64,000 nucleotides of DNA from assembly GCA_021464415.1 (NCBI GenBank), contig CM038467.1, positions 28,451,248-28,515,247 on the forward strand, written 5' to 3'. Source of the stretch: Lonicera japonica (lineage: Eukaryota; Streptophyta; Magnoliopsida; Dipsacales; Caprifoliaceae). The notes below the pieces were generated by a model, which saw nothing but the letters and a program-made list of their open reading frames with translations, was not told where the DNA came from and made no database searches. This document shows, in pieces, positions 1 through 64,000 of the stretch (within the stretch, counting starts at the first letter, position 1; every line of letters begins with the position of its first letter). A program made the translations under genes and the position numbers.

Positions 1-4
1 TCAC

Positions 5-1891
5 TTGGAGGATGGGGCAAAAACATCGAGACAATTTCAACGCCGGTTGAATCCTAACATGCAAGAAGTGGTTAGGAACGAGGTGTTAAAATTGTTGGAT
101 GCAAAGATCATCTATCCAATCTCGGATAGTAAATGGGTTAGTCCAACTCAAGTGGTACCGAAAAAATCAGGTCTTACGGTAGTCAAGAACGAATCAAACG
201 AATTGATTCCGCAAAGAGTCACTACCGGGTGGCGAATGTGTATTGACTACCGTAAACTCAATGAGGCAACTCGTAAAGATCATTTCCCACTCCCCTTTTT
301 GGACCAAACTCTAGAGAGGGTAGCGGGCCATGAATATTACTCGTTCCTCGATGGTTTTTCCGGGTATAATCAAATTGAGATTGACCTAGATGATCAAGAA
401 AAAACCACCTTTACATGTCCTTTTGGCACCTTCGCTTATCGGATAATGCCCTTTGGTCTATGTAATGCACCGGCCACTTTCCAACGGTGCATGCTAAGTA
501 TTTTTAGTGATATGGTGGAAAGGACTTTGGAAGTTTTTATGGAAGACTTTACCGTCTATGGTAAGTCATTCGACAATTGCTTGACTAACCTGGAACAGGT
601 TTTGGGAAGATGCGTGGAAATACAATTGGTGTTGAATTGGGAAAAGTGCCATTTTATGGTTACCAAGGGAATTGTTTTGGGGCACATCATTTCGTCTGAA
701 GGAATTGAAGTGGATAAAGCTAAAATCGATTTGATTGCTAAACTTCCTACGCCCAAGAATGTCAAAGATGTCCGATCATTTCTAGGACATGCTGGGTTTT
801 ATAGAAGGTTTATCAAAAACTTCAGTTCCATTTTCAAGCCAATGTGCAATCTGCTTCTCAAGGACGCACCGTTTGAGTGGAACGCCAAGTGCGAGGAAGC
901 TTTCGTCTCTCTGAAGCATATGCTCACCACTGCACCGATTATGCAAGCACCGGATTGGAGCTTGCCATTCGAGCTCATGTGCGACGCAAGTGACTACGCG
1001 GTGGGAGCGGTTCTTGGTCAAAGGAAAGACAAGAAACCGGGTGTGATATACTATGCAAGTAGGACTTTGAATGATGCGCAAATGAATTACACCACGACAG
1101 AGAAAGAGCTCCTAGCAATTATCTTCGCACTAGACAAGTTTCGATCCTATTTGATAGGATCGCCAATTATGATTTTCACGGATCATGCGGCGTTGAAGTA
1201 CCTATTCACAAAGAAAGATGCCAAGCCGCGACTTTTAAGGTGGATACTCCTATTGCAAGAATTCTATTTGAGCATCAAGGACAAAAAGGGAGTCGAGAAT
1301 GTGGTGACCGATCATCTGTCTCGACTCACTTTTACGAACAACATTGAAGAAAGTCCGATCCAAGATTCGTTTCCGGACGAGCAATTATTGGCAATCTCAA
1401 CGCTCCCATGGTATGCAGACATAGTAAATTATCTTGTAACTGACAAGATACCAAAGTCATGGGGCGCACAAGATAGAAAAAGGTTTTTGAGCGAAATGGG
1501 TCGCTTCTATTGGGATGAACCGTACCTGTTTAAGTATTGTGCCGATCAGATTATCCGGAGGTGCATCCCGGAGGAAGAAGTGGAGAGAGCTCTATCCTTC
1601 TGTCATAATGAGGCTTGCGGAGGACACTTTTCGGCAAAGAAGACCGCCGCGAAGATTTTGCAAAGCGGATTATACTGGCCGTCGCTGTTTAAGGATGCAC
1701 AACGCTTTTGCAAGGCATGCCAAAGATGCCAAATGCTTGGAGGGATCTCTAAAAGGAACATGATGCCACTAAATCCCATCTTGATGATTGAAATCTTCGA
1801 TTGCTGGGGCATCGACTTCATGGGACCTTTCCCATCATCCTACGGTAATCTTTACATTTTAGTTGCCGTAGATTACGTTTCAAAATGGTAG
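5..1891 (+). pseudogene. pol: Ty3/gypsy pol fragment: reverse transcriptase, RNase H and integrase N-terminus
   Basis: Open for 628 codons from the window edge; the ATG at 5 is simply the first in frame and the real protein starts upstream. The RT palm is clear: [10 protein letters not shown] near residues 79-88, [11 protein letters not shown] at 114-124, and the catalytic box at 178-181 reads FMED where family members normally have two aspartates (FMDD/YVDD). RNase H follows from about residue 325 ([12 protein letters not shown], then TEKELLAI, then FTDHAAL, supplying the acidic residues). The integrase HHCC zinc finger follows (HNEACGGH ... CKACQRC), then the first core aspartate in WGIDFMGPF. 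The frame ends in the integrase core at a TAG created by loss of one G near 1888; coding similarity resumes at 1885 in another frame. The FMED change and the frameshift both argue that this copy makes no working enzyme. Confidence 0.9.
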
Positions 1892-2694
1892 AAGCCCAAG
1901 CGTGCAAGAAAAATGATCACAAAGTGGTGATCCGATTTCTGAAAGAACACATTCTTGCACGTTTTGGTACTCCCAAGGCAATAATAAGCGATGGCGGTAC
2001 TCACTTTTGCAACAGACCATTTCAATCATTAATGCAAAAGTATGGTGTAAACCAAAAAGTTTCGCTCGCTTATCATCCTCAAACTAATGGTCAAGCCGAG
2101 TTGGCAAATAGGGAGATCAAACAGATTCTAGAGAAAACGGTAAACCCAAACCGCAAGGATTGGTCGTTAAGACTGACCGATGCACTTTGGGCTTACCGTA
2201 CTGCGTACAAAACAACTCTAGATATGTCTCCCTATTGTATAGTGTACGGAAAACCATGTCATTTGCCAGTAGAGTTGGAACACAAATCATACTGGGCAAT
2301 TAAGATGGTTAATTGCGATTTGAAAAAAGCCGGGCTTGATCGTAAGTTGCAAATTAATGAAATTGAGGAGTTAAGAAGAGATGCTTATGATAATGCAAAA
2401 ATAAGCAAGGAACGTGCCAAAATCTTTCATGATAAATCCATTTTGAGAAAAGAATTCAAACTTGGGCACAAAGTTCTTGTTTATGACACTCGGTTGCATC
2501 TCTTCCCCGGGAAGTTAAAGTCTCGTTGGACCGGCCCCTATGTTGTCCGTCAAGTATTTCCTTTTGGGGATGTGAATGTTGAGGATCCCAAAACCGGCTA
2601 CATTTTCAAGGTGAATGGACAACGTCTTAAGCCGTTTTTGGAATTCCCAGTTCGAGAGGAGTCCACCCCTCTCGAAGACCCGACTTATGCCTAA
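1885..2694 (+). pseudogene. Ty3/gypsy integrase, C-terminal part after frameshift
   Basis: This continues the integrase core in a different frame from the upstream pol segment. It holds the second catalytic aspartate (SDGGTHF) and the glutamate ([10 protein letters not shown]), so the DDE set is complete across the two frames. The C-terminal GPY/F module is present (SRWTGPYVV, about residues 213-221), followed by a short tail to TAA at 2692-2694. No chromodomain is visible, as expected for Athila/Tat lineages. The apparent start codon lies at the frameshift and is not a biological start. Confidence 0.9.
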
Positions 2695-3402
2695 AAAGCA
2701 TGAGTCGATTTTGTAAATAATGTTTTTTGTTAGTGTTTTTGAGTTTCAGGAATTGTCATCGGAGATTCGGGTGTCATTAAGTCTGAACGGACCAAGTTAA
2801 GGGGAGAAATAAGGTGTTTTAGATCAAAGAGAGCAAAGAAAATTTTTGGCTGGCAGATTGGAGCATGATCGATCATGCCCTACCCATGATCGATCATGGG
2901 TGAAAATTTTCTATGGCAGTAAGAACCATGATCGATCATGGGATTCCATGATCGATCATGGAAGAAGAGAATTTTGGCAGAAGGCAGCATGATCGATCAT
3001 GGTCACCCCATGATCGATCATTGTACAAAGCATCATTTGGGCAGAATGACCCATGATCGATCATGGGTATACCATGATCGATCATGGTCCCGTAATTAAA
3101 CAGGGGCGCCGTTCCTAAACCCCCATTTCTCACTTCCCCTTCTCCCAAATCTCTTCCAAACCCTAGCCCCTCTTCCCCCTTTGATCCCAAACCTTCCCCA
3201 AACACCATTACCAACCTCCCCCACCTAGAATCAACCCTCAAATCTTCCAATTTCAAACCTCAATCATCAATCCCATCCCAAAAATCCCCCTTTCTCTCCT
3301 CTTCCCCCTTTCTCTCTCTTACCTCACCAATTTCGAGCCCTATCAAAGCAAATCTCGAAATTTCTCATCTCTTCCTCCTCTAAAGCTTCACATTATCCTT
3401 CT
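2695..3402 (+). other. spacer between pol and extra ORF, with palindrome array and pyrimidine-rich leader
   Basis: Non-coding. The first part is AT-rich. Positions 2865-3085 hold eight copies of ATGATCGATCAT (listed separately). From about 3110 to 3400 the strand is strongly C/T-rich (runs of CCCC, TCTCTC, CTTCC), like the 5' leader of a plant mRNA, and it leads into the ATG at 3403. Array then pyrimidine leader then ORF suggests an internal promoter for the extra ORF; that is inference. The ORF reading on the minus strand here (2936-3256) merely reads the palindromes. Confidence 0.6.
2865..3085. repeat. eight phased copies of the palindrome ATGATCGATCAT
   Basis: Perfect 12-bp palindromes start at 2865, 2886, 2928, 2948, 2989, 3010, 3053 and 3074, usually embedded in CC-palindrome-GG. 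They form four doublets with start-to-start spacing 21, 20, 21 and 21 bp, and the doublets recur every 61-64 bp. The same doublets occur in this element's LTR (6102-6198). Even spacing at two helical turns suggests paired dimeric binding sites; no protein is identified. Confidence 0.95.
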
Positions 3403-3537
3403 ATGGCTTCATCTAACCCTTCCACCAAGCCACTTGAAATCCAAGCCGCAAGGGGTGGCTACCGCGGATTTCGAACCCTCCCGAGGACCAAGCCACTTGA
3501 AATCCAAGCAGCAAGTTTAATTCACCATTTGTCGTGA
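3403..3537 (+). pseudogene. broken N-terminus of the Athila extra ORF
   Basis: ATG at 3403 opens 44 codons that stop at TGA 3535-3537, with a serine/proline-rich start. A segment of about 25 bp beginning CCAAGCCACTTG occurs twice (about 3424 and 3488), so part of this N-terminus is a small tandem duplication. The following reading frame, in another phase, is the continuation of the extra ORF, so this is probably the true start region of that protein, disrupted by the duplication and a frameshift. Confidence 0.5.
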
Positions 3538-4480
3538 ATTTGTTGCAAGTTTAATTCAAGTTCCAAATGCACCATATACATATGTTGCTCATGTTCGAGG
3601 TAGGACGGTTCATTTTAACCTCGAGGTGTTGAGTGAGATTACGGGAATCCCGGCTTTGCCGCCCAATGCCCACGATCTCCCTTATTCTGATGGAACCCCT
3701 TATGAGGAACCAAGAGCTCGCGATTTAGCTACATATATAGCTGGTAGACAAATGGAGTGGATTGGAACTCAATTTGATAAGGCCAATTTACATGATAGCC
3801 TTAGGACGTTGTGGCTTGTAGTTGCCAATGCTTTGGACCCAACATCTCATACCCAGCACCTGTACCCTTCTCAAGCGTATGTACTATACGCTATCGCAAC
3901 GAACAAGCGCATTTGTTTACTTCGCCATATCATTGGGCGAGTTGCGAGAATCATAGACTTAGTCGCCCACAACGAAACAATCAAATTTGGGTCTTTGATC
4001 ACTAAGGTCTGTTTGCGAGCGGGGGTAACTGAGAGAGATGAGGATGTGAAGAAAATGCCTCGAGCACCGCTTAACCGATCTACCCAAACTCGAGCCGCTG
4101 GTCAATTGAGGAACCGGCCAAGTTCTTCAACCGCACCTCCTCAAGTCGAGTCTGAAGAAGAGGGGGCAGAAGAAGCAGGAGCAGATATCCCGGGCCCCTC
4201 AAGGCGGAGAAGACGGGCAAGCTCTGGACCGGTAGATGACACGAGGGAATTCATGAGAGAGCAGTTTGAGCAGATGACTGCTTTGATGCAGACCGGGTTT
4301 GCTAGCGTCAATGAGAGGGTAGAGATTATGGTATTGCGTCAGGACCGTTTGGAGGCAGATATTGCAGCCCAGGTCGAGGCACGAGTTGCAGCTCAGATGG
4401 CGACCCAGCAGGAGTTCATACGCCAGCAGTTCGAGGCGTTGTATGGTCGTTTTCCACCACCCCCACCCCCTGAGATGTGA
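3521..4480 (+). pseudogene. extra ORF of Athila element (putative plant transposon protein domain, env position)
   Basis: The frame is open from 3521 (just after a TAA) to TGA at 4478-4480. There is no ATG at 3626; the codon there is GTG, and similarity clearly begins upstream of it. The N-terminal half (REFVA.., VRGRTVHFNL, EITGIPALP) resembles the 'putative plant transposon protein' domain found in many plant gypsy elements. The middle is low complexity, with an acidic run and an RRRRR patch. The C-terminal 80 residues look like a coiled coil (EQFEQMTALM ... RQQFEALYGRF), ending in a proline run. The position after integrase is where Athila elements carry their so-called env-like ORF, but no signal peptide or membrane segment is visible, so an envelope role is not supported. 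The function is unknown; basic patch plus coiled coil would suit a nucleic-acid-binding or assembly protein. Confidence 0.65.
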
Positions 4481-5830
4481 TGATGATGAGATAGCCTGAA
4501 AACTCTTTAAGTAGTTATATTTATGCTTAGTTTTATTTTATTCCTTTTGGGTTGTATTGGATTCCTGACATGATGTTAACTTTAGAACTTGGTTTTATTA
4601 GTTGAATGTTATGGTTTTTGTTTTCGAATTCTAATTCTAACCCGTTTTGTGAATAGTTGTTGTTTATCTCTGATTTTTGTCTCATGGAAAGCAAAGCCAA
4701 AGTAGCCCTCCCGTGCGTTGTTATTGTTCTCTTTCCATTGAGGACAATGTTTGTTTCAAGTTGAGGGGGGTACGTTGTTATTGTTTGGCTTGCTATTGTT
4801 CATTTCCATGAGTAAAAGAGATATGTTCAATTTTTATTTTTTTTTGAGAAGTTTGAAAATTGATGATTGACTGATGTTTTGTTTAATGAAGACTATGGTT
4901 TCATTAGCTTTTGGCATGAATTCTTTGATTTGGATAGGAATTTGAATGATAATCTAAATTGCCTTGCTCCACTTAGTCTCATATCCCGTTATATTCTCTT
5001 GCTCCACATGCTAGATTGCTTTGGTTGTTTCCAATTCGGTTATAACACCTAGATTTATTTTCATTGAGAGAAGAGAAATTTTTGTCCAAAAATGATGGAA
5101 GCTCTAAAAAAAAAAAAAAAAAAATAAAAAAAAAAAGATCCTCCAATGAGAGGACAAAAGCATAGCACTTTGATAACTTAGATGACTTTTATCCTAATAT
5201 TGACTTAAAGCTTCACTTGACTAAACCTTAAGTCTCTTTGTCTAATATTACGGATGGGTAAAGGTTACCATATGGGAAAGGGTGAATAGCTTCCTTTAAG
5301 CTCCAATGAATGAGCAGTAATGAGAAATTTCATAAGTGAGACCGCTGCCCCTCATAGAGATGAAAACCGCCCTGATCTAATTTAGCAAAAATTTCCAAGA
5401 AAAGATAAAGAAAGTGCTTAGAATTGACAAATCTCGGAGCTTTTGTTTTTGAAAAAGTTCTCTCTTCCTTCTCAAATGACTATGACTCTTTGTGTTTATA
5501 TTAAATTGCTTGAATCGAAGTCTAGTATGTGAGCATTGGAGAATATGGGATTGTGTTCTAAAGGAGATAGGCGAATTAGACAATCATTCAAAAGTCCATC
5601 GTTCTGGAAAATTGATAGTAATGCCTTTTGCTTTGCAAATTGAAACTTGAATCTTCATTCTCATCATTCATCATGATCAAACTCCTAATGTTTGTAGGTA
5701 TCATTTCTGAAAACCTTCACGAGATGCAACTCGTCTTCTTTGGGAACTTAGAAGTTAACAACTTTTTGTATAGCGTAGTGCTTTTGTAATTATTATAATT
5801 TTTTGTCTTGCTAAGGGACTAGCAAGAGAT
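4481..5830 (+). other. long non-coding 3' region of the Athila element
   Basis: No supported gene. An internal purine run lies at about 4757-4770 (AAGTTGAGGGGGG) just after the words ATTGAGGACAATG. It closely resembles the terminal tract at 5831 and may be a second polypurine tract. An A-rich tract lies at about 5106-5137. The small ORFs here (for example 4867-5052) have no recognisable product. Confidence 0.6.
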
Positions 5831-5844
5831 AAGTTGAGGGGAGT
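5831..5844 (+). promoter_or_regulatory. polypurine tract (plus-strand primer) of the Athila element
   Basis: AAGTTGAGGGGAGT directly abuts the LTR start TGATAA at 5845, which is the position required for the RNase-H-resistant primer of plus-strand DNA synthesis. Confidence 0.85.
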
Positions 5845-7503
5845 TGATAAATGCATAATATTGTCATGCATAAGCTCTTTCTCGGAGACGCATGTCGCGT
5901 TTGTTGCTTTAATTCTGCCTAATTATCCACTTATCTCGAGATTAGTGTCTTGGCGAGTTTTGTATCTAACATCGTCCCGCTAGGTGTGCTTTTGTTGTGT
6001 TTCTATGTGTTTATAGGCATAGGATGCAATGGCCTTCGAATGATTGATCAAGCGCTAGTGAAAAGCTCGCAAAATGCTGATCTGAGGAATTTCCCAGAAG
6101 CATGATCGATCATGGGTTAACCATGATCGATCATGGTACAAACTGGCATTCAGGCAGAAGACCCCATGATCGATCATGGGTTGGCCATGATCGATCATGG
6201 CCCTGGCAACTTGGCCATTTCACACCCAAAATGGGCTATTTTAGTGGTTCAAGCTATTTTAGATATTTAGTTAGATATTTTTCTACCTTTTAATATATAT
6301 TATTTCTTTTACCTTAAAGAGGGGATATTATCTAGATTTGAACACACTTAGAGTTCTAGAGAGAGGGGAGAGCTCACTTGTTGATTGTTCTTCATTTCTC
6401 CATTGTAAGTGCTTAATTTGTAAGAATGATTTCTTCTTCTATGATATTTGTTCTTGCATCTATTATGGAGTAGTCTATTACTAAGGTTACAGAGGTTGAT
6501 TGTGATATGATTTTTGGTGATTAATGGCTCAATCCATATTTAAAGTTTGATAAATATTTGTGAATCTTCTTCTTCTTCATCATATCTTCCATTATTTCAA
6601 GCTTTCTAGGTATTTTCATATTAAGTTAAGACTTTATATGCCTTGTATATTTAGTTCTTGGTTGTTAATGAGCATACAACATATTCATATGGTTCTAAAA
6701 AGCTTGTAGTCCCTTTCCCCCATCCATGGAGTTTTTCCCTCTTCATAGAAATTATGAATAGTTCTTAAAACTCCATAGATGGATTTTAAATTTGTTTAGC
6801 TTATCTTTGATTCATTTATTGATATATTGAGTGCTTCTTACACTTTATGTGATACTTATACTCTTTATTTTCTACCATATGTGATAAATGATGAGTTGAC
6901 TAATTTATCCCATAAACTTTATTCCGTTTCGTTGTTAGGATTCACTTTATAATTTTCATTCTTTAAATCATGAGATTACTACACTTGCTTTATGTTAAAT
7001 CTTTTAATGATGAGTTTGTCATATCTATCTCGGATTAGCTTCATCGGGAATGGGTTGCCTTGCTTCACACCCGTAGCTAAGAGGTAGGAATGATAACCCC
7101 GTCTTTGGTGGAATGTCGTTTGTCGCTTTCTCGATATAGCTTCAACTCGGGAATGAGTCGCCTAGCGTCGCACCCTTTGCTATTGAGAGATACACCAACA
7201 TTCACCATATATCGAGAAATCTTGTGTTGTAATCTTTGTGTGAGCTAGTGATCACCGTCTCTTTAATCGTAACTAACCTCCACCTACCTTAGTGCTTTCT
7301 TATTAATTTTCACAATTGTTTTTACATTTCCGTTGTTCTACAACCATTTCATCTTACAAGAATCAGAAAACACTTTAATCCGTAATCCATTCCATCCCTT
7401 TTCACTTATCCCTGTGGTTCGACACTCGGACTTCCGAGACTATATTACAACTTGACGTGCCTGCACTTGGGCTATATCGCAACGCGCTATTTTAGCGGCG
7501 TCA
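5845..7503 (+). mobile_element. 3' LTR of the Athila element (1659 bp)
   Basis: The LTR opens TGATAAATGC right after the polypurine tract and closes ...TAGCGGCGTCA. The end was placed by comparison with the solo LTR at 56323-57791, which shares the final segment CTTGACGTGCCTGCACTTGG and the closing GCGTCA. Four palindromes lie at 6102-6198, about 90-190 bp upstream of a TATA-like AATATATATT at about 6291, so U3 with the promoter is probably the first 450 bp. The 5' LTR lies outside the window, so the LTRs cannot be compared and no target duplication can be checked. Confidence 0.85.
6102..6198. promoter_or_regulatory. four phased ATGATCGATCAT palindromes in the Athila LTR
   Basis: Palindromes start at 6102, 6123, 6166 and 6187: two doublets each spaced 21 bp, with 64 bp between doublets. 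This is the same geometry as the internal array at 2865-3085. They lie upstream of the likely LTR TATA region. Two nearby phrases (GGCATT..GGCAGAA) also recur between the arrays, so the internal and LTR blocks probably share ancestry. Confidence 0.9.
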
Positions 7504-10157
7504 TCCACATTGATTTTAAGGCAGGACACGATCCAATTCGTTTTAACCTTTTAACCTGTTCAAAATAAAGAGGTTGATTTGAATCGTATACGAATAACAT
7601 TTAGTGACCCGTTTAGCCCTCAATTAACCTTTAGATGATATCCATTATTGAATCTCTGTAGATATATATGTGTAGTTTTGAATAACAGTTATTTATAACG
7701 GGCTGTATGGGTTGATTAACAATTTACACGACTCGAAAACCGATTCCCAATTTAAACGGTCATTATTGGAGTTTTGTGAATTGACATGAAACCAATTTGT
7801 TTGACAACCGGGTCTGGTGGGTCCACCCATTTATGACCTTTACCCCGTTAAGATATCACCAATTCCCAAAAAAATGTGCGTATTGATTTTGTGTCGTGTT
7901 ATTGGGTCATGTCAAAAATTGTTAGGCCTAATTAACGTAGTTACAAACCTGTGCGATGCAGGAGACGATATTCAAATTATTATTGAAAATAATTATGTAA
8001 TAACAAAAACAAATATCTAAATAATATAATACCAGTATAAATTCATGTGAAATAGCCGTAACTATACAATGAAATACAAAATTAATCCAAATAATAAAAG
8101 CATTGAATGCCCATAATAACGAATGTAAACTAATGCATTTTTGCTACTAAAAAAAATGCAGTTTGTGCTTAAAAAGAACCAGGATTTCAAAACAAAACAA
8201 ATAAAAAAAATAAACATGAAACATTAAAGAGTACAATAAATAAAGCCACTTCTCCCTCATTCCATAATACTAATATAGTAAGTATAAATATAAATATGGC
8301 CGGAAACTAATAGAGTTGAAAAAGAAGTAAATAAAGGCTTCATAATAAAAAACACATTTATTACTGTAATTGTTGCACTTACTCCATAGTATTATATTAA
8401 ATCTAGTTTGCAATCGCATGGACGTCTTGAAGAGCAAATGCTTATTTATAGTTCATTAACATCTGGAGTAACCAACACAATTACACAAAACTTGTGAAAT
8501 CCAAACCTGGCACTTGTAGAATAACGAAATGAAATTACAAAACTGAAACTCATTATGAGGAAAAACTTGTAGATAGAAAAAAACGTATAAATTCTAACTA
8601 ATATTCGTAGGTATTCCAATCACAATCAAAATGACACTAATGAGATAAGAAACGTAGGAATTAAATTTGAAGAAGAATGATGAATTGATTTGTTATGTTC
8701 AACTTTTATATATGCTTATGGAGGATCGAAAATCTTGATTTGTTCAATCAGAGTTTTCCTGTAACTTGTGAAATTGAAGCCTTTTATAGGGATAACCAAA
8801 TCCGACTTCAGAGAAAAAGAGTGAATATAAATAGATATTAATTTATTCTTTATCGATAGATTATATTAATGTACTTATGTACAAATGCAATCTACTATTA
8901 AGTACTGTCACATTTTATTTTTCAAATGTATCGTTAAGAATCTACCCCCTTTATATATATATATATATATAAATTAAAAATAAAAACAAAAATAAAAAAC
9001 AACCAAAGGAAAAAATAAGTATAGAAAATGTGATTTTAACCTGTGTTATGTTACTTGAACACTTTTGAGGGGTTACGTACACTTATTAGAGATCTACTTG
9101 CTGAGTGCTATGGACCCCACATATCTCAACATTGACATGATATTGTTCACTTCTGTGTACTTTTGGACTTTACTGAAAAGGCCTCACATTAATGGAGATA
9201 TTGTCAATTACTTCCTCCCCGGTTCTAACTAATATGGGACTATGTTTGCACACCTAACAATCAACCACTTGACGTCATCTAGTGTATGTAGGCCGTAGCG
9301 ACTCTACCGTTGAACCACCAAGTCATTCAAGCTACCTACATTGGCTCTGATAACAATTGCACTTGGGCTCACAGCACCCACAAGTTGAGCCCACTACTTA
9401 GCCGCCAAGGGCCCATTGCTCCACACTTGCAAAGTAATGATATTGTGCATGTCCAACTTAAACACATTGTGGCACAGGTGTTAGGTTTTCTCAAAAATGT
9501 CTCGTTACAGATTAGGGGATCCACCCCTTTTATTAATATAGGGGTGGGGGTTTTCTAATGCATGTGAGACTATTGATTTGAGTAAACTATTTCCAAGATG
9601 TCAATCTAAGAGTCGGATTAAATTTTACAATGGACTTGCTAAGTATTTTTTCAAGAATATTTTTACTCTTTCTTTGCTTGAGGGATTTGTTTTTTCCATG
9701 AAAGAACTATAAAACACTTGTATACAAGTCAAACAAACATAAATTGCACATGAAAAAACTTGGCATCCAATATAAGAATATCCTATAAAAAATTAGCACT
9801 CATTAATTTTTGGAAGTATTATATGATCTAGGTACATGTAGTCACGTACAACGTAATTACATGGTATCAAGTATCAAAAAACATACACAGATTAAGGATC
9901 AAAGGATCAACGTAATTACATTATATACACAACTTTTGAGGATCAATTTCTCAAGATTGTAGTCCTAAGAAATTGGGTGTTATGGCAAGCTATTGAGAAT
10001 AACTAAGATTAAAGATCTTCAATGACCGAAGAACTTGTTCCCAAAAAACAAATATATATATATATATAGTACATTTCCCATACGGATCGTACCTGTAGCT
10101 ACGGTTTTCAGTCGCAAATACATTGGGGATATGTTTTTAGCCACGGAAAACCAACAC
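7504..10157. other. AT-rich intergenic DNA, no gene seen
   Basis: No ORF with a recognisable product. A TA run lies at about 8956-8970. At about 9349-9361 the phrase GGCTCTGATAACA resembles the complement of the initiator-tRNA primer site (GCTCTGATACCA), so 9240-9560 may be the eroded end of a small LTR element on the minus strand; this is weak. Confidence 0.4.
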
Positions 10158-10160
10158 TAA

Positions 10161-10535
10161 GCCCCTGTTTGGTACCTATCTATTTTTTTTCTTTCAAATT
10201 TTAAAAACTCAACTCAAAAACAACTCTACTTTTACACTTACCAAAAAAACCTTAACTTTATTTTTTCTCTCTAAAAAACTTTTAAAACACCATGACTTTA
10301 AATTCAAAAATCAAAATCAAATAAAAAATATATATTTAAAACATACTCGTGGAGATCTATAAAATAAGATCCATTTTGACTATTTTTGAAATTTTTTTAT
10401 GAAATTTTTAGTTGGTTGAAAAAAACTCAAAAAAAAACCAAATCCACGTTTCAACATATTTCTAAATTCTACCAAACACCATATTTTAAAAACTCAACTT
10501 AAAAACTCAAATCAAAACATCTACCAAACAGGCCC
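10161..10535. mobile_element. Harbinger/Tourist-like MITE, 375 bp
   Basis: Terminal inverted repeats are GCCCCTGTTTGGTA at the left and, read from the right end, GGGCCTGTTTGGTA. Both ends are flanked by TAA (10158-10160 and 10536-10538), the 3-bp target duplication typical of PIF/Harbinger elements. The interior is AT-rich and has no coding capacity. Ends GGGCCTGTTTGG are common in this group. Confidence 0.8.
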
Positions 10536-10538
10536 TAA

Positions 10539-11064
10539 GGGTCCCGGTCCGTACGACCAGTTCGCATAGGAAAATTTATGTATATATATAATCAAAAAAT
10601 CATACGAAGACAAACCATTAGAATGAAATAGCAAAAAATTCACCACACAACTATGAACACAAAAATCAAGCTGCCAACAAAACAAAAGCATACATCTTAA
10701 GCTTTTTGGTCATTGTTCTCTTTTGTAGTTCCTTTTGGAAAAAACTTAAGCTTTTTGGTTTAATCAAACCACGTTGTTAAATTTGTCACGATTGTAGTTT
10801 TTCTGAAAATCTCTAAAATACGAAACATTATATAATAGCCAATTATACTATTATAGTTAGGTTCTTAGTCTGTTAGCCCAGCATGGAACATTTAATCACG
10901 CCTAAGAGGGAAATTAAGAAATAAAAAGAAATGAAAAAAGGAGAATTTTCACCTCAATGTCTATGTATAGTCCCCTGGGTTTGATTCAAGCATGATAGTA
11001 TCATGTTTTTTTATAAAAGCAATGGATAGATCTCGGTGGTTCGGGAAGGGGAGGGGCGGCGGGG
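10539..11064. other. intergenic, nothing recognised
   Basis: AT-rich DNA without a supported ORF. A short G-rich stretch (GGGAAGGGGAGGGGCGGCGGGG, split here by reading) lies directly before repeat A, at about 11043-11064. Confidence 0.4.
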
Positions 11065-12250
11065 CTCACGTGTGTCCGATGATAATACTCATACTTTCCA
11101 CCACTTGAGCTTAAGTGTGGTTCTTTAGAGCAAAGGGAAAATGACATCTTTGATTAATGTGGCTTGACATTTATACCAATACTACCCTTGGCTTCTTACA
11201 AAACATATGTGCATTTAGAATTTCGTTTTGTGCAGTCAAATAATATGATAAACTTACTCTTCAGCATCATGCTAGGCAACTTAATGGCCCAAATAACAGA
11301 ACAGAGGTGACTGCAAAGGGAAAAATATGTAAATACAATTAAAATTGAACCTAAAAGAGGAAATCAACTCGAAGGGCTCCTTCTAGAATCATTTCTATCG
11401 CAAGGACGCCTTACTTTTACCTAATACATGAAGTCTGCAATTTTAGACACAGGCTACAAGGACATTTTTCAATTTTATGCGCTACAAGGATTCTTTCATT
11501 TTTTTGTACAGGTCAAATATACCCTAATCAAACTTTTTTGTCTCATCCAATCATGGTGGTTGCTGGGCCTCACTGACTATAGCTGCAAATGCTACCTCAG
11601 CAGAGTTCCAACAAGACTGCGATGACTGACACCAATGGGCGGCAGTGACATATATATACATACACGTGGCCACAATTTTGACCAAATTCTTGATTCTTTT
11701 CAAGTCATCATATCAAACATAAAGGGGTTCTCTTGACATGATTAGATGGGCGAATGGTAATAATCAGCAACCTTGGCGCCTATGTGCTTTATCCAGAGAA
11801 AACATTTCTCAATACATGTTACATAAATGTTTTTAAAAAACTGAAGGAGATATTAGGCAAATAAAAAATTTAGTGCCCTTATTTAGGTTCAGGGTTAATC
11901 TCAAGGCGTCCTTGCGATAGAAATGATTCTAGAAGGAGCCCTTCGAGTTGATTTCCTCTTTTAGGTTCAATTTTAATTGTATTTACATATTTTTCCCTTT
12001 GCAGTCACCTCTGTTCTGTTATTTGGGCCATTAAGTTGCCTAGCATGATGCTGAAGAGTAAGTTTATCATATTATTTGACTGCACAAAACGAAATTCTAA
12101 ATGCACATATGTTTTGTAAGAAGCCAAGGGTAGTATTGGTATAAATGTCAAGCCACATTAATCAAAGATGTCATTTTCCCTTTGCTCTAAAGAACCACAC
12201 TTAAGCTCAAGTGGTGGAAAGTATGAGTATTATCATCGGACACACGTGAG
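11065..12250. repeat. 348-bp inverted repeat A / A' (arms 11065-11412 and 11903-12250)
   Basis: The arm starting CTCACGTGTG at 11065 and ending GGACGCCTT at 11412 reappears as its reverse complement from AAGGCGTCC at 11903 to CACACGTGAG at 12250. Both arms are 348 bp and look identical or nearly so by eye. The loop is 490 bp. A third, diverged copy in the A' orientation lies at about 54590-55790, split by a TRIM, so A belongs to a dispersed repeat. A transcript across this interval would fold into a long hairpin. Confidence 0.9.
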
Positions 12251-12635
12251 CCCTAATCAAACTTTTTTGTCTCATCCAATCATGGTGGTTGCTGGGCCTC
12301 ACTGACTATAGCTGCAAATGCTACCTCAGCAGAGTTCCAACAAGACTGCGATGACTGACACCAAGGAGTGGCAGTGATATATATACATACACGTGGCCAC
12401 AATTTTGACCAAACTCTTGATTCTTTTCAAGTCATCATATCAAACATAAATTAAGGGGTTCTCTTGACATGATTAGATGGGCGAATGGTAATAATCAGCA
12501 ACCGTGGCGCCTATGTGCTTTATCCAGAGAAAACATTTCTCAATATATGTTACATAAATGTTTTTAAAAAAATGAAAGAGATATTAGGCAAACAAAAAAT
12601 TTAGTGCCCTTGTTTAGGTTCGGATTGATCTCAAG
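11522..12635. repeat. direct repeat B / B' (11522-11905 and 12251-12635)
   Basis: Both copies begin CCCTAATCAAACTTTTTTG and end TTTAGGTTC...ATCTCAAG. They differ by scattered substitutions and small indels (for example CAAATTC/CAAACTC, AAAGGGG/AAATTAAGGGG). B' follows A' without a gap, and B runs into A' at TCTCAAG. The order A-spacer-B-A'(inverted)-B' implies a duplication plus inversion. Both B copies contain a G-box-like CACGTG in ACACGTGGCC. The small ORF at 11428-11625 inside the first copy is not supported. Confidence 0.9.
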
Positions 12636-12660
12636 TGTTTGAATGTCTCCAGGATTGAGA

Positions 12661-12661
<1 letters not shown>

Positions 12662-12690
<29 letters not shown>
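12662..12690. repeat. 29-bp poly(C) tract
   Basis: An unbroken run of 29 C on the + strand between B' and the next intergenic block, closely followed by CTTCCCC. The minus strand is a G run able to form G-quadruplex. Its length may be unreliable in the assembly. Confidence 0.9.
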
Positions 12691-12692
<2 letters not shown>

Positions 12693-13929
12693 TTCCCCTT
12701 CAAACCCCTCGACTCTATCCATTGCTTGTACCAAAAAGAAGAATGGAAAAAAAAGAAAGAAAAAGTGTGCTCTTTATTTTCGAAACTGAAGTGTAAGGTT
12801 TGTTCCCTTGAATAAAATTTTGGAACGCCCCATTGCGTCCCATAGCCTCTTACATAAAACCCCTTGGTGCATTTCCACTTACTTTTACTTACTCGATATC
12901 CGTTGATAAAGACAAGTATGGGAATGTGTGCCACTGCTAGGGGTGAACCTAGGGCTTGACCAACTAGGCTCCATCTAAGGTTGAGAAAAAAGAAGGCCTT
13001 CTAGCTAGGAGCTGGAGGAGGAGGAGACCTTCTAGGCTCCAACTAAGGTTGAGAAAAAAGAAGGTCTCCTAGCTATGAGGAGGAGGAGGAGGAGGAGAAG
13101 AAGAAGAAGAAGAAGAAGAAGAAGAAGCAGCAGCAGCAGCCGCCAGAAAAGGCTTCACCCCTACCACCGTTCCAGGGCATCCCTAGCTCACTGTTCAGAA
13201 GTGGAGGGAAGAGGGGCTAGCCTGCAATTACCCCTCTTTAGTTTTGAATATTTGGTATTTTAATGTTATCTGTACAAAATAAAAATATATACATATTTTA
13301 GCTATTTTGCCTCGCTGTTTTTTTTTTTAAAAAAATACCACTAGTGTTAATTTTGCACCACCTTAAATTAGATTTTTATTTTTTTTGGAGCCATAGCTAC
13401 TGTCCAAGTTAAATTCCTGGCAATTAACACCCCTACCACCATTCCACAGCACATTGGACATCTCTATGTTTCTAAAAATTTCTAAACTCAGGCACTCAAT
13501 CTCAAAAGCCCCTTCGAAGGGGATCAATGGATTGAAGTAACTCGACACTTCAGAAGGTGTGATTAGGTTATAATTGTGATTGCTTGTCAGAATTTTAATT
13601 TGGGATTTCTTTTTATTGTGTATTTTGAAATTAAAATTTGCACTAGAGTTAGTTTATTCTTATACATGAAACACTTAAAAGTCTTTTTTTTCCCCACATA
13701 TCTTCATTTTAATTTGTGAGAAAGAAGAAAGTTTCAATTATTGTGTATTTTAAATTCGAAAGCTATTTGCATTAAGCTGTATATACTGTTCTCTTTTTGG
13801 AAGTTAAGTTTGAATTAAAGTTTATGTGACGCACACACCTTCATATGTTACATGGTCCCCGAATACTTCTTCAAACCAACTCTTTCTTGCCGATTTTTTT
13901 CTAAAGTAAGGGTTCATATAATGATGGCA
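12691..13929. other. intergenic DNA with short tandem repeats
   Basis: A tandem pair of about 57 bp (TAGGCTCCA...TCTAGCTA) lies at about 12965-13075. A purine microsatellite, GGA then GAA then GCA triplets, runs from about 13075 to 13140. The arginine- and serine-run ORF across it is a product of the triplets. No gene is recognised. Confidence 0.6.
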
Positions 13930-15180
13930 GACAAAGAAGGCTCATGTGCTAAAAAATTGATAGTTTGACAAATCTACACCAATAACGCTTCTCACGTTGT
14001 TGTGATGATGATCATGAGTTGCTTTGATCTCATCTTCACCCCATACAAGTTTTATACCAAACTCTTTCACCTTTAAAGCCTCAAAACCAGCAATTACTGA
14101 AATATCAACTTCATTGCCACTTTCAAAATGATTTTCGAACTTCGAGTAGCTTAACCATACGAACATTCTTCTTCTTCTTCTTCTTCTTCTTCTTCATTCC
14201 CGCTCCCCGGAAATGCCATAGCCATAGGGGTGTATATCCACTTGATATCCTTGGTCTTATTATTAATCTTAATAAATAATTGAAAAGGAAGTCCAATTTC
14301 ATCAGCATCAGCAAGTGTATACACAGAGTACACATTTAGACCTCGAATCCTAAGATTAGGATGTGAAGGGATAACAAAAGATATTGATGATGATGAATTC
14401 TTATTATTTATATCACCACACCAACTTGGAATCTCTTCCTATCGAAGAAATGTGCTGAATATACCAAATTCAAATAATCCCTATACAACATGAACAATAA
14501 TTAATTGAATAATTAATTTTAAAGATTACTTATAAAGTCGGAATACGTTTGCACTATGTTTACATATACATATACATAGAGAGAGAGAGAGTGTGCGCCT
14601 TAATGATGTTTTCATCATTGTGAAACTCAGTGTTACTTGAAGTGTCCTAATATGTGAAGCTCAATTTAAGGTTTCTCATCAATTCCACGCCGCATAAGCT
14701 TAAATTATCGAGTATATATTTCTCTACTAACTTTTTCTGTGGGTTCAAACTTGAACATAGTTTGAATCTTTCTTAGTTTTCCAAAACCAAATTTTCTAAC
14801 ATAAGGTTTAGTTAAAGCTGATTGATATGTTACACTTTCGAATGATCTACAATCTGCCACTATCAAACGTTCTACATTAGGCGATACTCAAATCGAATGG
14901 AATTCTTTACATGAACGTAATTTTAATTGTCTTATCTTACTAAGACTTCCGATGTGTTGTGGCAAGTTACGAAAATTATTATTACTTAAATCTAACTCTC
15001 CCAACATGGAATTGTTAGTAAAATCCAAGGGGAAATAATTTATTTGGTATGTTACAATTTTGAAGACTAAGGCTTACTACAGTGTGTGGTAAAGAAACAC
15101 ATATATATTTTGCGTTTTTCAATATTGGCTTTGGTACCCATGGCTGAAACAATGTATGCTGTAATACCCGTTCATTAATC
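13930..15180 (-). pseudogene. TNL resistance gene remnant: last LRRs and C-JID domain
   Basis: Read on the minus strand, this matches the 3' third of the TNL gene at 42041-51099. LRR-like sequence comes first (about 15110-14850: VSLSLQ, PLDF, LDLSNN, LPQHIGSL), then an interrupted stretch, then the post-LRR C-JID region (NNKTKDIKWIYTP at about 14280-14240; KEFGIKLVWGED at about 14065-14030). TIR and NB-ARC parts are absent. Stops occur in the LRR part. In the C-JID part the frame changes at a (TTC)10 microsatellite, 14166-14195, which encodes a glutamate run on the sense strand, so repeat slippage is a simple cause. It lies opposite in orientation to the intact gene, 27 kb away. Confidence 0.85.
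14166..14195. repeat. (TTC)10 microsatellite inside the TNL remnant
   Basis: Ten TTC units on the + strand, GAA on the sense strand of the remnant, encode poly-glutamate. The intact TNL has an acidic GAA tract in its own C-terminal exon (about 50539-50572), though not at the same place in the domain. The reading frame on the two sides of this tract disagrees. Confidence 0.9.
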
Positions 15181-15184
15181 TCAT

Positions 15185-17652
15185 GCTAATCGTATTTTTT
15201 TATCGCACTTAAGGCTAATTCTAACTTGGAGTGGTCATTTTAATTCCGAATGCTTTCTGATGATTTGGACACTTCGTGCAACCCATATTAGTCATATTAA
15301 ACATGCGTGCAGGCTCAAAATGCACTTCAGGTAGCCGTAGTCAAGTTTGGCACGCTAATAGCAAGAATTGGACTACGTGTCTCTCGATCAAACTTAAATT
15401 TGTCCTCAATTTCAAGAAAAACTTTTCATTTTCACCTAATAGTCATAGGTCTAATGGTCATGAGCGCTTGTGAAAAAAATGGATCATTGATACTGGAAAA
15501 AGGGGTTTCCAACAATGCCCTTTCATAGGGCATCGAATGTTTCATTTTTTGGTCAAAATATCTTTTGGAATTTTATTCTTTCGTTGATATTCATATTAAT
15601 TATGAGTTTTCTTTCCATATCAACATGCAATTAAGAAAACCTAGTTAAGATTAGAACTTAATAAGAGACAATTTGTTGAAACCTTTTGAAAACAAAGCAC
15701 ACTAATCTCTTAAAAAGAGAGGAAAATGAAGAACGAAGAGCAAGCTCGCTCTCTATTTGGTATTAAAACTGTACATTTAGACATTGTGTTTTGTTTGTTG
15801 GTTCTTATTTCATTATGTCATTAATGCCAATATGTGGTATAATCTTCAAAACCCATTAGTTTGTTTCCCCATAAAAGGAAAGGAAGGTGACTTTATAATT
15901 TAATTAGTGTGATTTTTAGGTTGGTATAAAGAATTTGAACTTGAGAAGGCTTTGGCCGGCATTAGTGGAGGCTAGTGAAGCATGCAGAGAGAAAAAAGTA
16001 GAGGAAGAAAAATATTAAGGACTAATGCGGGGTCAAAAGAAGGTCCTTTTGTGTGTTAAATTTAAAAATACCAAAATACCTTTTATACATATCTTGTACA
16101 TGCTTATTCCGTCAATAATTTTAACGGGACATCTGCTTTTGGACAAGTGTGGGATGCCGAACAAACTTTGGGTGCTCCTTTAGCCAAAACAAAACAAAGA
16201 TCCAAGACGACAGTGGGAAAAATAGCAAACTTTAAGGGTAAAAGCTAATTACCCAATCTTCTTGCATCGGTCTGGCTTGGTCTCTTCAGTTTCCTAATTT
16301 TACAATAATAGACTCCACCAAGTTATGGATTTTCTTAATGTAATCGACTTGGACTGGCTTTATAAAACTGGCCACCGCCCACCAGTTAATATTTTGCTAT
16401 TTGTCCATCCATCCGATATAGAAACATGAACGGATTATATTGACCAGCAAATAATGCATATGACTAATAGGCCTAAGCCAAAATTTGGTGACTTTTCTCA
16501 TGTGATAGATAACTTGACCTTATACTTTGATTGGTGTATTTATTAAAATAAGGTGACATTATTGCCAAAGTAAATATAGTTATTGCCAAAGTAATGTACA
16601 GTATTAGGATAATACAATACAAGTTCTAAAAGCACAACTGTTATTTAATTTAATGCATCCAATAATTAAAATTGATGGTCATATATATTAACTCTAACTT
16701 CAGAGGCGATAAATATGAATTTATGTGATATTTGAATCCAAAATATCCTACTTAAAATTAATTGGTGAATATAAGAAATGTTTGGGAAGTGAAAGCAATT
16801 AACCTAACCCGGAACCATAATTATAACCCGAAAAACTTATTTTGTAGTCCCCATAAACACTAGGCGGATGGAATTCCGACTAGCAATAAGATTAATCAAC
16901 CAAGCAAGCAATTCACACAATATATATGTATCTATGAATAAACGATAAAGCATAAGATAAATAAACATCAAAAGAAACAAGAAAACAAACCAAGATGTAA
17001 CATGGGTACCTAAATTTAGTCTTCTACGTGAAAGGGGATAACTTTATTGATGAAAAGAAATTCGGAACTCAACACTCAATTTACCCTTTCACCGATCAAT
17101 GGAAAAACCTTCAATTGCTCTTACCCTCTCAAACCCTAGCTAAATCTAACTAGAAAGCCTTACAAGAAATCCCTCTTGTAAGAACTTACACCCTAGTTTT
17201 CTCTCTCTACACTCTTAATTGAAGACCTCAAATCAATCATACAACCAAATAAAATAAGACTTGTCTATTTATTGAAGTTTTACAAAGTCGAAACCTAACA
17301 GGCTTGGGCCTTGCGTCGCTGCTACTACCTACCAGTATGATTCCAAACCAATTTATACTAGTATATATGGCACTTGACATAACCTTTCTTGCTAAAACGC
17401 GAACCTCGCGATTAGTATAATTGGAACTAGGTCAATACCTGTATGCCCACTAGTAGAACTTATCCTTCAGGAAAAACCATCTACGTACCAATATGCCTTT
17501 TTGTAGGGCAATATTGGTACGCCTTTCAACAGAACACTCCTTTTTATGAGGAGCCAAAACACAACAAGAAACTTCATAATATGCTAGACTTTAAATTTCC
17601 AATGTCAAATTTGTAATTCAAATAATATACACGAACATAATTCGCTTCACTT
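15185..17652. other. AT-rich intergenic DNA, no gene seen
   Basis: Small overlapping ORFs at 15276-15528 have no recognisable product. No terminal repeats or coding similarity were recognised. The sequence CACTT at 17648-17652 directly before the Tat LTR is its probable target duplication. Confidence 0.4.
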
Positions 17653-18833
17653 TGTGAGAATCTGCAAATGCGACCCCCGGGTCTCGATCCCGTTCTTGGG
17701 CGTCTGAAACTTCAAAGAGGATTCCGTCGTTCCATTTTGCTTCTATTGGTTGATAATTCATATCAAGTGTCCCTATGTTCTATTTCTAGATGCAAGAGGG
17801 TTCATTCAGAGTCGCCAGTACGTTTTACGAGAAAATGGACAAAACTGTTGTGTAAGAGAAAAGGCTACAGATAAGCCTTTCTTTACACGTTTGTCTACGA
17901 AACCAGGATTCTATAGGATTCGGGAACTATATTACGGTTTGGGAAGGTGTTAAGCACCCATTCCGCCCTTTCGGTCTCTAGTGGTCTTATATGTTTATTT
18001 CATGTTGAAAAACTTGGATGCTTTTACTGACAGTCTACTACTTTCCAAGTGAAAACCCTAATTTCTGGGGAAAACGGGAAAAGGATGAAAAAACTTTTGT
18101 GTTCCAAGATCCAATTTTTTCTTTTGAAAAAATGTAAATACAAGTGAGAAAGGTTGTTTTATTTCAAAGAGAGTTTTTCGTATTATTTCTCGGATAATGA
18201 CGGTTTTTCTCGGGTTTTAGCTTCTCTTGAAAAAGTACAGATCTTGTATCGGGACTAATTTAATATGGAATTAGAACTCTTGAGGGGAGTTCTACCAAAC
18301 ATATCACAGTCTATAAAAGAGATAGGATATACCGGGTTTTTAATTCCTAAGTAAGTTTTACCGGTCCGGGTTTTGAAAACAGAATTTTATCCGGACGATA
18401 ATGTACTTACTCTTCTAGTTTTGCAAATGATTTTATCAGGGTCTTTTGTTTTGAAAATAATAGACTATTTGTAACTTGGCAATAAGTTTATTCAGATAAA
18501 ACGTGGACAAAACAACAGAAATAAAACAAGTACACAGATATTTAATGTTAAATACTAGAAGAGACTTTCTTTACCTTTCCGACGAGAATAATAATAAGAA
18601 AGAAAATATAATACGGCAGAGAGATCTTCGGCGATAATAATCTTTTCCTTCTTCAGATATTTTCGAGAATTTGATTCCAGAGACGGGACACGTCGAGTGT
18701 CGAGAATAGATTCGATAATTCTTCAGAACTAAGACGATAATCGAGAATGCTTGACGAAAGACTATAAAATCAGATATAAGCCAATAATTCTTCAATCCCT
18801 AGTCGTTGCTTTGAACCCTTGGGGGTGTTGGCC

Positions 18834-18841
18834 TATTTATA
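18834..18841 (-). promoter_or_regulatory. TATA box of the Tat 3' LTR
   Basis: TATAAATA on the minus strand, in the context GCAGTATAAATAGGCC, 16 bp downstream of the nearest palindrome. The same sequence is present in the other LTR at 35201-35208, where it would drive the genomic RNA. Confidence 0.75.
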
Positions 18842-18856
18842 CTGCTCGGGGAAGAT

Positions 18857-19043
18857 TGTTGCGCGACATTTCCCCAGAAAGGGCAAGTGTCACGCGACAA
18901 TGTGTACCATGTCGCGCGATAAACAGCTGAAGTGATGTTTCTGACAGACTGATGTGTCAGAGAGTGGATGGTCTGGTGTCAGAAGGGTTTGTCGCACGAC
19001 ACAAGGGGAATTGTCGCGCGACATACCCATTTGTCGTGCGACA
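18857..19043. promoter_or_regulatory. six TGTCGCGCGACA-type palindromes in the left LTR
   Basis: Sites start at 18857, 18888, 18910, 18990, 19012 and 19032. One is perfect (19012); the others differ at one position, mostly C-to-T or G-to-A. Start spacings are 31, 22, 80, 22 and 20 bp. All lie upstream of the LTR TATA box in element orientation. Confidence 0.9.
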
Positions 19044-19185
19044 ATTCCTCTTAAAAATAGGTTTGTTTGGCCAACAAACCCTTTCGGGGCAGTTTTGGGT
19101 GCTCGGGTAGGTCCCAGACTCCAGAAATAGTATTTCTCGAAGGTCGTTAGGGTTCTTGCGGGGGTCACAGATCGGGGTGTCTACA

Positions 19186-19230
19186 GACCCTCTCGACTCA
19201 AGCTCCTTGCTCCCGCAAGAACTCTAAGGA
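19186..19230 (-). promoter_or_regulatory. probable polypurine tract region of the Tat element
   Basis: Read on the minus strand, the bases before the 3' LTR are GTCGAGAGGGTC, with GCGGGAGCAAGGAG slightly upstream. Purine-rich but interrupted, so the exact primer is uncertain. Confidence 0.45.
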
Positions 19231-19299
19231 AGTGTGTGTTATGCAAACGTGTTCGTGAATGCCTCCGAAGAGGGCTTGTGTTACCTTATTGCCTCTTTC

Positions 19300-19832
19300 G
19301 AGGACTTTCATTTGCTCCACTTGCCTCAGATGGGAGGACTACCATTGTTCCACTCACCTCAGATGGTAGGACTACCATTGCTACACTTTGCCTCTCTGGG
19401 AGGGCTTTGTTCTTCTCGCCTCATGTGGGAGAACTACCATCGCTACACTGTGCCTCTCTGGGAGGGCTTTGTTCTTCTCGCCTCAGGTGGGAGGACTACC
19501 ATTGCTACACTGTGCCTCTCTGGGAGGGCTTTGTTCGTCTCGCCTCAGGTGAAAGAACTACCATTGCTCCACTGTGCCTCTCTGGGAGGGCTTTGTTCGT
19601 CTTGCCTCAGGTGGGAGGACTACCATTGCTCCACTGTGCCTCTCTGGGAGGGCTTTGTTCTTCTCGCCTCAGGTGGGAGGACTACCATTGCTCCACTGTG
19701 CCTCTCTGGGAGGGCTTTGATCTTCTCGCCTCAGGTGGGAGGACTACCATTGCTACACTGTGCCTCTCTGGGAGGGCTTTGATCTTCTCGCCTCAGGTGG
19801 GAGGACTACCATTGCTACACTATGCCTCTCGA
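19300..19832. repeat. 62-bp minisatellite next to the 3' LTR
   Basis: The word GGGAGGGCTTTG recurs at 19398, 19460, 19522, 19584, 19646, 19708 and 19770, exactly 62 bp apart. The flanks (19320-19390 and 19790-19832) hold shorter, partial units. Two + strand frames stay open through it and give repetitive peptides (GRALF.SPQVGGLPLLHCASL). A length not divisible by three makes a protein role unlikely. The array lies between the 3' LTR and the antisense genes. Confidence 0.95.
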
Positions 19833-20563
19833 GGTTTAAACTTTATCCGGATGTCCGTTTTCCCGTATCTTTCTGAAGTTTTACTCTCATGTTTTCCTCG
19901 AGTGGAGATATTTCTCTTAGAAAGCTGTTTTCGGATTTCTTTCGCTCTTCGCAGAGTGATGATTCGAGATTTTTTTAAACCATCTCTTCTGTATCGTGCT
20001 GAAAAAAAAATTTGTTTGAAAGTTCAATCTCTGACCTCTGTTATCTTTTTAGTTCTCACTTTTGGCGGGCCCACATCGTTTTCTGTTTTTTGATGCCCTT
20101 ATTTCTCCCTCTTTTTGGGAAAGACTTTTTCCGGTCTTATCTGTTTTTGACCAGGGGTCTTTTTATCCCTTGGTTGTGATCAGGAGCCTTACTCACCCAA
20201 AACGAAGCCCTGAGCCGGTTTTGGCCTATCTGTCACTTTTGGTGTGGCTCTCCGTGTCACTCTACTTTTTCGTTTCTCTCGCTCGCTCTGGGCGCTCATG
20301 CAGGTTCCTTCTCTTTTCTACTATTTTAATTTTTTCTATTCCCGTCTTGCTCTGATATTTTGCTTTTCCCATAGATGGTTTTTTGGAGATTAGAGATTAC
20401 TTTAACCGTTGTATTTTGTTCTCGCATTTTTCGAAGAGATGGTTGGAAGTCTTTTCCTTGAATTTTCATCATGGGTGTGCGGTACTCAGAAAGGTTTTCG
20501 AAAACTGTTTCTCAGAAGCATTCCTGCATGAGAGAAAAAATGAGACAAAGGTCAAAAACAAAA
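19833..20563. other. spacer between minisatellite and antisense-gene promoter
   Basis: T/C-rich on the + strand. ORFs at 20062-20355 and 20383-20646 are open but have no recognisable domain and run into the palindrome region; they are left out as genes. Confidence 0.4.
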
Positions 20564-20646
20564 TGTCGCGTGACATCTCGGTGGAGGGGTGTTTGTCGCG
20601 CAACAATGAGCCTGTTTGTCGCGCGACAAACTTATCCACTATATAA
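20564..20646 (+). promoter_or_regulatory. promoter of antisense gene 1: three palindromes and a TATA box
   Basis: Palindromes TGTCGCGTGACA (20564), TGTCGCGCAACA (20594) and TGTCGCGCGACA (20617) are spaced 30 and 23 bp. TATATAA follows at 20640-20646, 12 bp past the last site. A C/T-rich leader (CTCTCTCTAG type) runs to the ATG at 20785. The same motif then TATA order occurs in both LTRs and before antisense gene 2. Confidence 0.75.
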
Positions 20647-20784
20647 GCCCCTTGCTGAGCTCATTCCACCTCATTCTCTCCTTTCTCTTTCTCTCTCTAG
20701 CTCTCTTTCTCTCTTCTCCCAAGCGCGAAAGCCCTGCCGCTTTTCTGATTTTTCTGACTTTCTCACTACTCCCCTTATACACAG

Positions 20785-23700
20785 ATGGACCCTGCTCAAC
20801 CCGATAGACTGGAGGGTGACCAGGAGGAGGTCACCTTTACTGATGCTCAGGGCGTTCTCCGGTGCAGCCCTCATCATGACAACTAGGCGGACCTCAACTG
20901 GTATGGCGAGGATGGGGTGGACCGCGGTCGGGCAGTGGTCTACCGAGACGTCACCCGGGCTGCTCCAGTCCCGGATGTTCCGTGGCTCTTGATGGAGCCT
21001 GTTTCTCATGAGATCCGTCGACGGTCTCTGGTATGTTTTCCTGAGATTCCTTCCTTTTGTGTATTTATCTGTTATATTATTTCTGTCGTTTCCTGCATGT
21101 ATTTGAAACAATGTTAGTATCCATGTCTGCTTAGAAATAACGTCCAATTTAGTGAACACATACTTTTACTTGTGATACCCTTTAGGTTTGGAAAATTACA
21201 TATTATACCCCTATAGCCCTATAACTCTCATAATTACACCAAAATACCCTCAGGTTTGGAAAATTACATAATTTACCCCTATAGCCCTATAACTCTCATA
21301 ATTACACCAAAGTACCCTCAGGTTTGGTAAATTACATAATTTACCCTTATAACCCTATAACTCTCATAATTACACCAAACTACCCTCAGGTTTGGAAAAT
21401 TACATAATTTACCCCTATAGTCCTATAACTCTCATAATTACACCAAAGTACCCTCCGGTTTTGGAAAATTACATAATTTACCCTCATACCCCTATAACTC
21501 TCATAATTACACCAAAGTACCCTCAGGTTTGGAAAATTACATAATTTACCCTTATAACCCTATAACTCTCATAATTACACCAAAGTACCCTCAGGTTTAG
21601 AAAATTATATAATTTACCCCTATAGCCCTATAACTCTCATAATTATACCAAAGTACCCTCAGGTTTTGGAAAATTATAAAATTTACCCCTATAGCCCTAT
21701 AACTCTTATAATTACACCAAAGTACCCTCAGGTTTTGGAAAATTACATAATTTACCCTCATACCCCTATAACTCTCATAATTACACCAAAGTACCCTCAG
21801 GTTTTGGAAAATTAAATAATTTACCGTCATACCCCTATAACTCTCATAATTACACCAAAGTACCCTCAGGTTTCTTATATTTATATTTCTGTTTTGTCTG
21901 TAGTGGGTCGGCCGAGGTTGGGGTTCTCCGAACACTATTTCCTTAGAGTGGCGACAGGCACCGGCCCCTGTCCAGGAGTTGCTCCTTACGACTCTATTTG
22001 GTCCTCTTTTTGATGCCCTCCCGAAGCTGGTATCTAGGGCGGCTGTGTTGGTGTCGGCTCTAGCCTGCCACTGGTGGGACACCACTCATACCTTCCACTA
22101 GAGCTGGGGGAGATGACGATGACCCCCTCAACTTATTTGTTTTGACCGGGATTCCTTCAGGGGGTCCCTATACAGATCGATATCCCCTTGCGTCTGACGG
22201 CTGAGGGCATTGTTGGCGCATTTGGATGGTTCCCGGAGAGACGGAGTTCTGGTGATACGACCCCTCGGGCGGTTTTAGTTACGCGCCTGGTTACAGAGAG
22301 AGCCCGTTTAGTTGCTTTCAGGGTGCCGATAACCCGACAGGAGGCGCGCCAGTATGCCCGTGTCCTTCTCTTGCTGACGTTTCACGACTTGTTCGAGGCC
22401 CGTGGGGGGGATACATCCCATCTCTGATGGCTGCCTTATCTTCGTGATTTCAGCATTATGTTCGATTACGACTGGGGTGGCTTTATTCTGGCTGTCTTAT
22501 ATGATGCTATGGACCAGGTTTCTCGCCACTTAGCCCTGAACCTCAAGGGCTTTTCTTTGCTGTGGGAGGTACATACTTCTCGTCCCTTATCTGTGTTTTT
22601 GGTCTTTGCATTTTATCTGCTGATTGTTGCTAATGTTCTTTATGTCTCCTTTTCAGAGTTGGTTTGTGGCTTATACCCGTCTGGGTCGCGCCCAGGTGGA
22701 TCTCCTCGTTGAGAACGAGGATCAGTTTCTCTTTCTTCGCTGATTTATTGCGGGGAACTATAGGGCTCCCTATGTATACCGAACTTGGGAGACCGGAGCT
22801 GCTGCCGTCCACGACCTGCTGGAGGAGCAGGTAAATATCTTAGCATTTTTTTAAATAAATAGTAAAATAGAATATAAATAACTGAAATAAAATTTTGTTC
22901 TCTTTTAGATTGAGTGGGCCCCCTGGGGTGATCTGGGTCTCCACTTTGGATATGGCCATGCTCTGACCGCCTCGAGGACCAGGCGGCTTATCAGGGATGA
23001 GTACAACCTTCACTTCTATTTGGGCGAAAGGGTTGTTCGTTAGCATACACCGGCCCAGTGGCCCCGAGTTCCTTTGTTTCCATCAGTTCTGATGAGGTGA
23101 ACGAGTGAGATCGACCCGGTGATGGTGCAAGCGTTGGTCGACGGGCTCGATTTTCAGACGTTCACCGAGGAGGGATATTATCCTGTCTTCGCTGCCCGTT
23201 ACTTGATGAGGGAGCCAAAGGAGACTCGGGGACGGGTTTTCTACGAGAGATACCAGGCGTTGGGAGGAAATCCCAACTATATACAAGGACAAACTTATTT
23301 GTCCAGGATGGTCCCCGGTCATCTGCCACCTATCCCTGATCAGAAGGACAACATTTTGGATTCTGACGATGATGACCCCGAGGGAGAGAGGGGTATCCCT
23401 GCTGCTGTTGAGGGAGGTGATGGTGGGCCTGAGGGTGGTGATGACAGACCCGAGGGTGGTGAGGGAGGTAGGACAGCGGCGGTTCCTGAGCAGCCGCCTC
23501 AGATGACACCCATGGAGGAGCAGAGCGCTGAGGGTTTTGAGTTTCTGTTGGTATCTCCAGGGGTCATTTTTTATGCTGCTGAGGCTGCTGAGAGAGGGGG
23601 AGCAGCTTTGTCTGAGCGGTCCTGGGAGCCTGAGGACTTCGGGGTCGATTATGAGTAGTTTGGGCGGACCCCTTCTACTGCTACGACCACTCCTTCTAGC

Positions 23701-24487
23701 GGGTTCCCGCCTCTGAGAGCGACGGCCGTTGTGGATCCTCCGGGCGTCCATACTTATGCTACTCTGACTCTGCTTCCGTTGACTGCTATGGGCCCTCTGG
23801 CCCGTTTTCTAGGTCTCGGGGGTTCTTCTTCCCGGCCTCCTCTGTTCTCGATTCGTGAGGAGGGTGGGTCCACTTCTGCGGTGGTACTGGCGGGTCCATC
23901 TGTTCCTCTAGTTGACATCCCACCCTTCCTCGGGATATTTCCTATGTTGGTGCCGGTCTTCGCCGCTATACCGTGCCCAAGTATCCTTTACCCAATGATA
24001 CTTTTGATTATCTGGGCGGCCGCGTGGGTGACGAGGTATGTCCTTTTATGTATTCTTCCGTTCTTTTATATATGTTTATCTTAAAAGTATGCTAATTCCC
24101 TCTCTTATGTCTTTTGCAGCGGATGAGTGTTCGTGCAGCAGATTTGAGAGATCTCCACGTCCAGTACCTCTACAGCTGGAACCTCCTCCAGTTCGTTAGT
24201 GAGACCCCACGGCATACATGCGCGATTACCAGAGGGCGATCGACATATCTCTTCAGGTGGATGACCCTCTGTCCTCCTCTCGCGCTCAGTCAGGGTTTCA
24301 AATGAGTAGTAACCGGACCTCTAGGCGTTCACGGTCCTCAGTGATTCGCCCTACAGTTCTGGTTCAGTCGACGGGGCCCTCTCAGGCAGCAGTTCCTTCT
24401 TATTCAGATGTCCCAGCGGTCGATCCTACTCCAGAGGAGGGTTCGGGTGACAGTGGGAGCGTGTTGAAGCGCGCCCGGATAGATTAG
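20785..24487 (+). pseudogene. antisense gene 1 of the Tat element: spliced plant-mobile-domain-like protein, decayed
   Basis: The + strand reading, opposite to pol, starts at ATG 20785 (MDPAQPDRLEGD) and ends at TAG 24485-24487 (KRARID). Segments such as WWDTTHTFH, then GEMTMTP and VLTGI, resemble the plant mobile domain (PMD, aminotransferase-like family) found in plant transposons. Four introns with GT-AG ends are inferred because coding sense continues across them: 21031-21903, 22569-22656, 22831-22908 and 24036-24119. A gly/glu-rich stretch lies at about 23370-23470. Breaks seen: TAG at 20884 in exon 1, TAG plus a one-base loss near 22100, and further stops near 22740 and 23042. Known Tat/Retand elements carry an antisense ORF here; its role is unknown. 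A 68-bp minisatellite fills intron 1. Confidence 0.7.
21177..21870. repeat. 68-69-bp minisatellite in intron 1 of antisense gene 1
   Basis: The word CCCTCAGGTT (one copy CCCTCCGGTT) recurs at 21247, 21315, 21383, 21451, 21520, 21588, 21656, 21725, 21794 and 21863: spacing 68 or 69 bp, about ten units plus a divergent first unit at 21177. Each unit reads GGTTTGGAAAATTACATAAT then TTACCC and CCCTATAACTCTCATAATTA. The minus-strand ORF 21597-22085 only reads the repeat. Confidence 0.95.
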
Positions 24488-24810
24488 CTTTTCTTTTCTG
24501 TATTTAGTTAGTTCAGACAGATATGTAATTATCTTTAGACATTTAGACAGATATTTTAGTTTTGAAAACTATCCTTTTATTAAATTTATGAAAAATCTTT
24601 ATTTGTGTTAGTGACGTATATTTATTCCTTATCTGTGAAAGATATATTTATATGAATCAGTGATTTAGGTGTCATACCTTGTAGCGCGGTTGTACTTAGG
24701 GTTCCTACAAAAAAACAAAGTGAGAACAAGAATGCATTCAGAAGTGATTCTTCTGGCAAAAATGACTCCTATATGTGAGAAAGGCAAAAACAGGGATACG
24801 GAAAGAGGAT
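24488..24810 (+). other. spacer between the two antisense genes, probable 3' end of gene 1
   Basis: AT-rich. Possible polyadenylation context lies around 24580-24600 (TTATTAAATT, ATGAAAAATC). No ORF is supported; the frame at 24669-24890 runs through the next promoter. Confidence 0.4.
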
Positions 24811-24893
24811 TGTCGCGCGACAATCCCTCCTGGATATGGGTTTGTCTCGCAACAAACAGGTACAGGACCCTCTTCTTTTTTTTGCTATAAATA
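24811..24893 (+). promoter_or_regulatory. promoter of antisense gene 2: two palindromes and a TATA box
   Basis: A perfect TGTCGCGCGACA starts at 24811 and a degenerate TGTCTCGCAACA at 24843, spacing 32 bp. TATAAATA lies at 24886-24893 and the ATG of antisense gene 2 at 24932, a plausible short leader. Confidence 0.7.
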
Positions 24894-24931
24894 TACCCCT
24901 CTGCCTTCCTTCATCCCCACACCTTCCCAAA

Positions 24932-26189
24932 ATGTCTTCTTATCGTACAAATTCTGACTTTTCTTATATTGAAGCCCGAGATGCTCTAATATCTTCTGAG
25001 AATGGCTTGAACTTTGGTGCATTCAGTCCTTTGGCAGGATGGTGCCATCGTCTTGTAGATTTTTCCTTTTTGTTAGGTGCTTTGTATTTTTGGAGCCCTG
25101 CGGATCATCTTTTCCGTTTTGGGCTAGATGAGTTATGCCCGACTTATGAGGATTTTTTTTGGCTGTTGCGTTCTGATGTTCGTCTCCCGATGGCTGTTCT
25201 CATAGAATAGATCGGTCCTCGAGATATGCTGATTGCTCTGTTAGCCATTCCTCAAGTGGCCTGTGATGGTTTTATTATTGACGGGATTCTTGATCTCCAC
25301 AAGATGGTGAGGTTTTTCCATTGTTATGAGGACAGAGCTTCTTATAGCGTAGGGCGTACTGCGGCGGCCTTGATCTGTCTTTTTTCGATATGCTACTGGT
25401 GACGGGCTCTTCCCGTGTCAATCCGACTATCCTGGGTTTGATTTATCATGCTAGGAATGGGGAGTCTATAGTGCCCATCGTTCTTGTAGAGACTCTGAAC
25501 AGCCTAGATGATCTTCAAAGGGGAGCTTCACCCTTTTTCAGGGGAAGTCCGCGTTTGCTATACATGTGGCTATTGGAGTGTTTCCGATCGGTGGGTTTCA
25601 ACAGGGTTCGGCTTGACAACCCGACGCACTTCTTTTGTCATCCCCTCTTTTTGGTGCCTTGACCATGTCTTCCTCTGATTGGTTGGTGTGGTTTTTGAAG
25701 AATTTTTGGGCTATTCGGTGGAACATTCTTTGGTGGAAGCTGAGGGCGATAGTGCTTAGTACCGGGGGGCAGAATTACGTTCGACTCCGTGGGCTATGAT
25801 TCAATTCCTTTTATCTCACAGGACGTCTTCTTCGGCAGTTCAACGTTTCTTAGGACATCCCTCTTGGCCTGAACAACTTCTCTTCTGAGTCTAAGTTTGT
25901 GACCCAGCATGTTTCTTTATCAGTGGAGAGAATGTGGCGTGCTCGACTGACTCGTTAGTTCAACTATGCTCGTTTTGGTATTTCCAGGACCCTCCGGGCT
26001 GACATCATCCGTTCTCGTTGGGGATCTCTGAAAGGGGAGCTGATTGATGATCCCTTGCAAATGGAGTGGTTCCGGTTTATGGATTACGAGCCCACAGAGG
26101 AGGGTATTGTCTTTGCGTACCAGATCCTGGATGAGGCTAGAATATATTTGGCCACGGAGGACCCTGCTTGGCCAACCTCTAGGGATTAG
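24932..26189 (+). pseudogene. antisense gene 2 of the Tat element, decayed
   Basis: ATG at 24932 follows a TATA box. The N-terminal part (NFGAFSPLAG, ALYFWSPADHLFRFG, DELCPTYEDFFWLL) resembles the N-terminal domain of a family of plant transposon-associated proteins that I believe is catalogued as DUF7745; this name is from memory. It continues with a TAG at 25208-25210, changes frame near 25390 (MLLVTGSSRVNPTILG, then LIYHARNG), and ends in the third frame at TAG 26187-26189 (YLATEDPAWPTSRD). At least two frameshifts and several stops make it a pseudogene. Its 3' end faces the 3' end of pol (26409) across about 220 bp, so the two transcripts converge. Confidence 0.6.
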
Positions 26190-26408
26190 GTTTTTCTATA
26201 TGTTGTATCTCCTTTGTAACTTCCGGTGTTCTGAACCACCTAAATAATATACGAAGGACTGTTTATGAAAAATAAATTTCTTTATAATATTTAAACCGGG
26301 CCTGAAGTCACTTCTCAGGTTGCCTACGTTCCCCCTTTTGATTTTTCAAAAAACACAATTTTGAGTTGGGGCTCAGGTTTACGTAGTTCTTATCTATACA
26401 TGCTACAT

Positions 26409-26702
26409 CTATTGGTAATACTTCTTCAGTCGATCCATGTTGACTGGTGAATGCAGTAATTGTCCGTCCAAGTCTGTGAGTATGGCAGCACCCCCTGTGT
26501 CGATCTCTTTGACGATGTATGGCCCTGTCCACTTCTGTCCGAACTTTTCCCTTGGGTCTCTGGCTGGCTCTCGAATTTTTTTCAACACGATGTCGTTCTC
26601 ATTAATACCCCGAGTTTTTACTTTCTGGTTAAATGCTCGAGCAATTCTCTTCTGATACCTTTGGTGGTGGTACGCGGCTCTCAGTCTCTTTTCATCTAGC
26701 AA
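26409..26702 (-). pseudogene. Tat integrase C-terminus (GPY/F module)
   Basis: A 97-codon frame holds KFGQKWTGPYIVKEI, the GPY/F module that ends gypsy integrases, and closes with a basic tail. It is in a different frame from the integrase core at 26743-27291, so one indel near 26740 separates them. The first ATG here is internal, not a true start. Confidence 0.85.
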
Positions 26703-26742
26703 GGCCAGCTCGTTATAACGTGCTTGGACCCATTCCAGCTCA

Positions 26743-27291
26743 TTAACTTGATTCTCTAGTAATACTCTGAGGGGGGACTTCTAATTCAATAGGAAGGACT
26801 GATTCCATCCCGTATGTAAGGGAAAATAGGGTTGCCCCGGTGGAGACCCTCTCGGTGGTGCGGTATCCCCAAAATGCATATAGTAATTTTTTCGACCAGT
26901 CTCGACAGGTGTCAGTCATCTTGCTTAGGATATTCTTTAGATTCTTGTTGACGGCCTCAACTTCCTCATTGGTTTGTAGTCTATATGGCGAAGATCTGTG
27001 TCGGGTAATACCGTATTCCTCTATGACTGTATTAGCCTCTCCTTCGAAGTGAGTGCCGTTGTCCAAGATGATCTCGTGTGGGACCCTATACCGGTAGATG
27101 ATATTCCTTCTGATGAATCGGGCAACTTTCCTGGAGTCAAAAGTTTGGAAAGACTCGGTCTCTACCCATTTAGTGAAGTAGTCGATGGCTACTAGTATGA
27201 ATTCATGGCCGTTACTGGCTTTGGACGAAATCTTCCCAATGATGTCGATTCCCCAGGTTGTGAAAGGCCAGGGAGTAGTCATGTTGTACAA
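26743..27291 (-). pseudogene. Tat integrase catalytic core
   Basis: A 182-codon frame. The DDE residues are recognisable: D in WGIDIIGK, D in LDNGTHFEG, and E in NEEVEAVNK 35 residues later. The base context around the second aspartate is LDNG where SDNG is usual. The frame is the same as RT-RNase H (27805-29352) but separated from it by stops in the zinc-finger region at 27292-27804, where H..H and C..C residues (GPHMSGH ... RRCHKC) can still be read. Confidence 0.9.
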
Positions 27292-27804
27292 CTCTTTTGG
27301 AGGAAGTTTTTGAGATTTAGCATAGATTTGGCACTTGTGACAACGGCGTACATGGTTAACGCAGTCGTTCTGCAGGGTAGACTAATAATAACCTTGTCTG
27401 ATGATTTTGTGGGGAAGCGTATGGCCGCTCATATGAGGTCCACAATCCCCCCCGTGTATCTGATCCATCATTTTGATAGATTCTTCTTCAGTGAGGCATT
27501 GGAGATGGGTCCCGTCGTAGTTCCTCTTATACAGCCTTCCGGCACAAAGTATGAATCAGGATGCTAATCTCCTAAGTGTGACCCGCGTTCTCTTGTCTGT
27601 TCACTCGGGATACTGGTGATTTTTCAACAGGTTCCAGATGTCGTAAAACCAAGTGGTTGAGTCCCCATTCTCTTCATTCCCTACCTCAAGGGCCATGCAG
27701 TGTGCTGGTCCTAATCTTCTTTGTACTGTAAGAGTGATTTCTTCCATCCCCTTCAGGATATCGATCATGGATGACAGAGTTGCTAGTGCGTCAGCAAAAC
27801 TATT
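27292..27804 (-). pseudogene. end of RNase H and integrase zinc finger, with stops
   Basis: The minus-strand frame continues from the second RNase H (NSFADALATL, near 27800) through a linker to the HHCC integrase zinc finger and joins the core at 27291. Several in-frame stops are present. The + strand ORF 27205-27567 is the shadow of this segment. Confidence 0.7.
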
Positions 27805-28581
27805 TTATGACCTGGGGACATAGTAAAACTCCGAATGCTCAAACCTTCCTACGACATCCTCCAGCCGGGCAAGGTAAGGGACTAACTTTTCATCTCTGAT
27901 CTTCCATTCCTTCAGAACTTGGTGGACCACTAATGCTGAATCTTCGTACACTTGGATTCTTTTTATACCCCTTTGAAGCGCAATCTCTAATCCGATTATA
28001 CAGGCTTCATACTCGGCCATATTGTTGGTGCAGAAGAAGTCTAGACGATATGATATCGGGGAGTGAGTTTGGTCTGGGGAGACTAACAGGATGCCTATCC
28101 CGTTCTCGTTTTGGTTGGCGGCCTTGTCAAAGTATAATTTCCAGTCTTCATTGATCTCAACATTCATGATAGTTTCATCTGGAAACTCGGCTTCTTCCAA
28201 CATGTCCCCCAATATTGGATTGTGGGCTAGATAGTCAGCTATGATCTTACCTTTGACTGCCTTCTGGGTCATGTAGGTGATATCGAATTCGGAAAGCAAG
28301 AATAACCACTTTGCCATACGATTTGAGAAAGCCGGTTTCTCGAAGAGGTATTTCAGCAGATTAATTCGTGATGCCAGGATGACCGAGAAAACTAGCATGT
28401 AATGCCGTAGTTTCTGTGTTACCCAGAGAAGAGCGGTGCATGATTTTTCCAATGGCGTGTAGTTTATCTCAAATGGGGACAGTTTTTTGCTGATGTAGTA
28501 GATGGCCTGTTCTTTCCGTGTATCGGTCAGATGTTGGGCTAGCATGGCCCCCGCAGCCGAATCAATGACGGTTAGGTACAT
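27805..28581 (-). pseudogene. Tat pol: RNase H followed by a second (archaeal-type) RNase H
   Basis: A 258-codon frame. The first half is the gypsy RNase H (IDSAAGAMLAQ, ..IYYISKKL.., LEKSCTALLW). The second half is an additional RNase H: LYFDKAANQNENGIG, CTNNMAEYEACIIGLEIAL, then YEDSALVVHQVLKEW, giving D, E and D positions. In most relatives the third is GDS; here it is EDS. Two RNase H domains in tandem are diagnostic for the Tat lineage. Same frame as the RT upstream. Confidence 0.9.
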
Positions 28582-29574
28582 AATTAGTGGCAGCCCGGTC
28601 TGTGGTGAGGCTAATACTGAGGGGTTGGAGAGGTAGTCTTTGATTCTATCAAAAGCCTCATGGCATTGATCATCCCATTTTCCTGGTGAAGACTTCCTCA
28701 GGAGTTTGAAGATGGGTTCGCAAGTCTGAGTGAGCTGAGAGATGAACCTGCTGATGTACTACAAATTACCCAAAAATTCCCGGACTTTTTTCTCGGTGCG
28801 AGGCTCGGGCATTTCTCGGATAGCTCGAACCTTGGCAGGGTCTACCTCGATTCCCTTTTTGCTGACGACATAGCCCAGGAGTTTTCCCTTGGTTACCCCG
28901 AATACACATTTTCGCGGATTGAGTCTCATCTGGTACTAGCGGAGTCGGTCAAAAAAGGCTCGTAAGGCTGGTACATGGCCTTCCCTCTCCTTTGACTTGA
29001 TTATCATATCGTCCACATATACTTCAACTTCTTTATGGATCATGTCGTGAAAAATAGCTGTAGCTTCCCTCTGATATGTTGCCTCGGCATTCTTCAGCTC
29101 GAATGGCACAACGGTGTAGCAATATGTTTCCCATGACGTGATAAATACTGTTTTCTCTTGGTGATCTGGGTGCATCTTGATCTGATTATACCCGGTGAAA
29201 CCGTCCACGAATGACTTCAAAGCATGGTTAGCGGTATTATCTACTATCAAATCAATGTTGGGTAATGGGAAATTGTCTTTTGGGCAAGCTTTATTGAGAT
29301 CTCGATAATCTACACACATGCGGACCTTCCCATTTGCCTTTGGAACGGGCACAATATTGGCTAACCATGAAGGGTATTCGATCAGTCACAAGAACCCCAC
29401 ACACTCAGTTGTTTCATCACTTCTTCTTTTACTTTCAGGGACCATTATGGCGTGAGCTTCCTTAATTTCTGCTTGATGGGTCTAAACTCCGGCTTGGTGT
29501 GTATCTCGTGCATGACTATCTGGCTATTCAAACCTGGCATATCGGCATAGGACCAGGCAAAGACATCCACGTAC
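28582..29574 (-). pseudogene. Tat reverse transcriptase, interrupted by stops
   Basis: The best part (29352-28936) shows VRMCVDYRDLNKACPKDNFP, FVDGFTGYNQIKM and the catalytic YVDDMII. Here the YVDD aspartates are intact. Downstream, the same frame continues through the thumb with a stop just after RAFFDRLR (28936-28938) and another near 28758, to the RNase H at 28581. Upstream, 29353-29574 has frame disruptions. Non-functional as it stands. Confidence 0.88.
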
Positions 29575-29979
29575 TCATTCAATGAATTCCTCTCTTTCTG
29601 TCTCACTTAAACTTGCCCCAATACGGACCTCTTTCCTTTCCTCTTCCGTCCCGAGGTTAATCACAAGAGTATCTCCCTCCTCGCTTTGTATGCGATGTTC
29701 CTCCCACTCAGGGTGTTCATTTAATCTTTCTATTTCCATATAAGTAATTACATAATCAAAATTAACAGGATACCGCAAAATAGAGTCTTCTTTATTAATA
29801 ACAGTGCTTACAGGTATAAGTTTGAAAAGTAAATCTAGGAGAGACTCCTTCTTAGCCCTACCCTCGCTCTTATCTCTTACCCTTATAATTTTACTCTTTC
29901 TCCCCTTTTCCTGGTAATCTGGATCAGCGTGTATTAAGTGTACATGGTCGTCCCTTGGCTCATCATCCCCTAGAGCCAT
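29575..29979 (-). pseudogene. Tat pol N-terminal region before RT
   Basis: A 134-codon frame (MALGDDEPRDD.., ending RIGASLSETEREEFIE). The ending is typical of the linker leading into Tat RT (INLGTEEERKEVRIG...). It stops at TGA just before the RT. It carries no catalytic motif of its own. Confidence 0.7.
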
Positions 29980-30038
29980 GACGTCGAAGAGATCTCCTAT
30001 TATTTCTTCCTCTTTATCTTCTTATCTCGGCCAGATCG

Positions 30039-31241
30039 TTAATTTGGTAGAGAAGCTGTGTATAACATTTTTCTTGAGATAAAGGTCCTCTTCATAGAAG
30101 ATTTCCCATCTTGGAAGGTTATCTCCGTCGCTATTTCTCCAAGGCTCCTAAAAGCCGCAAAAGGGGAAGTCCTCTCATTCCTTGATGAAAAATCCGTTAA
30201 GAGAGCTAAAACTCGGATACTGATGTCCTTGACCCCTTTTCTCTTGGTGACTTTTTCGGTGTGTTGGTACCCCAACCCTTCTCTTTCATGCCTCGTCACT
30301 GGTTTTAAGGCCTGCAATAATCCTGGCTGTCCTATTCCCAGACTAGCTCTAGGTAAATATTTCATCATTCTCAGCATATTTATGATTTTGGTACTGAGAC
30401 CGGGGATATTATCAGGGGGTAGGTACTCAATTCTCTGGACGGTGAGGGCTTGCACTTGAGGCTTGTAAGAAAAGCCTCCCAGCTGTATGCTTTGACTCCC
30501 GATGCCCAAAACAGGTAATTCTAAATCCACCAAAGTCCTTTCAGGATCTCCTTGGATGGTGATTATCTTCCCTTCAAACGGTATCTTGATCTTCTGGTGT
30601 AAGGAGGAGAGGATGGCTCCTATGTCGTGTAGCCATGCTCTTCCCAACATGAGGTTAAAACTGGAGGGAATGTCTATGATTTGAAAGTCGGCCGAAAAGT
30701 TCCTGGGACCGACCATGAGATCGAGCTTTAGAGAACCCAGAACGGCTCTCCTAGTGTTGTCATAGGCCCTGACGGTTACAGCTGATGGAGAAAGCTCTGA
30801 ATCTAAGATACCCAGACATCTGGCGGTCTTCAAAGGGCATACATTTATGGTTGACCCATTGTCAATGAGGACTTGTGGCAGAATTTTTTCTCGGGTCCGG
30901 ACAGTAATATGGAGGGCTAGACTGTGTTTCTTTCCCAGTGGAGATAAGTCTTCATCTAAAAATGACAGACTTCTTTGGACTGTAAGTGACCCAATCATGT
31001 TTGGCAGTTGTTCTGGCGTGGAATCTGGTGATATGACGGCCTCATCTAGGAGTTTGATGAAGGCGGTCCTGTGAGGTTTGGAGGCAACTAGGAGACCCCA
31101 AATGGTGATGTGTGCTTGGGTTTTCTTCAACTGTTCCAATACTCGATCCTCTCCTACTTCCTTAGGATGAGGTGTTTTCTCGGCATCCATTGGTGGTGGC
31201 TGATATACCCTTCCTGAACGCGGGTAATTTGCTCTATCCAA
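30039..31241 (-). pseudogene. Tat protease region (gag-pro)
   Basis: A 400-codon uninterrupted frame, the longest left in the element. The retropepsin-like active site reads VLIDNGSTINVCPL in place of a canonical DTG/DSG, a variant common in Tat elements. The flap and second half follow (DIPSSFNLMLGRAWLHDIGA). The N-terminal 100 residues are linker (HPKEVGEDRVLEQLKK). It is in a different frame from gag. The start shown is the first ATG, not necessarily the polyprotein junction. Confidence 0.8.
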
Positions 31242-31465
31242 AGGGATACTGGGTCTGATTCCTCTAAGGCTTTCGACGATTCTGGTTCCACCGACTAACT
31301 AAAAGTTTTGGGGGAGGTCTCTGTCATACAGATTGTCTCTTTGGGAAAGCCTCGGGGCCTCCATGGTTGTTCCTTCTTATCCTGAGTCTATCCTATCCCA
31401 GATTTTCCGGGATTGGTTTTGATTGTAAGTGGTTGTGAGATCCCCTGATTGGCCTTTCCTAACCC
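31242..31465 (-). other. gag-pro junction, broken
   Basis: A short stretch with stops in all useful frames between the gag zinc-knuckle segment and the protease frame. Confidence 0.4.
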
Positions 31466-33502
31466 CTACCCGGGTAGGAAGTTCATCTTAGCCATCCATT
31501 GGTCAATTATCGGATTGAGGCCTGGGGCAACTTGAATTCTTTTTGGCGGCACAGCTGGTGACTTGTAGGCTGGGTCGTCTCGAATGAGTCCCACGGGATC
31601 AAACCCTTCTTCATTTGTGGTCAAGGTGTTAATTCTCGCAGGTGGAGCATGGTTGGGAAAGGAATTGTTAGTAACATTGGGCCCACCGGGTGCGAGAATG
31701 GTACCAGCCTCGATTAGGTCTTGGATACGATGGCGAAGAGCCAAACAGCGTTCCGTGTCATGGTCCGCGGCCTGATGGTATGCACAATTCTCATTCATTC
31801 TCTAGGTCCTGGGAATAGGGTTTGGTGGGGGGCGTGGGTTGAGTGGAGTGATTAATCCAGCCTTTCGGAACAGTTCCAGGCTTTTGACCAGGGTAGTGGG
31901 AAGGGTGCAGAAGTTTCTCCTTTTCTTAACCTCGGTGCTCGAAGAGTCTCTTTGTGCGGGCCAACTCATCGGAGGTGCTTGTTGTGGCTGTTGAAATGGG
32001 TTTTGTTGATATGGGTATGAGCTTAGTTGGTTTACGGCTGGAGTGGCCGTCTTTCTCCCAGTGTATGAGGCTTTCTTGGTATCGGTCTTTGCCTTCTTGG
32101 CCAGCTCTTCCTCTACTTGTGATCCCATGCTTAACAGGGCTCTGAAGTGTGGGAATACATGCTTTCCTATGCAACTCAATACGGCGGGAGTGAAATTCTT
32201 CTGTATGATCCCTAACTGTTCTTCCTCATCGGGTCGCTTGGACATTTGGGAGGCCATCTCTCTCCAGCGTGTGACGAAATCGCTGAAGCCTTCCTTTTCG
32301 CCTTGCTTGGCCATTTCTAGGTGTTTGCGGGTAATTTCCAAATCTTCGTTGGACCCGTATTTATTCATGAACTCCTTGACGATATCTCCCCAAGTCTTTG
32401 TGTGGTGTCTCTCTAAATCGAAAAACCATCTCAGGGCGGCCCCCGTGAGAGTCATGTGAAAGGCCTGAGCCAACTCTGGTTCTCCGCAACCGGACACTTA
32501 CATGGATATGATATAGGATTGTAGGTGAGTTTTCGGGAGTGTGGTTCCTGTGAACTTGGTGATGGAAGGGAGCTTGAATCCTTGGGGTAGTCTTGCTTCG
32601 GGGTAGAGGGAGAAAGCATTCATATCTGTAATCTCGTCTGCTCCTTTTATTAAAGAAATCCCCCTCTATAGAATCTTCATCTGCTCTTTCAGTTTTTTCA
32701 TTTCTTCACTCTCTCTTGACACCTCGTCAGGCTGTTCCCAAGCTATAACCGATTCTGCATACACTGCCCGAAGTCGATGGATGTCTGGGTACTCATTAGG
32801 AGGGGCTACTGGGGCCAGGGGTGGAATAAGCCATGCGGGAACTTGTGGCCATGGTTGGTACTGAGGCTCAAAACCTTGTTGGGGTTGGGGCCAAATGATG
32901 GGTGGCTCTTGTTGTTGATAAGTGGGGCCTGAATCAGGGGCCCATTGATTCTGGTTGTTGGGATCGGTCTAAACAGGACCGGCTATGATGGGGCCCGTTT
33001 GGGGTGGATTGGTTCCTTGGACTGGGGGAAGCACTTGTGATGACTGCCCTTGATTCTAATCTCGATTCGGTGGTAGCCGTTCAAATCCCGGTGGTGCGGT
33101 TTGTTCGGCTGACAACTCTTCTACTCGGACTCGGGTACTCTGTTGCTCGGTTGTGAGGCTTGCTAGATTCTTGCTGACGGTCATAAGTAGACGATGCATC
33201 TCGGCTAAGGTTGGCTGAGCTGTAGATGCCTCGGCTAGATTCTGATCCATTTTTTGATTCTCGCGTCCATTGGCCATTGCGGGTGTGCTTGGTCTTACTA
33301 ATCTTCCATTATGATCTCGACCGGCCCAACCTTCCAGACTGTCGTTTGTTTCACGGCTGTAGACAAAACCACGTGGCGAAGATGAAGGAAGACTATGAGA
33401 CGACTCGATTTTTGCCAAAAGAACCACTAAAAATCGCCGAGAAAAGGCTCGGGTTTGTAAAGTAAGCCGTAAGGTGATACATCCCCTATGGCTGTTTGAC
33501 AA
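31466..33502 (-). pseudogene. gag: Tat gag, one frame with several stops
   Basis: Three segments share one minus-strand frame: 33502-33056 (N-terminal linker, with a predicted helical part AEMHRLLMTVSKNLASL), 32497-31802 (capsid core: LTGAALRWFFDLERH, TWGDIVKEFMNKY, GFSDFVTRWREMASQM) and 31798-31466 (Cys/His cluster CAYHQAADHDTERCLALRH). Between them, at 33055-32498, proline/glutamine-rich linker and capsid start remain readable with stops, the last just before VSGCGEPEL near 32500. The capsid matches the retrotransposon gag family. The + strand ORFs in this interval are shadows. Confidence 0.85.
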
Positions 33503-33999
33503 GTGTTTTTAGCCGACTCGATCTTATATGCAGCGCGGGTGTACGAATGGTTAAGGCTTCAGGCTCCCTCCTATTTGGCAAGACCTTGCGATATACCCTA
33601 GGGGCGGGTACGTGCAAGAGCCTTTTGATATACTTTCCAGGTACGTGAGTGTTCTCGTCACTCGATATACCTCGGGGGTATACTTGGCCAAGGAGAGTGG
33701 AAGTAAATACTTTTGGTTTATGTTGGCCCAAGCAAGCCAACTCTCTACTCACTTATAATACTTCCGAGGGTTTGGGATAAATTCACACTCGTAGAACCAA
33801 TGCATGATTTGTGAAAGTGCGTGCAAAGTTCGAAAGGTTGGGTTTAGAAATATCATTATCTTTATTACGTATTTTTGAAAACTTTTATTCTTTAGAAAAA
33901 AGTTTCTTCTCAATCAATTAATATAAGTAGGGAAAGCAGTAAAAGAAAGTATTCAACAAATAAACAAAAGTCCACATATAAGAGCCTAGTTTTCTACCT
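33503..33999 (-). other. 5' leader of the Tat element
   Basis: Between the primer-binding site and gag. No supported ORF; the minus-strand frames at 33486-33752 and 33918-34127 have no recognisable domain. Packaging signals cannot be identified by eye. Confidence 0.5.
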
Positions 34000-34017
34000 T
34001 CCCCAGCAGAGTCGCCA
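34000..34017 (-). promoter_or_regulatory. primer-binding site of the Tat element
   Basis: On the minus strand TGGCGACTCTGCTGGGGA, 18 bases, one base inside the 5' LTR. Its complement ends GAGTCGCCA, as the 3' end of a tRNA with CCA. Tat/Ogre elements commonly use tRNA-Arg; the assignment to Arg is from memory. Confidence 0.85.
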
Positions 34018-35200
34018 CTGTGAGAATCCGCAAATGCGACCCCCGGGTCTCGATCCCGTTCTTGGGCGTCTGAAACGTCGGAGAGGATTCCGTCGTTCCA
34101 TTTTGCTTCTATTGGTTGATAATTCATATCAAGTGTCCCTATGTTCTATTTCTAGATGCAAGAGGGTTCATTCAGAGTCGCCAATATGTTTTACGAGAAA
34201 ACGGACAAAACAGTTGTGCAAGAGAAAAGGCTACAGATAAGCCTTTCTTTACACGTTTGTCTACGAAACTAGGATTCTATAGGGTTCGGGAACTATATTA
34301 CGGTTTGGGAAGGTATTAAGCACCCATTCCGCTCTTTCAGTCTCTAGTGGTCTTATATGTTTATTTCATGTTGAAAAACTTGGATGCTTTTACTGACAGT
34401 CTACTACTTTCCAAGTGAAAACCCTAATTTCTGGGGAAAACGGGAAAAGGATGAAAAAACCTTTGTGTTCCGAGATCCAATGTTTTTGTTTTGAAAAAAT
34501 GTAAATACAAGTGACAAAGGTTATTTTATTTCAAAGAGAGTTTTCCGTATTATTTCTCGGATAATGACAGTTTTTCTCGGGTTTTAGCTTCTCTTGGAAA
34601 AGTTTGGATCTTGTATCGGGACTAATTTAATATGGAATTAGAACTCTTGAGGGGAGTTCTACCAAACATATCACAGTCTATAAAAGAGATAGGATATATC
34701 GGGTTTTTAATTCCTAAGTAAGTTTTACCGGTCCGGGTTTTGAAAACATAATTTTATCTGGACGATAATGTACTTACTCTTCTGGTTTTGCAAATGATTT
34801 TATCAGGGTCTTTTGTTTTGAAAACAGTAGACTATTTGTAACTTAGCAATAAGTTTATTCAGATAAAACGTTGGCAAAACAACATAAATAAAACAAGTAC
34901 ACAGATATCTAATGTTAAATACTAAAAGAGACTTTCTTTACCTTCCCGACGAGAATAATAATAAGAAAGAAAATATAATACGGTAGAGAGATCTTTGGCG
35001 ATAATAATCTTTTCCTTCTTCAGATATTTTCGAGAATTCGATTCTAGAGACGGGACACGTCGAGTGTCGAGAATAGATTCGATAATTCTTCAGAAATAAG
35101 ACGATAATCGAGAATGCTTGACGAAAGACTAGAAAATCAGATATAAGCCAATAATTCTTCAATCCCTAGTCGCTGCTTTGAACCCTTGGGGGTGTTGGCC

Positions 35201-35208
35201 TATTTATA
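35201..35208 (-). promoter_or_regulatory. TATA box of the Tat 5' LTR
   Basis: TATAAATA on the minus strand, identical to the other LTR, 16 bp downstream of the nearest palindrome. Expected to direct genomic RNA towards lower coordinates. Confidence 0.75.
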
Positions 35209-35223
35209 CTGCTCGGGGAAGAT

Positions 35224-35410
35224 TGTTGCGCGACATTTCCCCAAAAAGGGCAAGTGTCGCGAGACAATGTGTACCATGTCGCGCGACAAACAGCTGATGT
35301 GATATTTCTGACAGACTGATGTGTCAGAGAATGGATGGTCTGGTGTCAGAAGGGTTCGTCGCGCGACACAAGGGGGATTGTTGCGCGACATATCCATTTG
35401 TCGTGCGACA
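35224..35410. promoter_or_regulatory. six TGTCGCGCGACA-type palindromes in the right LTR
   Basis: Starts at 35224, 35255, 35277, 35357, 35379 and 35399, the same order and spacing (31, 22, 80, 22, 20 bp) as in the left LTR. The sites that are perfect differ between the two LTRs (35277 here, 19012 there), so single-base decay has been independent while spacing is unchanged. Confidence 0.9.
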
Positions 35411-35552
35411 ATTCCTCTGAAAAATAGGTTTGTTTGGCCAACAAACCCTTTCGGGACAGTTTTGGGTGCTCAAGTAGGTCCTGGACTCCAAAAACAGTAT
35501 TTCTCGAAGGTCGTTAGGGTTCTTGCGGGGGTCACGGATCGGGGTGTCTATA

Positions 35553-38500
35553 AACTTTAATAAAGTTATTTATTGATAAGCCCCCCAAACTGTCATAAAA
35601 GATTTTGCCAAATGCCTAACTTTAACCGTCAAAAATTGCATTATATTATCCAGTGTTAACATTTAGTTGTTTTGCATGCGGTCGTCTCAATTGATATAAT
35701 TAAATGCTTAACTTTCTTAAATTTGTGAAACATGAAACCTAAAGGGACTCAAATGATTTTTAAAGCATAACTTCTTACTCGGTACTCCACATCATGCGTT
35801 TCTTGAGCCCAAAGTGAATAGAATTTCAAGAGTCATAATGTTTCATTTCAGCACTTTGCCACATTTGACCATCATGGGGTTCGAAATTGTAAAGCAAAAA
35901 TTCAGCAACAAAATAAAAGTCCAAAAGTGTGTTGGGCCCACTCTCAAGTCTTACACTCTCTCACTAGCCACACCGTATTATATTGTGCAAGCCTTTCCCC
36001 AAAGTGATGTTTCCCCCATTTCTTGATTTTTACTATCCATTTTCAAACACCATTCACCACTTGCACCAAATTTTCCTCTTTCAGCCCTCACACATTCCAT
36101 CTCCCTCACTCTATTATTAACCCATGTAGCCACCCTATTGTTTACTCCTATCATTACACTTCCCTTCCTTTTTTCCATCACACATATTAATATCAGTGCA
36201 CACTTCTTTACTTCTTTTGTTGTTATTTCATTTAGTGAAGGAGATAAATTTTTTTAAAGTATTGAGATAAATTCTTATATCACTTTACTCATATATTTGG
36301 AGATATTTAAAGAGCCTCTTTATTATATGTTGTGTTCTTCAATCTTTATGGAAGGCTAATCTCCCTTTCAAATGGAGATATGAAGCCTCATTTTTATTTG
36401 TAATTTATAATTTTATAATATTGCGCATAAATATTCTTATTTATGATTTTTTATTAAATGAGATCTATGGATTACTCTACATATCATACGTGATCGAACT
36501 TTGTTTTTATATTTGACTTAGGAGATGAACTCTATACCATAGGATTTTCTTGAGTTCATTTTATTTTTCAAATTTATCTTATAGTTATTGAGTATTAATA
36601 TGAGTGAATGAAAATCTCATATTATTATTTCTAAAAGAAGAAAATATGACTCTTGAAAAGAAAAATCTCTTATAAACTAAAAATTGTCAAATACTATTTG
36701 ATTAGCTTTTGGGTTCACTCTACATACCATAGGTGATTTCATTTAATCAAATTAGTGTCGAATTTATTTTGGGTATATATGAGCATAATATATCTTTCTA
36801 TATCCGTTGATAATCTAGTGGCGAACTCTTAACCATTGAAATCCTTACACATTATTTCTCCAAAACCACTTAATTTCTCCACTTTCATTTCATTTTTATT
36901 AGTATTAAATTATTCCTAAGAAAAGCAAGCATTTCTCAAACAAAAAAAATGGTTTTTATTCTAAATCTACTATTTTCTTAATTTCTTATTCATTGATTCC
37001 TAAAGAACTCCCATGGATTTGACCCCTTGCTACTAGTATTTGCGTTACACTTCGGTTCAATTTCGTCTAATTGGGTCTATTTTGAGGACTAAACGGATGA
37101 AATTTTTCATGAAACTTAGTGTAGACAATCTCTATAATGTGTTCATCATATCAAAGAAATTTCATCAATTAATTCAAATCAGAAGTAGGTGCCATAAAAA
37201 TTTGATAGAAAATTTCATTTTCGATGATCATCTCACCCAATTCTTAATTCAAAACAGGAAGTAGTTGCAATAAATATTTATATATATATATATGTTTAGT
37301 TTTGCGGTAAAATGCTGACTAAATATGAATTGTTGCCTTTACCAATAGGATTCTTTCAACGTTTGCAATAATTGTATATTGAATTCCTTCCTTTTAAATT
37401 CTTGGAGAATCCTAAAACTGAAACAATGATCAAATCCTTACATATTTTTCGAAATAAAGTCCAACATTTTCCAGTCTTCAAACCTAAACATGTACAATTA
37501 CTTTCCTTACTCTAAAAAGTTTAAGAGATTTGAAACAATTAGATTAGAGAGTTTGATCTATGTATATGTGTTGAAACTTTTTAGATATATACAGATATAA
37601 ACATACGACATGTATATTATTCCAATGACTGCAGCTTTTGATATGCACACACATATGTATATGTATATATATGCATTTTATTGGAGCTAATTAATTTTTT
37701 GTGCACAAATTATCTTGTGTTACATGTGTAATAAGTGTTTTAAAGTAAAAGAAAAATCATCCCTGAGAAAAAGGTAATTTACTTTTTTTGTTTTAAAAGG
37801 TCAGATTGCTTTGGCTGTTCATTTCCTTTATAAAAATGGATAAACTTTTAAGAATGTAAGCTTGGAGAAATAAAATCTGACAGTACTTCAGTTTATAAAG
37901 ATAATATAGGTCTCTTTTGTACATATTAAAGAGTTGTCTGTAAAAATTAAATAAATTAGTAGTGTAATACTCCCTTCTCCTCTTTTGGGTCATCAATAAT
38001 TCTACATAGTCATCAATAAATAAACTACCCTGAATTCATTACATTGATGTTATATCATCTAAATAACTTCTTTGAGTTAAAATTTTGACGCTGTGGTTGG
38101 GAGTTCTAATTTGAAGAGAAAAGAACACAGAGAAAAAAACATTTAGAATTTCTCTCGTTTAGAAGTTTTAAAATGAGAGAACACAAGATAAAATGAGCGA
38201 TAAAAGAGAGTGAGTTTTTATGAAAAATTTCTCAACAAATGAAAAAGAAGCCGGAGATCGAGAAACAAAGTTTTTTAATGAAAACTTTTTAATTTAACTC
38301 ATAAAATACATACAAGATTTCTAAAAAGAACATACTTGCACTTCCTTTCTCTTGTCTTTGAATTAAAACTTCAAACATAGCGCTCTAAAATTAGTTGTGG
38401 GATGTAGTGAATGTATTTGCCGAGTCACTCTAAACTTACAAACATAAAGTTTCTCTGAGTCATTGGAACATTTAATATTTTGTCTGCGATGTGAATTAAA

Positions 38501-38696
38501 CATTCGTTGGCTCATTGCTAAACAATCTACGCTCTTGTTTAGCTATTTTCGAAGTCTTTGAATTTTGTTAAATTTTTTTACTCAAATTATAAACGTGCAA
38601 GTAATATATATATATATCGCGTGTGCACAAGTAGTCTAGCTAATATACGATTTCGTGTCTATAAGCTATTCAAAATCGCTGGTAAGTATCCTTTGG
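35553..38696. other. AT-rich intergenic DNA, no gene seen
   Basis: Small ORFs lack recognisable products. A diverged member of a local repeat (CGGTTCAATTTCGTCTA ... AAATTTGATAG) lies at about 37050-37210; others are at 40350-40520 and 40605-40770. A TA microsatellite lies at about 37279-37292. Confidence 0.4.
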
Positions 38697-39050
38697 GTTT
38701 AAAGGGAGTGAACTATTATATTTTGTGAGCCGTTCAACTTTCAAACATGAAGTTTCTCGTGTCTTCCAAACTTTTAAACATAAGATTCAATTTTCGTGTT
38801 GCGTATCCTTTGGGCTTGTGGGAACCTCTCGTAACTCAGTCAAATTCTTGAATTACTATTTTTAACGCACTGCCCTTCCTTCCACAGATATTGTGGGAAG
38901 ACTTCCATTGACTCACTGCCTGACCATCCTTGGCTTCTTTGACTCAAAACAGTATCAACCCTCTTATTTTATACATACGTTATTAAAACCTTCATTCATT
39001 TCTTAATACTAATTAACTCTATTAAATAGAGATTATTAGTTATTTCTATT
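38697..39050 (+). repeat. orphan copy of the TNL upstream region (U1)
   Basis: This matches the TNL promoter at 41020-42041: CTCAACTTTCAAACATGAAG-type start, GCGTATCCTTTGGGCTTGTG, CACTGCCTGACCATCC, and a CATTCATTTC...AACTCTATTAAATAG end that lines up with the bases just before the TNL ATG. No TIR exon follows. It is a promoter fragment whose gene is gone or was never copied. Confidence 0.75.
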
Positions 39051-39072
39051 ACTCACCTGTATCACACGTGCC

Positions 39073-40317
39073 TAGGGGTGTTCAAAAACCGAACCGGACC
39101 GACAAACCGAAAAAACCGAACCGGAAAATGGACCGATTTGGACCGGACCATTTGAATTCGGTCCGGTCCGGTCTAAATTTTGAAGGACCGAATCATTTCG
39201 GTCCGGTCTTCAGTCTTGCATTTTAATACTACAGTCGGACCGGACCGGACCAGTTTTAATATATATATATTTAAATATTTAAATATATATTATTAATATA
39301 TAATATTAATACTAAAACCAAACCCTAAAATTAGGACCCTCACACCTCACAAACTCACGCTGCACATTTCAAATATATAATTATTGGTACTTATTTTTCT
39401 ATTTTATCTCTTGCTTGCTTTGTTGTGTGATAGTTTTAAATTATTTTATTATATTTTCCTCTTGATATACGAAAATCTGTTAATATGTTGCAATGTCCTT
39501 CAACCATATATGTTGTTTAGATATACCATATGATGGAATTATACTAGAACTCAAGGAGTATTTTATCTTATTGATTATATTTTTTAGCTTTTGCAAACTG
39601 TAACCCTGCCTTTAGTGTTACTTTTAAAAATTTAGTTTTATCATAATTTTATCCTTAATTGCAAGTACAACATATACACTATCTACTTAATCTCTTTAAT
39701 TTTCTTATCTTTAAAACAATTTTTTAGGGAGTTTTCCATCCATTCCTTGGTATTCAACTAGAAGATATAAAACTTATGTGAAAGGCTCTTCCTTTTTGTC
39801 AAGTTAACCGTATCATGGTATGTACAGAATAAAGCTCTAGGTAAATATCTTCACATTAATTTTAACAGGGAAGGTTTGCAATAAACTCTTTTTATATATT
39901 CCTTTTAACATTATTTATCTATACTAAAATTTTGTGAACTGCTTTATGATGTGGGATTTTTGTGGCCTTTGGTTACTTTAGATAAGTATTTCTGTCAATT
40001 CGTTAATATAATAATTACTAACTATGTTTACTTTGTTAAATTATTATCAAAATTAAAGATTACATACATATATATATATATGTATTATTGTTGTGCTAAT
40101 TTTTTTTTCTTTATCATAATACAACTTTTGGGCCAAAAAAAAAAACCCCAGACCGAATGGACCGATCGGAACCGGACCGAACCGGTCTGGTCCGGTTTGG
40201 TCCAGTCTTTACATGCGTTTCGGTCCGGTCCAGTCTTCTAATTTTTGGGACCAAAATTTCTGGTCCGGTCCGGTCTTAGGCTATTCGGTCCGGTTGACCG
40301 GACCGTGCACACCCCTA
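39073..40317. mobile_element. non-autonomous hAT-type element, 1245 bp
   Basis: Ends TAGGGGTGTTCA and, from the right, TAGGGGTGTGCA. Both sides carry CACGTGCC (39065-39072 and 40318-40325), a perfect 8-bp target duplication as made by hAT transposases. The outer 170-190 bp on each side are packed with CCGGTCCGGT-type words in inverted orientation, the usual sort of subterminal transposase-binding repeats. The interior is AT-rich and does not encode a transposase. Confidence 0.85.
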
Positions 40318-40325
40318 CACGTGCC

Positions 40326-41019
40326 ATGGGTATCGGATTTGGTTACTCTCCATTGTACTTTCGGTTCAATTTCCTACAACAGAGTCTAGTTCAAGGGCTA
40401 AAAAGCTAAAATTTCATGAAACTTAACAAAGATAATCTCTATAATGAGTTGATCAATTTCAACAAATTTCATCAAGAATTTCAAATTGAAAGTAGGTGTG
40501 ATAAAAATTTGATATATATGTTCCTTTCTTGTCTTAGAAACTTTCAAACATAGTGGGATGTGATGAATATATTTCGGGTCTTGACACCCCTCCACGACCC
40601 CTTCCATTCAATTTTGTCTACTTAGGTCTAGTTTAAGGATTAAACTAGTGATTTTTTTTCACAAAACTTGGTGGAGATAATATATATAATGATTAGAACA
40701 TCTCCACAAAATTTTATTAAGAAATTCAAACCGGAAGTAGATGTAATAAAAATTTGAAACATATGTAATAAGAATTTTAATGATTGAAAATAAACACATG
40801 TATCAAATTTTTATTACATCTACTTTAGGTTTGAATTTTTTAATGAAATTTTGCGGAGATGATTTATTCATTATATACATTATGTTCACCAACTTTTTTG
40901 AAAAACTTATCTGTTTAGGTTTCAAACTTAAATTCATTTATCAAAATTAGATGAGAAAATATATATAATAATAATAATGAAGGGACCCACGCTCTGGAGT
41001 GCAATGAAGCCTCTCAACT
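40326..41019. repeat. diverged local repeats, including a hairpin (arms about 40663-40766 and 40797-40892)
   Basis: The unit starting GGTTCAATTT and ending GTAATAAAAATTTGA occurs at about 40350-40520 and 40605-40766, and again inverted at about 40797-40892 (TCAAATTTTTATTACATCTAC). It also occurs at 37050-37210. A related fragment lies at 54060-54165. Function unknown; may be a MITE family without clear ends. Confidence 0.7.
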
Positions 41020-42040
41020 TTCAAACATGTAGGGAGTGAAGTCCTATTTTATTTTGTGAGTCGCTCAACTTTCAAACATGAAGATTTTCGTGTCTTCGAA
41101 ACTTTCATACATCAAGTTCAAAGTCGATGGTGCGTATCCTTTGGGCTTGTGCCCAGAGCCGGTCCTGACGATTTTGAGGCCTTGGGCGAAATTTTAAAAG
41201 ATGCCCTCTTATATATAAATATATTAATTTTTTAAATTAAAAAAATTCATCAATTTTCTTTTTGTCTTGTAAATAAATATATTAATTTTTTAAATTAAAA
41301 AATAAATTAATTTTTTTTCAATAATAAGAGTTCACATATTACTAAAAACACAATATAATTGCAAAGAATCTTGCAAAAACATTCAAATTAAATATGTAAT
41401 TCTCTTATTATGTTGGAAATCAATATGAGTGAAAGAAAAAATATTGGTGCCCCCTAATTCTCTTATATTATGAGTATATTGACATTGAATATGAAAAAAA
41501 AATAAAAAAATCAAAGTATAGCTAATAAAGATGTCGTTTTCTACACGTCGTTAGAGCTTTTGAAACTTTTTTTCTTGAAAATTTGGATTATTTTCTTTTT
41601 CTTTTTCAATATATATATATGTGTATATATATATAAAAAAAATAAAATATTAGTGTCCCTCTTAATTTTTGGGCCCTGGGCGGTCGCTCTGCCAGCCCTG
41701 CCTCAGGGCCGGCTCTGGCCCTCTTGTAACGGTCAAATTCGATCTTGAATTATTATTTTCTACACACTGCCCTTCCATATATATTGTGGGAAATCTCCAC
41801 AAACTCCAAATAATACCAACCTTAATCAAATTCTTGAATTATTACTGTCCCACTCACTGCCTGACCATCCGTTGATATTTTTGGAAGACTTCATTGATTC
41901 AAACAATATCAACGCACTTATGTTATTATATATTTACATTATTAAAACCTAGTTGAGCAAATAATAATATTGTGCCTTTTGATTTTAACTACATTGGTCC
42001 ACATATTCATTCATTTCCCAAGACTATTTAACGCTATCTA
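41020..42040 (+). promoter_or_regulatory. TNL upstream region, carrying a transposon insertion
   Basis: Homologous to U1 (38697-39050) and U3 (60850-61015). It is split by the inverted-repeat element at 41154-41717. A TATA-like TTATATATTTA lies near 41925. The transcription start cannot be fixed; the ATG of the TNL is at 42041. Confidence 0.6.
41154..41717. mobile_element. terminal-inverted-repeat element in the TNL promoter, 564 bp
   Basis: Ends CAGAGCCGGTCCTGA and, from the right, CAGAGCCGGCCCTGA, flanked by GCC on both sides (41151-41153 and 41718-41720). U1 and U3 show the same promoter without the insertion, so they act as related empty sites. No transposase is encoded; the superfamily is uncertain because the ends fit no standard consensus I can name. 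ORFs at 41560-41875 cross its border and are not genes. Confidence 0.75.
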
Positions 42041-45000
42041 ATGGCTATTGTGAGAGCCCAAGAAACCTCCTCTTCAACATTCATATACAATTATCAAGTG
42101 TTTTTGAGTTTCAGAGGTGAGGATACTCGAAAAACTTTTACCGATCATCTCTATACAGCATTGGTCCAAGCCGGACTTCGCACATTTAGAGACGATGATG
42201 AGATTGAGAGGGGAAAGGGGTTAAAGTTAGAATTGCGCAAAGCAATACAACAATCAAGGATTTCGATAATAGTCTTGTCAAGGAACTACACATCTTCAAA
42301 ATGGTGTCTAGATGAAGTTGCGATGATTCTTGAGTGGAGCAGGAGTAGTAGTGGGCATGAAGTTTTGCCGGTCTTCTATGATGTGGATCCATCCGATCTT
42401 AGGAATCGAAAAGGGAGCATCGGAGAATCATTTGCTAGATACGAAGAGGAACTAATCAACAGCAAAATTGATGATGAAAAAAAGAAAGAATTGACAGAAA
42501 AGCTACAACGCTGGAAGGTGGCACTTGAGGAAGTTGCAAATTTAACGGGGTTGGTCTTAAAGAATCAAGTTGGCGGGTAAGAATCCTTCCTCAAACTTCT
42601 CCTTGAATTTAAATTTAGAGATTAATTACTTAAAACTTGCTTCATTCTTTCCATACCTTTTACTTATATTTGAATTTTTATTTTTAGAAAGGAAGGAGTA
42701 AGTTTCCGTTTTACAATTTACAAATAACCAAGAAGAGAGGGATGCAATGCTTTTGACACGTCGGATAAAAAAAGGGGATAGGATTATTTAATCCTATCTA
42801 AACCTGATAAATAATACCACCTCCTAGGATAAGAGGCCTTCCTCATAGGATAAGAGGATTAGTGGGATAAACAATCCACCCTGTAATCCAATCCTGACCA
42901 ACACTAAACACAAGAAAGGATAATTTTATCCTGTCTCGTTCTCTTATCTTGCACGTCAAATATGACCTACGTCGTGGGTGATACTCATACGCATGTGGGC
43001 CTGGCCTTAGGATAATACATTTTCCAACTACAAAAATCTTTATTTATTTTTTTGTAAACCATTATAATTCTTGTACTGACATTTATTATATTAATTTTTA
43101 TTTTACTTCCATTAGGATTCTCAAATAAAACCCTATATATTAACATCTAAATACTAATAATAAATTATATTTATATAATTAGAATTCTTACAAAAATATC
43201 TTCTTCTTTTTTTGTAAACCAACGTACGTAATCTTCTACCCATAATTTAAAACTTTGGACCATAAACTCTTAATTTATTTAATTACTCTAGTGAACGTTA
43301 TGGTGTTGAGTTTGTGCACAAGTTAAATAATGGAACCACACAAGGTTACTTTACATTATTATTTTGATTATCTATCATTTCTATTATTGATATGTTATTA
43401 TATTATATATTATTATCATTTTTTTATAAAAGTGGGAATGATATTGGGTGTTTTACACTTTTATCAATTGGTTATAAATAAGTTGCACTCCCCTTTTAGT
43501 TGAAATCCTATTCTATTTGTTGTTTTGGTTAGAAGTATTTATTCTATTCAAAATACTACACAATTTGGTCTTTTCTATTGCACACTATTAATTTTTTTTG
43601 GTGGATTGGTTAAAAATAAATAATACTTTACATATTTTTTTGGATACAATATTCACTGATTGTAAATTGTACTCTCTTTCTCTGTTTTTATTTTTCAGTT
43701 AAAATCCTAACTAGTTATAAATCGCACTCTATTTTTTCAGTTAAAATTCTACTCTATTTTGTCTTTTCCCAAGAAACATTTATTCTACTCAAAATCCTAC
43801 TATATTTTTTTTGTTAATAACAAACTGTAAATTGAATTGGATTGGTGTGCTATAAATAGCACTCTGTTTTTACTTCAGATGCTGATAATAATTGTTCTTT
43901 GATTATCGCACTCTAATTTTATTTTAGGTTAAGAATAAATTTTTTTGGTGCACTCTATTTGTTTTGGTTAAAATATTAACACTTTATAAATTTTACTCTA
44001 TATTTTTTTTAAGTTAAAATCCTAACTAACTATAAACTGTACTATATTTTTTAGTTAAAATCCTACTATATTTTTTAGTTAATAATGAACCATGAGTTGA
44101 ATTGAATTGGTGTGCTATAAATAGGGCAGCCATTTGATCTTTTGTTTCAACTTTTGATGCTAATAATAATTTTTCTTCGAGTATTTTGCAATTAAATTTT
44201 TTTTGTTCATTATAAGGATAAGTTGTCTAACTTTAAACTTGTTAATCTTACTCCTATATATTGATGCATATACATTAGATAATTGAAATTCATATTTACT
44301 CCAAACAGTAAATTTGTTTATTTTAGTTTAAATTTACATGCCGATCAAGTTGCTCCAAATCCTTTGTCTAAATTTTGAATATGCTATACGTTCAAATAAT
44401 TTAATCAGTTTAGTAAATATTTATATGGAAACATAAAATCCAACATGAAATAAATAATAGATTATAAATACCATTCATGCAGAAATATAAAATTCCTCAA
44501 GAGAAAAAATAATAATAAATAAACGAAAATTTCACCTACTACACAAAAAAAAATTTAATATAATAGTACATGTGAGGCAATATATATCTATATATATATA
44601 TTATGATATATGTAATAGTAAAGTATTAACAAGCCCAATAACTAATTCAATATCATAGGATGAAGATCATATTAACGTAAAAGAATAATAACTAGAATAG
44701 TTTATAGGAATGTTATTCAACAAAACTTTAATTGACAGATCGAAATATGATCACATATTAATTAATATTTAAATTTAATACATATTCATCCCTTTTGCAA
44801 GAAAATAAACGTAACACTAAACGATGGATATTAGAATTCAAGAAAAAAAGGAATGTTGATAACACATACAAAAATAATATATACAATACATAATTAAATA
44901 ACTTTGAAAATACAAGTACTATCAACTAATAACAAATTTCGGCATTTTCATACACAGCAAAATCCATTAAAACATATCTAAATTATGAGGTATTCTAAAT

Positions 45001-48000
45001 ATAAATACGACATGCATTGTTTTTCATAGTCTTTGACGAACAAGTTTATGTTCGTTTTTTCTTTGAGTTCCCACATTATAATTGTCTTATGCATCAAGCT
45101 ATGTGAAATTAAACTTTAAAATGCAATATTTAATGTTACATGTAAAGTATAATGTACAATTAGCCAATACATTATTTGCTTTAGTAGAAACCGAAGGTGA
45201 TTTAACAACAATATTTTTCTAACTAAAATTCCATGTTAACATGATAAATTCTTGGGGAGAATAGAAATAAATTAAAAAGTATCAAAATGTTCCTAAGGCG
45301 AAATAATATTTACCACAATTTTTTCTCCAATTATTCATTATATACCCTAAATTGACATCAAATCATAACCTTTACGTCGAATTGTTTCAAATTCAAGTTT
45401 AAATCTTTTTGAAAAATAATTTAATTTGGATAAATTATTTAACATAGATGTAATTTTAATTATCTAATATATAAATTTATTTGTTGTTGCATAGTCTACA
45501 AGTTTACTAGTCGTTGTATAGTCACGTGCAATCCACATGCACTATGACTTGTATGCCTTTTTTCCTCTGAGAGTTAACATGACCATTCATTCTAATTGAT
45601 AAATGCATCAAACAATATAATAAGGACCCACAATAATTATTTATTAATTTTTTTAATGTATCCACTAATCAGAGTGTAAAGTCATCCACCATACTAATTT
45701 TTTTCTTTTAAATTTTTAATTTAGAAAATAATCTATTAATAAATCACAATAGTTTTGATATTCATATATTCTCTTAACTTATATTCCCAAGTGGTGACTC
45801 ATACTTAATATGAGTTTTTATGTTTTAATACGATGAATAACATATAACCTTAACTTATGTTTCCATCTAATGGCTTAGATTTAACATAAACTTTTATCTT
45901 TTAATCTAACGGTTCTCAAATAACTCAAAACATGTATTTCTCTCTGTCATTCACCAATTTATTACTTCTCTTCCTCTATTTATTTTTTACGTGAGATTAG
46001 AAAATCAATGTGATTATATTTAGGGGCAGAGGCCGGCAGGAATTTTTAATTTTTTTTTAGGTGGGGCACAAACAATTACACTCCCTTTGTCTTAGTTAAA
46101 AATCTCATTTCTTTCGAAATGTCTCAAATTATAAGTTTCATTGTTTTTTTAAACATGATCAATACTCCCTTCTCACGATAAATTTTTTTTTAGTTACAAC
46201 CATATATTGATTAAGTTTATATTAGTGTATTTCTTAAAACTATAAAAATAAAAATTGAACTATTAATTTGATACAAAGTAAGTAGTGTGCTATATATTTT
46301 TTTTCTTCAGAAATTGTTTCCCTAACGATTATCACTCAAACCATTTCACATGTTAATTATAGCAGGAAAAAAAATAAGTTTAGGAAGATATACATAGTTT
46401 ATAACATACTATTTTTTTGGAAAATTATATACTATCTTTAATCTATTTAAATTCTTACGCAAGGTAGTAGGTAGTTTTAAAAAGTGAGAAAATTAATGGC
46501 TAGTAAGAGGAGCAATTTATAGCATACCATCAAGTGAGAAGCTATTAAGATTAAAAAATAAATTGTAAATAAAATTGAAGGAGAAATCGACCATATACAG
46601 GTGCTTCTAGGGCTTATTTGGCACTAAAAAAATTGGTTGGGGTACTACACGCAGAGAATGTTTTTAGAGTATCGAGTCATAAATCACAAAGAAATTTTTT
46701 ATGTTCTCGACTGGTGGCTACGATTTATCGTCATTCATTTATCTTTTATCTTTTCATCTAACACCCTAGCTATAGGTGTGATGACATTCTAGTAATGTAA
46801 ATCATAGTTGTGGCTATATATATATATATTTCATTAGATTGTGAAAGTGTTTCAAAAATATCTAAGTTCTTTCTAGTTTTCATATTAAATAATTACTGAC
46901 TAATAAATCACAAGGATTTTGAATATATTTCAATGATAGAGGAATATTAATTATGAAGGGCTTGGCGGGGGTTTACGACAAAACCTTTGTGCGGGTTATG
47001 TTGGATTCAAGTTCACATAAATTTAACTTTCTTGTTCTAAACTAATCTCTATATATATATATATATATTATAAATATTTCTATAATGCTATATACAATGT
47101 TTACAATGGATATAGTAAACAACACGGGTTCGAGTTTTTTCAAAATAAAACCTACACTGGTTGGGTAGAATTCAAGCCGGCTAAATTTATAGATGGGTTA
47201 ATATATAATACATAATGAAACTATAATAAATTAACAATCTAACGTTTGTAATTAATTATTGTAATATACGTACATTTTTACTTAAATAATAGTGAGCTTT
47301 ATGTTTGTTTGCATTTAATACACATGTTAAGCTCTTGTTTTGAGGCACGGGCATTAATATTATTTTTTTATTAACAATTTTCATTTGGAATCTTAGGCTT
47401 GAAGCGAAGTTCATTCAAGAAATTGTTAAAGTGGTCAAACATAAGCTTGATCGTGCCATCTTATATGTTGGTCGCCACCTAGTTGGAATGCAATCCCAAG
47501 TCAAAAACATTGATTTGTGGGTACAAAATAGCTCATCAAGTGAAGACATACTTGTAATATGTGGTATGGGTGGGATAGGAAAGACCACAATTGCAAAATT
47601 TGTTTATAATTCGAATGCTCAAAGATTTGAGGGAAATTGCTTCCTTGGTTCAGTTGCAGAAAAGTCTCAACAATCCAATGGCATAGTTAACTTACAAGCA
47701 CAACTTCTTTCAAGTATTCAGAAGGAAAAGCGAAAAGAAATATCTGACGTTGACGAAGGTATCATTAAGATTAATGAAGCAATGAACTGTAAAAGGATTC
47801 TTGTTGTTATAGATAATGTTGATGAAGTGGAACAATTAGATGCATTACTTGGAAAGCGGGAGTTTCATCCGGGAAGTAAAATTATCATAACAACAAGGAA
47901 CAAGTCGTTACTAAAGGCTCATGAAGTTCATAGACTTCACACAGTTCAAGAGTTAGACTTCTACGAATCCTTGGAGCTCTTCTGTTGGCATGCCTTTGGG

Positions 48001-51000
48001 AAAAAGCATCCTGATGAAGGTTACAAGGAACAATCTGAAAGGGCAGTGTATCATTGTGGAGGGCTTCCTTTAGGTCACAAAATTTTGGGTTCTTCTTTAG
48101 CGGGAAAGAGTGCAAAAGTGTGGGTAAGTACATTGGAGAAATTAGAAGCAATTCCTGAAACCAAAATTCTAAATGTATTGAAAATAAGCTTTGATTCGTT
48201 GGAAGACAACCATGACAAAAACTTATTCTTGCATATTGCTTGTTTCTTTGTTGGACATAACAAAGACGAAACAATTACAATATTAGATGCGTGTGATTTC
48301 TTCACGGTGTGTGGAATTCAAAATCTTGTTGATAGATGTCTCATTTACATAGAAAATGACAAGAAGCTAGATACGGACAGCAAGCTGATGATGCATCAAT
48401 TGCTTCAAGATATGGGAAGGCAAATAATTGACCAAGAATCACCCAATGAGCCAGGGAGACGTAGTAGATTGTGGCGTCCTAAGGATTCATTTTTAGTTTT
48501 AAAACAAAAAAAGGTAAAAAAAATAGTTTTATTTATCTTGTGTATTTTTTTCCCTTCTTGCATTGTCATTAGTTATCTAATGCTCTTTATTTAATCTTTT
48601 ATCCTTTTTCTTTGTATATTAGGGTACAAAAACAATTGAAGGTCTCATGCTTGACATGCAAATGTACAAGGATGATGCTTTTAATGTTAAAAATGGGGTA
48701 AATGATGAATTTTGGGACACGTTTTTGCCATCATATGAAAGTAATTCATTCAGGAGACGCTATTTCAACTTTTTCTCTTCAAAACCATTACGTGAAGTAG
48801 ACTTCAACTATGATGATTTTACAAGGATGGACAAACTAAGAATTCTAAAGCTTAATTATGCAAACGTGAGTGGATGTGGTGAGAATCTTCCTAAAGGTTT
48901 AAGATGGTTGTGTTGGCACGGGTTTTGTTTAAAATCTATACCTTCTGACTTACCTTTGGGAAATCTTGTGTCTCTTGACATGAGTTACAGTAAATTGGAA
49001 CATGTTTGGGCCGCAAACAAGGTATTTATTACTAGCCAACTACGTTTGTCCTATAGTATTTGTATCCACGTCCATTATTTATGCATTGATAGTTTTTCTT
49101 GGTATTAACAGGTTCTTTTATCATTGAAGATCCTTAATCTCAGTCATTCTCAAAGGCTTATCAAAACACCTAATTTCAGAGGACTCAAAAATCTTGAGAA
49201 ATTGATTTTGAAAGGTTGTGTAAGTTTGGTTAAGGTTTGTGATACCATTGGAAACCTAGAGAGGCTTGCTTTACTTAATTTAGAAAATTGCAGAAGTGTA
49301 AGGAAGTTTCCAAACATTGGCACACTAAAATCTCTTCAAACATTAGTTCTTGATGGCTGCTCAATTACTATCGTTCAATCATTGAAAGAGGTTAACACTA
49401 ATGGAGCAACTGTAAACCCATTATCCTCTACCTGTGGAGATCATGTCAAACTGTGGCATACATTGTTTCAACCATGGTTGTTAAAACCAATATTGAGAGA
49501 CCCACAAACTATATGTGTTTCTTTGCCACACTCTTTAGTAAGCCTCAGTCTTCAAGATTGTAACCTATCGGATGATGATTTTCCTGTGGATTTTAGTAAC
49601 CTATCCTCGTTGAAAACATTAGATCTAAGCTGCAATCCTTTTCTTAACCTGCCACAATGCATTGGTAGTCTTCGTAAGCTTAAACATCTAAACTTAAATT
49701 CATGTAAAGACCTCCATTCAATTTCAGGCTTGCTGAAGGTAATTGTTTTAGAAGTGGGTGAGTGTAGATCATTGGAAAATGTAACATATCAGCTAGCTTC
49801 AACCAGATCTTATATCCATTTAGATGGTTCTCGAAAACTAAGAGAGATTCAAGGTATCTTCAAGCTTGAACCCATAGAAAAGGTTAGCAAGAAAACACTC
49901 GATAATGTTGGCTTAGGCAGCATGGAATCAATTAGAAACCTTCACTTGAGCTTTACAAATAATAACACTTTATCTCGCTCCAAGGTTCCAATTGAGGAAA
50001 ATACCCGTCAGGTGCTCTCTCTCTCTCTATACACACATATTGCGATTGTATTTCTTGATTGTATAATTGATAATCCATAAAATAAATTAACTAATCAATT
50101 ATGGTTCATCATGTAGGGATTATATGAATTTGGTATATTCAGCACATTTCTTCGACGGGGAGAGATTCCAAGTTGGTGTGTTGATAAAAATGATAATAAG
50201 CATTCGTCATCATCACTATCATTTATTGTCCCTTCACATCCTAGTTTTAGGATTCGAGGATTGAACGTGTACTCTATATACACACTCTCTATAAATAGAG
50301 AAATGGGACGGCATTTTATATTATTTACTAAGATTAATAATAAGACCAAAGATCTCAAGTGGATATACTCCCCCCTGTATATAACAGTTCCAGAAAAGGA
50401 GAATGAAGAAGAAGAGTTGGTTTGGTTAAGCCATTGGAAGTTTGGGGATCATTTGGCAAGTGGTGATGATGTTGATGTTTTGGTATTTGGTGGTGAGGGT
50501 TTAGAGGTGAAAGAGTTCGGTATCAACTTTGTATGGGGTGAAGAAGAAGAAGAAGAAGAAGAAAAAGAAGAGGTCAAACCAAACACGAGAGAAGTCATTG
50601 GTGGAGATTTGTTAGCCTATGAGTTTATGAGCACACGAGCTTTCTTATTCTCCAATCGTTATATACATGCCTTTGTTTTACCCGGATATACAAGAACGAG
50701 TTGGTTTCGAGAAATAATCGAGGATCACGTAACAGTTGAAGGTACGTGTCTTATAAGCTTTCAAATGAACTTAACTTTCAAAATGAATTCAATGGCCTTG
50801 TAGCACATTCGTATTGTTGATTGGCATTATAGTTCAATTCTCATCAATGCAATTAAAAAAAATATCAAAAAGACTTACTATTTCACGTATATACAGTTCT
50901 ATTTCTTAGTTTAAAAGTTAAAATTTGATTTGAACTGATAGTTTTGTGAAGCTCTTAAATTGGCACATATATATATATTTGTTTTCGGTTTAATTATAAG

Positions 51001-51099
51001 AATAAACTAACTGTGGCGAAAAGATTAATTTTGTTGTCTTATATATTTGTAGATTTTAAAAGATGGATGAATGACCCGGGCCGATTGACGAATTTCTGA
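42041..51099 (+). CDS. TIR-NBS-LRR (TNL) disease-resistance-type protein
   Basis: Predicted exons: 42041-42576, 47397-48513, 48623-49021, 49112-50011, 50117-50741 and probably 51053-51099; all introns are GT-AG and phases agree, giving about 1207 codons. If the last intron is not removed the protein ends at 50803 instead. Domains in order: TIR (about 18-178) with FLSFRGEDTR and a likely NADase glutamate at 92 (WCLDEV); NB-ARC with P-loop GMGGIGKTT at 235-243, kinase-2 VVIDNVD about 315-321, GLPLG at 401-405, MHQ at 511-513; LRRs in exons 3-4; C-JID post-LRR domain in exon 5 (IFSTFLRRGEIPSW, KEFGINFVWGEE) with a poly-glutamate tract. TNLs are intracellular immune receptors that detect pathogen effectors; TIR NAD-cleaving activity signals through EDS1. 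No break was seen, so the gene may be intact. The ligand cannot be told. Confidence 0.88.
42577..47396 (+). other. 4.8-kb first intron of the TNL gene
   Basis: Donor GTAAG at 42577, acceptor CTTAG ending 47396. It joins the TIR exon to the NB-ARC exon in phase. Very AT-rich. Contents: a possible MITE remnant at about 42770-42950 (GGATAGGATTATTTAATCCTATC words); a direct duplication of about 135 bp (43790-43925 and 44057-44195, sharing TTGAATTGG...GTGTGCTATAAATAG); a Stowaway-like half at about 46078-46200 (CACTCCCTTTG). No ORF of note. Confidence 0.8.
50539..50572. repeat. GAA microsatellite in the TNL last large exon
   Basis: GAAGAAGAA repeated, with one AAA unit, encodes an acidic glutamate run just after FVWGEE. 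Length change in multiples of three alters only the acidic loop; other changes would truncate the C-JID, as appears to have happened at a similar GAA tract in the remnant at 14166-14195. Confidence 0.9.
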
Positions 51100-52439
51100 T
51101 GTGGCGGATTGAACTAATGCAAAATCTTAGAGCAACATTTTTTGACCTAAGGACTTGCTTGATTTGCTCCTGTAAGTACAGTTTACGTAGTTTCAAAAAA
51201 TAGTGAAAAATGATTTTAGTCTTTTAAAAAAAATAAGTAGATGAAACAAATATGTTTATTTTAATTATAAAATTATTTACAACTAAACTGCATACAAAAA
51301 AATTATAAGGTTGTAAATAAATAGAACAATATTGATTTGAATTTAAAAAACTAAATTGAGCGCCCTATGTCATATTTCAATCAACCAAACCAATATCAAA
51401 TTAACTATCCCAAGCAAAAATATAAATCCCAAATCAAACTTTCATAAGCAATCACAAATAATAAATCTCTCCTTACAAGTTATGATCGAGTTGCTTCAAT
51501 CCATTAGTCCCTTTTCTTAATTATTATGAGCTCTTTAGGACTTTCAAAACATATAGAGGTCCACTAGGCTGTGGACTGGTAGCTAGGGGCCCGTGAGCTA
51601 GGAGGTCCTACTGAGTCCAGCCTCAAGTCCATCCCTGGTGTTGAGACTACAAATCCATATTCAGGAATTAGATCCTCTCAATATAATATATAAAAATAAG
51701 TGGCTACTCTATTTATAGTCAACTAGCTTTGGGTTGAATGCTCTGAACTCTAATATGGTATTAGAGGGAATGTTATCATGTGAGGGGTGTATGTTGAGAT
51801 TATAAATTTCACCGTGTCAAATTAGTATATAAGAATAAACACACAATGGCTATGGTGTTAGGGGGGGGGGGGACAATGGGTTGTTGGATACATTAGCTTC
51901 ACGACACTTTTTTCATTCACAAGTTGTGGATAACTAAATAAGGACATTGTTTTTTGTTTGCCTAAAATCTCCTTCATATAAAATAGTCCATGTGTTAGGC
52001 TAAAAATTACGACACATGTGAGGAGTACGGAAAAAGGAAGTGTGCAATTCACAAAATTTGATTGTGTGTTGTGGAATATAAATCCCTATAAGGTAAAAGT
52101 AACATTAGGAAATGAGATCCTCCCAATAAAGAAATCAGTATATAAGAATAAGGGAACCCCACCCCCTCCTCTTCTCGTGACCTATCCATTATTTATATAT
52201 TAGGTGAAAATGTTCCAAGGAGTTTTGTGTAAGATATAACACACCAGGCTTATTTTTTTATTTATGGTAATATTCTTCGTCCTTCGATATTTCCAAAATT
52301 ATAGTCATGATAAATGATAAAGGAAGAAAACTATTTATATATGCTTACAAAAGAGAAGAAGGACACTTCATTTTCAAAATAAAGACACTTTTTTCATACA
52401 AACACACATATATAAATGCCACTTTAATAGCCCACTTGT
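51100..52439. other. intergenic DNA downstream of the TNL
   Basis: AT-rich. An 11-13 bp G run lies at about 51860-51872. Small ORFs lack recognisable products. Confidence 0.4.
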
Positions 52440-52705
52440 TTTTTAGGAACAGGTTTTTCGGTCATGGAAGATCCATAATATCTGTCATTCTCTAGACTTG
52501 CCGGAACACCCAACTTATTAGGTCTCCCCAATCATGAAAAGTTGATCTTCAAAGGTTGGGTACATAAGACTCAATGGGCCATTTGTGAATCCCTTGGAAG
52601 CCCTGAGGTACTTACCCTACTGAATCTTGAAGACTGCAAAGATCTGAGGATGTTACAAGCATTGGCACACTCAAATGTTTTGAAACATTAATATATTTGG
52701 ATTGC
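52440..52705 (+). pseudogene. TNL LRR fragment
   Basis: This lines up with the start of TNL exon 4 (49112-49360): an intron-end-like AGGAACAGGTTTTT, then DNA matching the LRR words for LSHS, KTPN, ENLEK, LALLNLENC. Matching DNA phrases include CTACTGAATCTTGAAGACTG and CACTCAAATG. Several frame breaks. About 1.4 kb downstream of the intact gene, in the same orientation. Confidence 0.75.
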
Positions 52706-52749
52706 CCTAATATACCAGTGAATGAGTTTCTAGTGTTTCATGCTGATAG

Positions 52750-54580
52750 GGTTGCGCCCCATAGTTAATTGATTTAAGAAATATTTTGCTTACTCCATTG
52801 AATACGAAGGCATCTCTTCATTTAGCTCTTATTGCTTCCTTATTCCTGTTTTATTTTTAAAGGAAATGTCTAGTCTCTTTCTTTTACTACAAATAACTAA
52901 TAAATCCTTCCCATCCCAGGTGAAACTCGAACTCGGGATCTCCCATAATCGGGTTGGCACATTTACTACTAGACTAACCCACTCGCTCGTTTACTGTTTA
53001 GTTTAGCATTGAATATAGGAAAAAATTAGGGGCCAGTCCCTGTTCTTGAACATTTTTATGATGCAGTCCCTGTTATTTTTCTTTTCAACTTGAGGTCCTT
53101 GGCTTTTCATATTGTCTCTGGCGAGAAATCATAGGTACCATATCTATGGTCAAGAAATTCTAGATACTCACGTAGTGTGTCTGTGTATCTGAGTACTCTC
53201 GAGAGGCAAGTACTGTACATGAGAGCCACAAGCTTTAAAAAAAAATATGTGGACCGGATCATAAAATTTTGCTTACGTACCTAATTGATCCTTCAAGAGA
53301 GTAACCAAAACAAAAATGCATTAAAGGTTAATTTAGTTTGTTATTATTATTATTATTATTAATGTAGGAATAAATTAACTGTTCTGACATAATTATAACT
53401 GCTGATTTAAGCAATGTTAGCAAAGAGAAGCCAGGATTAATGCTGCGGCCATCAGTTGATCTTCTTCTTCATACAAGGGTTTTTTCCAAGGAAACATGTA
53501 AATACGAAAACTCAGCCTATATATATTCCATTTTCGCAATTCTAAGTTTCTAAGAATTATATATCACAGCAGCACAGCCAGCACTTTGGTGATTATTAAC
53601 TAATTTCTCTTCCTCATACATTAACCAATTCTTCATTTCAGGACCCAAAGTAAAATGCTAACACTAAGTCTCATCTTTTTATTAGTAACTGCGGGCAGAA
53701 TAAGCTGGTAAACATTTTGGCATTCTTTGGCCTTAATGCGCAGGATGGAAAATTGCACTGCCGATCCTGTATATATATATAATGTTCCCTTGCTCATAGG
53801 TGAACATATACACGCTTTTCCTCTGTTTTTTCTATTATACATTTCAGGGCTATAATACTATCTCTCCACAACACGAAAGAAACAACATATATAAACATAC
53901 CATATATAGATCTCTAGAGATTCTAGAGAGGACAACTCCCATTTCTAACAAGAAAAATAGGACCTCAACACCAAAGAAAACGATACACACACATATATAT
54001 ATATACATCTCTAGATATTCTAGAGAGGACAACCCCCACTTAATTAAGAAGAAAAATGGATGAATTATTAAAGAAATTTAGTGGTCATGAACTCTAAAAT
54101 GAGTTTATCATCTCCACTAAATTTCATTAAATGAATTTAATTTAAAAATGGATGTAATGAAAATAAGGGCACTCCTTTTGATTGACCTAAACGACCCTCC
54201 CTTTATTTTTCTTAAAAAGAAAAAAGAATAAAAGTGACCTAAACTATGTTCCCTTTATTTTTCATTTGAAGAAAGAGAATAAATTTAATCACCACTGCCA
54301 CCCACGGCTGCCCCACACTTGACCTCTAGCTACCAGTCATCAGCAACCTAGCTTACTATAAAGGTTGCGAGTACCTGGTGGTGGGCGGTTGCAGTTAAGA
54401 CCTAGCAACCACCACAGGTGAGAAGCAAACAACAAGGTTTAATAAAGGTATAATTGACCTTTACACAAAAAATGGGAGTGTCCTTGTAATCCAGATAAAC
54501 ACTGAAAAATTTCCCTTGTGGACTGTGGTTAAAACGAATTGTAAAGAAATCTTGCCATGTGTTAGGTTAGAGTAAGGTGT
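52750..54580. other. intergenic DNA with short repeats
   Basis: A (TTA)n tract lies at about 53341-53360. A direct repeat of about 75 bp (CATATATAGATCTCTAGAGATTCTAGAGAGGACAAC type, quoted here only by its core TCTAGAGAGGACAAC) occurs at about 53895-53960 and 53998-54060. No gene recognised. Confidence 0.5.
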
Positions 54581-54589
54581 CTATGCGAT

Positions 54590-55790
54590 TGAAACGATTT
54601 TGTAAGAAGCCTTGTCATTCATTTTGTCATTTTGATTTTGATGGTTAATTTTTATTATATTCTTCTCTTTGCAGGGACCTCTGTTTTGCTATTTGGGATG
54701 TTGCATTGTGTCACGGACCGGAAGATTTTGACCTCGTGCGGCGCCCAAACCCTAACTCAAAAGGCTGGGCAAGCTTGACTCAAGTGGCAACACGCAGCAA
54801 AACAAACACTAAAGGCTTTAAACATCAAGTGATGGCATGTACTTGAACATATATAGATTGCATTATTACAGCAGATAGCACCACATTGCATTATCCCTCG
54901 GTGTCAAGCCCCTCTTGCACTAGGGAAAAATATCAGCTCGTGACATTCTCCCCCACTCAAATTCGCAACGCCCTCGTTGTAAGCTCTGATGATGTTGCAC
55001 CCACACAATACTCACATCACCTCCCCAGGGGTATCCTCAACCCAAGGGCTACTTCCATCACTTCACCCACGTGATGTTTTCTTACTTACCGACACAGTCA
55101 CATCATTGCCTTCCACCGTTAATCAATATGCTCTGTGATACACTGACATCCAAAAGCCAGCATTTCAATTCCTCGCATTGGTGCTGTTGACGCAAACTTC
55201 TTAAGATCTCCTCAACATGCCTACAATTTAGAACAAGCAAATCCCCATGCTTCCCGAGCTCTAAGCAGTTATCCCCACAACTCCCAGAAGCCCTTGCGTC
55301 TTGCAAGTCAGCCCTGCTTAGCATGGACCAAGGTTCGCTCTAATACCATTTGTCACGGGGCTGGGAGATTCCGACCCCATGCGGCGCCCAAACACTAACT
55401 CGATGAGCTAGGCAAGCCTGCTCAAACGGCAACATGCAACAGAACAAACGATAGAGGCTTCAAATATCAAGTGCTAGCATGTATCTAAACACATATAGAT
55501 CGCATTAGTATCGTACGTAGATAGCACTACATCGCATTGTCCCTTGGTGTCAAGCCCCTCTTGCACTAAGGGAAAATATTAGCCCATGAAACATTGCCTT
55601 GATGCTTAAGTTTATCTTTTTAGTGTTGTTATTTGACTGCGAAGAATGTAATGAGGTGAAGTTTTTTTAGTTATAAATCATTGGACTCGATGCATATATA
55701 TTTTTTAAAATGGGACTGATATTATTGGCATAAATGTGATGCCTCCTTAACCGAGGATGACTTTTTCTGACATTTTCTTTTTGTTCTAAT
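54590..55790. repeat. third copy of dispersed repeat A, interrupted by a TRIM
   Basis: Left part (about 54590-54708) and right part (about 55592-55790) together follow the order of A' at 11903-12250: CTTTGCAGG..ACCTCTGTT, TATTTGGG, GATGCT.AAG, TTTATC, TTATTTGACTGC, GGCATAAATGTGATGCC. It is clearly diverged from the A/A' pair. The TRIM at 54709-55591 sits in the middle. Confidence 0.7.
54709..55591 (-). mobile_element. TRIM (terminal-repeat retrotransposon in miniature), 883 bp
   Basis: LTRs of about 240 bp: 54709-54945 and 55351-55591, both starting TGTCACGG on the + strand, the left ending CGTGACA. The target duplication CATTG is perfect (54704-54708, 55592-55596). On the minus strand ATGGTATTAGAGC abuts the right LTR at about 55336-55350, an initiator-tRNA primer site with one mismatch, and GAGTGGGGGAGAA abuts the left LTR at 54946-54958 as polypurine tract. 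The interior of about 400 bp has no retroviral genes, so it must be moved by another element's proteins. ORFs at 54886-55324 are not genes. Confidence 0.88.
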
Positions 55791-55796
55791 GATATT

Positions 55797-56317
55797 AACA
55801 TGCTTTGATTAGAGCCCAAGAGTCTATAAACATATAACCTTTTTCCATTTACCGTTGGAATTGTATTATCTATGTTAAGCATGAGTGAATGACTTCTATA
55901 TATGAAGTACTAGCAGGCTAGGAACCTAATATTAATCAACTATTACACGTTTTGTATTATTAATTTTGTTAAACTCATATGGTTGGTTGTTTTAGGGTTG
56001 AATATTATGGTTCAGAGGTGAATTGGTTTTGGTTGTGAATTGGTTTACGAGGAATGTTGGTTTATTGCCTTATATTTATCATTGTGAAATAATGTTTGAA
56101 TTGAATTAAAAATAGGTTTTTTTTGCCATCCGCCACAATTAGAAGAAAATTGACAAAAAAAATCTGAATTGGTACACTAAAATAATCCAAGCATGCTCTT
56201 TAACTAATTTACACAAATTAAAAGGCAAAAAAATGTTTTAATTATAAATAAGCGTGTGGTGTTCCAATTAAAGGATCTCACCTAAATCTAAATCCTATTA
56301 AGATTTTGTCATGATTA
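55797..56317. other. intergenic, nothing recognised
   Basis: AT-rich DNA between the repeat A copy and the solo LTR. No ORF with a recognisable product. Confidence 0.4.
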
Positions 56318-56322
56318 CTAGA

Positions 56323-57791
56323 TGACGCTGATAAAATATGGTCACCCAAGTGCAGGCACGTCAAGTTGTAATATAATTGAGTTCAAGTATTGATCCACAA
56401 GGATAGTTGAAAAGGAATAGAATGATTACATACTTTACGATTTTTCAGTTTTGTAAGTTTGATTGAAATTGAACAGCTTAAATTAAAATGGTAGTGAAAG
56501 GGTAAGAAAACACTAAGGTAAGTGAAGTTGTGCAATACAATTAATGGCATTTGCAATCTCATACATGGTTTCAACACGATATTCTCTAAAATGGGGAGTT
56601 GTCATATCTCTCAATAGCAAAGGGTGCGAAGCTGGCAATTCATTCTCGGGCTGACTTCAAGAGAGAATACAACAAAATTCCACCAAAGATAAAGCTATAA
56701 TTATATCTCTTAGCTACGGGTGTGAAGCAAAACAACCCATTCCCGTGAAGCTAATCCGAGGTAAAAATGATAAACTCATGTAACAATATTTTATATTAAT
56801 CATGTATTAATCTCATGGTTTAAAAGAATGAAAATAGCTAGTGAATTTACAATGAAACGAAACGAAGTTTTGAATAAAATCATTAACTAATCGATTGTTA
56901 CTTAAGAAAGACAATAAGGAATTTAAATATCCGTAAAGTGTATGAAGCACCAAAATACATTAAGTAAATCAAATATTGATTAACAAATTTTATAAATCAT
57001 CTATGGAGTTTCAAAACTATTCAAATCTCTACAAAGAGGAAGAGGTCTATAGATGGGGAAAAAATACAAGCTTTTTAGAACAAACAAGTATGTTGGATTA
57101 TCATTCATACACAAGAACTAAGCATACAGGCATGTAAGTCTAATCTTTAAATGAAAATACCTAGAAAGCTTGAAGAATGAAGGATATGAAAAGCATGATT
57201 CACAATTATTTAACAACTTTAAACATGGATTGAAAAATTAATCTGAAAATCACATCGCGAACTTCCTAATTTAGAAGACACATAATACTCAACAAGAATT
57301 TAAAGGTATTCATTTCTTAAAAATCAAAGTAAACTTACAAAAAGAAGGAAGAAGTTACAATGGTGGGAGCTCTAACTTCTCTCTAATGTATAAAACTTTA
57401 ATTACAAAGCTAAGGAAAGTAATATAAACTAAGAGATTACAAAATATCTAATTAAATATCTAAAATGCTTGAACCACTAAAATAGCATTTTGGATGTAAA
57501 ATGGCCAATGCCAGGGCCATTCGATCATGGTTATGCCCATATTGTATGGAAGGATGGCTGAGGAATTTGGTCATGATCGATCTGGAAATGGGATTTCTTC
57601 TCAGCAAAGGTTAAACTATGATCAATTCTAAGGGCAAGATTGCACCTACAAAAGCATGAATACTACACAACAACACCACTTGCCACATTACAAAACTCGC
57701 TAGACTAATCTGATATAAGCAGATTTCTCGGCTATTGAACAATAAACCTCAAGCAGCTCTGAGAAAACACGACAATATTAAGCGTTTCTCA
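56323..57791 (-). mobile_element. Athila-type solo LTR, 1469 bp
   Basis: On the minus strand it opens TGAGAAACGC and closes GCGTCA. Shared phrases with the LTR at 5845-7503 include TTAATATTGTC-like, GCGAGTTTTGTA, CATTTTGGATGTAAAATGGCC (as complement of CACACCCAAAATGGGC), and CTTGACGTGCCTGCACTTGG. CTAGA lies on both sides (56318-56322 and 57792-57796), a perfect 5-bp target duplication. No internal region remains, so it arose by recombination between the two LTRs of a full element. Eroded palindromes are at 57519, 57573 and 57618. Confidence 0.9.
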
Positions 57792-57796
57792 CTAGA

Positions 57797-58289
57797 GCTT
57801 GCAGAATCATCTATAACACGAATTTTCTTTTTCATCCCATCAATTTCATATATAGTTTTGGGTTGTAGTGAAAATCGGGTTAACATGGAAACCAAAACCA
57901 ACTAGAATCGGTTTGCAAGTTTAACAAGTAATATTGAATCATGTTCATGTATTAAGAAAAAAATATCATATGATATTGAATAGTTACCCTTACGTTGTAT
58001 CAAATATATTTTGATTAAAGGATGCGTTAGAATCAATCTTCGCAAGTGAGGTTAATAATACAACCCTTCACTTTGAGTGGTGGATCAATTAAAGTAAGGA
58101 ATGAATAATTGTTATTAGCCCCAGTTGTTTTGATGCCTCAAATCCCCAATTTTCACCCCTATGAATTATAATTATATCTTCTAGTATCAATCAAACCTTG
58201 AGGGTAAGAATTAGTTGCTTCGTTGTTGCATGCAATCATTAGATTTAAGATGCAATCATTTTTGTAACATGCCACGATGATTTTGACGT
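57797..58289. other. intergenic, nothing recognised
   Basis: AT-rich DNA between the solo LTR and a TNL remnant. May include eroded TNL sequence towards its right end. Confidence 0.4.
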
Positions 58290-59050
58290 CTTAGTAGGTT
58301 TCGGTAGGCCGACTTAAATTCAAGTGCAAGGAACTCCATTCGATTTCATGCATACTGAATGTAAAGTCTTTGCATGTGATGGAGTGTAGATCATAGGAAA
58401 GCGTAACAAATCAGTCAACTTTAACTAAACCTTTAATCAAAGGATATGGCTGTGGAAAACTAAGAGAGATTCAAGGTATGTTAAAGTTTTAACCCATGGA
58501 ACATGTTAACAAAGAAATACTCGATAATAAAGACTTATGTGGCGTGGAATTAATTAGAAATCTTAAGTTGAGCTTTAACTATTGGAGCACTTCTTGTTAC
58601 ACTATGATTTACAATGAGGAAAATATATATGTGTATGTGTAAACATATTGCAAGTGCATTTCCGAATGTATAATTAATCCTAAAAATTAATCAAGTGATT
58701 AATCAATTATGGTTCACATGGTACAGAGATTTTATTAGTTTCATATATTCAGCACATTTCTTCACTGGGAAAAACATTCCAAGTTCATCTTCAATATCTT
58801 TTGTTGTACCTATCCTAGTTGATTGAACGTGTACTCTACATATGTTCACACTCGATCTTCAATACTAATAAATTTGGATTTCCTTCTCCATTATTCACTA
58901 AGATTCATAATAAGACCAAGGATCTCAAGTGGATATACCATCCCATGGCTACAATTTGAAAAAATGAGAATGAAGAAAACAATTCCATTGGAAGTTGGGG
59001 AAAAAAGGAGAATGATGCTTCAGAGTTGCTAGGTTTGAGGTTTTTGGATA
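58290..59050 (+). pseudogene. TNL remnant: last LRRs and C-JID domain
   Basis: DNA matches TNL exons 4-5: CAAGGAACTCCATTCGATTTC (here cited by its core ACTCCATTCGATTTC), GAGTGTAGATCAT, AACTAAGAGAGATTCAAGGT, then an intron-like gap (about 58620-58735), then TTCAGCACATTTCTTC and AAGACCAAGGATCTCAAGTG. Several stops and frame changes, for example TAA within the segment matching FKLEP. Same orientation as the intact gene. Some gene-remnant phrases agree better with the minus-strand remnant at 13930-15180 (GGCGTGGAATT) than with the intact gene, so these two share a closer ancestor. Confidence 0.8.
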
Positions 59051-60849
59051 ACACATAATGCCAACCTGATAACATATGGTGAACCCTTTTTAAAAAAGTA
59101 TCATAAATTCAATTATTTTTGAAGCAAGAAGTTCTTGCTTGTGCTTTTTGTACATTGTTGTACAACATTCTGAAGTGCCATGTACAAGGGAGGTCATCAA
59201 TATTTGGAAAGTGACGATGACTTCAAAAATGCGCATGATGCTTTATGAATATATATTAAGAGGGGTAATGTTTTTTTTTGACAGACGCCATTATTTTTAA
59301 GCAATAAATAATGGACCGAGTACACAAAGCTGCAATAAGTAATGCCCCAAGCCACCATATATGTACAATTACACAAGTGGAAGGAGCCAAGCTTATCCTA
59401 GGTATTTTGAGTAACCCTAATCCCTAGTACCATTTGCACAAATCAAATATTTGTAACAGGCCCCATAATGCCAACCTCAGCCCGATATCTTCGCTGCCTC
59501 GCTTGGGACTTTGTAACTCTTTCCATGCTGTCTCCGTTTCAATTTATGATCGCCGGCTACTTCGTGCCCCCAGAAAAAGTTTTTCCCAGAAACCCTCTTC
59601 CAAGTGGGAATCGGATTTGTGATCCAGACAAATTCAACGCTGTTGTCAAACACATTTAGTGAAGCAATTGTTCGACAGAACATTTTCTTCATGATGCCCC
59701 AGCATGCCTTTTTTGGGGTGGCAGGCGTGCATCATTGGTTTATTAGAGTTTTTTTACGACCAATCACCAGACGAGATGTACGTGTGTATTAATTGTTGTG
59801 CTTGTAATGAATCTCTTTATTTATTTTTCAACATGTGATTGGTCAAGATGTTTTGGTTTAGTAGATTATATTTATTATATATAGTTAAAATTTCAGAAGT
59901 TAGAAAAAGGGTTATGAATTAATGATTATACTCTATAACAGCATGCGAGATATTATGTAGCACCAACTTTTAGTAAGTAAAAAGACAGCTAAACCTATAT
60001 TAAAATCCAGGTAATCAAAAAACCATATATAGAAAAATCAGGCAAAAGATTAGTCCCACATGTTGATCGGCAAAAAGGTCTCAAAACCATATATATGTTT
60101 TATTTATTTAAAGTGTTTTTGAATATCAACAGTTGTATATTATTCAAGTTTTTAAAATTATATTTATAACCATAATATGTATATTTATACAAAAAACATA
60201 AAGAAAAAAAGTTGAGTGATGATAAAGGAGTGAAAGGGTGTGAACCACCTTTGATGTAGGAGATGATATAGCATTATAACAGTTTTGAATTATAAATACA
60301 TAACTTAATTACGCAAATGATGTGTGTGTAATTTAGAAATTATTCTTCAAACTAGCTATAGACTTTTAGCACAAACTAACAATACATAATTGGTTGAGTG
60401 TTTAAGATGCAATACACATATATTTATATATATATTAGTAAATTGTAGAAGTCAATCAAGTATTATTTTATTTCCACTACAAATGTTAATGTATTTTGTG
60501 GCCAAAATAATGATATTCGACTTATAAGATTAAGTAATTTGTCTATATTTATAATTTAATTAAATTATAAGTTATCTCTATTATTCACATCGCATTTGCC
60601 TCTTAACTACTTTTTATTAAAAAAAACACATGGGGCATTTGTCCCACCTTCCCAACCTAAAGTTTGTTCGCTGGATTTGGAGGATGATTTAAAGTAATAA
60701 ATGAATGATTGTTATGAGTCGTGAACTAATTACAGAGATTATCTTAATTAAATTTTATTAAAAAAAATATTTATTTAAATCTAAAACTAGCAAACCAAAA
60801 AATAAAAAATTTAAAGCTAAATTTCATTAGACAAAATCAAATAAAAAAG
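59051..60849. other. intergenic DNA, no supported gene
   Basis: A T run followed by GACAGACGCCATTATT at about 59272-59295 could be the 3' tail of a minus-strand retroposon; not proven. Overlapping ORFs at 59434-59792 on both strands are moderately GC-rich compared with their surroundings but match no product I recognise. Confidence 0.4.
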
Positions 60850-61015
60850 ACTAATTCGTGTCTTCGAAACTTTCAAAAATAAAGTTCAACTTTGTTGGTG
60901 CGTCTCCTTTGAACTTCTGAGACCCTCACGTAACTCCAGTCAAATTCTTGAATTATTATTTTCAACTTCAATACCAACCTCCTTGAATTATTAGTCCACT
61001 CGTTGTCTCCTGGAT
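60850..61015 (+). repeat. third copy of the TNL upstream region (U3)
   Basis: TCGTGTCTTCGAAACTTTCA, then GGTGCGTCTCCTTTG, CTCACGTAACTCCAGTCAAATT and TCTTGAATTATTATTTTCAAC follow the order in U1 and U2. It has no insertion at the site used in U2. No TNL exon follows in the next kilobase. Confidence 0.7.
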
Positions 61016-61530
61016 CTACAGCGGCAATTTGACATTACCGGTGCAGTGGACAAATATAGTCCGTTGATTACAGCCGAACGGTTTGGATAGTGATACGTCA
61101 TTAACCACTTAAAGTGAGATTAGACCATAGCGATTTATTATACCTGGAAAATTAACACCGTCACCGTTGCTCTCCTAATTAAACCGCTAACTCAAATTTT
61201 TTTAGTTCTTATTTTTCTGAAATTCATACCAACCATGGCCCAATTGGACTAGTCTCTAATACTATAAAGAAAAAATTCGGCATCTACAGCTTCTCCACCT
61301 CTTAGTTCCACTAACCAAATTCCAAAAAATAAGGAAAAAAATAGCTGTGAGTTCAATCATATACATTCAATTTGTTTAGGGAAAATTTATGGGTAAAAAT
61401 TCGCCTAGAAGTAGACAATATATGAAGTACTAGAGTATTTTTCAAATAAGACTTGCTTAATAAAAGGTGAGTGCATTCACATAATCTATGTTCAAATGAG
61501 GAAAGTATGTTGCTAAGTACTCGCTGCAAT
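61016..61530. other. intergenic, nothing recognised
   Basis: No ORF or repeat recognised. Confidence 0.4.
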
Positions 61531-61875
61531 CACCACACCAGTTAGGGTCTTGGGCGACATACCCTATTGGGTATGTCTCATAAGTAAGTACTTAGGAGAC
61601 ATACGGAATGTATGTGTCCTAAGAGAGCTACTTAGGAGACATACATTTAGTGTGTCGCCTAAGTACTTACTTAGGCGATATATGTACTCCATATGTTTCT
61701 TGAGGGAGTCACTTAGGAGACATACAATCAGTGTGTCACCTAAGTACATACTTAGGCGACATACAATGAAGTTATTTCGCCTAAATACTTATCTTAGGAG
61801 ACATACATATAATATGTCTTATAAGAAAATTACTTAGGAGACATACTGAGTTTATATGTCGCCTAAGTAACCCCA
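61531..61875. repeat. array of short inverted repeats (CTTAGGAGACATAC family)
   Basis: About thirteen copies of CTTAGGMGACATAC or its complement, alternating in orientation, for example at about 61591, 61632, 61711, 61750, 61794 and 61833 forward, and 61608, 61656, 61735 and 61856 reversed. Neighbouring copies pair into hairpins. Such arrays occur in subterminal regions of CACTA elements, but no CACTA terminus is convincing; AAAAAGTGTTGG near 61880 is only a weak candidate. ORFs 61550-61837 and 61564-61749 read the repeat. Confidence 0.85.
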
Positions 61876-61889
61876 TAAAAAAGTGTTGG

Positions 61890-64000
61890 AGTTTTTTCAA
61901 GGCTCCCTATTTTCTTTTGTTAATTTTTAGAAACCACGCGTGAGCCAGCCTGTATAGATAACTTGATTTGTTTTAGAAGTTGAATGCGCTAGATGAGATC
62001 CCATCTAATAAATTCCCTTCTTTGTAGGTTTGCATCGAGGATCATCTCGAGGTCTACATCATACAACTCATCAAAAACTAGACAAATTAGCTGGATTAAT
62101 GTATTAATGATCCAAATCCCATAATTTTATAACAACATAGCTATTGTTTCTTTGCTGTAAGATTCTTAATTTTTTAGTTAATGGTCATTAGTATGATAAT
62201 AGATCGAGGGAGCAGCTAGGGTCTGGTGGGTTTTGTCTTCATTTTTGAGTTGTGAAGGCAAAGCCCACCATCTGTTAAAGGATCTTGAGTTGGGATCACT
62301 AGGTTGGAGGATGCCTCGGCCAAGTTGCACACACATTTATAGTAATTTAGTGTGTGTTTGTGAGTGTAAAAACAAGAATTGGCCACTACATTGGCTTCAA
62401 CGCCCATCTAATTAATAAATTTCACTTATTAAAGATTCATTTGGTTGAGTAAATTATTTTATATATAACTGTTTTATTGTAAATTAATAAATTATAATTT
62501 TTTTTAACAAAATATTTTATGGTGTGAATTTTTTTTGCATAAACTTGTATAATAGTAATATAATTTCAATTATATATGTCTATATGTTTTCTTCTTTAAT
62601 GTCTTAGGCATTAATTCGAGTTTGTAATTTTATATATTAGTTCATTTTTGTAATCAAACCCTTAAATAATTATATAATGAGTCCCTAAATAATTCACAAA
62701 TTATATAATTTTAAATTATTCAATTCGTAAATTAAAAGACAACCAAACGGCCTCCATCTAATTGAAATCATCAGCTCATAGTACAATTCTTAATTCTCTC
62801 TTCGTTTGATGAAGTGTGTCATCAATTGTATAGATGATTAAAGGAAGCAACTGAGATAGAGACAGGTAGTGGAATGTTATATGCTTGAAATCAGGCTGTC
62901 GATAATATTGCTAATGAAGTATTGTCTTCATTGCAACGTACTCTTTATGCACTGCCAGTATTAATTTTTAGTGTTAGCCAAAAAACATTTATTAATTAAT
63001 TTATAGTAGCCCATAATTTTTATCTATCTTTTTACACGGAAATGCTAAATATACAAAATAGTTCATAAAAAAGTTGATTCACGGGAACACACTAGACTCT
63101 GTTCTAGTTAAAGTTATGTTTAATTAGTGGTAGGTCTTAGATCAACACATCAATTACAAGTGTGTTTATAGATTAATTTTTTTGTAGAGCTTTTATGTGT
63201 TTATTATTCTCTTTTTATACATAGATAAGTTCAACTTACTCCTAAAGTAAAAGGAAAAATATTTGCGCCCCTTAATATATAACTTTTTACTCAAACTTGT
63301 AATTTATAAATCTATCTAGCAGTTGTATCAAGAATTATTCATAAATGCATGCTCGTTAGAATCATACTTTAAACTAAAATTATGTGCTCTAGCTATGAAA
63401 TTGAGTAAAGTTGAGAGCAATAGTAATCAGCTGATAGTTATAAATACCTGATTGGTTCAAAATTTTACATCTTTGATAAACACAATAAACACATCTTATA
63501 TATCCAACTGCTGAATTGATAGATTAATAATCGAACAAAAGTTCTGAGTTGATCGATGTAAAGCATGTTAATTATTAAAAGCATTGATCGATGAACTATT
63601 TTTGATACATCATTTAAGTTAGTAATTTGACCATTTAATTTAGTACACTCATTATTTCTCTAAGTTGAAGTTTCCACTATGAGAGCTAAGCAACAGTTTT
63701 TCAACTAAAAATAGCTCCAAAACCTCAGCTTTGGCTTCAAGTGATTGCGGATAGTTCATAATTCATAAACATATTTTGAGCTGTTTTTAGAGCAGCTTTT
63801 GAGCTAATGTTATAGCATATTTTGAGCTACATGTATGCAATTTCAATGTAGTTTTTAGGCAAGTTATAGTTGTTTTGTGAGCTGCTTTAATACAGTTTTC
63901 TGAACAATTTAATGCAAAGTTTAATTACTGTTGTTTTTTACTTTTAGTGCAGTTTTTTAATTTAAGTTTTAGCAATATAAAAAAATCGAATGAGATAGAA
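61890..64000. other. AT-rich intergenic DNA to the window end
   Basis: No gene recognised. At 63690-63950, variations on TTTTGAGCTGC and AGCTTTTGAGCT recur, perhaps an eroded MITE. Short ORFs at 62216-62415 on both strands have no recognisable product. Confidence 0.4.

Follow-up and report, generated by a model that had tools for sequence, protein, structure and literature searches.

The window, i.e. the whole 64,000-nt stretch of Lonicera japonica DNA that was analysed (CM038467.1), contains a single long LTR element, which lies on the minus strand (Table 1). The two LTRs of this copy differ by 68 mismatches in 1533 aligned columns, and the bases flanking the element, CACTT and AACTT, are identical at 4 of 5 positions. 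The sequence that follows the 5' LTR resembles what we take to be the 3' end of tRNA-Arg. Two antisense genes are located between pol and the 3' LTR. The window copy is broken: its reading frames are split by stops, those of both antisense genes included.

Table 1. Features of the LTR element in the window
Feature	Position	Strand	Basis or remark
3' LTR	17653..19185	-	LTR comparison
TATA box of 3' LTR	18835..18841	-	
Six 12-mer sites upstream of 3' LTR TATA box	18857..19043	.	start spacings 31, 22, 80, 22, 20
Second dyad TCTGACA-N8-TGTCAGA, in 80-bp gap of 3' LTR array	18940..18961	.	LTR alignment
Three 12-mer sites before antisense gene 1	20564..20628	.	start spacings 30, 23
TATA box of antisense gene 1	20640..20646	+	
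Antisense gene 1, predicted plant mobile domain protein	20785..24487	+	broken by stops in window copy
Two 12-mer sites before antisense gene 2	24811..24854	.	32 bp apart; second site with 2 mismatches
TATA box of antisense gene 2	24886..24892	+	
Antisense gene 2, possibly divergent PMD/DUF7745-like	24932..26190	+	end approximate; broken by stops in window copy
Integrase piece	26746..27381	-	Pfam PF00665
RNase H, then additional RNase H	27808..28758	-	PF17917 at 57-158 and PF13456 at 222-317 of piece
Reverse transcriptase piece	28939..29385	-	Pfam PF00078
gag piece	31805..32497	-	Pfam PF03732
5' LTR	34019..35552	-	LTR comparison
TATA box of 5' LTR (sense promoter)	35202..35208	-	
Six 12-mer sites upstream of 5' LTR TATA box	35224..35410	.	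start spacings 31, 22, 80, 22, 20

Element class and antisense genes

Pfam matches on the minus strand of the element followed the order gag, reverse transcriptase, RNase H, additional RNase H and integrase. The order of the last four is that described for Ogre and Retand in the accessible part of the source (PMC6317226), and by this order the element belongs to the Ty3/gypsy Tat lineage (Ogre/Retand type). The domain associated with Retand, antisense Transposase_28 (PF04195), gave no Pfam match in the antisense pieces of the window or in the relatives L033 and L021. An extra ORF with a plant mobile domain (PMD), the feature associated with Ogre, was found: gene 1 of L021 matched PMD (PF10536) above the cut-off (E=9.6e-16, 58.3 bits against a cut-off of 34.9). 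In the accessible text, such an ORF is reported for just 57% of Ogre elements (PMC6317226).

Antisense gene 1, whose introns were inferred by eye from GT-AG signals, is by its predicted sequence the gene of a PMD protein; in the window copy the piece at 22428-22709 matched the domain under the cut-off (E=0.0016, 18.2 bits). The end of gene 2 was set from the 418-aa frame of L033. Its relative P0001 matched PMD below the PF10536 cut-off (E=1.6e-5, 24.7 against 34.9 bits), and at E <= 0.01 PMD was matched by 3 of 12 gene-2 relatives and DUF7745 by 4. Profile comparison found no significant likeness between gene 1 and gene 2, so that the assignment of gene 2 as a divergent relative of PMD, which is weakly supported, rests on the weak PMD and DUF7745 matches. 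In the protein database, gene 2 was matched best by a protein of Lonicera macranthoides, at 96% identity.

Both antisense proteins are under purifying selection. For gene 2, dN/dS was 0.04-0.25 in all 28 pairs (8 copies, 188-230 codons) at a dS of 0.19-0.92. For gene 1, five copies gave 10 pairs, of which 9 had a dN/dS of 0.07-0.14 and one, between close copies, had 0.49 at a dS of 0.045; the piece compared was the PMD exon running slightly into an intron. Stop codons were omitted from these comparisons. No recognised DNA-binding domain was found by Pfam in either protein, in the window pieces or in the relatives. The structure prediction for gene 2, made from a 12-sequence alignment, was unusable (mean pLDDT 46.9).

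Palindromic sites upstream of the promoters

The 12-mer palindrome TGTCGCGCGACA was matched 17 times in the window at up to 2 mismatches, against 0.48 matches expected and a maximum of 3 in 100 shuffles. All 17 sites lie upstream of promoters of the one element, in four clusters, each placed before a TATA box. These are the site numbers and start spacings that a first-pass annotation of the window had given, and its remark that the two LTRs share their spacing while individual sites mutated separately was borne out by the LTR comparison (see below). Its statement that sites precede every TATA box has to be narrowed: among 17 TATAWAW strings in the element, the four placed at promoters (two LTRs, gene 1 and gene 2) have a site within 60 bp upstream and the other 13 have none. 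The variant site TGTCGTGCGACA (19032, 35399) occupies the same place in 13 of 17 aligned LTRs, and hence is no private mutation.

With up to 1 mismatch allowed, the 886-Mb assembly from which the window was taken contains 49,456 sites; the reversed pattern gives 219. A chance origin is ruled out by this ratio and by the counts in the window. All 70 listed exact sites, from the first 5.62 Mb of contig 1 (a sample of 5.6 of the 886 Mb), belong to the family of the window element: 67 were located within or beside direct BLAST matches to it (60-bp margin), and the remaining three in stretches flanked by matches to the same LTR.

Loci seeded by the 12-mer necessarily contain it, and therefore the gene-2 protein was used as seed instead. 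The search gave 2,801 first-look candidates and 150 scored places, of which the best 30 were fetched, the window copy among them. All 30, most of them close copies of each other, carry sites 31-32 bp apart (two sites in 5 loci, three in 25), with a TATA box 37-43 bp past the start of the last site. Eight further promoters were hand-picked among 102 scored matches with P0003, a 34%-identical relative; seven have two sites 32 bp apart, and the eighth, L061, is a gene-2 copy with an open frame from which the segment bearing both sites is missing. The first-pass annotation had named relatives without sites at the internal promoters as the observation that would speak against it. In total, 37 of the 38 gene-2 loci examined (window copy included) have two or three sites ahead of the TATA box, at intervals of 31-32 bp. 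All six gene-1 promoters have three sites (spacings 30-31 and 23 bp), a weaker check, as this set consists of the window and five motif-seeded copies.

The same palindrome occurs in every copy compared. The upstream region of an outgroup Transposase_28 locus, L059, contained two single palindromes, and the repeated 12-mer was not found there. Relatives were also sought in viral contigs: one search gave none, and another gave 16 stretches, none of which was confirmed.

Spacing and sequence constraint of the sites

Seventeen LTRs were aligned, two from the window and the others motif-seeded. Each array contains between 4 and 9 sites, and the differences among arrays are modules of 20-22 or 31-34 bp; the distance from the first site to the TATA box is 23-24 bp in all 17. 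All 158 adjacent spacings shorter than 60 bp are 20-23, 30-34 or 42 bp. For a 10.5-bp repeat their mean phase is +0.2 bp (R = 0.87), figures that describe rather than prove helical spacing, since the aligned rows are kin by descent. The gap of 80-81 bp (16 cases; one of 72 bp) is off phase and houses a second dyad, whose two arms are those of the window in 14 of the 17 LTRs; both arms are altered in L027, and the dyad is broken in two LTRs.

At the internal promoters the sites are better conserved than their surroundings, in a scoring where site columns were set by motif match, a bias in favour of the sites. In the six gene-1 promoters identity was 95.7% in sites, 73.2% in spacers and near flanks and 78.7% in everything outside. 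The corresponding values for sites and for spacers with near flanks were 97.3% and 90.2% in 32 distinct gene-2 promoter sequences, and 92.2% and 82.4% in nine diverged copies. Within a single insertion the sites lack protection: between the two window LTRs, differences occur at 6 of the 72 positions in sites and at 62 of the 1460 others, with CpGs changed at 5 of 17 positions inside sites and 13 of 57 outside, and other positions at 1 of 38 and 49 of 1350, respectively. Conservation across copies together with decay in one insertion indicates that single insertions decay, and that lineages still transposing keep the sites.

When sites were masked, the spacers of the three promoter types were not above shuffles in five of six comparisons; the sixth, gene 1 reversed against gene 2, gave p = 0.014, uncorrected. 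With no clear spacer homology, the sites look separately kept. The idea that one LTR module was recently copied to the internal promoters was rejected on these comparisons, the sixth leaving some room for shared descent.

A candidate operator and its alternatives

We infer from the sequences that a protein binds the palindromes. In the reading that we prefer, to which we assign a probability of about 0.5, TGTCGCGCGACA would be the dimer-binding operator of this retrotransposon family. The putative dimeric factor would occupy the arrays as several molecules on one face of the helix, at sites two or three turns apart, and would dock just upstream of the TATA box at three promoters. The sense gag-pol transcript, started from the LTR promoter, and the two antisense genes would then be switched together as one regulon. 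A common factor for sense and antisense transcription had been suggested by the first-pass annotation; the anatomy, that is, a palindrome array before each promoter TATA box, the helical spacing, the restriction to the family within the sample, the conservation of the sites and the purifying selection on both antisense proteins, supports it well. Counted on the other side were the antisense proteins without a recognised DNA-binding domain, the single palindrome common to all copies compared, the unprotected sites after insertion, the site-less L061 and the spacer comparison that leaves room for shared descent.

One dimeric factor in phased arrays at three promoters, two of which drive genes whose proteins are conserved, is the most economical reading. 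The main rival to a factor encoded by the element is a host transcription factor, binding as a dimer to TGTCG/CGACA half-sites and recruited at the three promoters, the antisense proteins being otherwise employed. LTRs commonly recruit host factors, and upstream of the Transposase_28 gene of L059 a single palindrome has the same TGTCGC...GCGACA arms around CACGTG, which may be due to chance. However, none of the 70 listed exact sites lies in an ordinary promoter (in 5.6 of 886 Mb; looser host sites are conceivable), and we know of no plant factor with exactly this site, auxin response factor and CAMTA motifs having been compared. The Arabidopsis PMD-dependent DOWN motif, given as CATGCAGTTT at MORC1 in the accessible part of the source (PMC9899485), also differs from the palindrome. 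Recruitment of a host factor is, on this evidence, unlikely. Still less probable is that the arrays act through their CpGs, as unmethylated islands, in methylation sensing or in nucleosome placement, and not through a specific sequence. Each site holds three CpGs, and the observed/expected ratio is 1.15, 1.51 and 1.23 in the LTR, gene-1 and gene-2 arrays, against 0.71 for the element; Sirevirus boxes likewise define CpG islands, according to the accessible text (PMC2829016). Nevertheless, in 176 scored site contexts (of 198 distinct ones, those with 3 mismatches, 22 in number, having been set aside) the outer TGT and ACA are the most conserved letters (97-100%) and the central CG the least (89%), a pattern that speaks for recognition of a sequence and not of CpG content by itself, and the spacing is helical.

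The shared ancestry of the copies, the gain and loss of entire modules among LTRs and the free decay after insertion would also suit functionless ornaments, inherited by common descent and multiplied by array slippage. Such ornaments would not be expected to persist while substitutions accumulate in adjoining spacers and at synonymous positions (dS up to 0.92), or to recur at three promoters with mostly unlike spacers, and we find this explanation very improbable. We give the least credence of all to a role of the sites within the genomic RNA, where U3 forms the 3' end, or in reverse transcription or packaging: U3 is indeed transcribed at the 3' end, and both arms of the second dyad are altered in L027, but a loop-less 12-bp palindrome makes a poor hairpin and the same sites occur upstream of TATA boxes at the two antisense promoters.

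Under the operator reading, the factor is likely to be the product of one or both antisense genes, closing an autoregulatory loop that would activate the element or shield it from silencing; a factor encoded by the element would account for the sites being confined to the family and for the antisense genes controlling themselves. Since lineages that went on transposing have retained the sites, we favour activation or protection; autorepression is possible. The most detailed version is offered tentatively, the odds being somewhat against it: the element would code for its own master regulator, one or both antisense PMD-type proteins would bind the palindrome both in the LTR and in front of their own genes, activate the element and shield the CpG-rich arrays from silencing.

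Precedents were compared as far as the accessible parts of the papers go. The boxes of Sirevirus (Ty1/copia; Bousios et al. 2010) are clustered CpG-rich palindromes that precede the LTR TATA box and also the internal gene ENV, and were suggested to be regulatory (PMC2829016). The honeysuckle element shares palindromes before the LTR TATA box and internal genes, and the principle is thus already known in another superfamily. It differs in class, being Gypsy Tat by its RT-RH-INT order and not copia, in the core (CGG-CCG in 12 of 13 listed Sirevirus motifs), in having two antisense genes where ENV is a sense gene, and in its tight helical spacing. In VANDAL, the transposon protein VANC acts on a short motif that is specific to the family and arrayed in non-coding DNA of the element itself (PMC5735166), an arrangement that the honeysuckle element would resemble. 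VANDAL, however, is a DNA transposon (MULE) with a non-palindromic motif in tandem repeats, and its binding by VANC is proven, whereas the palindrome of this LTR retrotransposon is known from sequence.

Retand carries antisense Transposase_28 genes with a proposed regulatory role (PMC11963269), and Grande gene23 is antisense with its own promoter (PMC7264820); here the antisense proteins are of PMD type, and the accessible texts on Retand and Grande describe no operator common to LTR and antisense gene. Ogre has the PMD in common with our element, and the accessible text mentions neither an operator nor a DNA target for it (PMC6317226). In Arabidopsis, the PMD proteins MAIN and MAIL1 affect promoters with a common motif, and transposon silencing (PMC7156037, PMC9899485), and transposon PMD proteins were suggested to be counter-silencers (PMC8616336). 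Apart from Sirevirus, none of the titles and abstracts listed from the open literature (subscription papers and preprints lying outside) describes an operator common to promoters for sense and antisense transcription within a plant retrotransposon, and the exact 12-mer was matched there in one paper, on a chicken gene. As far as the literature was searched, it is new that sense and antisense promoters, three in all, share such sites, that the sites are tightly spaced by helical turns, and that they go together with two conserved genes of PMD type.

According to the accessible literature, the function of Tat antisense genes is unproven and the mechanism of PMD proteins largely unknown (PMC11963269, PMC8616336). 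A 12-bp candidate target, present in tens of thousands of copies and phased at three promoters, makes this question testable. If true, a self-encoded regulator would be the retrotransposon counterpart of VANC, and would assign a DNA target to a PMD protein encoded by a transposon. These findings suggest that some plant LTR retrotransposons may run a small sense/antisense regulon and not a single LTR promoter.

Site arrays in diverged LTRs

A more diverged LTR, found at loci L009 and L027 of the host genome (contig 1, about 1.005 Mb), carries an array of eight sites of the candidate operator, the 12-mer palindrome. Both the order of the sites and their spacings (22, 20, 72, 31, 22, 20 and 20) are unlike those of the other arrays, the helical steps being kept. 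In the LTR of L027 the two arms of a second dyad, TCTGACA-N8-TGTCAGA, were found to be altered jointly.

Gene-2 copies and the Transposase_28 locus

Both sites are absent from L061, a copy of antisense gene 2 with an open frame across the match. In the related copy L060, the segment absent from L061 is flanked by short GCACAG repeats.

At L059, the locus of a Transposase_28 gene, GTCGCCACGTGGCGAC has a CACGTG centre and arms, TGTCGC...GCGACA, identical to those of the candidate operator.

Features of the element (window positions) and of L059
Feature	Position	Location
GTCGCCACGTGGCGAC	L059:2003-2018	upstream of Transposase_28 gene
GCTGTCGACAGC	L059:2044-2055	upstream of Transposase_28 gene
Second dyad, conserved	18940-18961	80-bp gap of LTR array
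Tandem array, unit about 68 bp	21108-21740	antisense gene 1, within its inferred intron 1
Tandem array, unit about 62 bp	19283-19892	between promoter of gene 1 and 3' LTR
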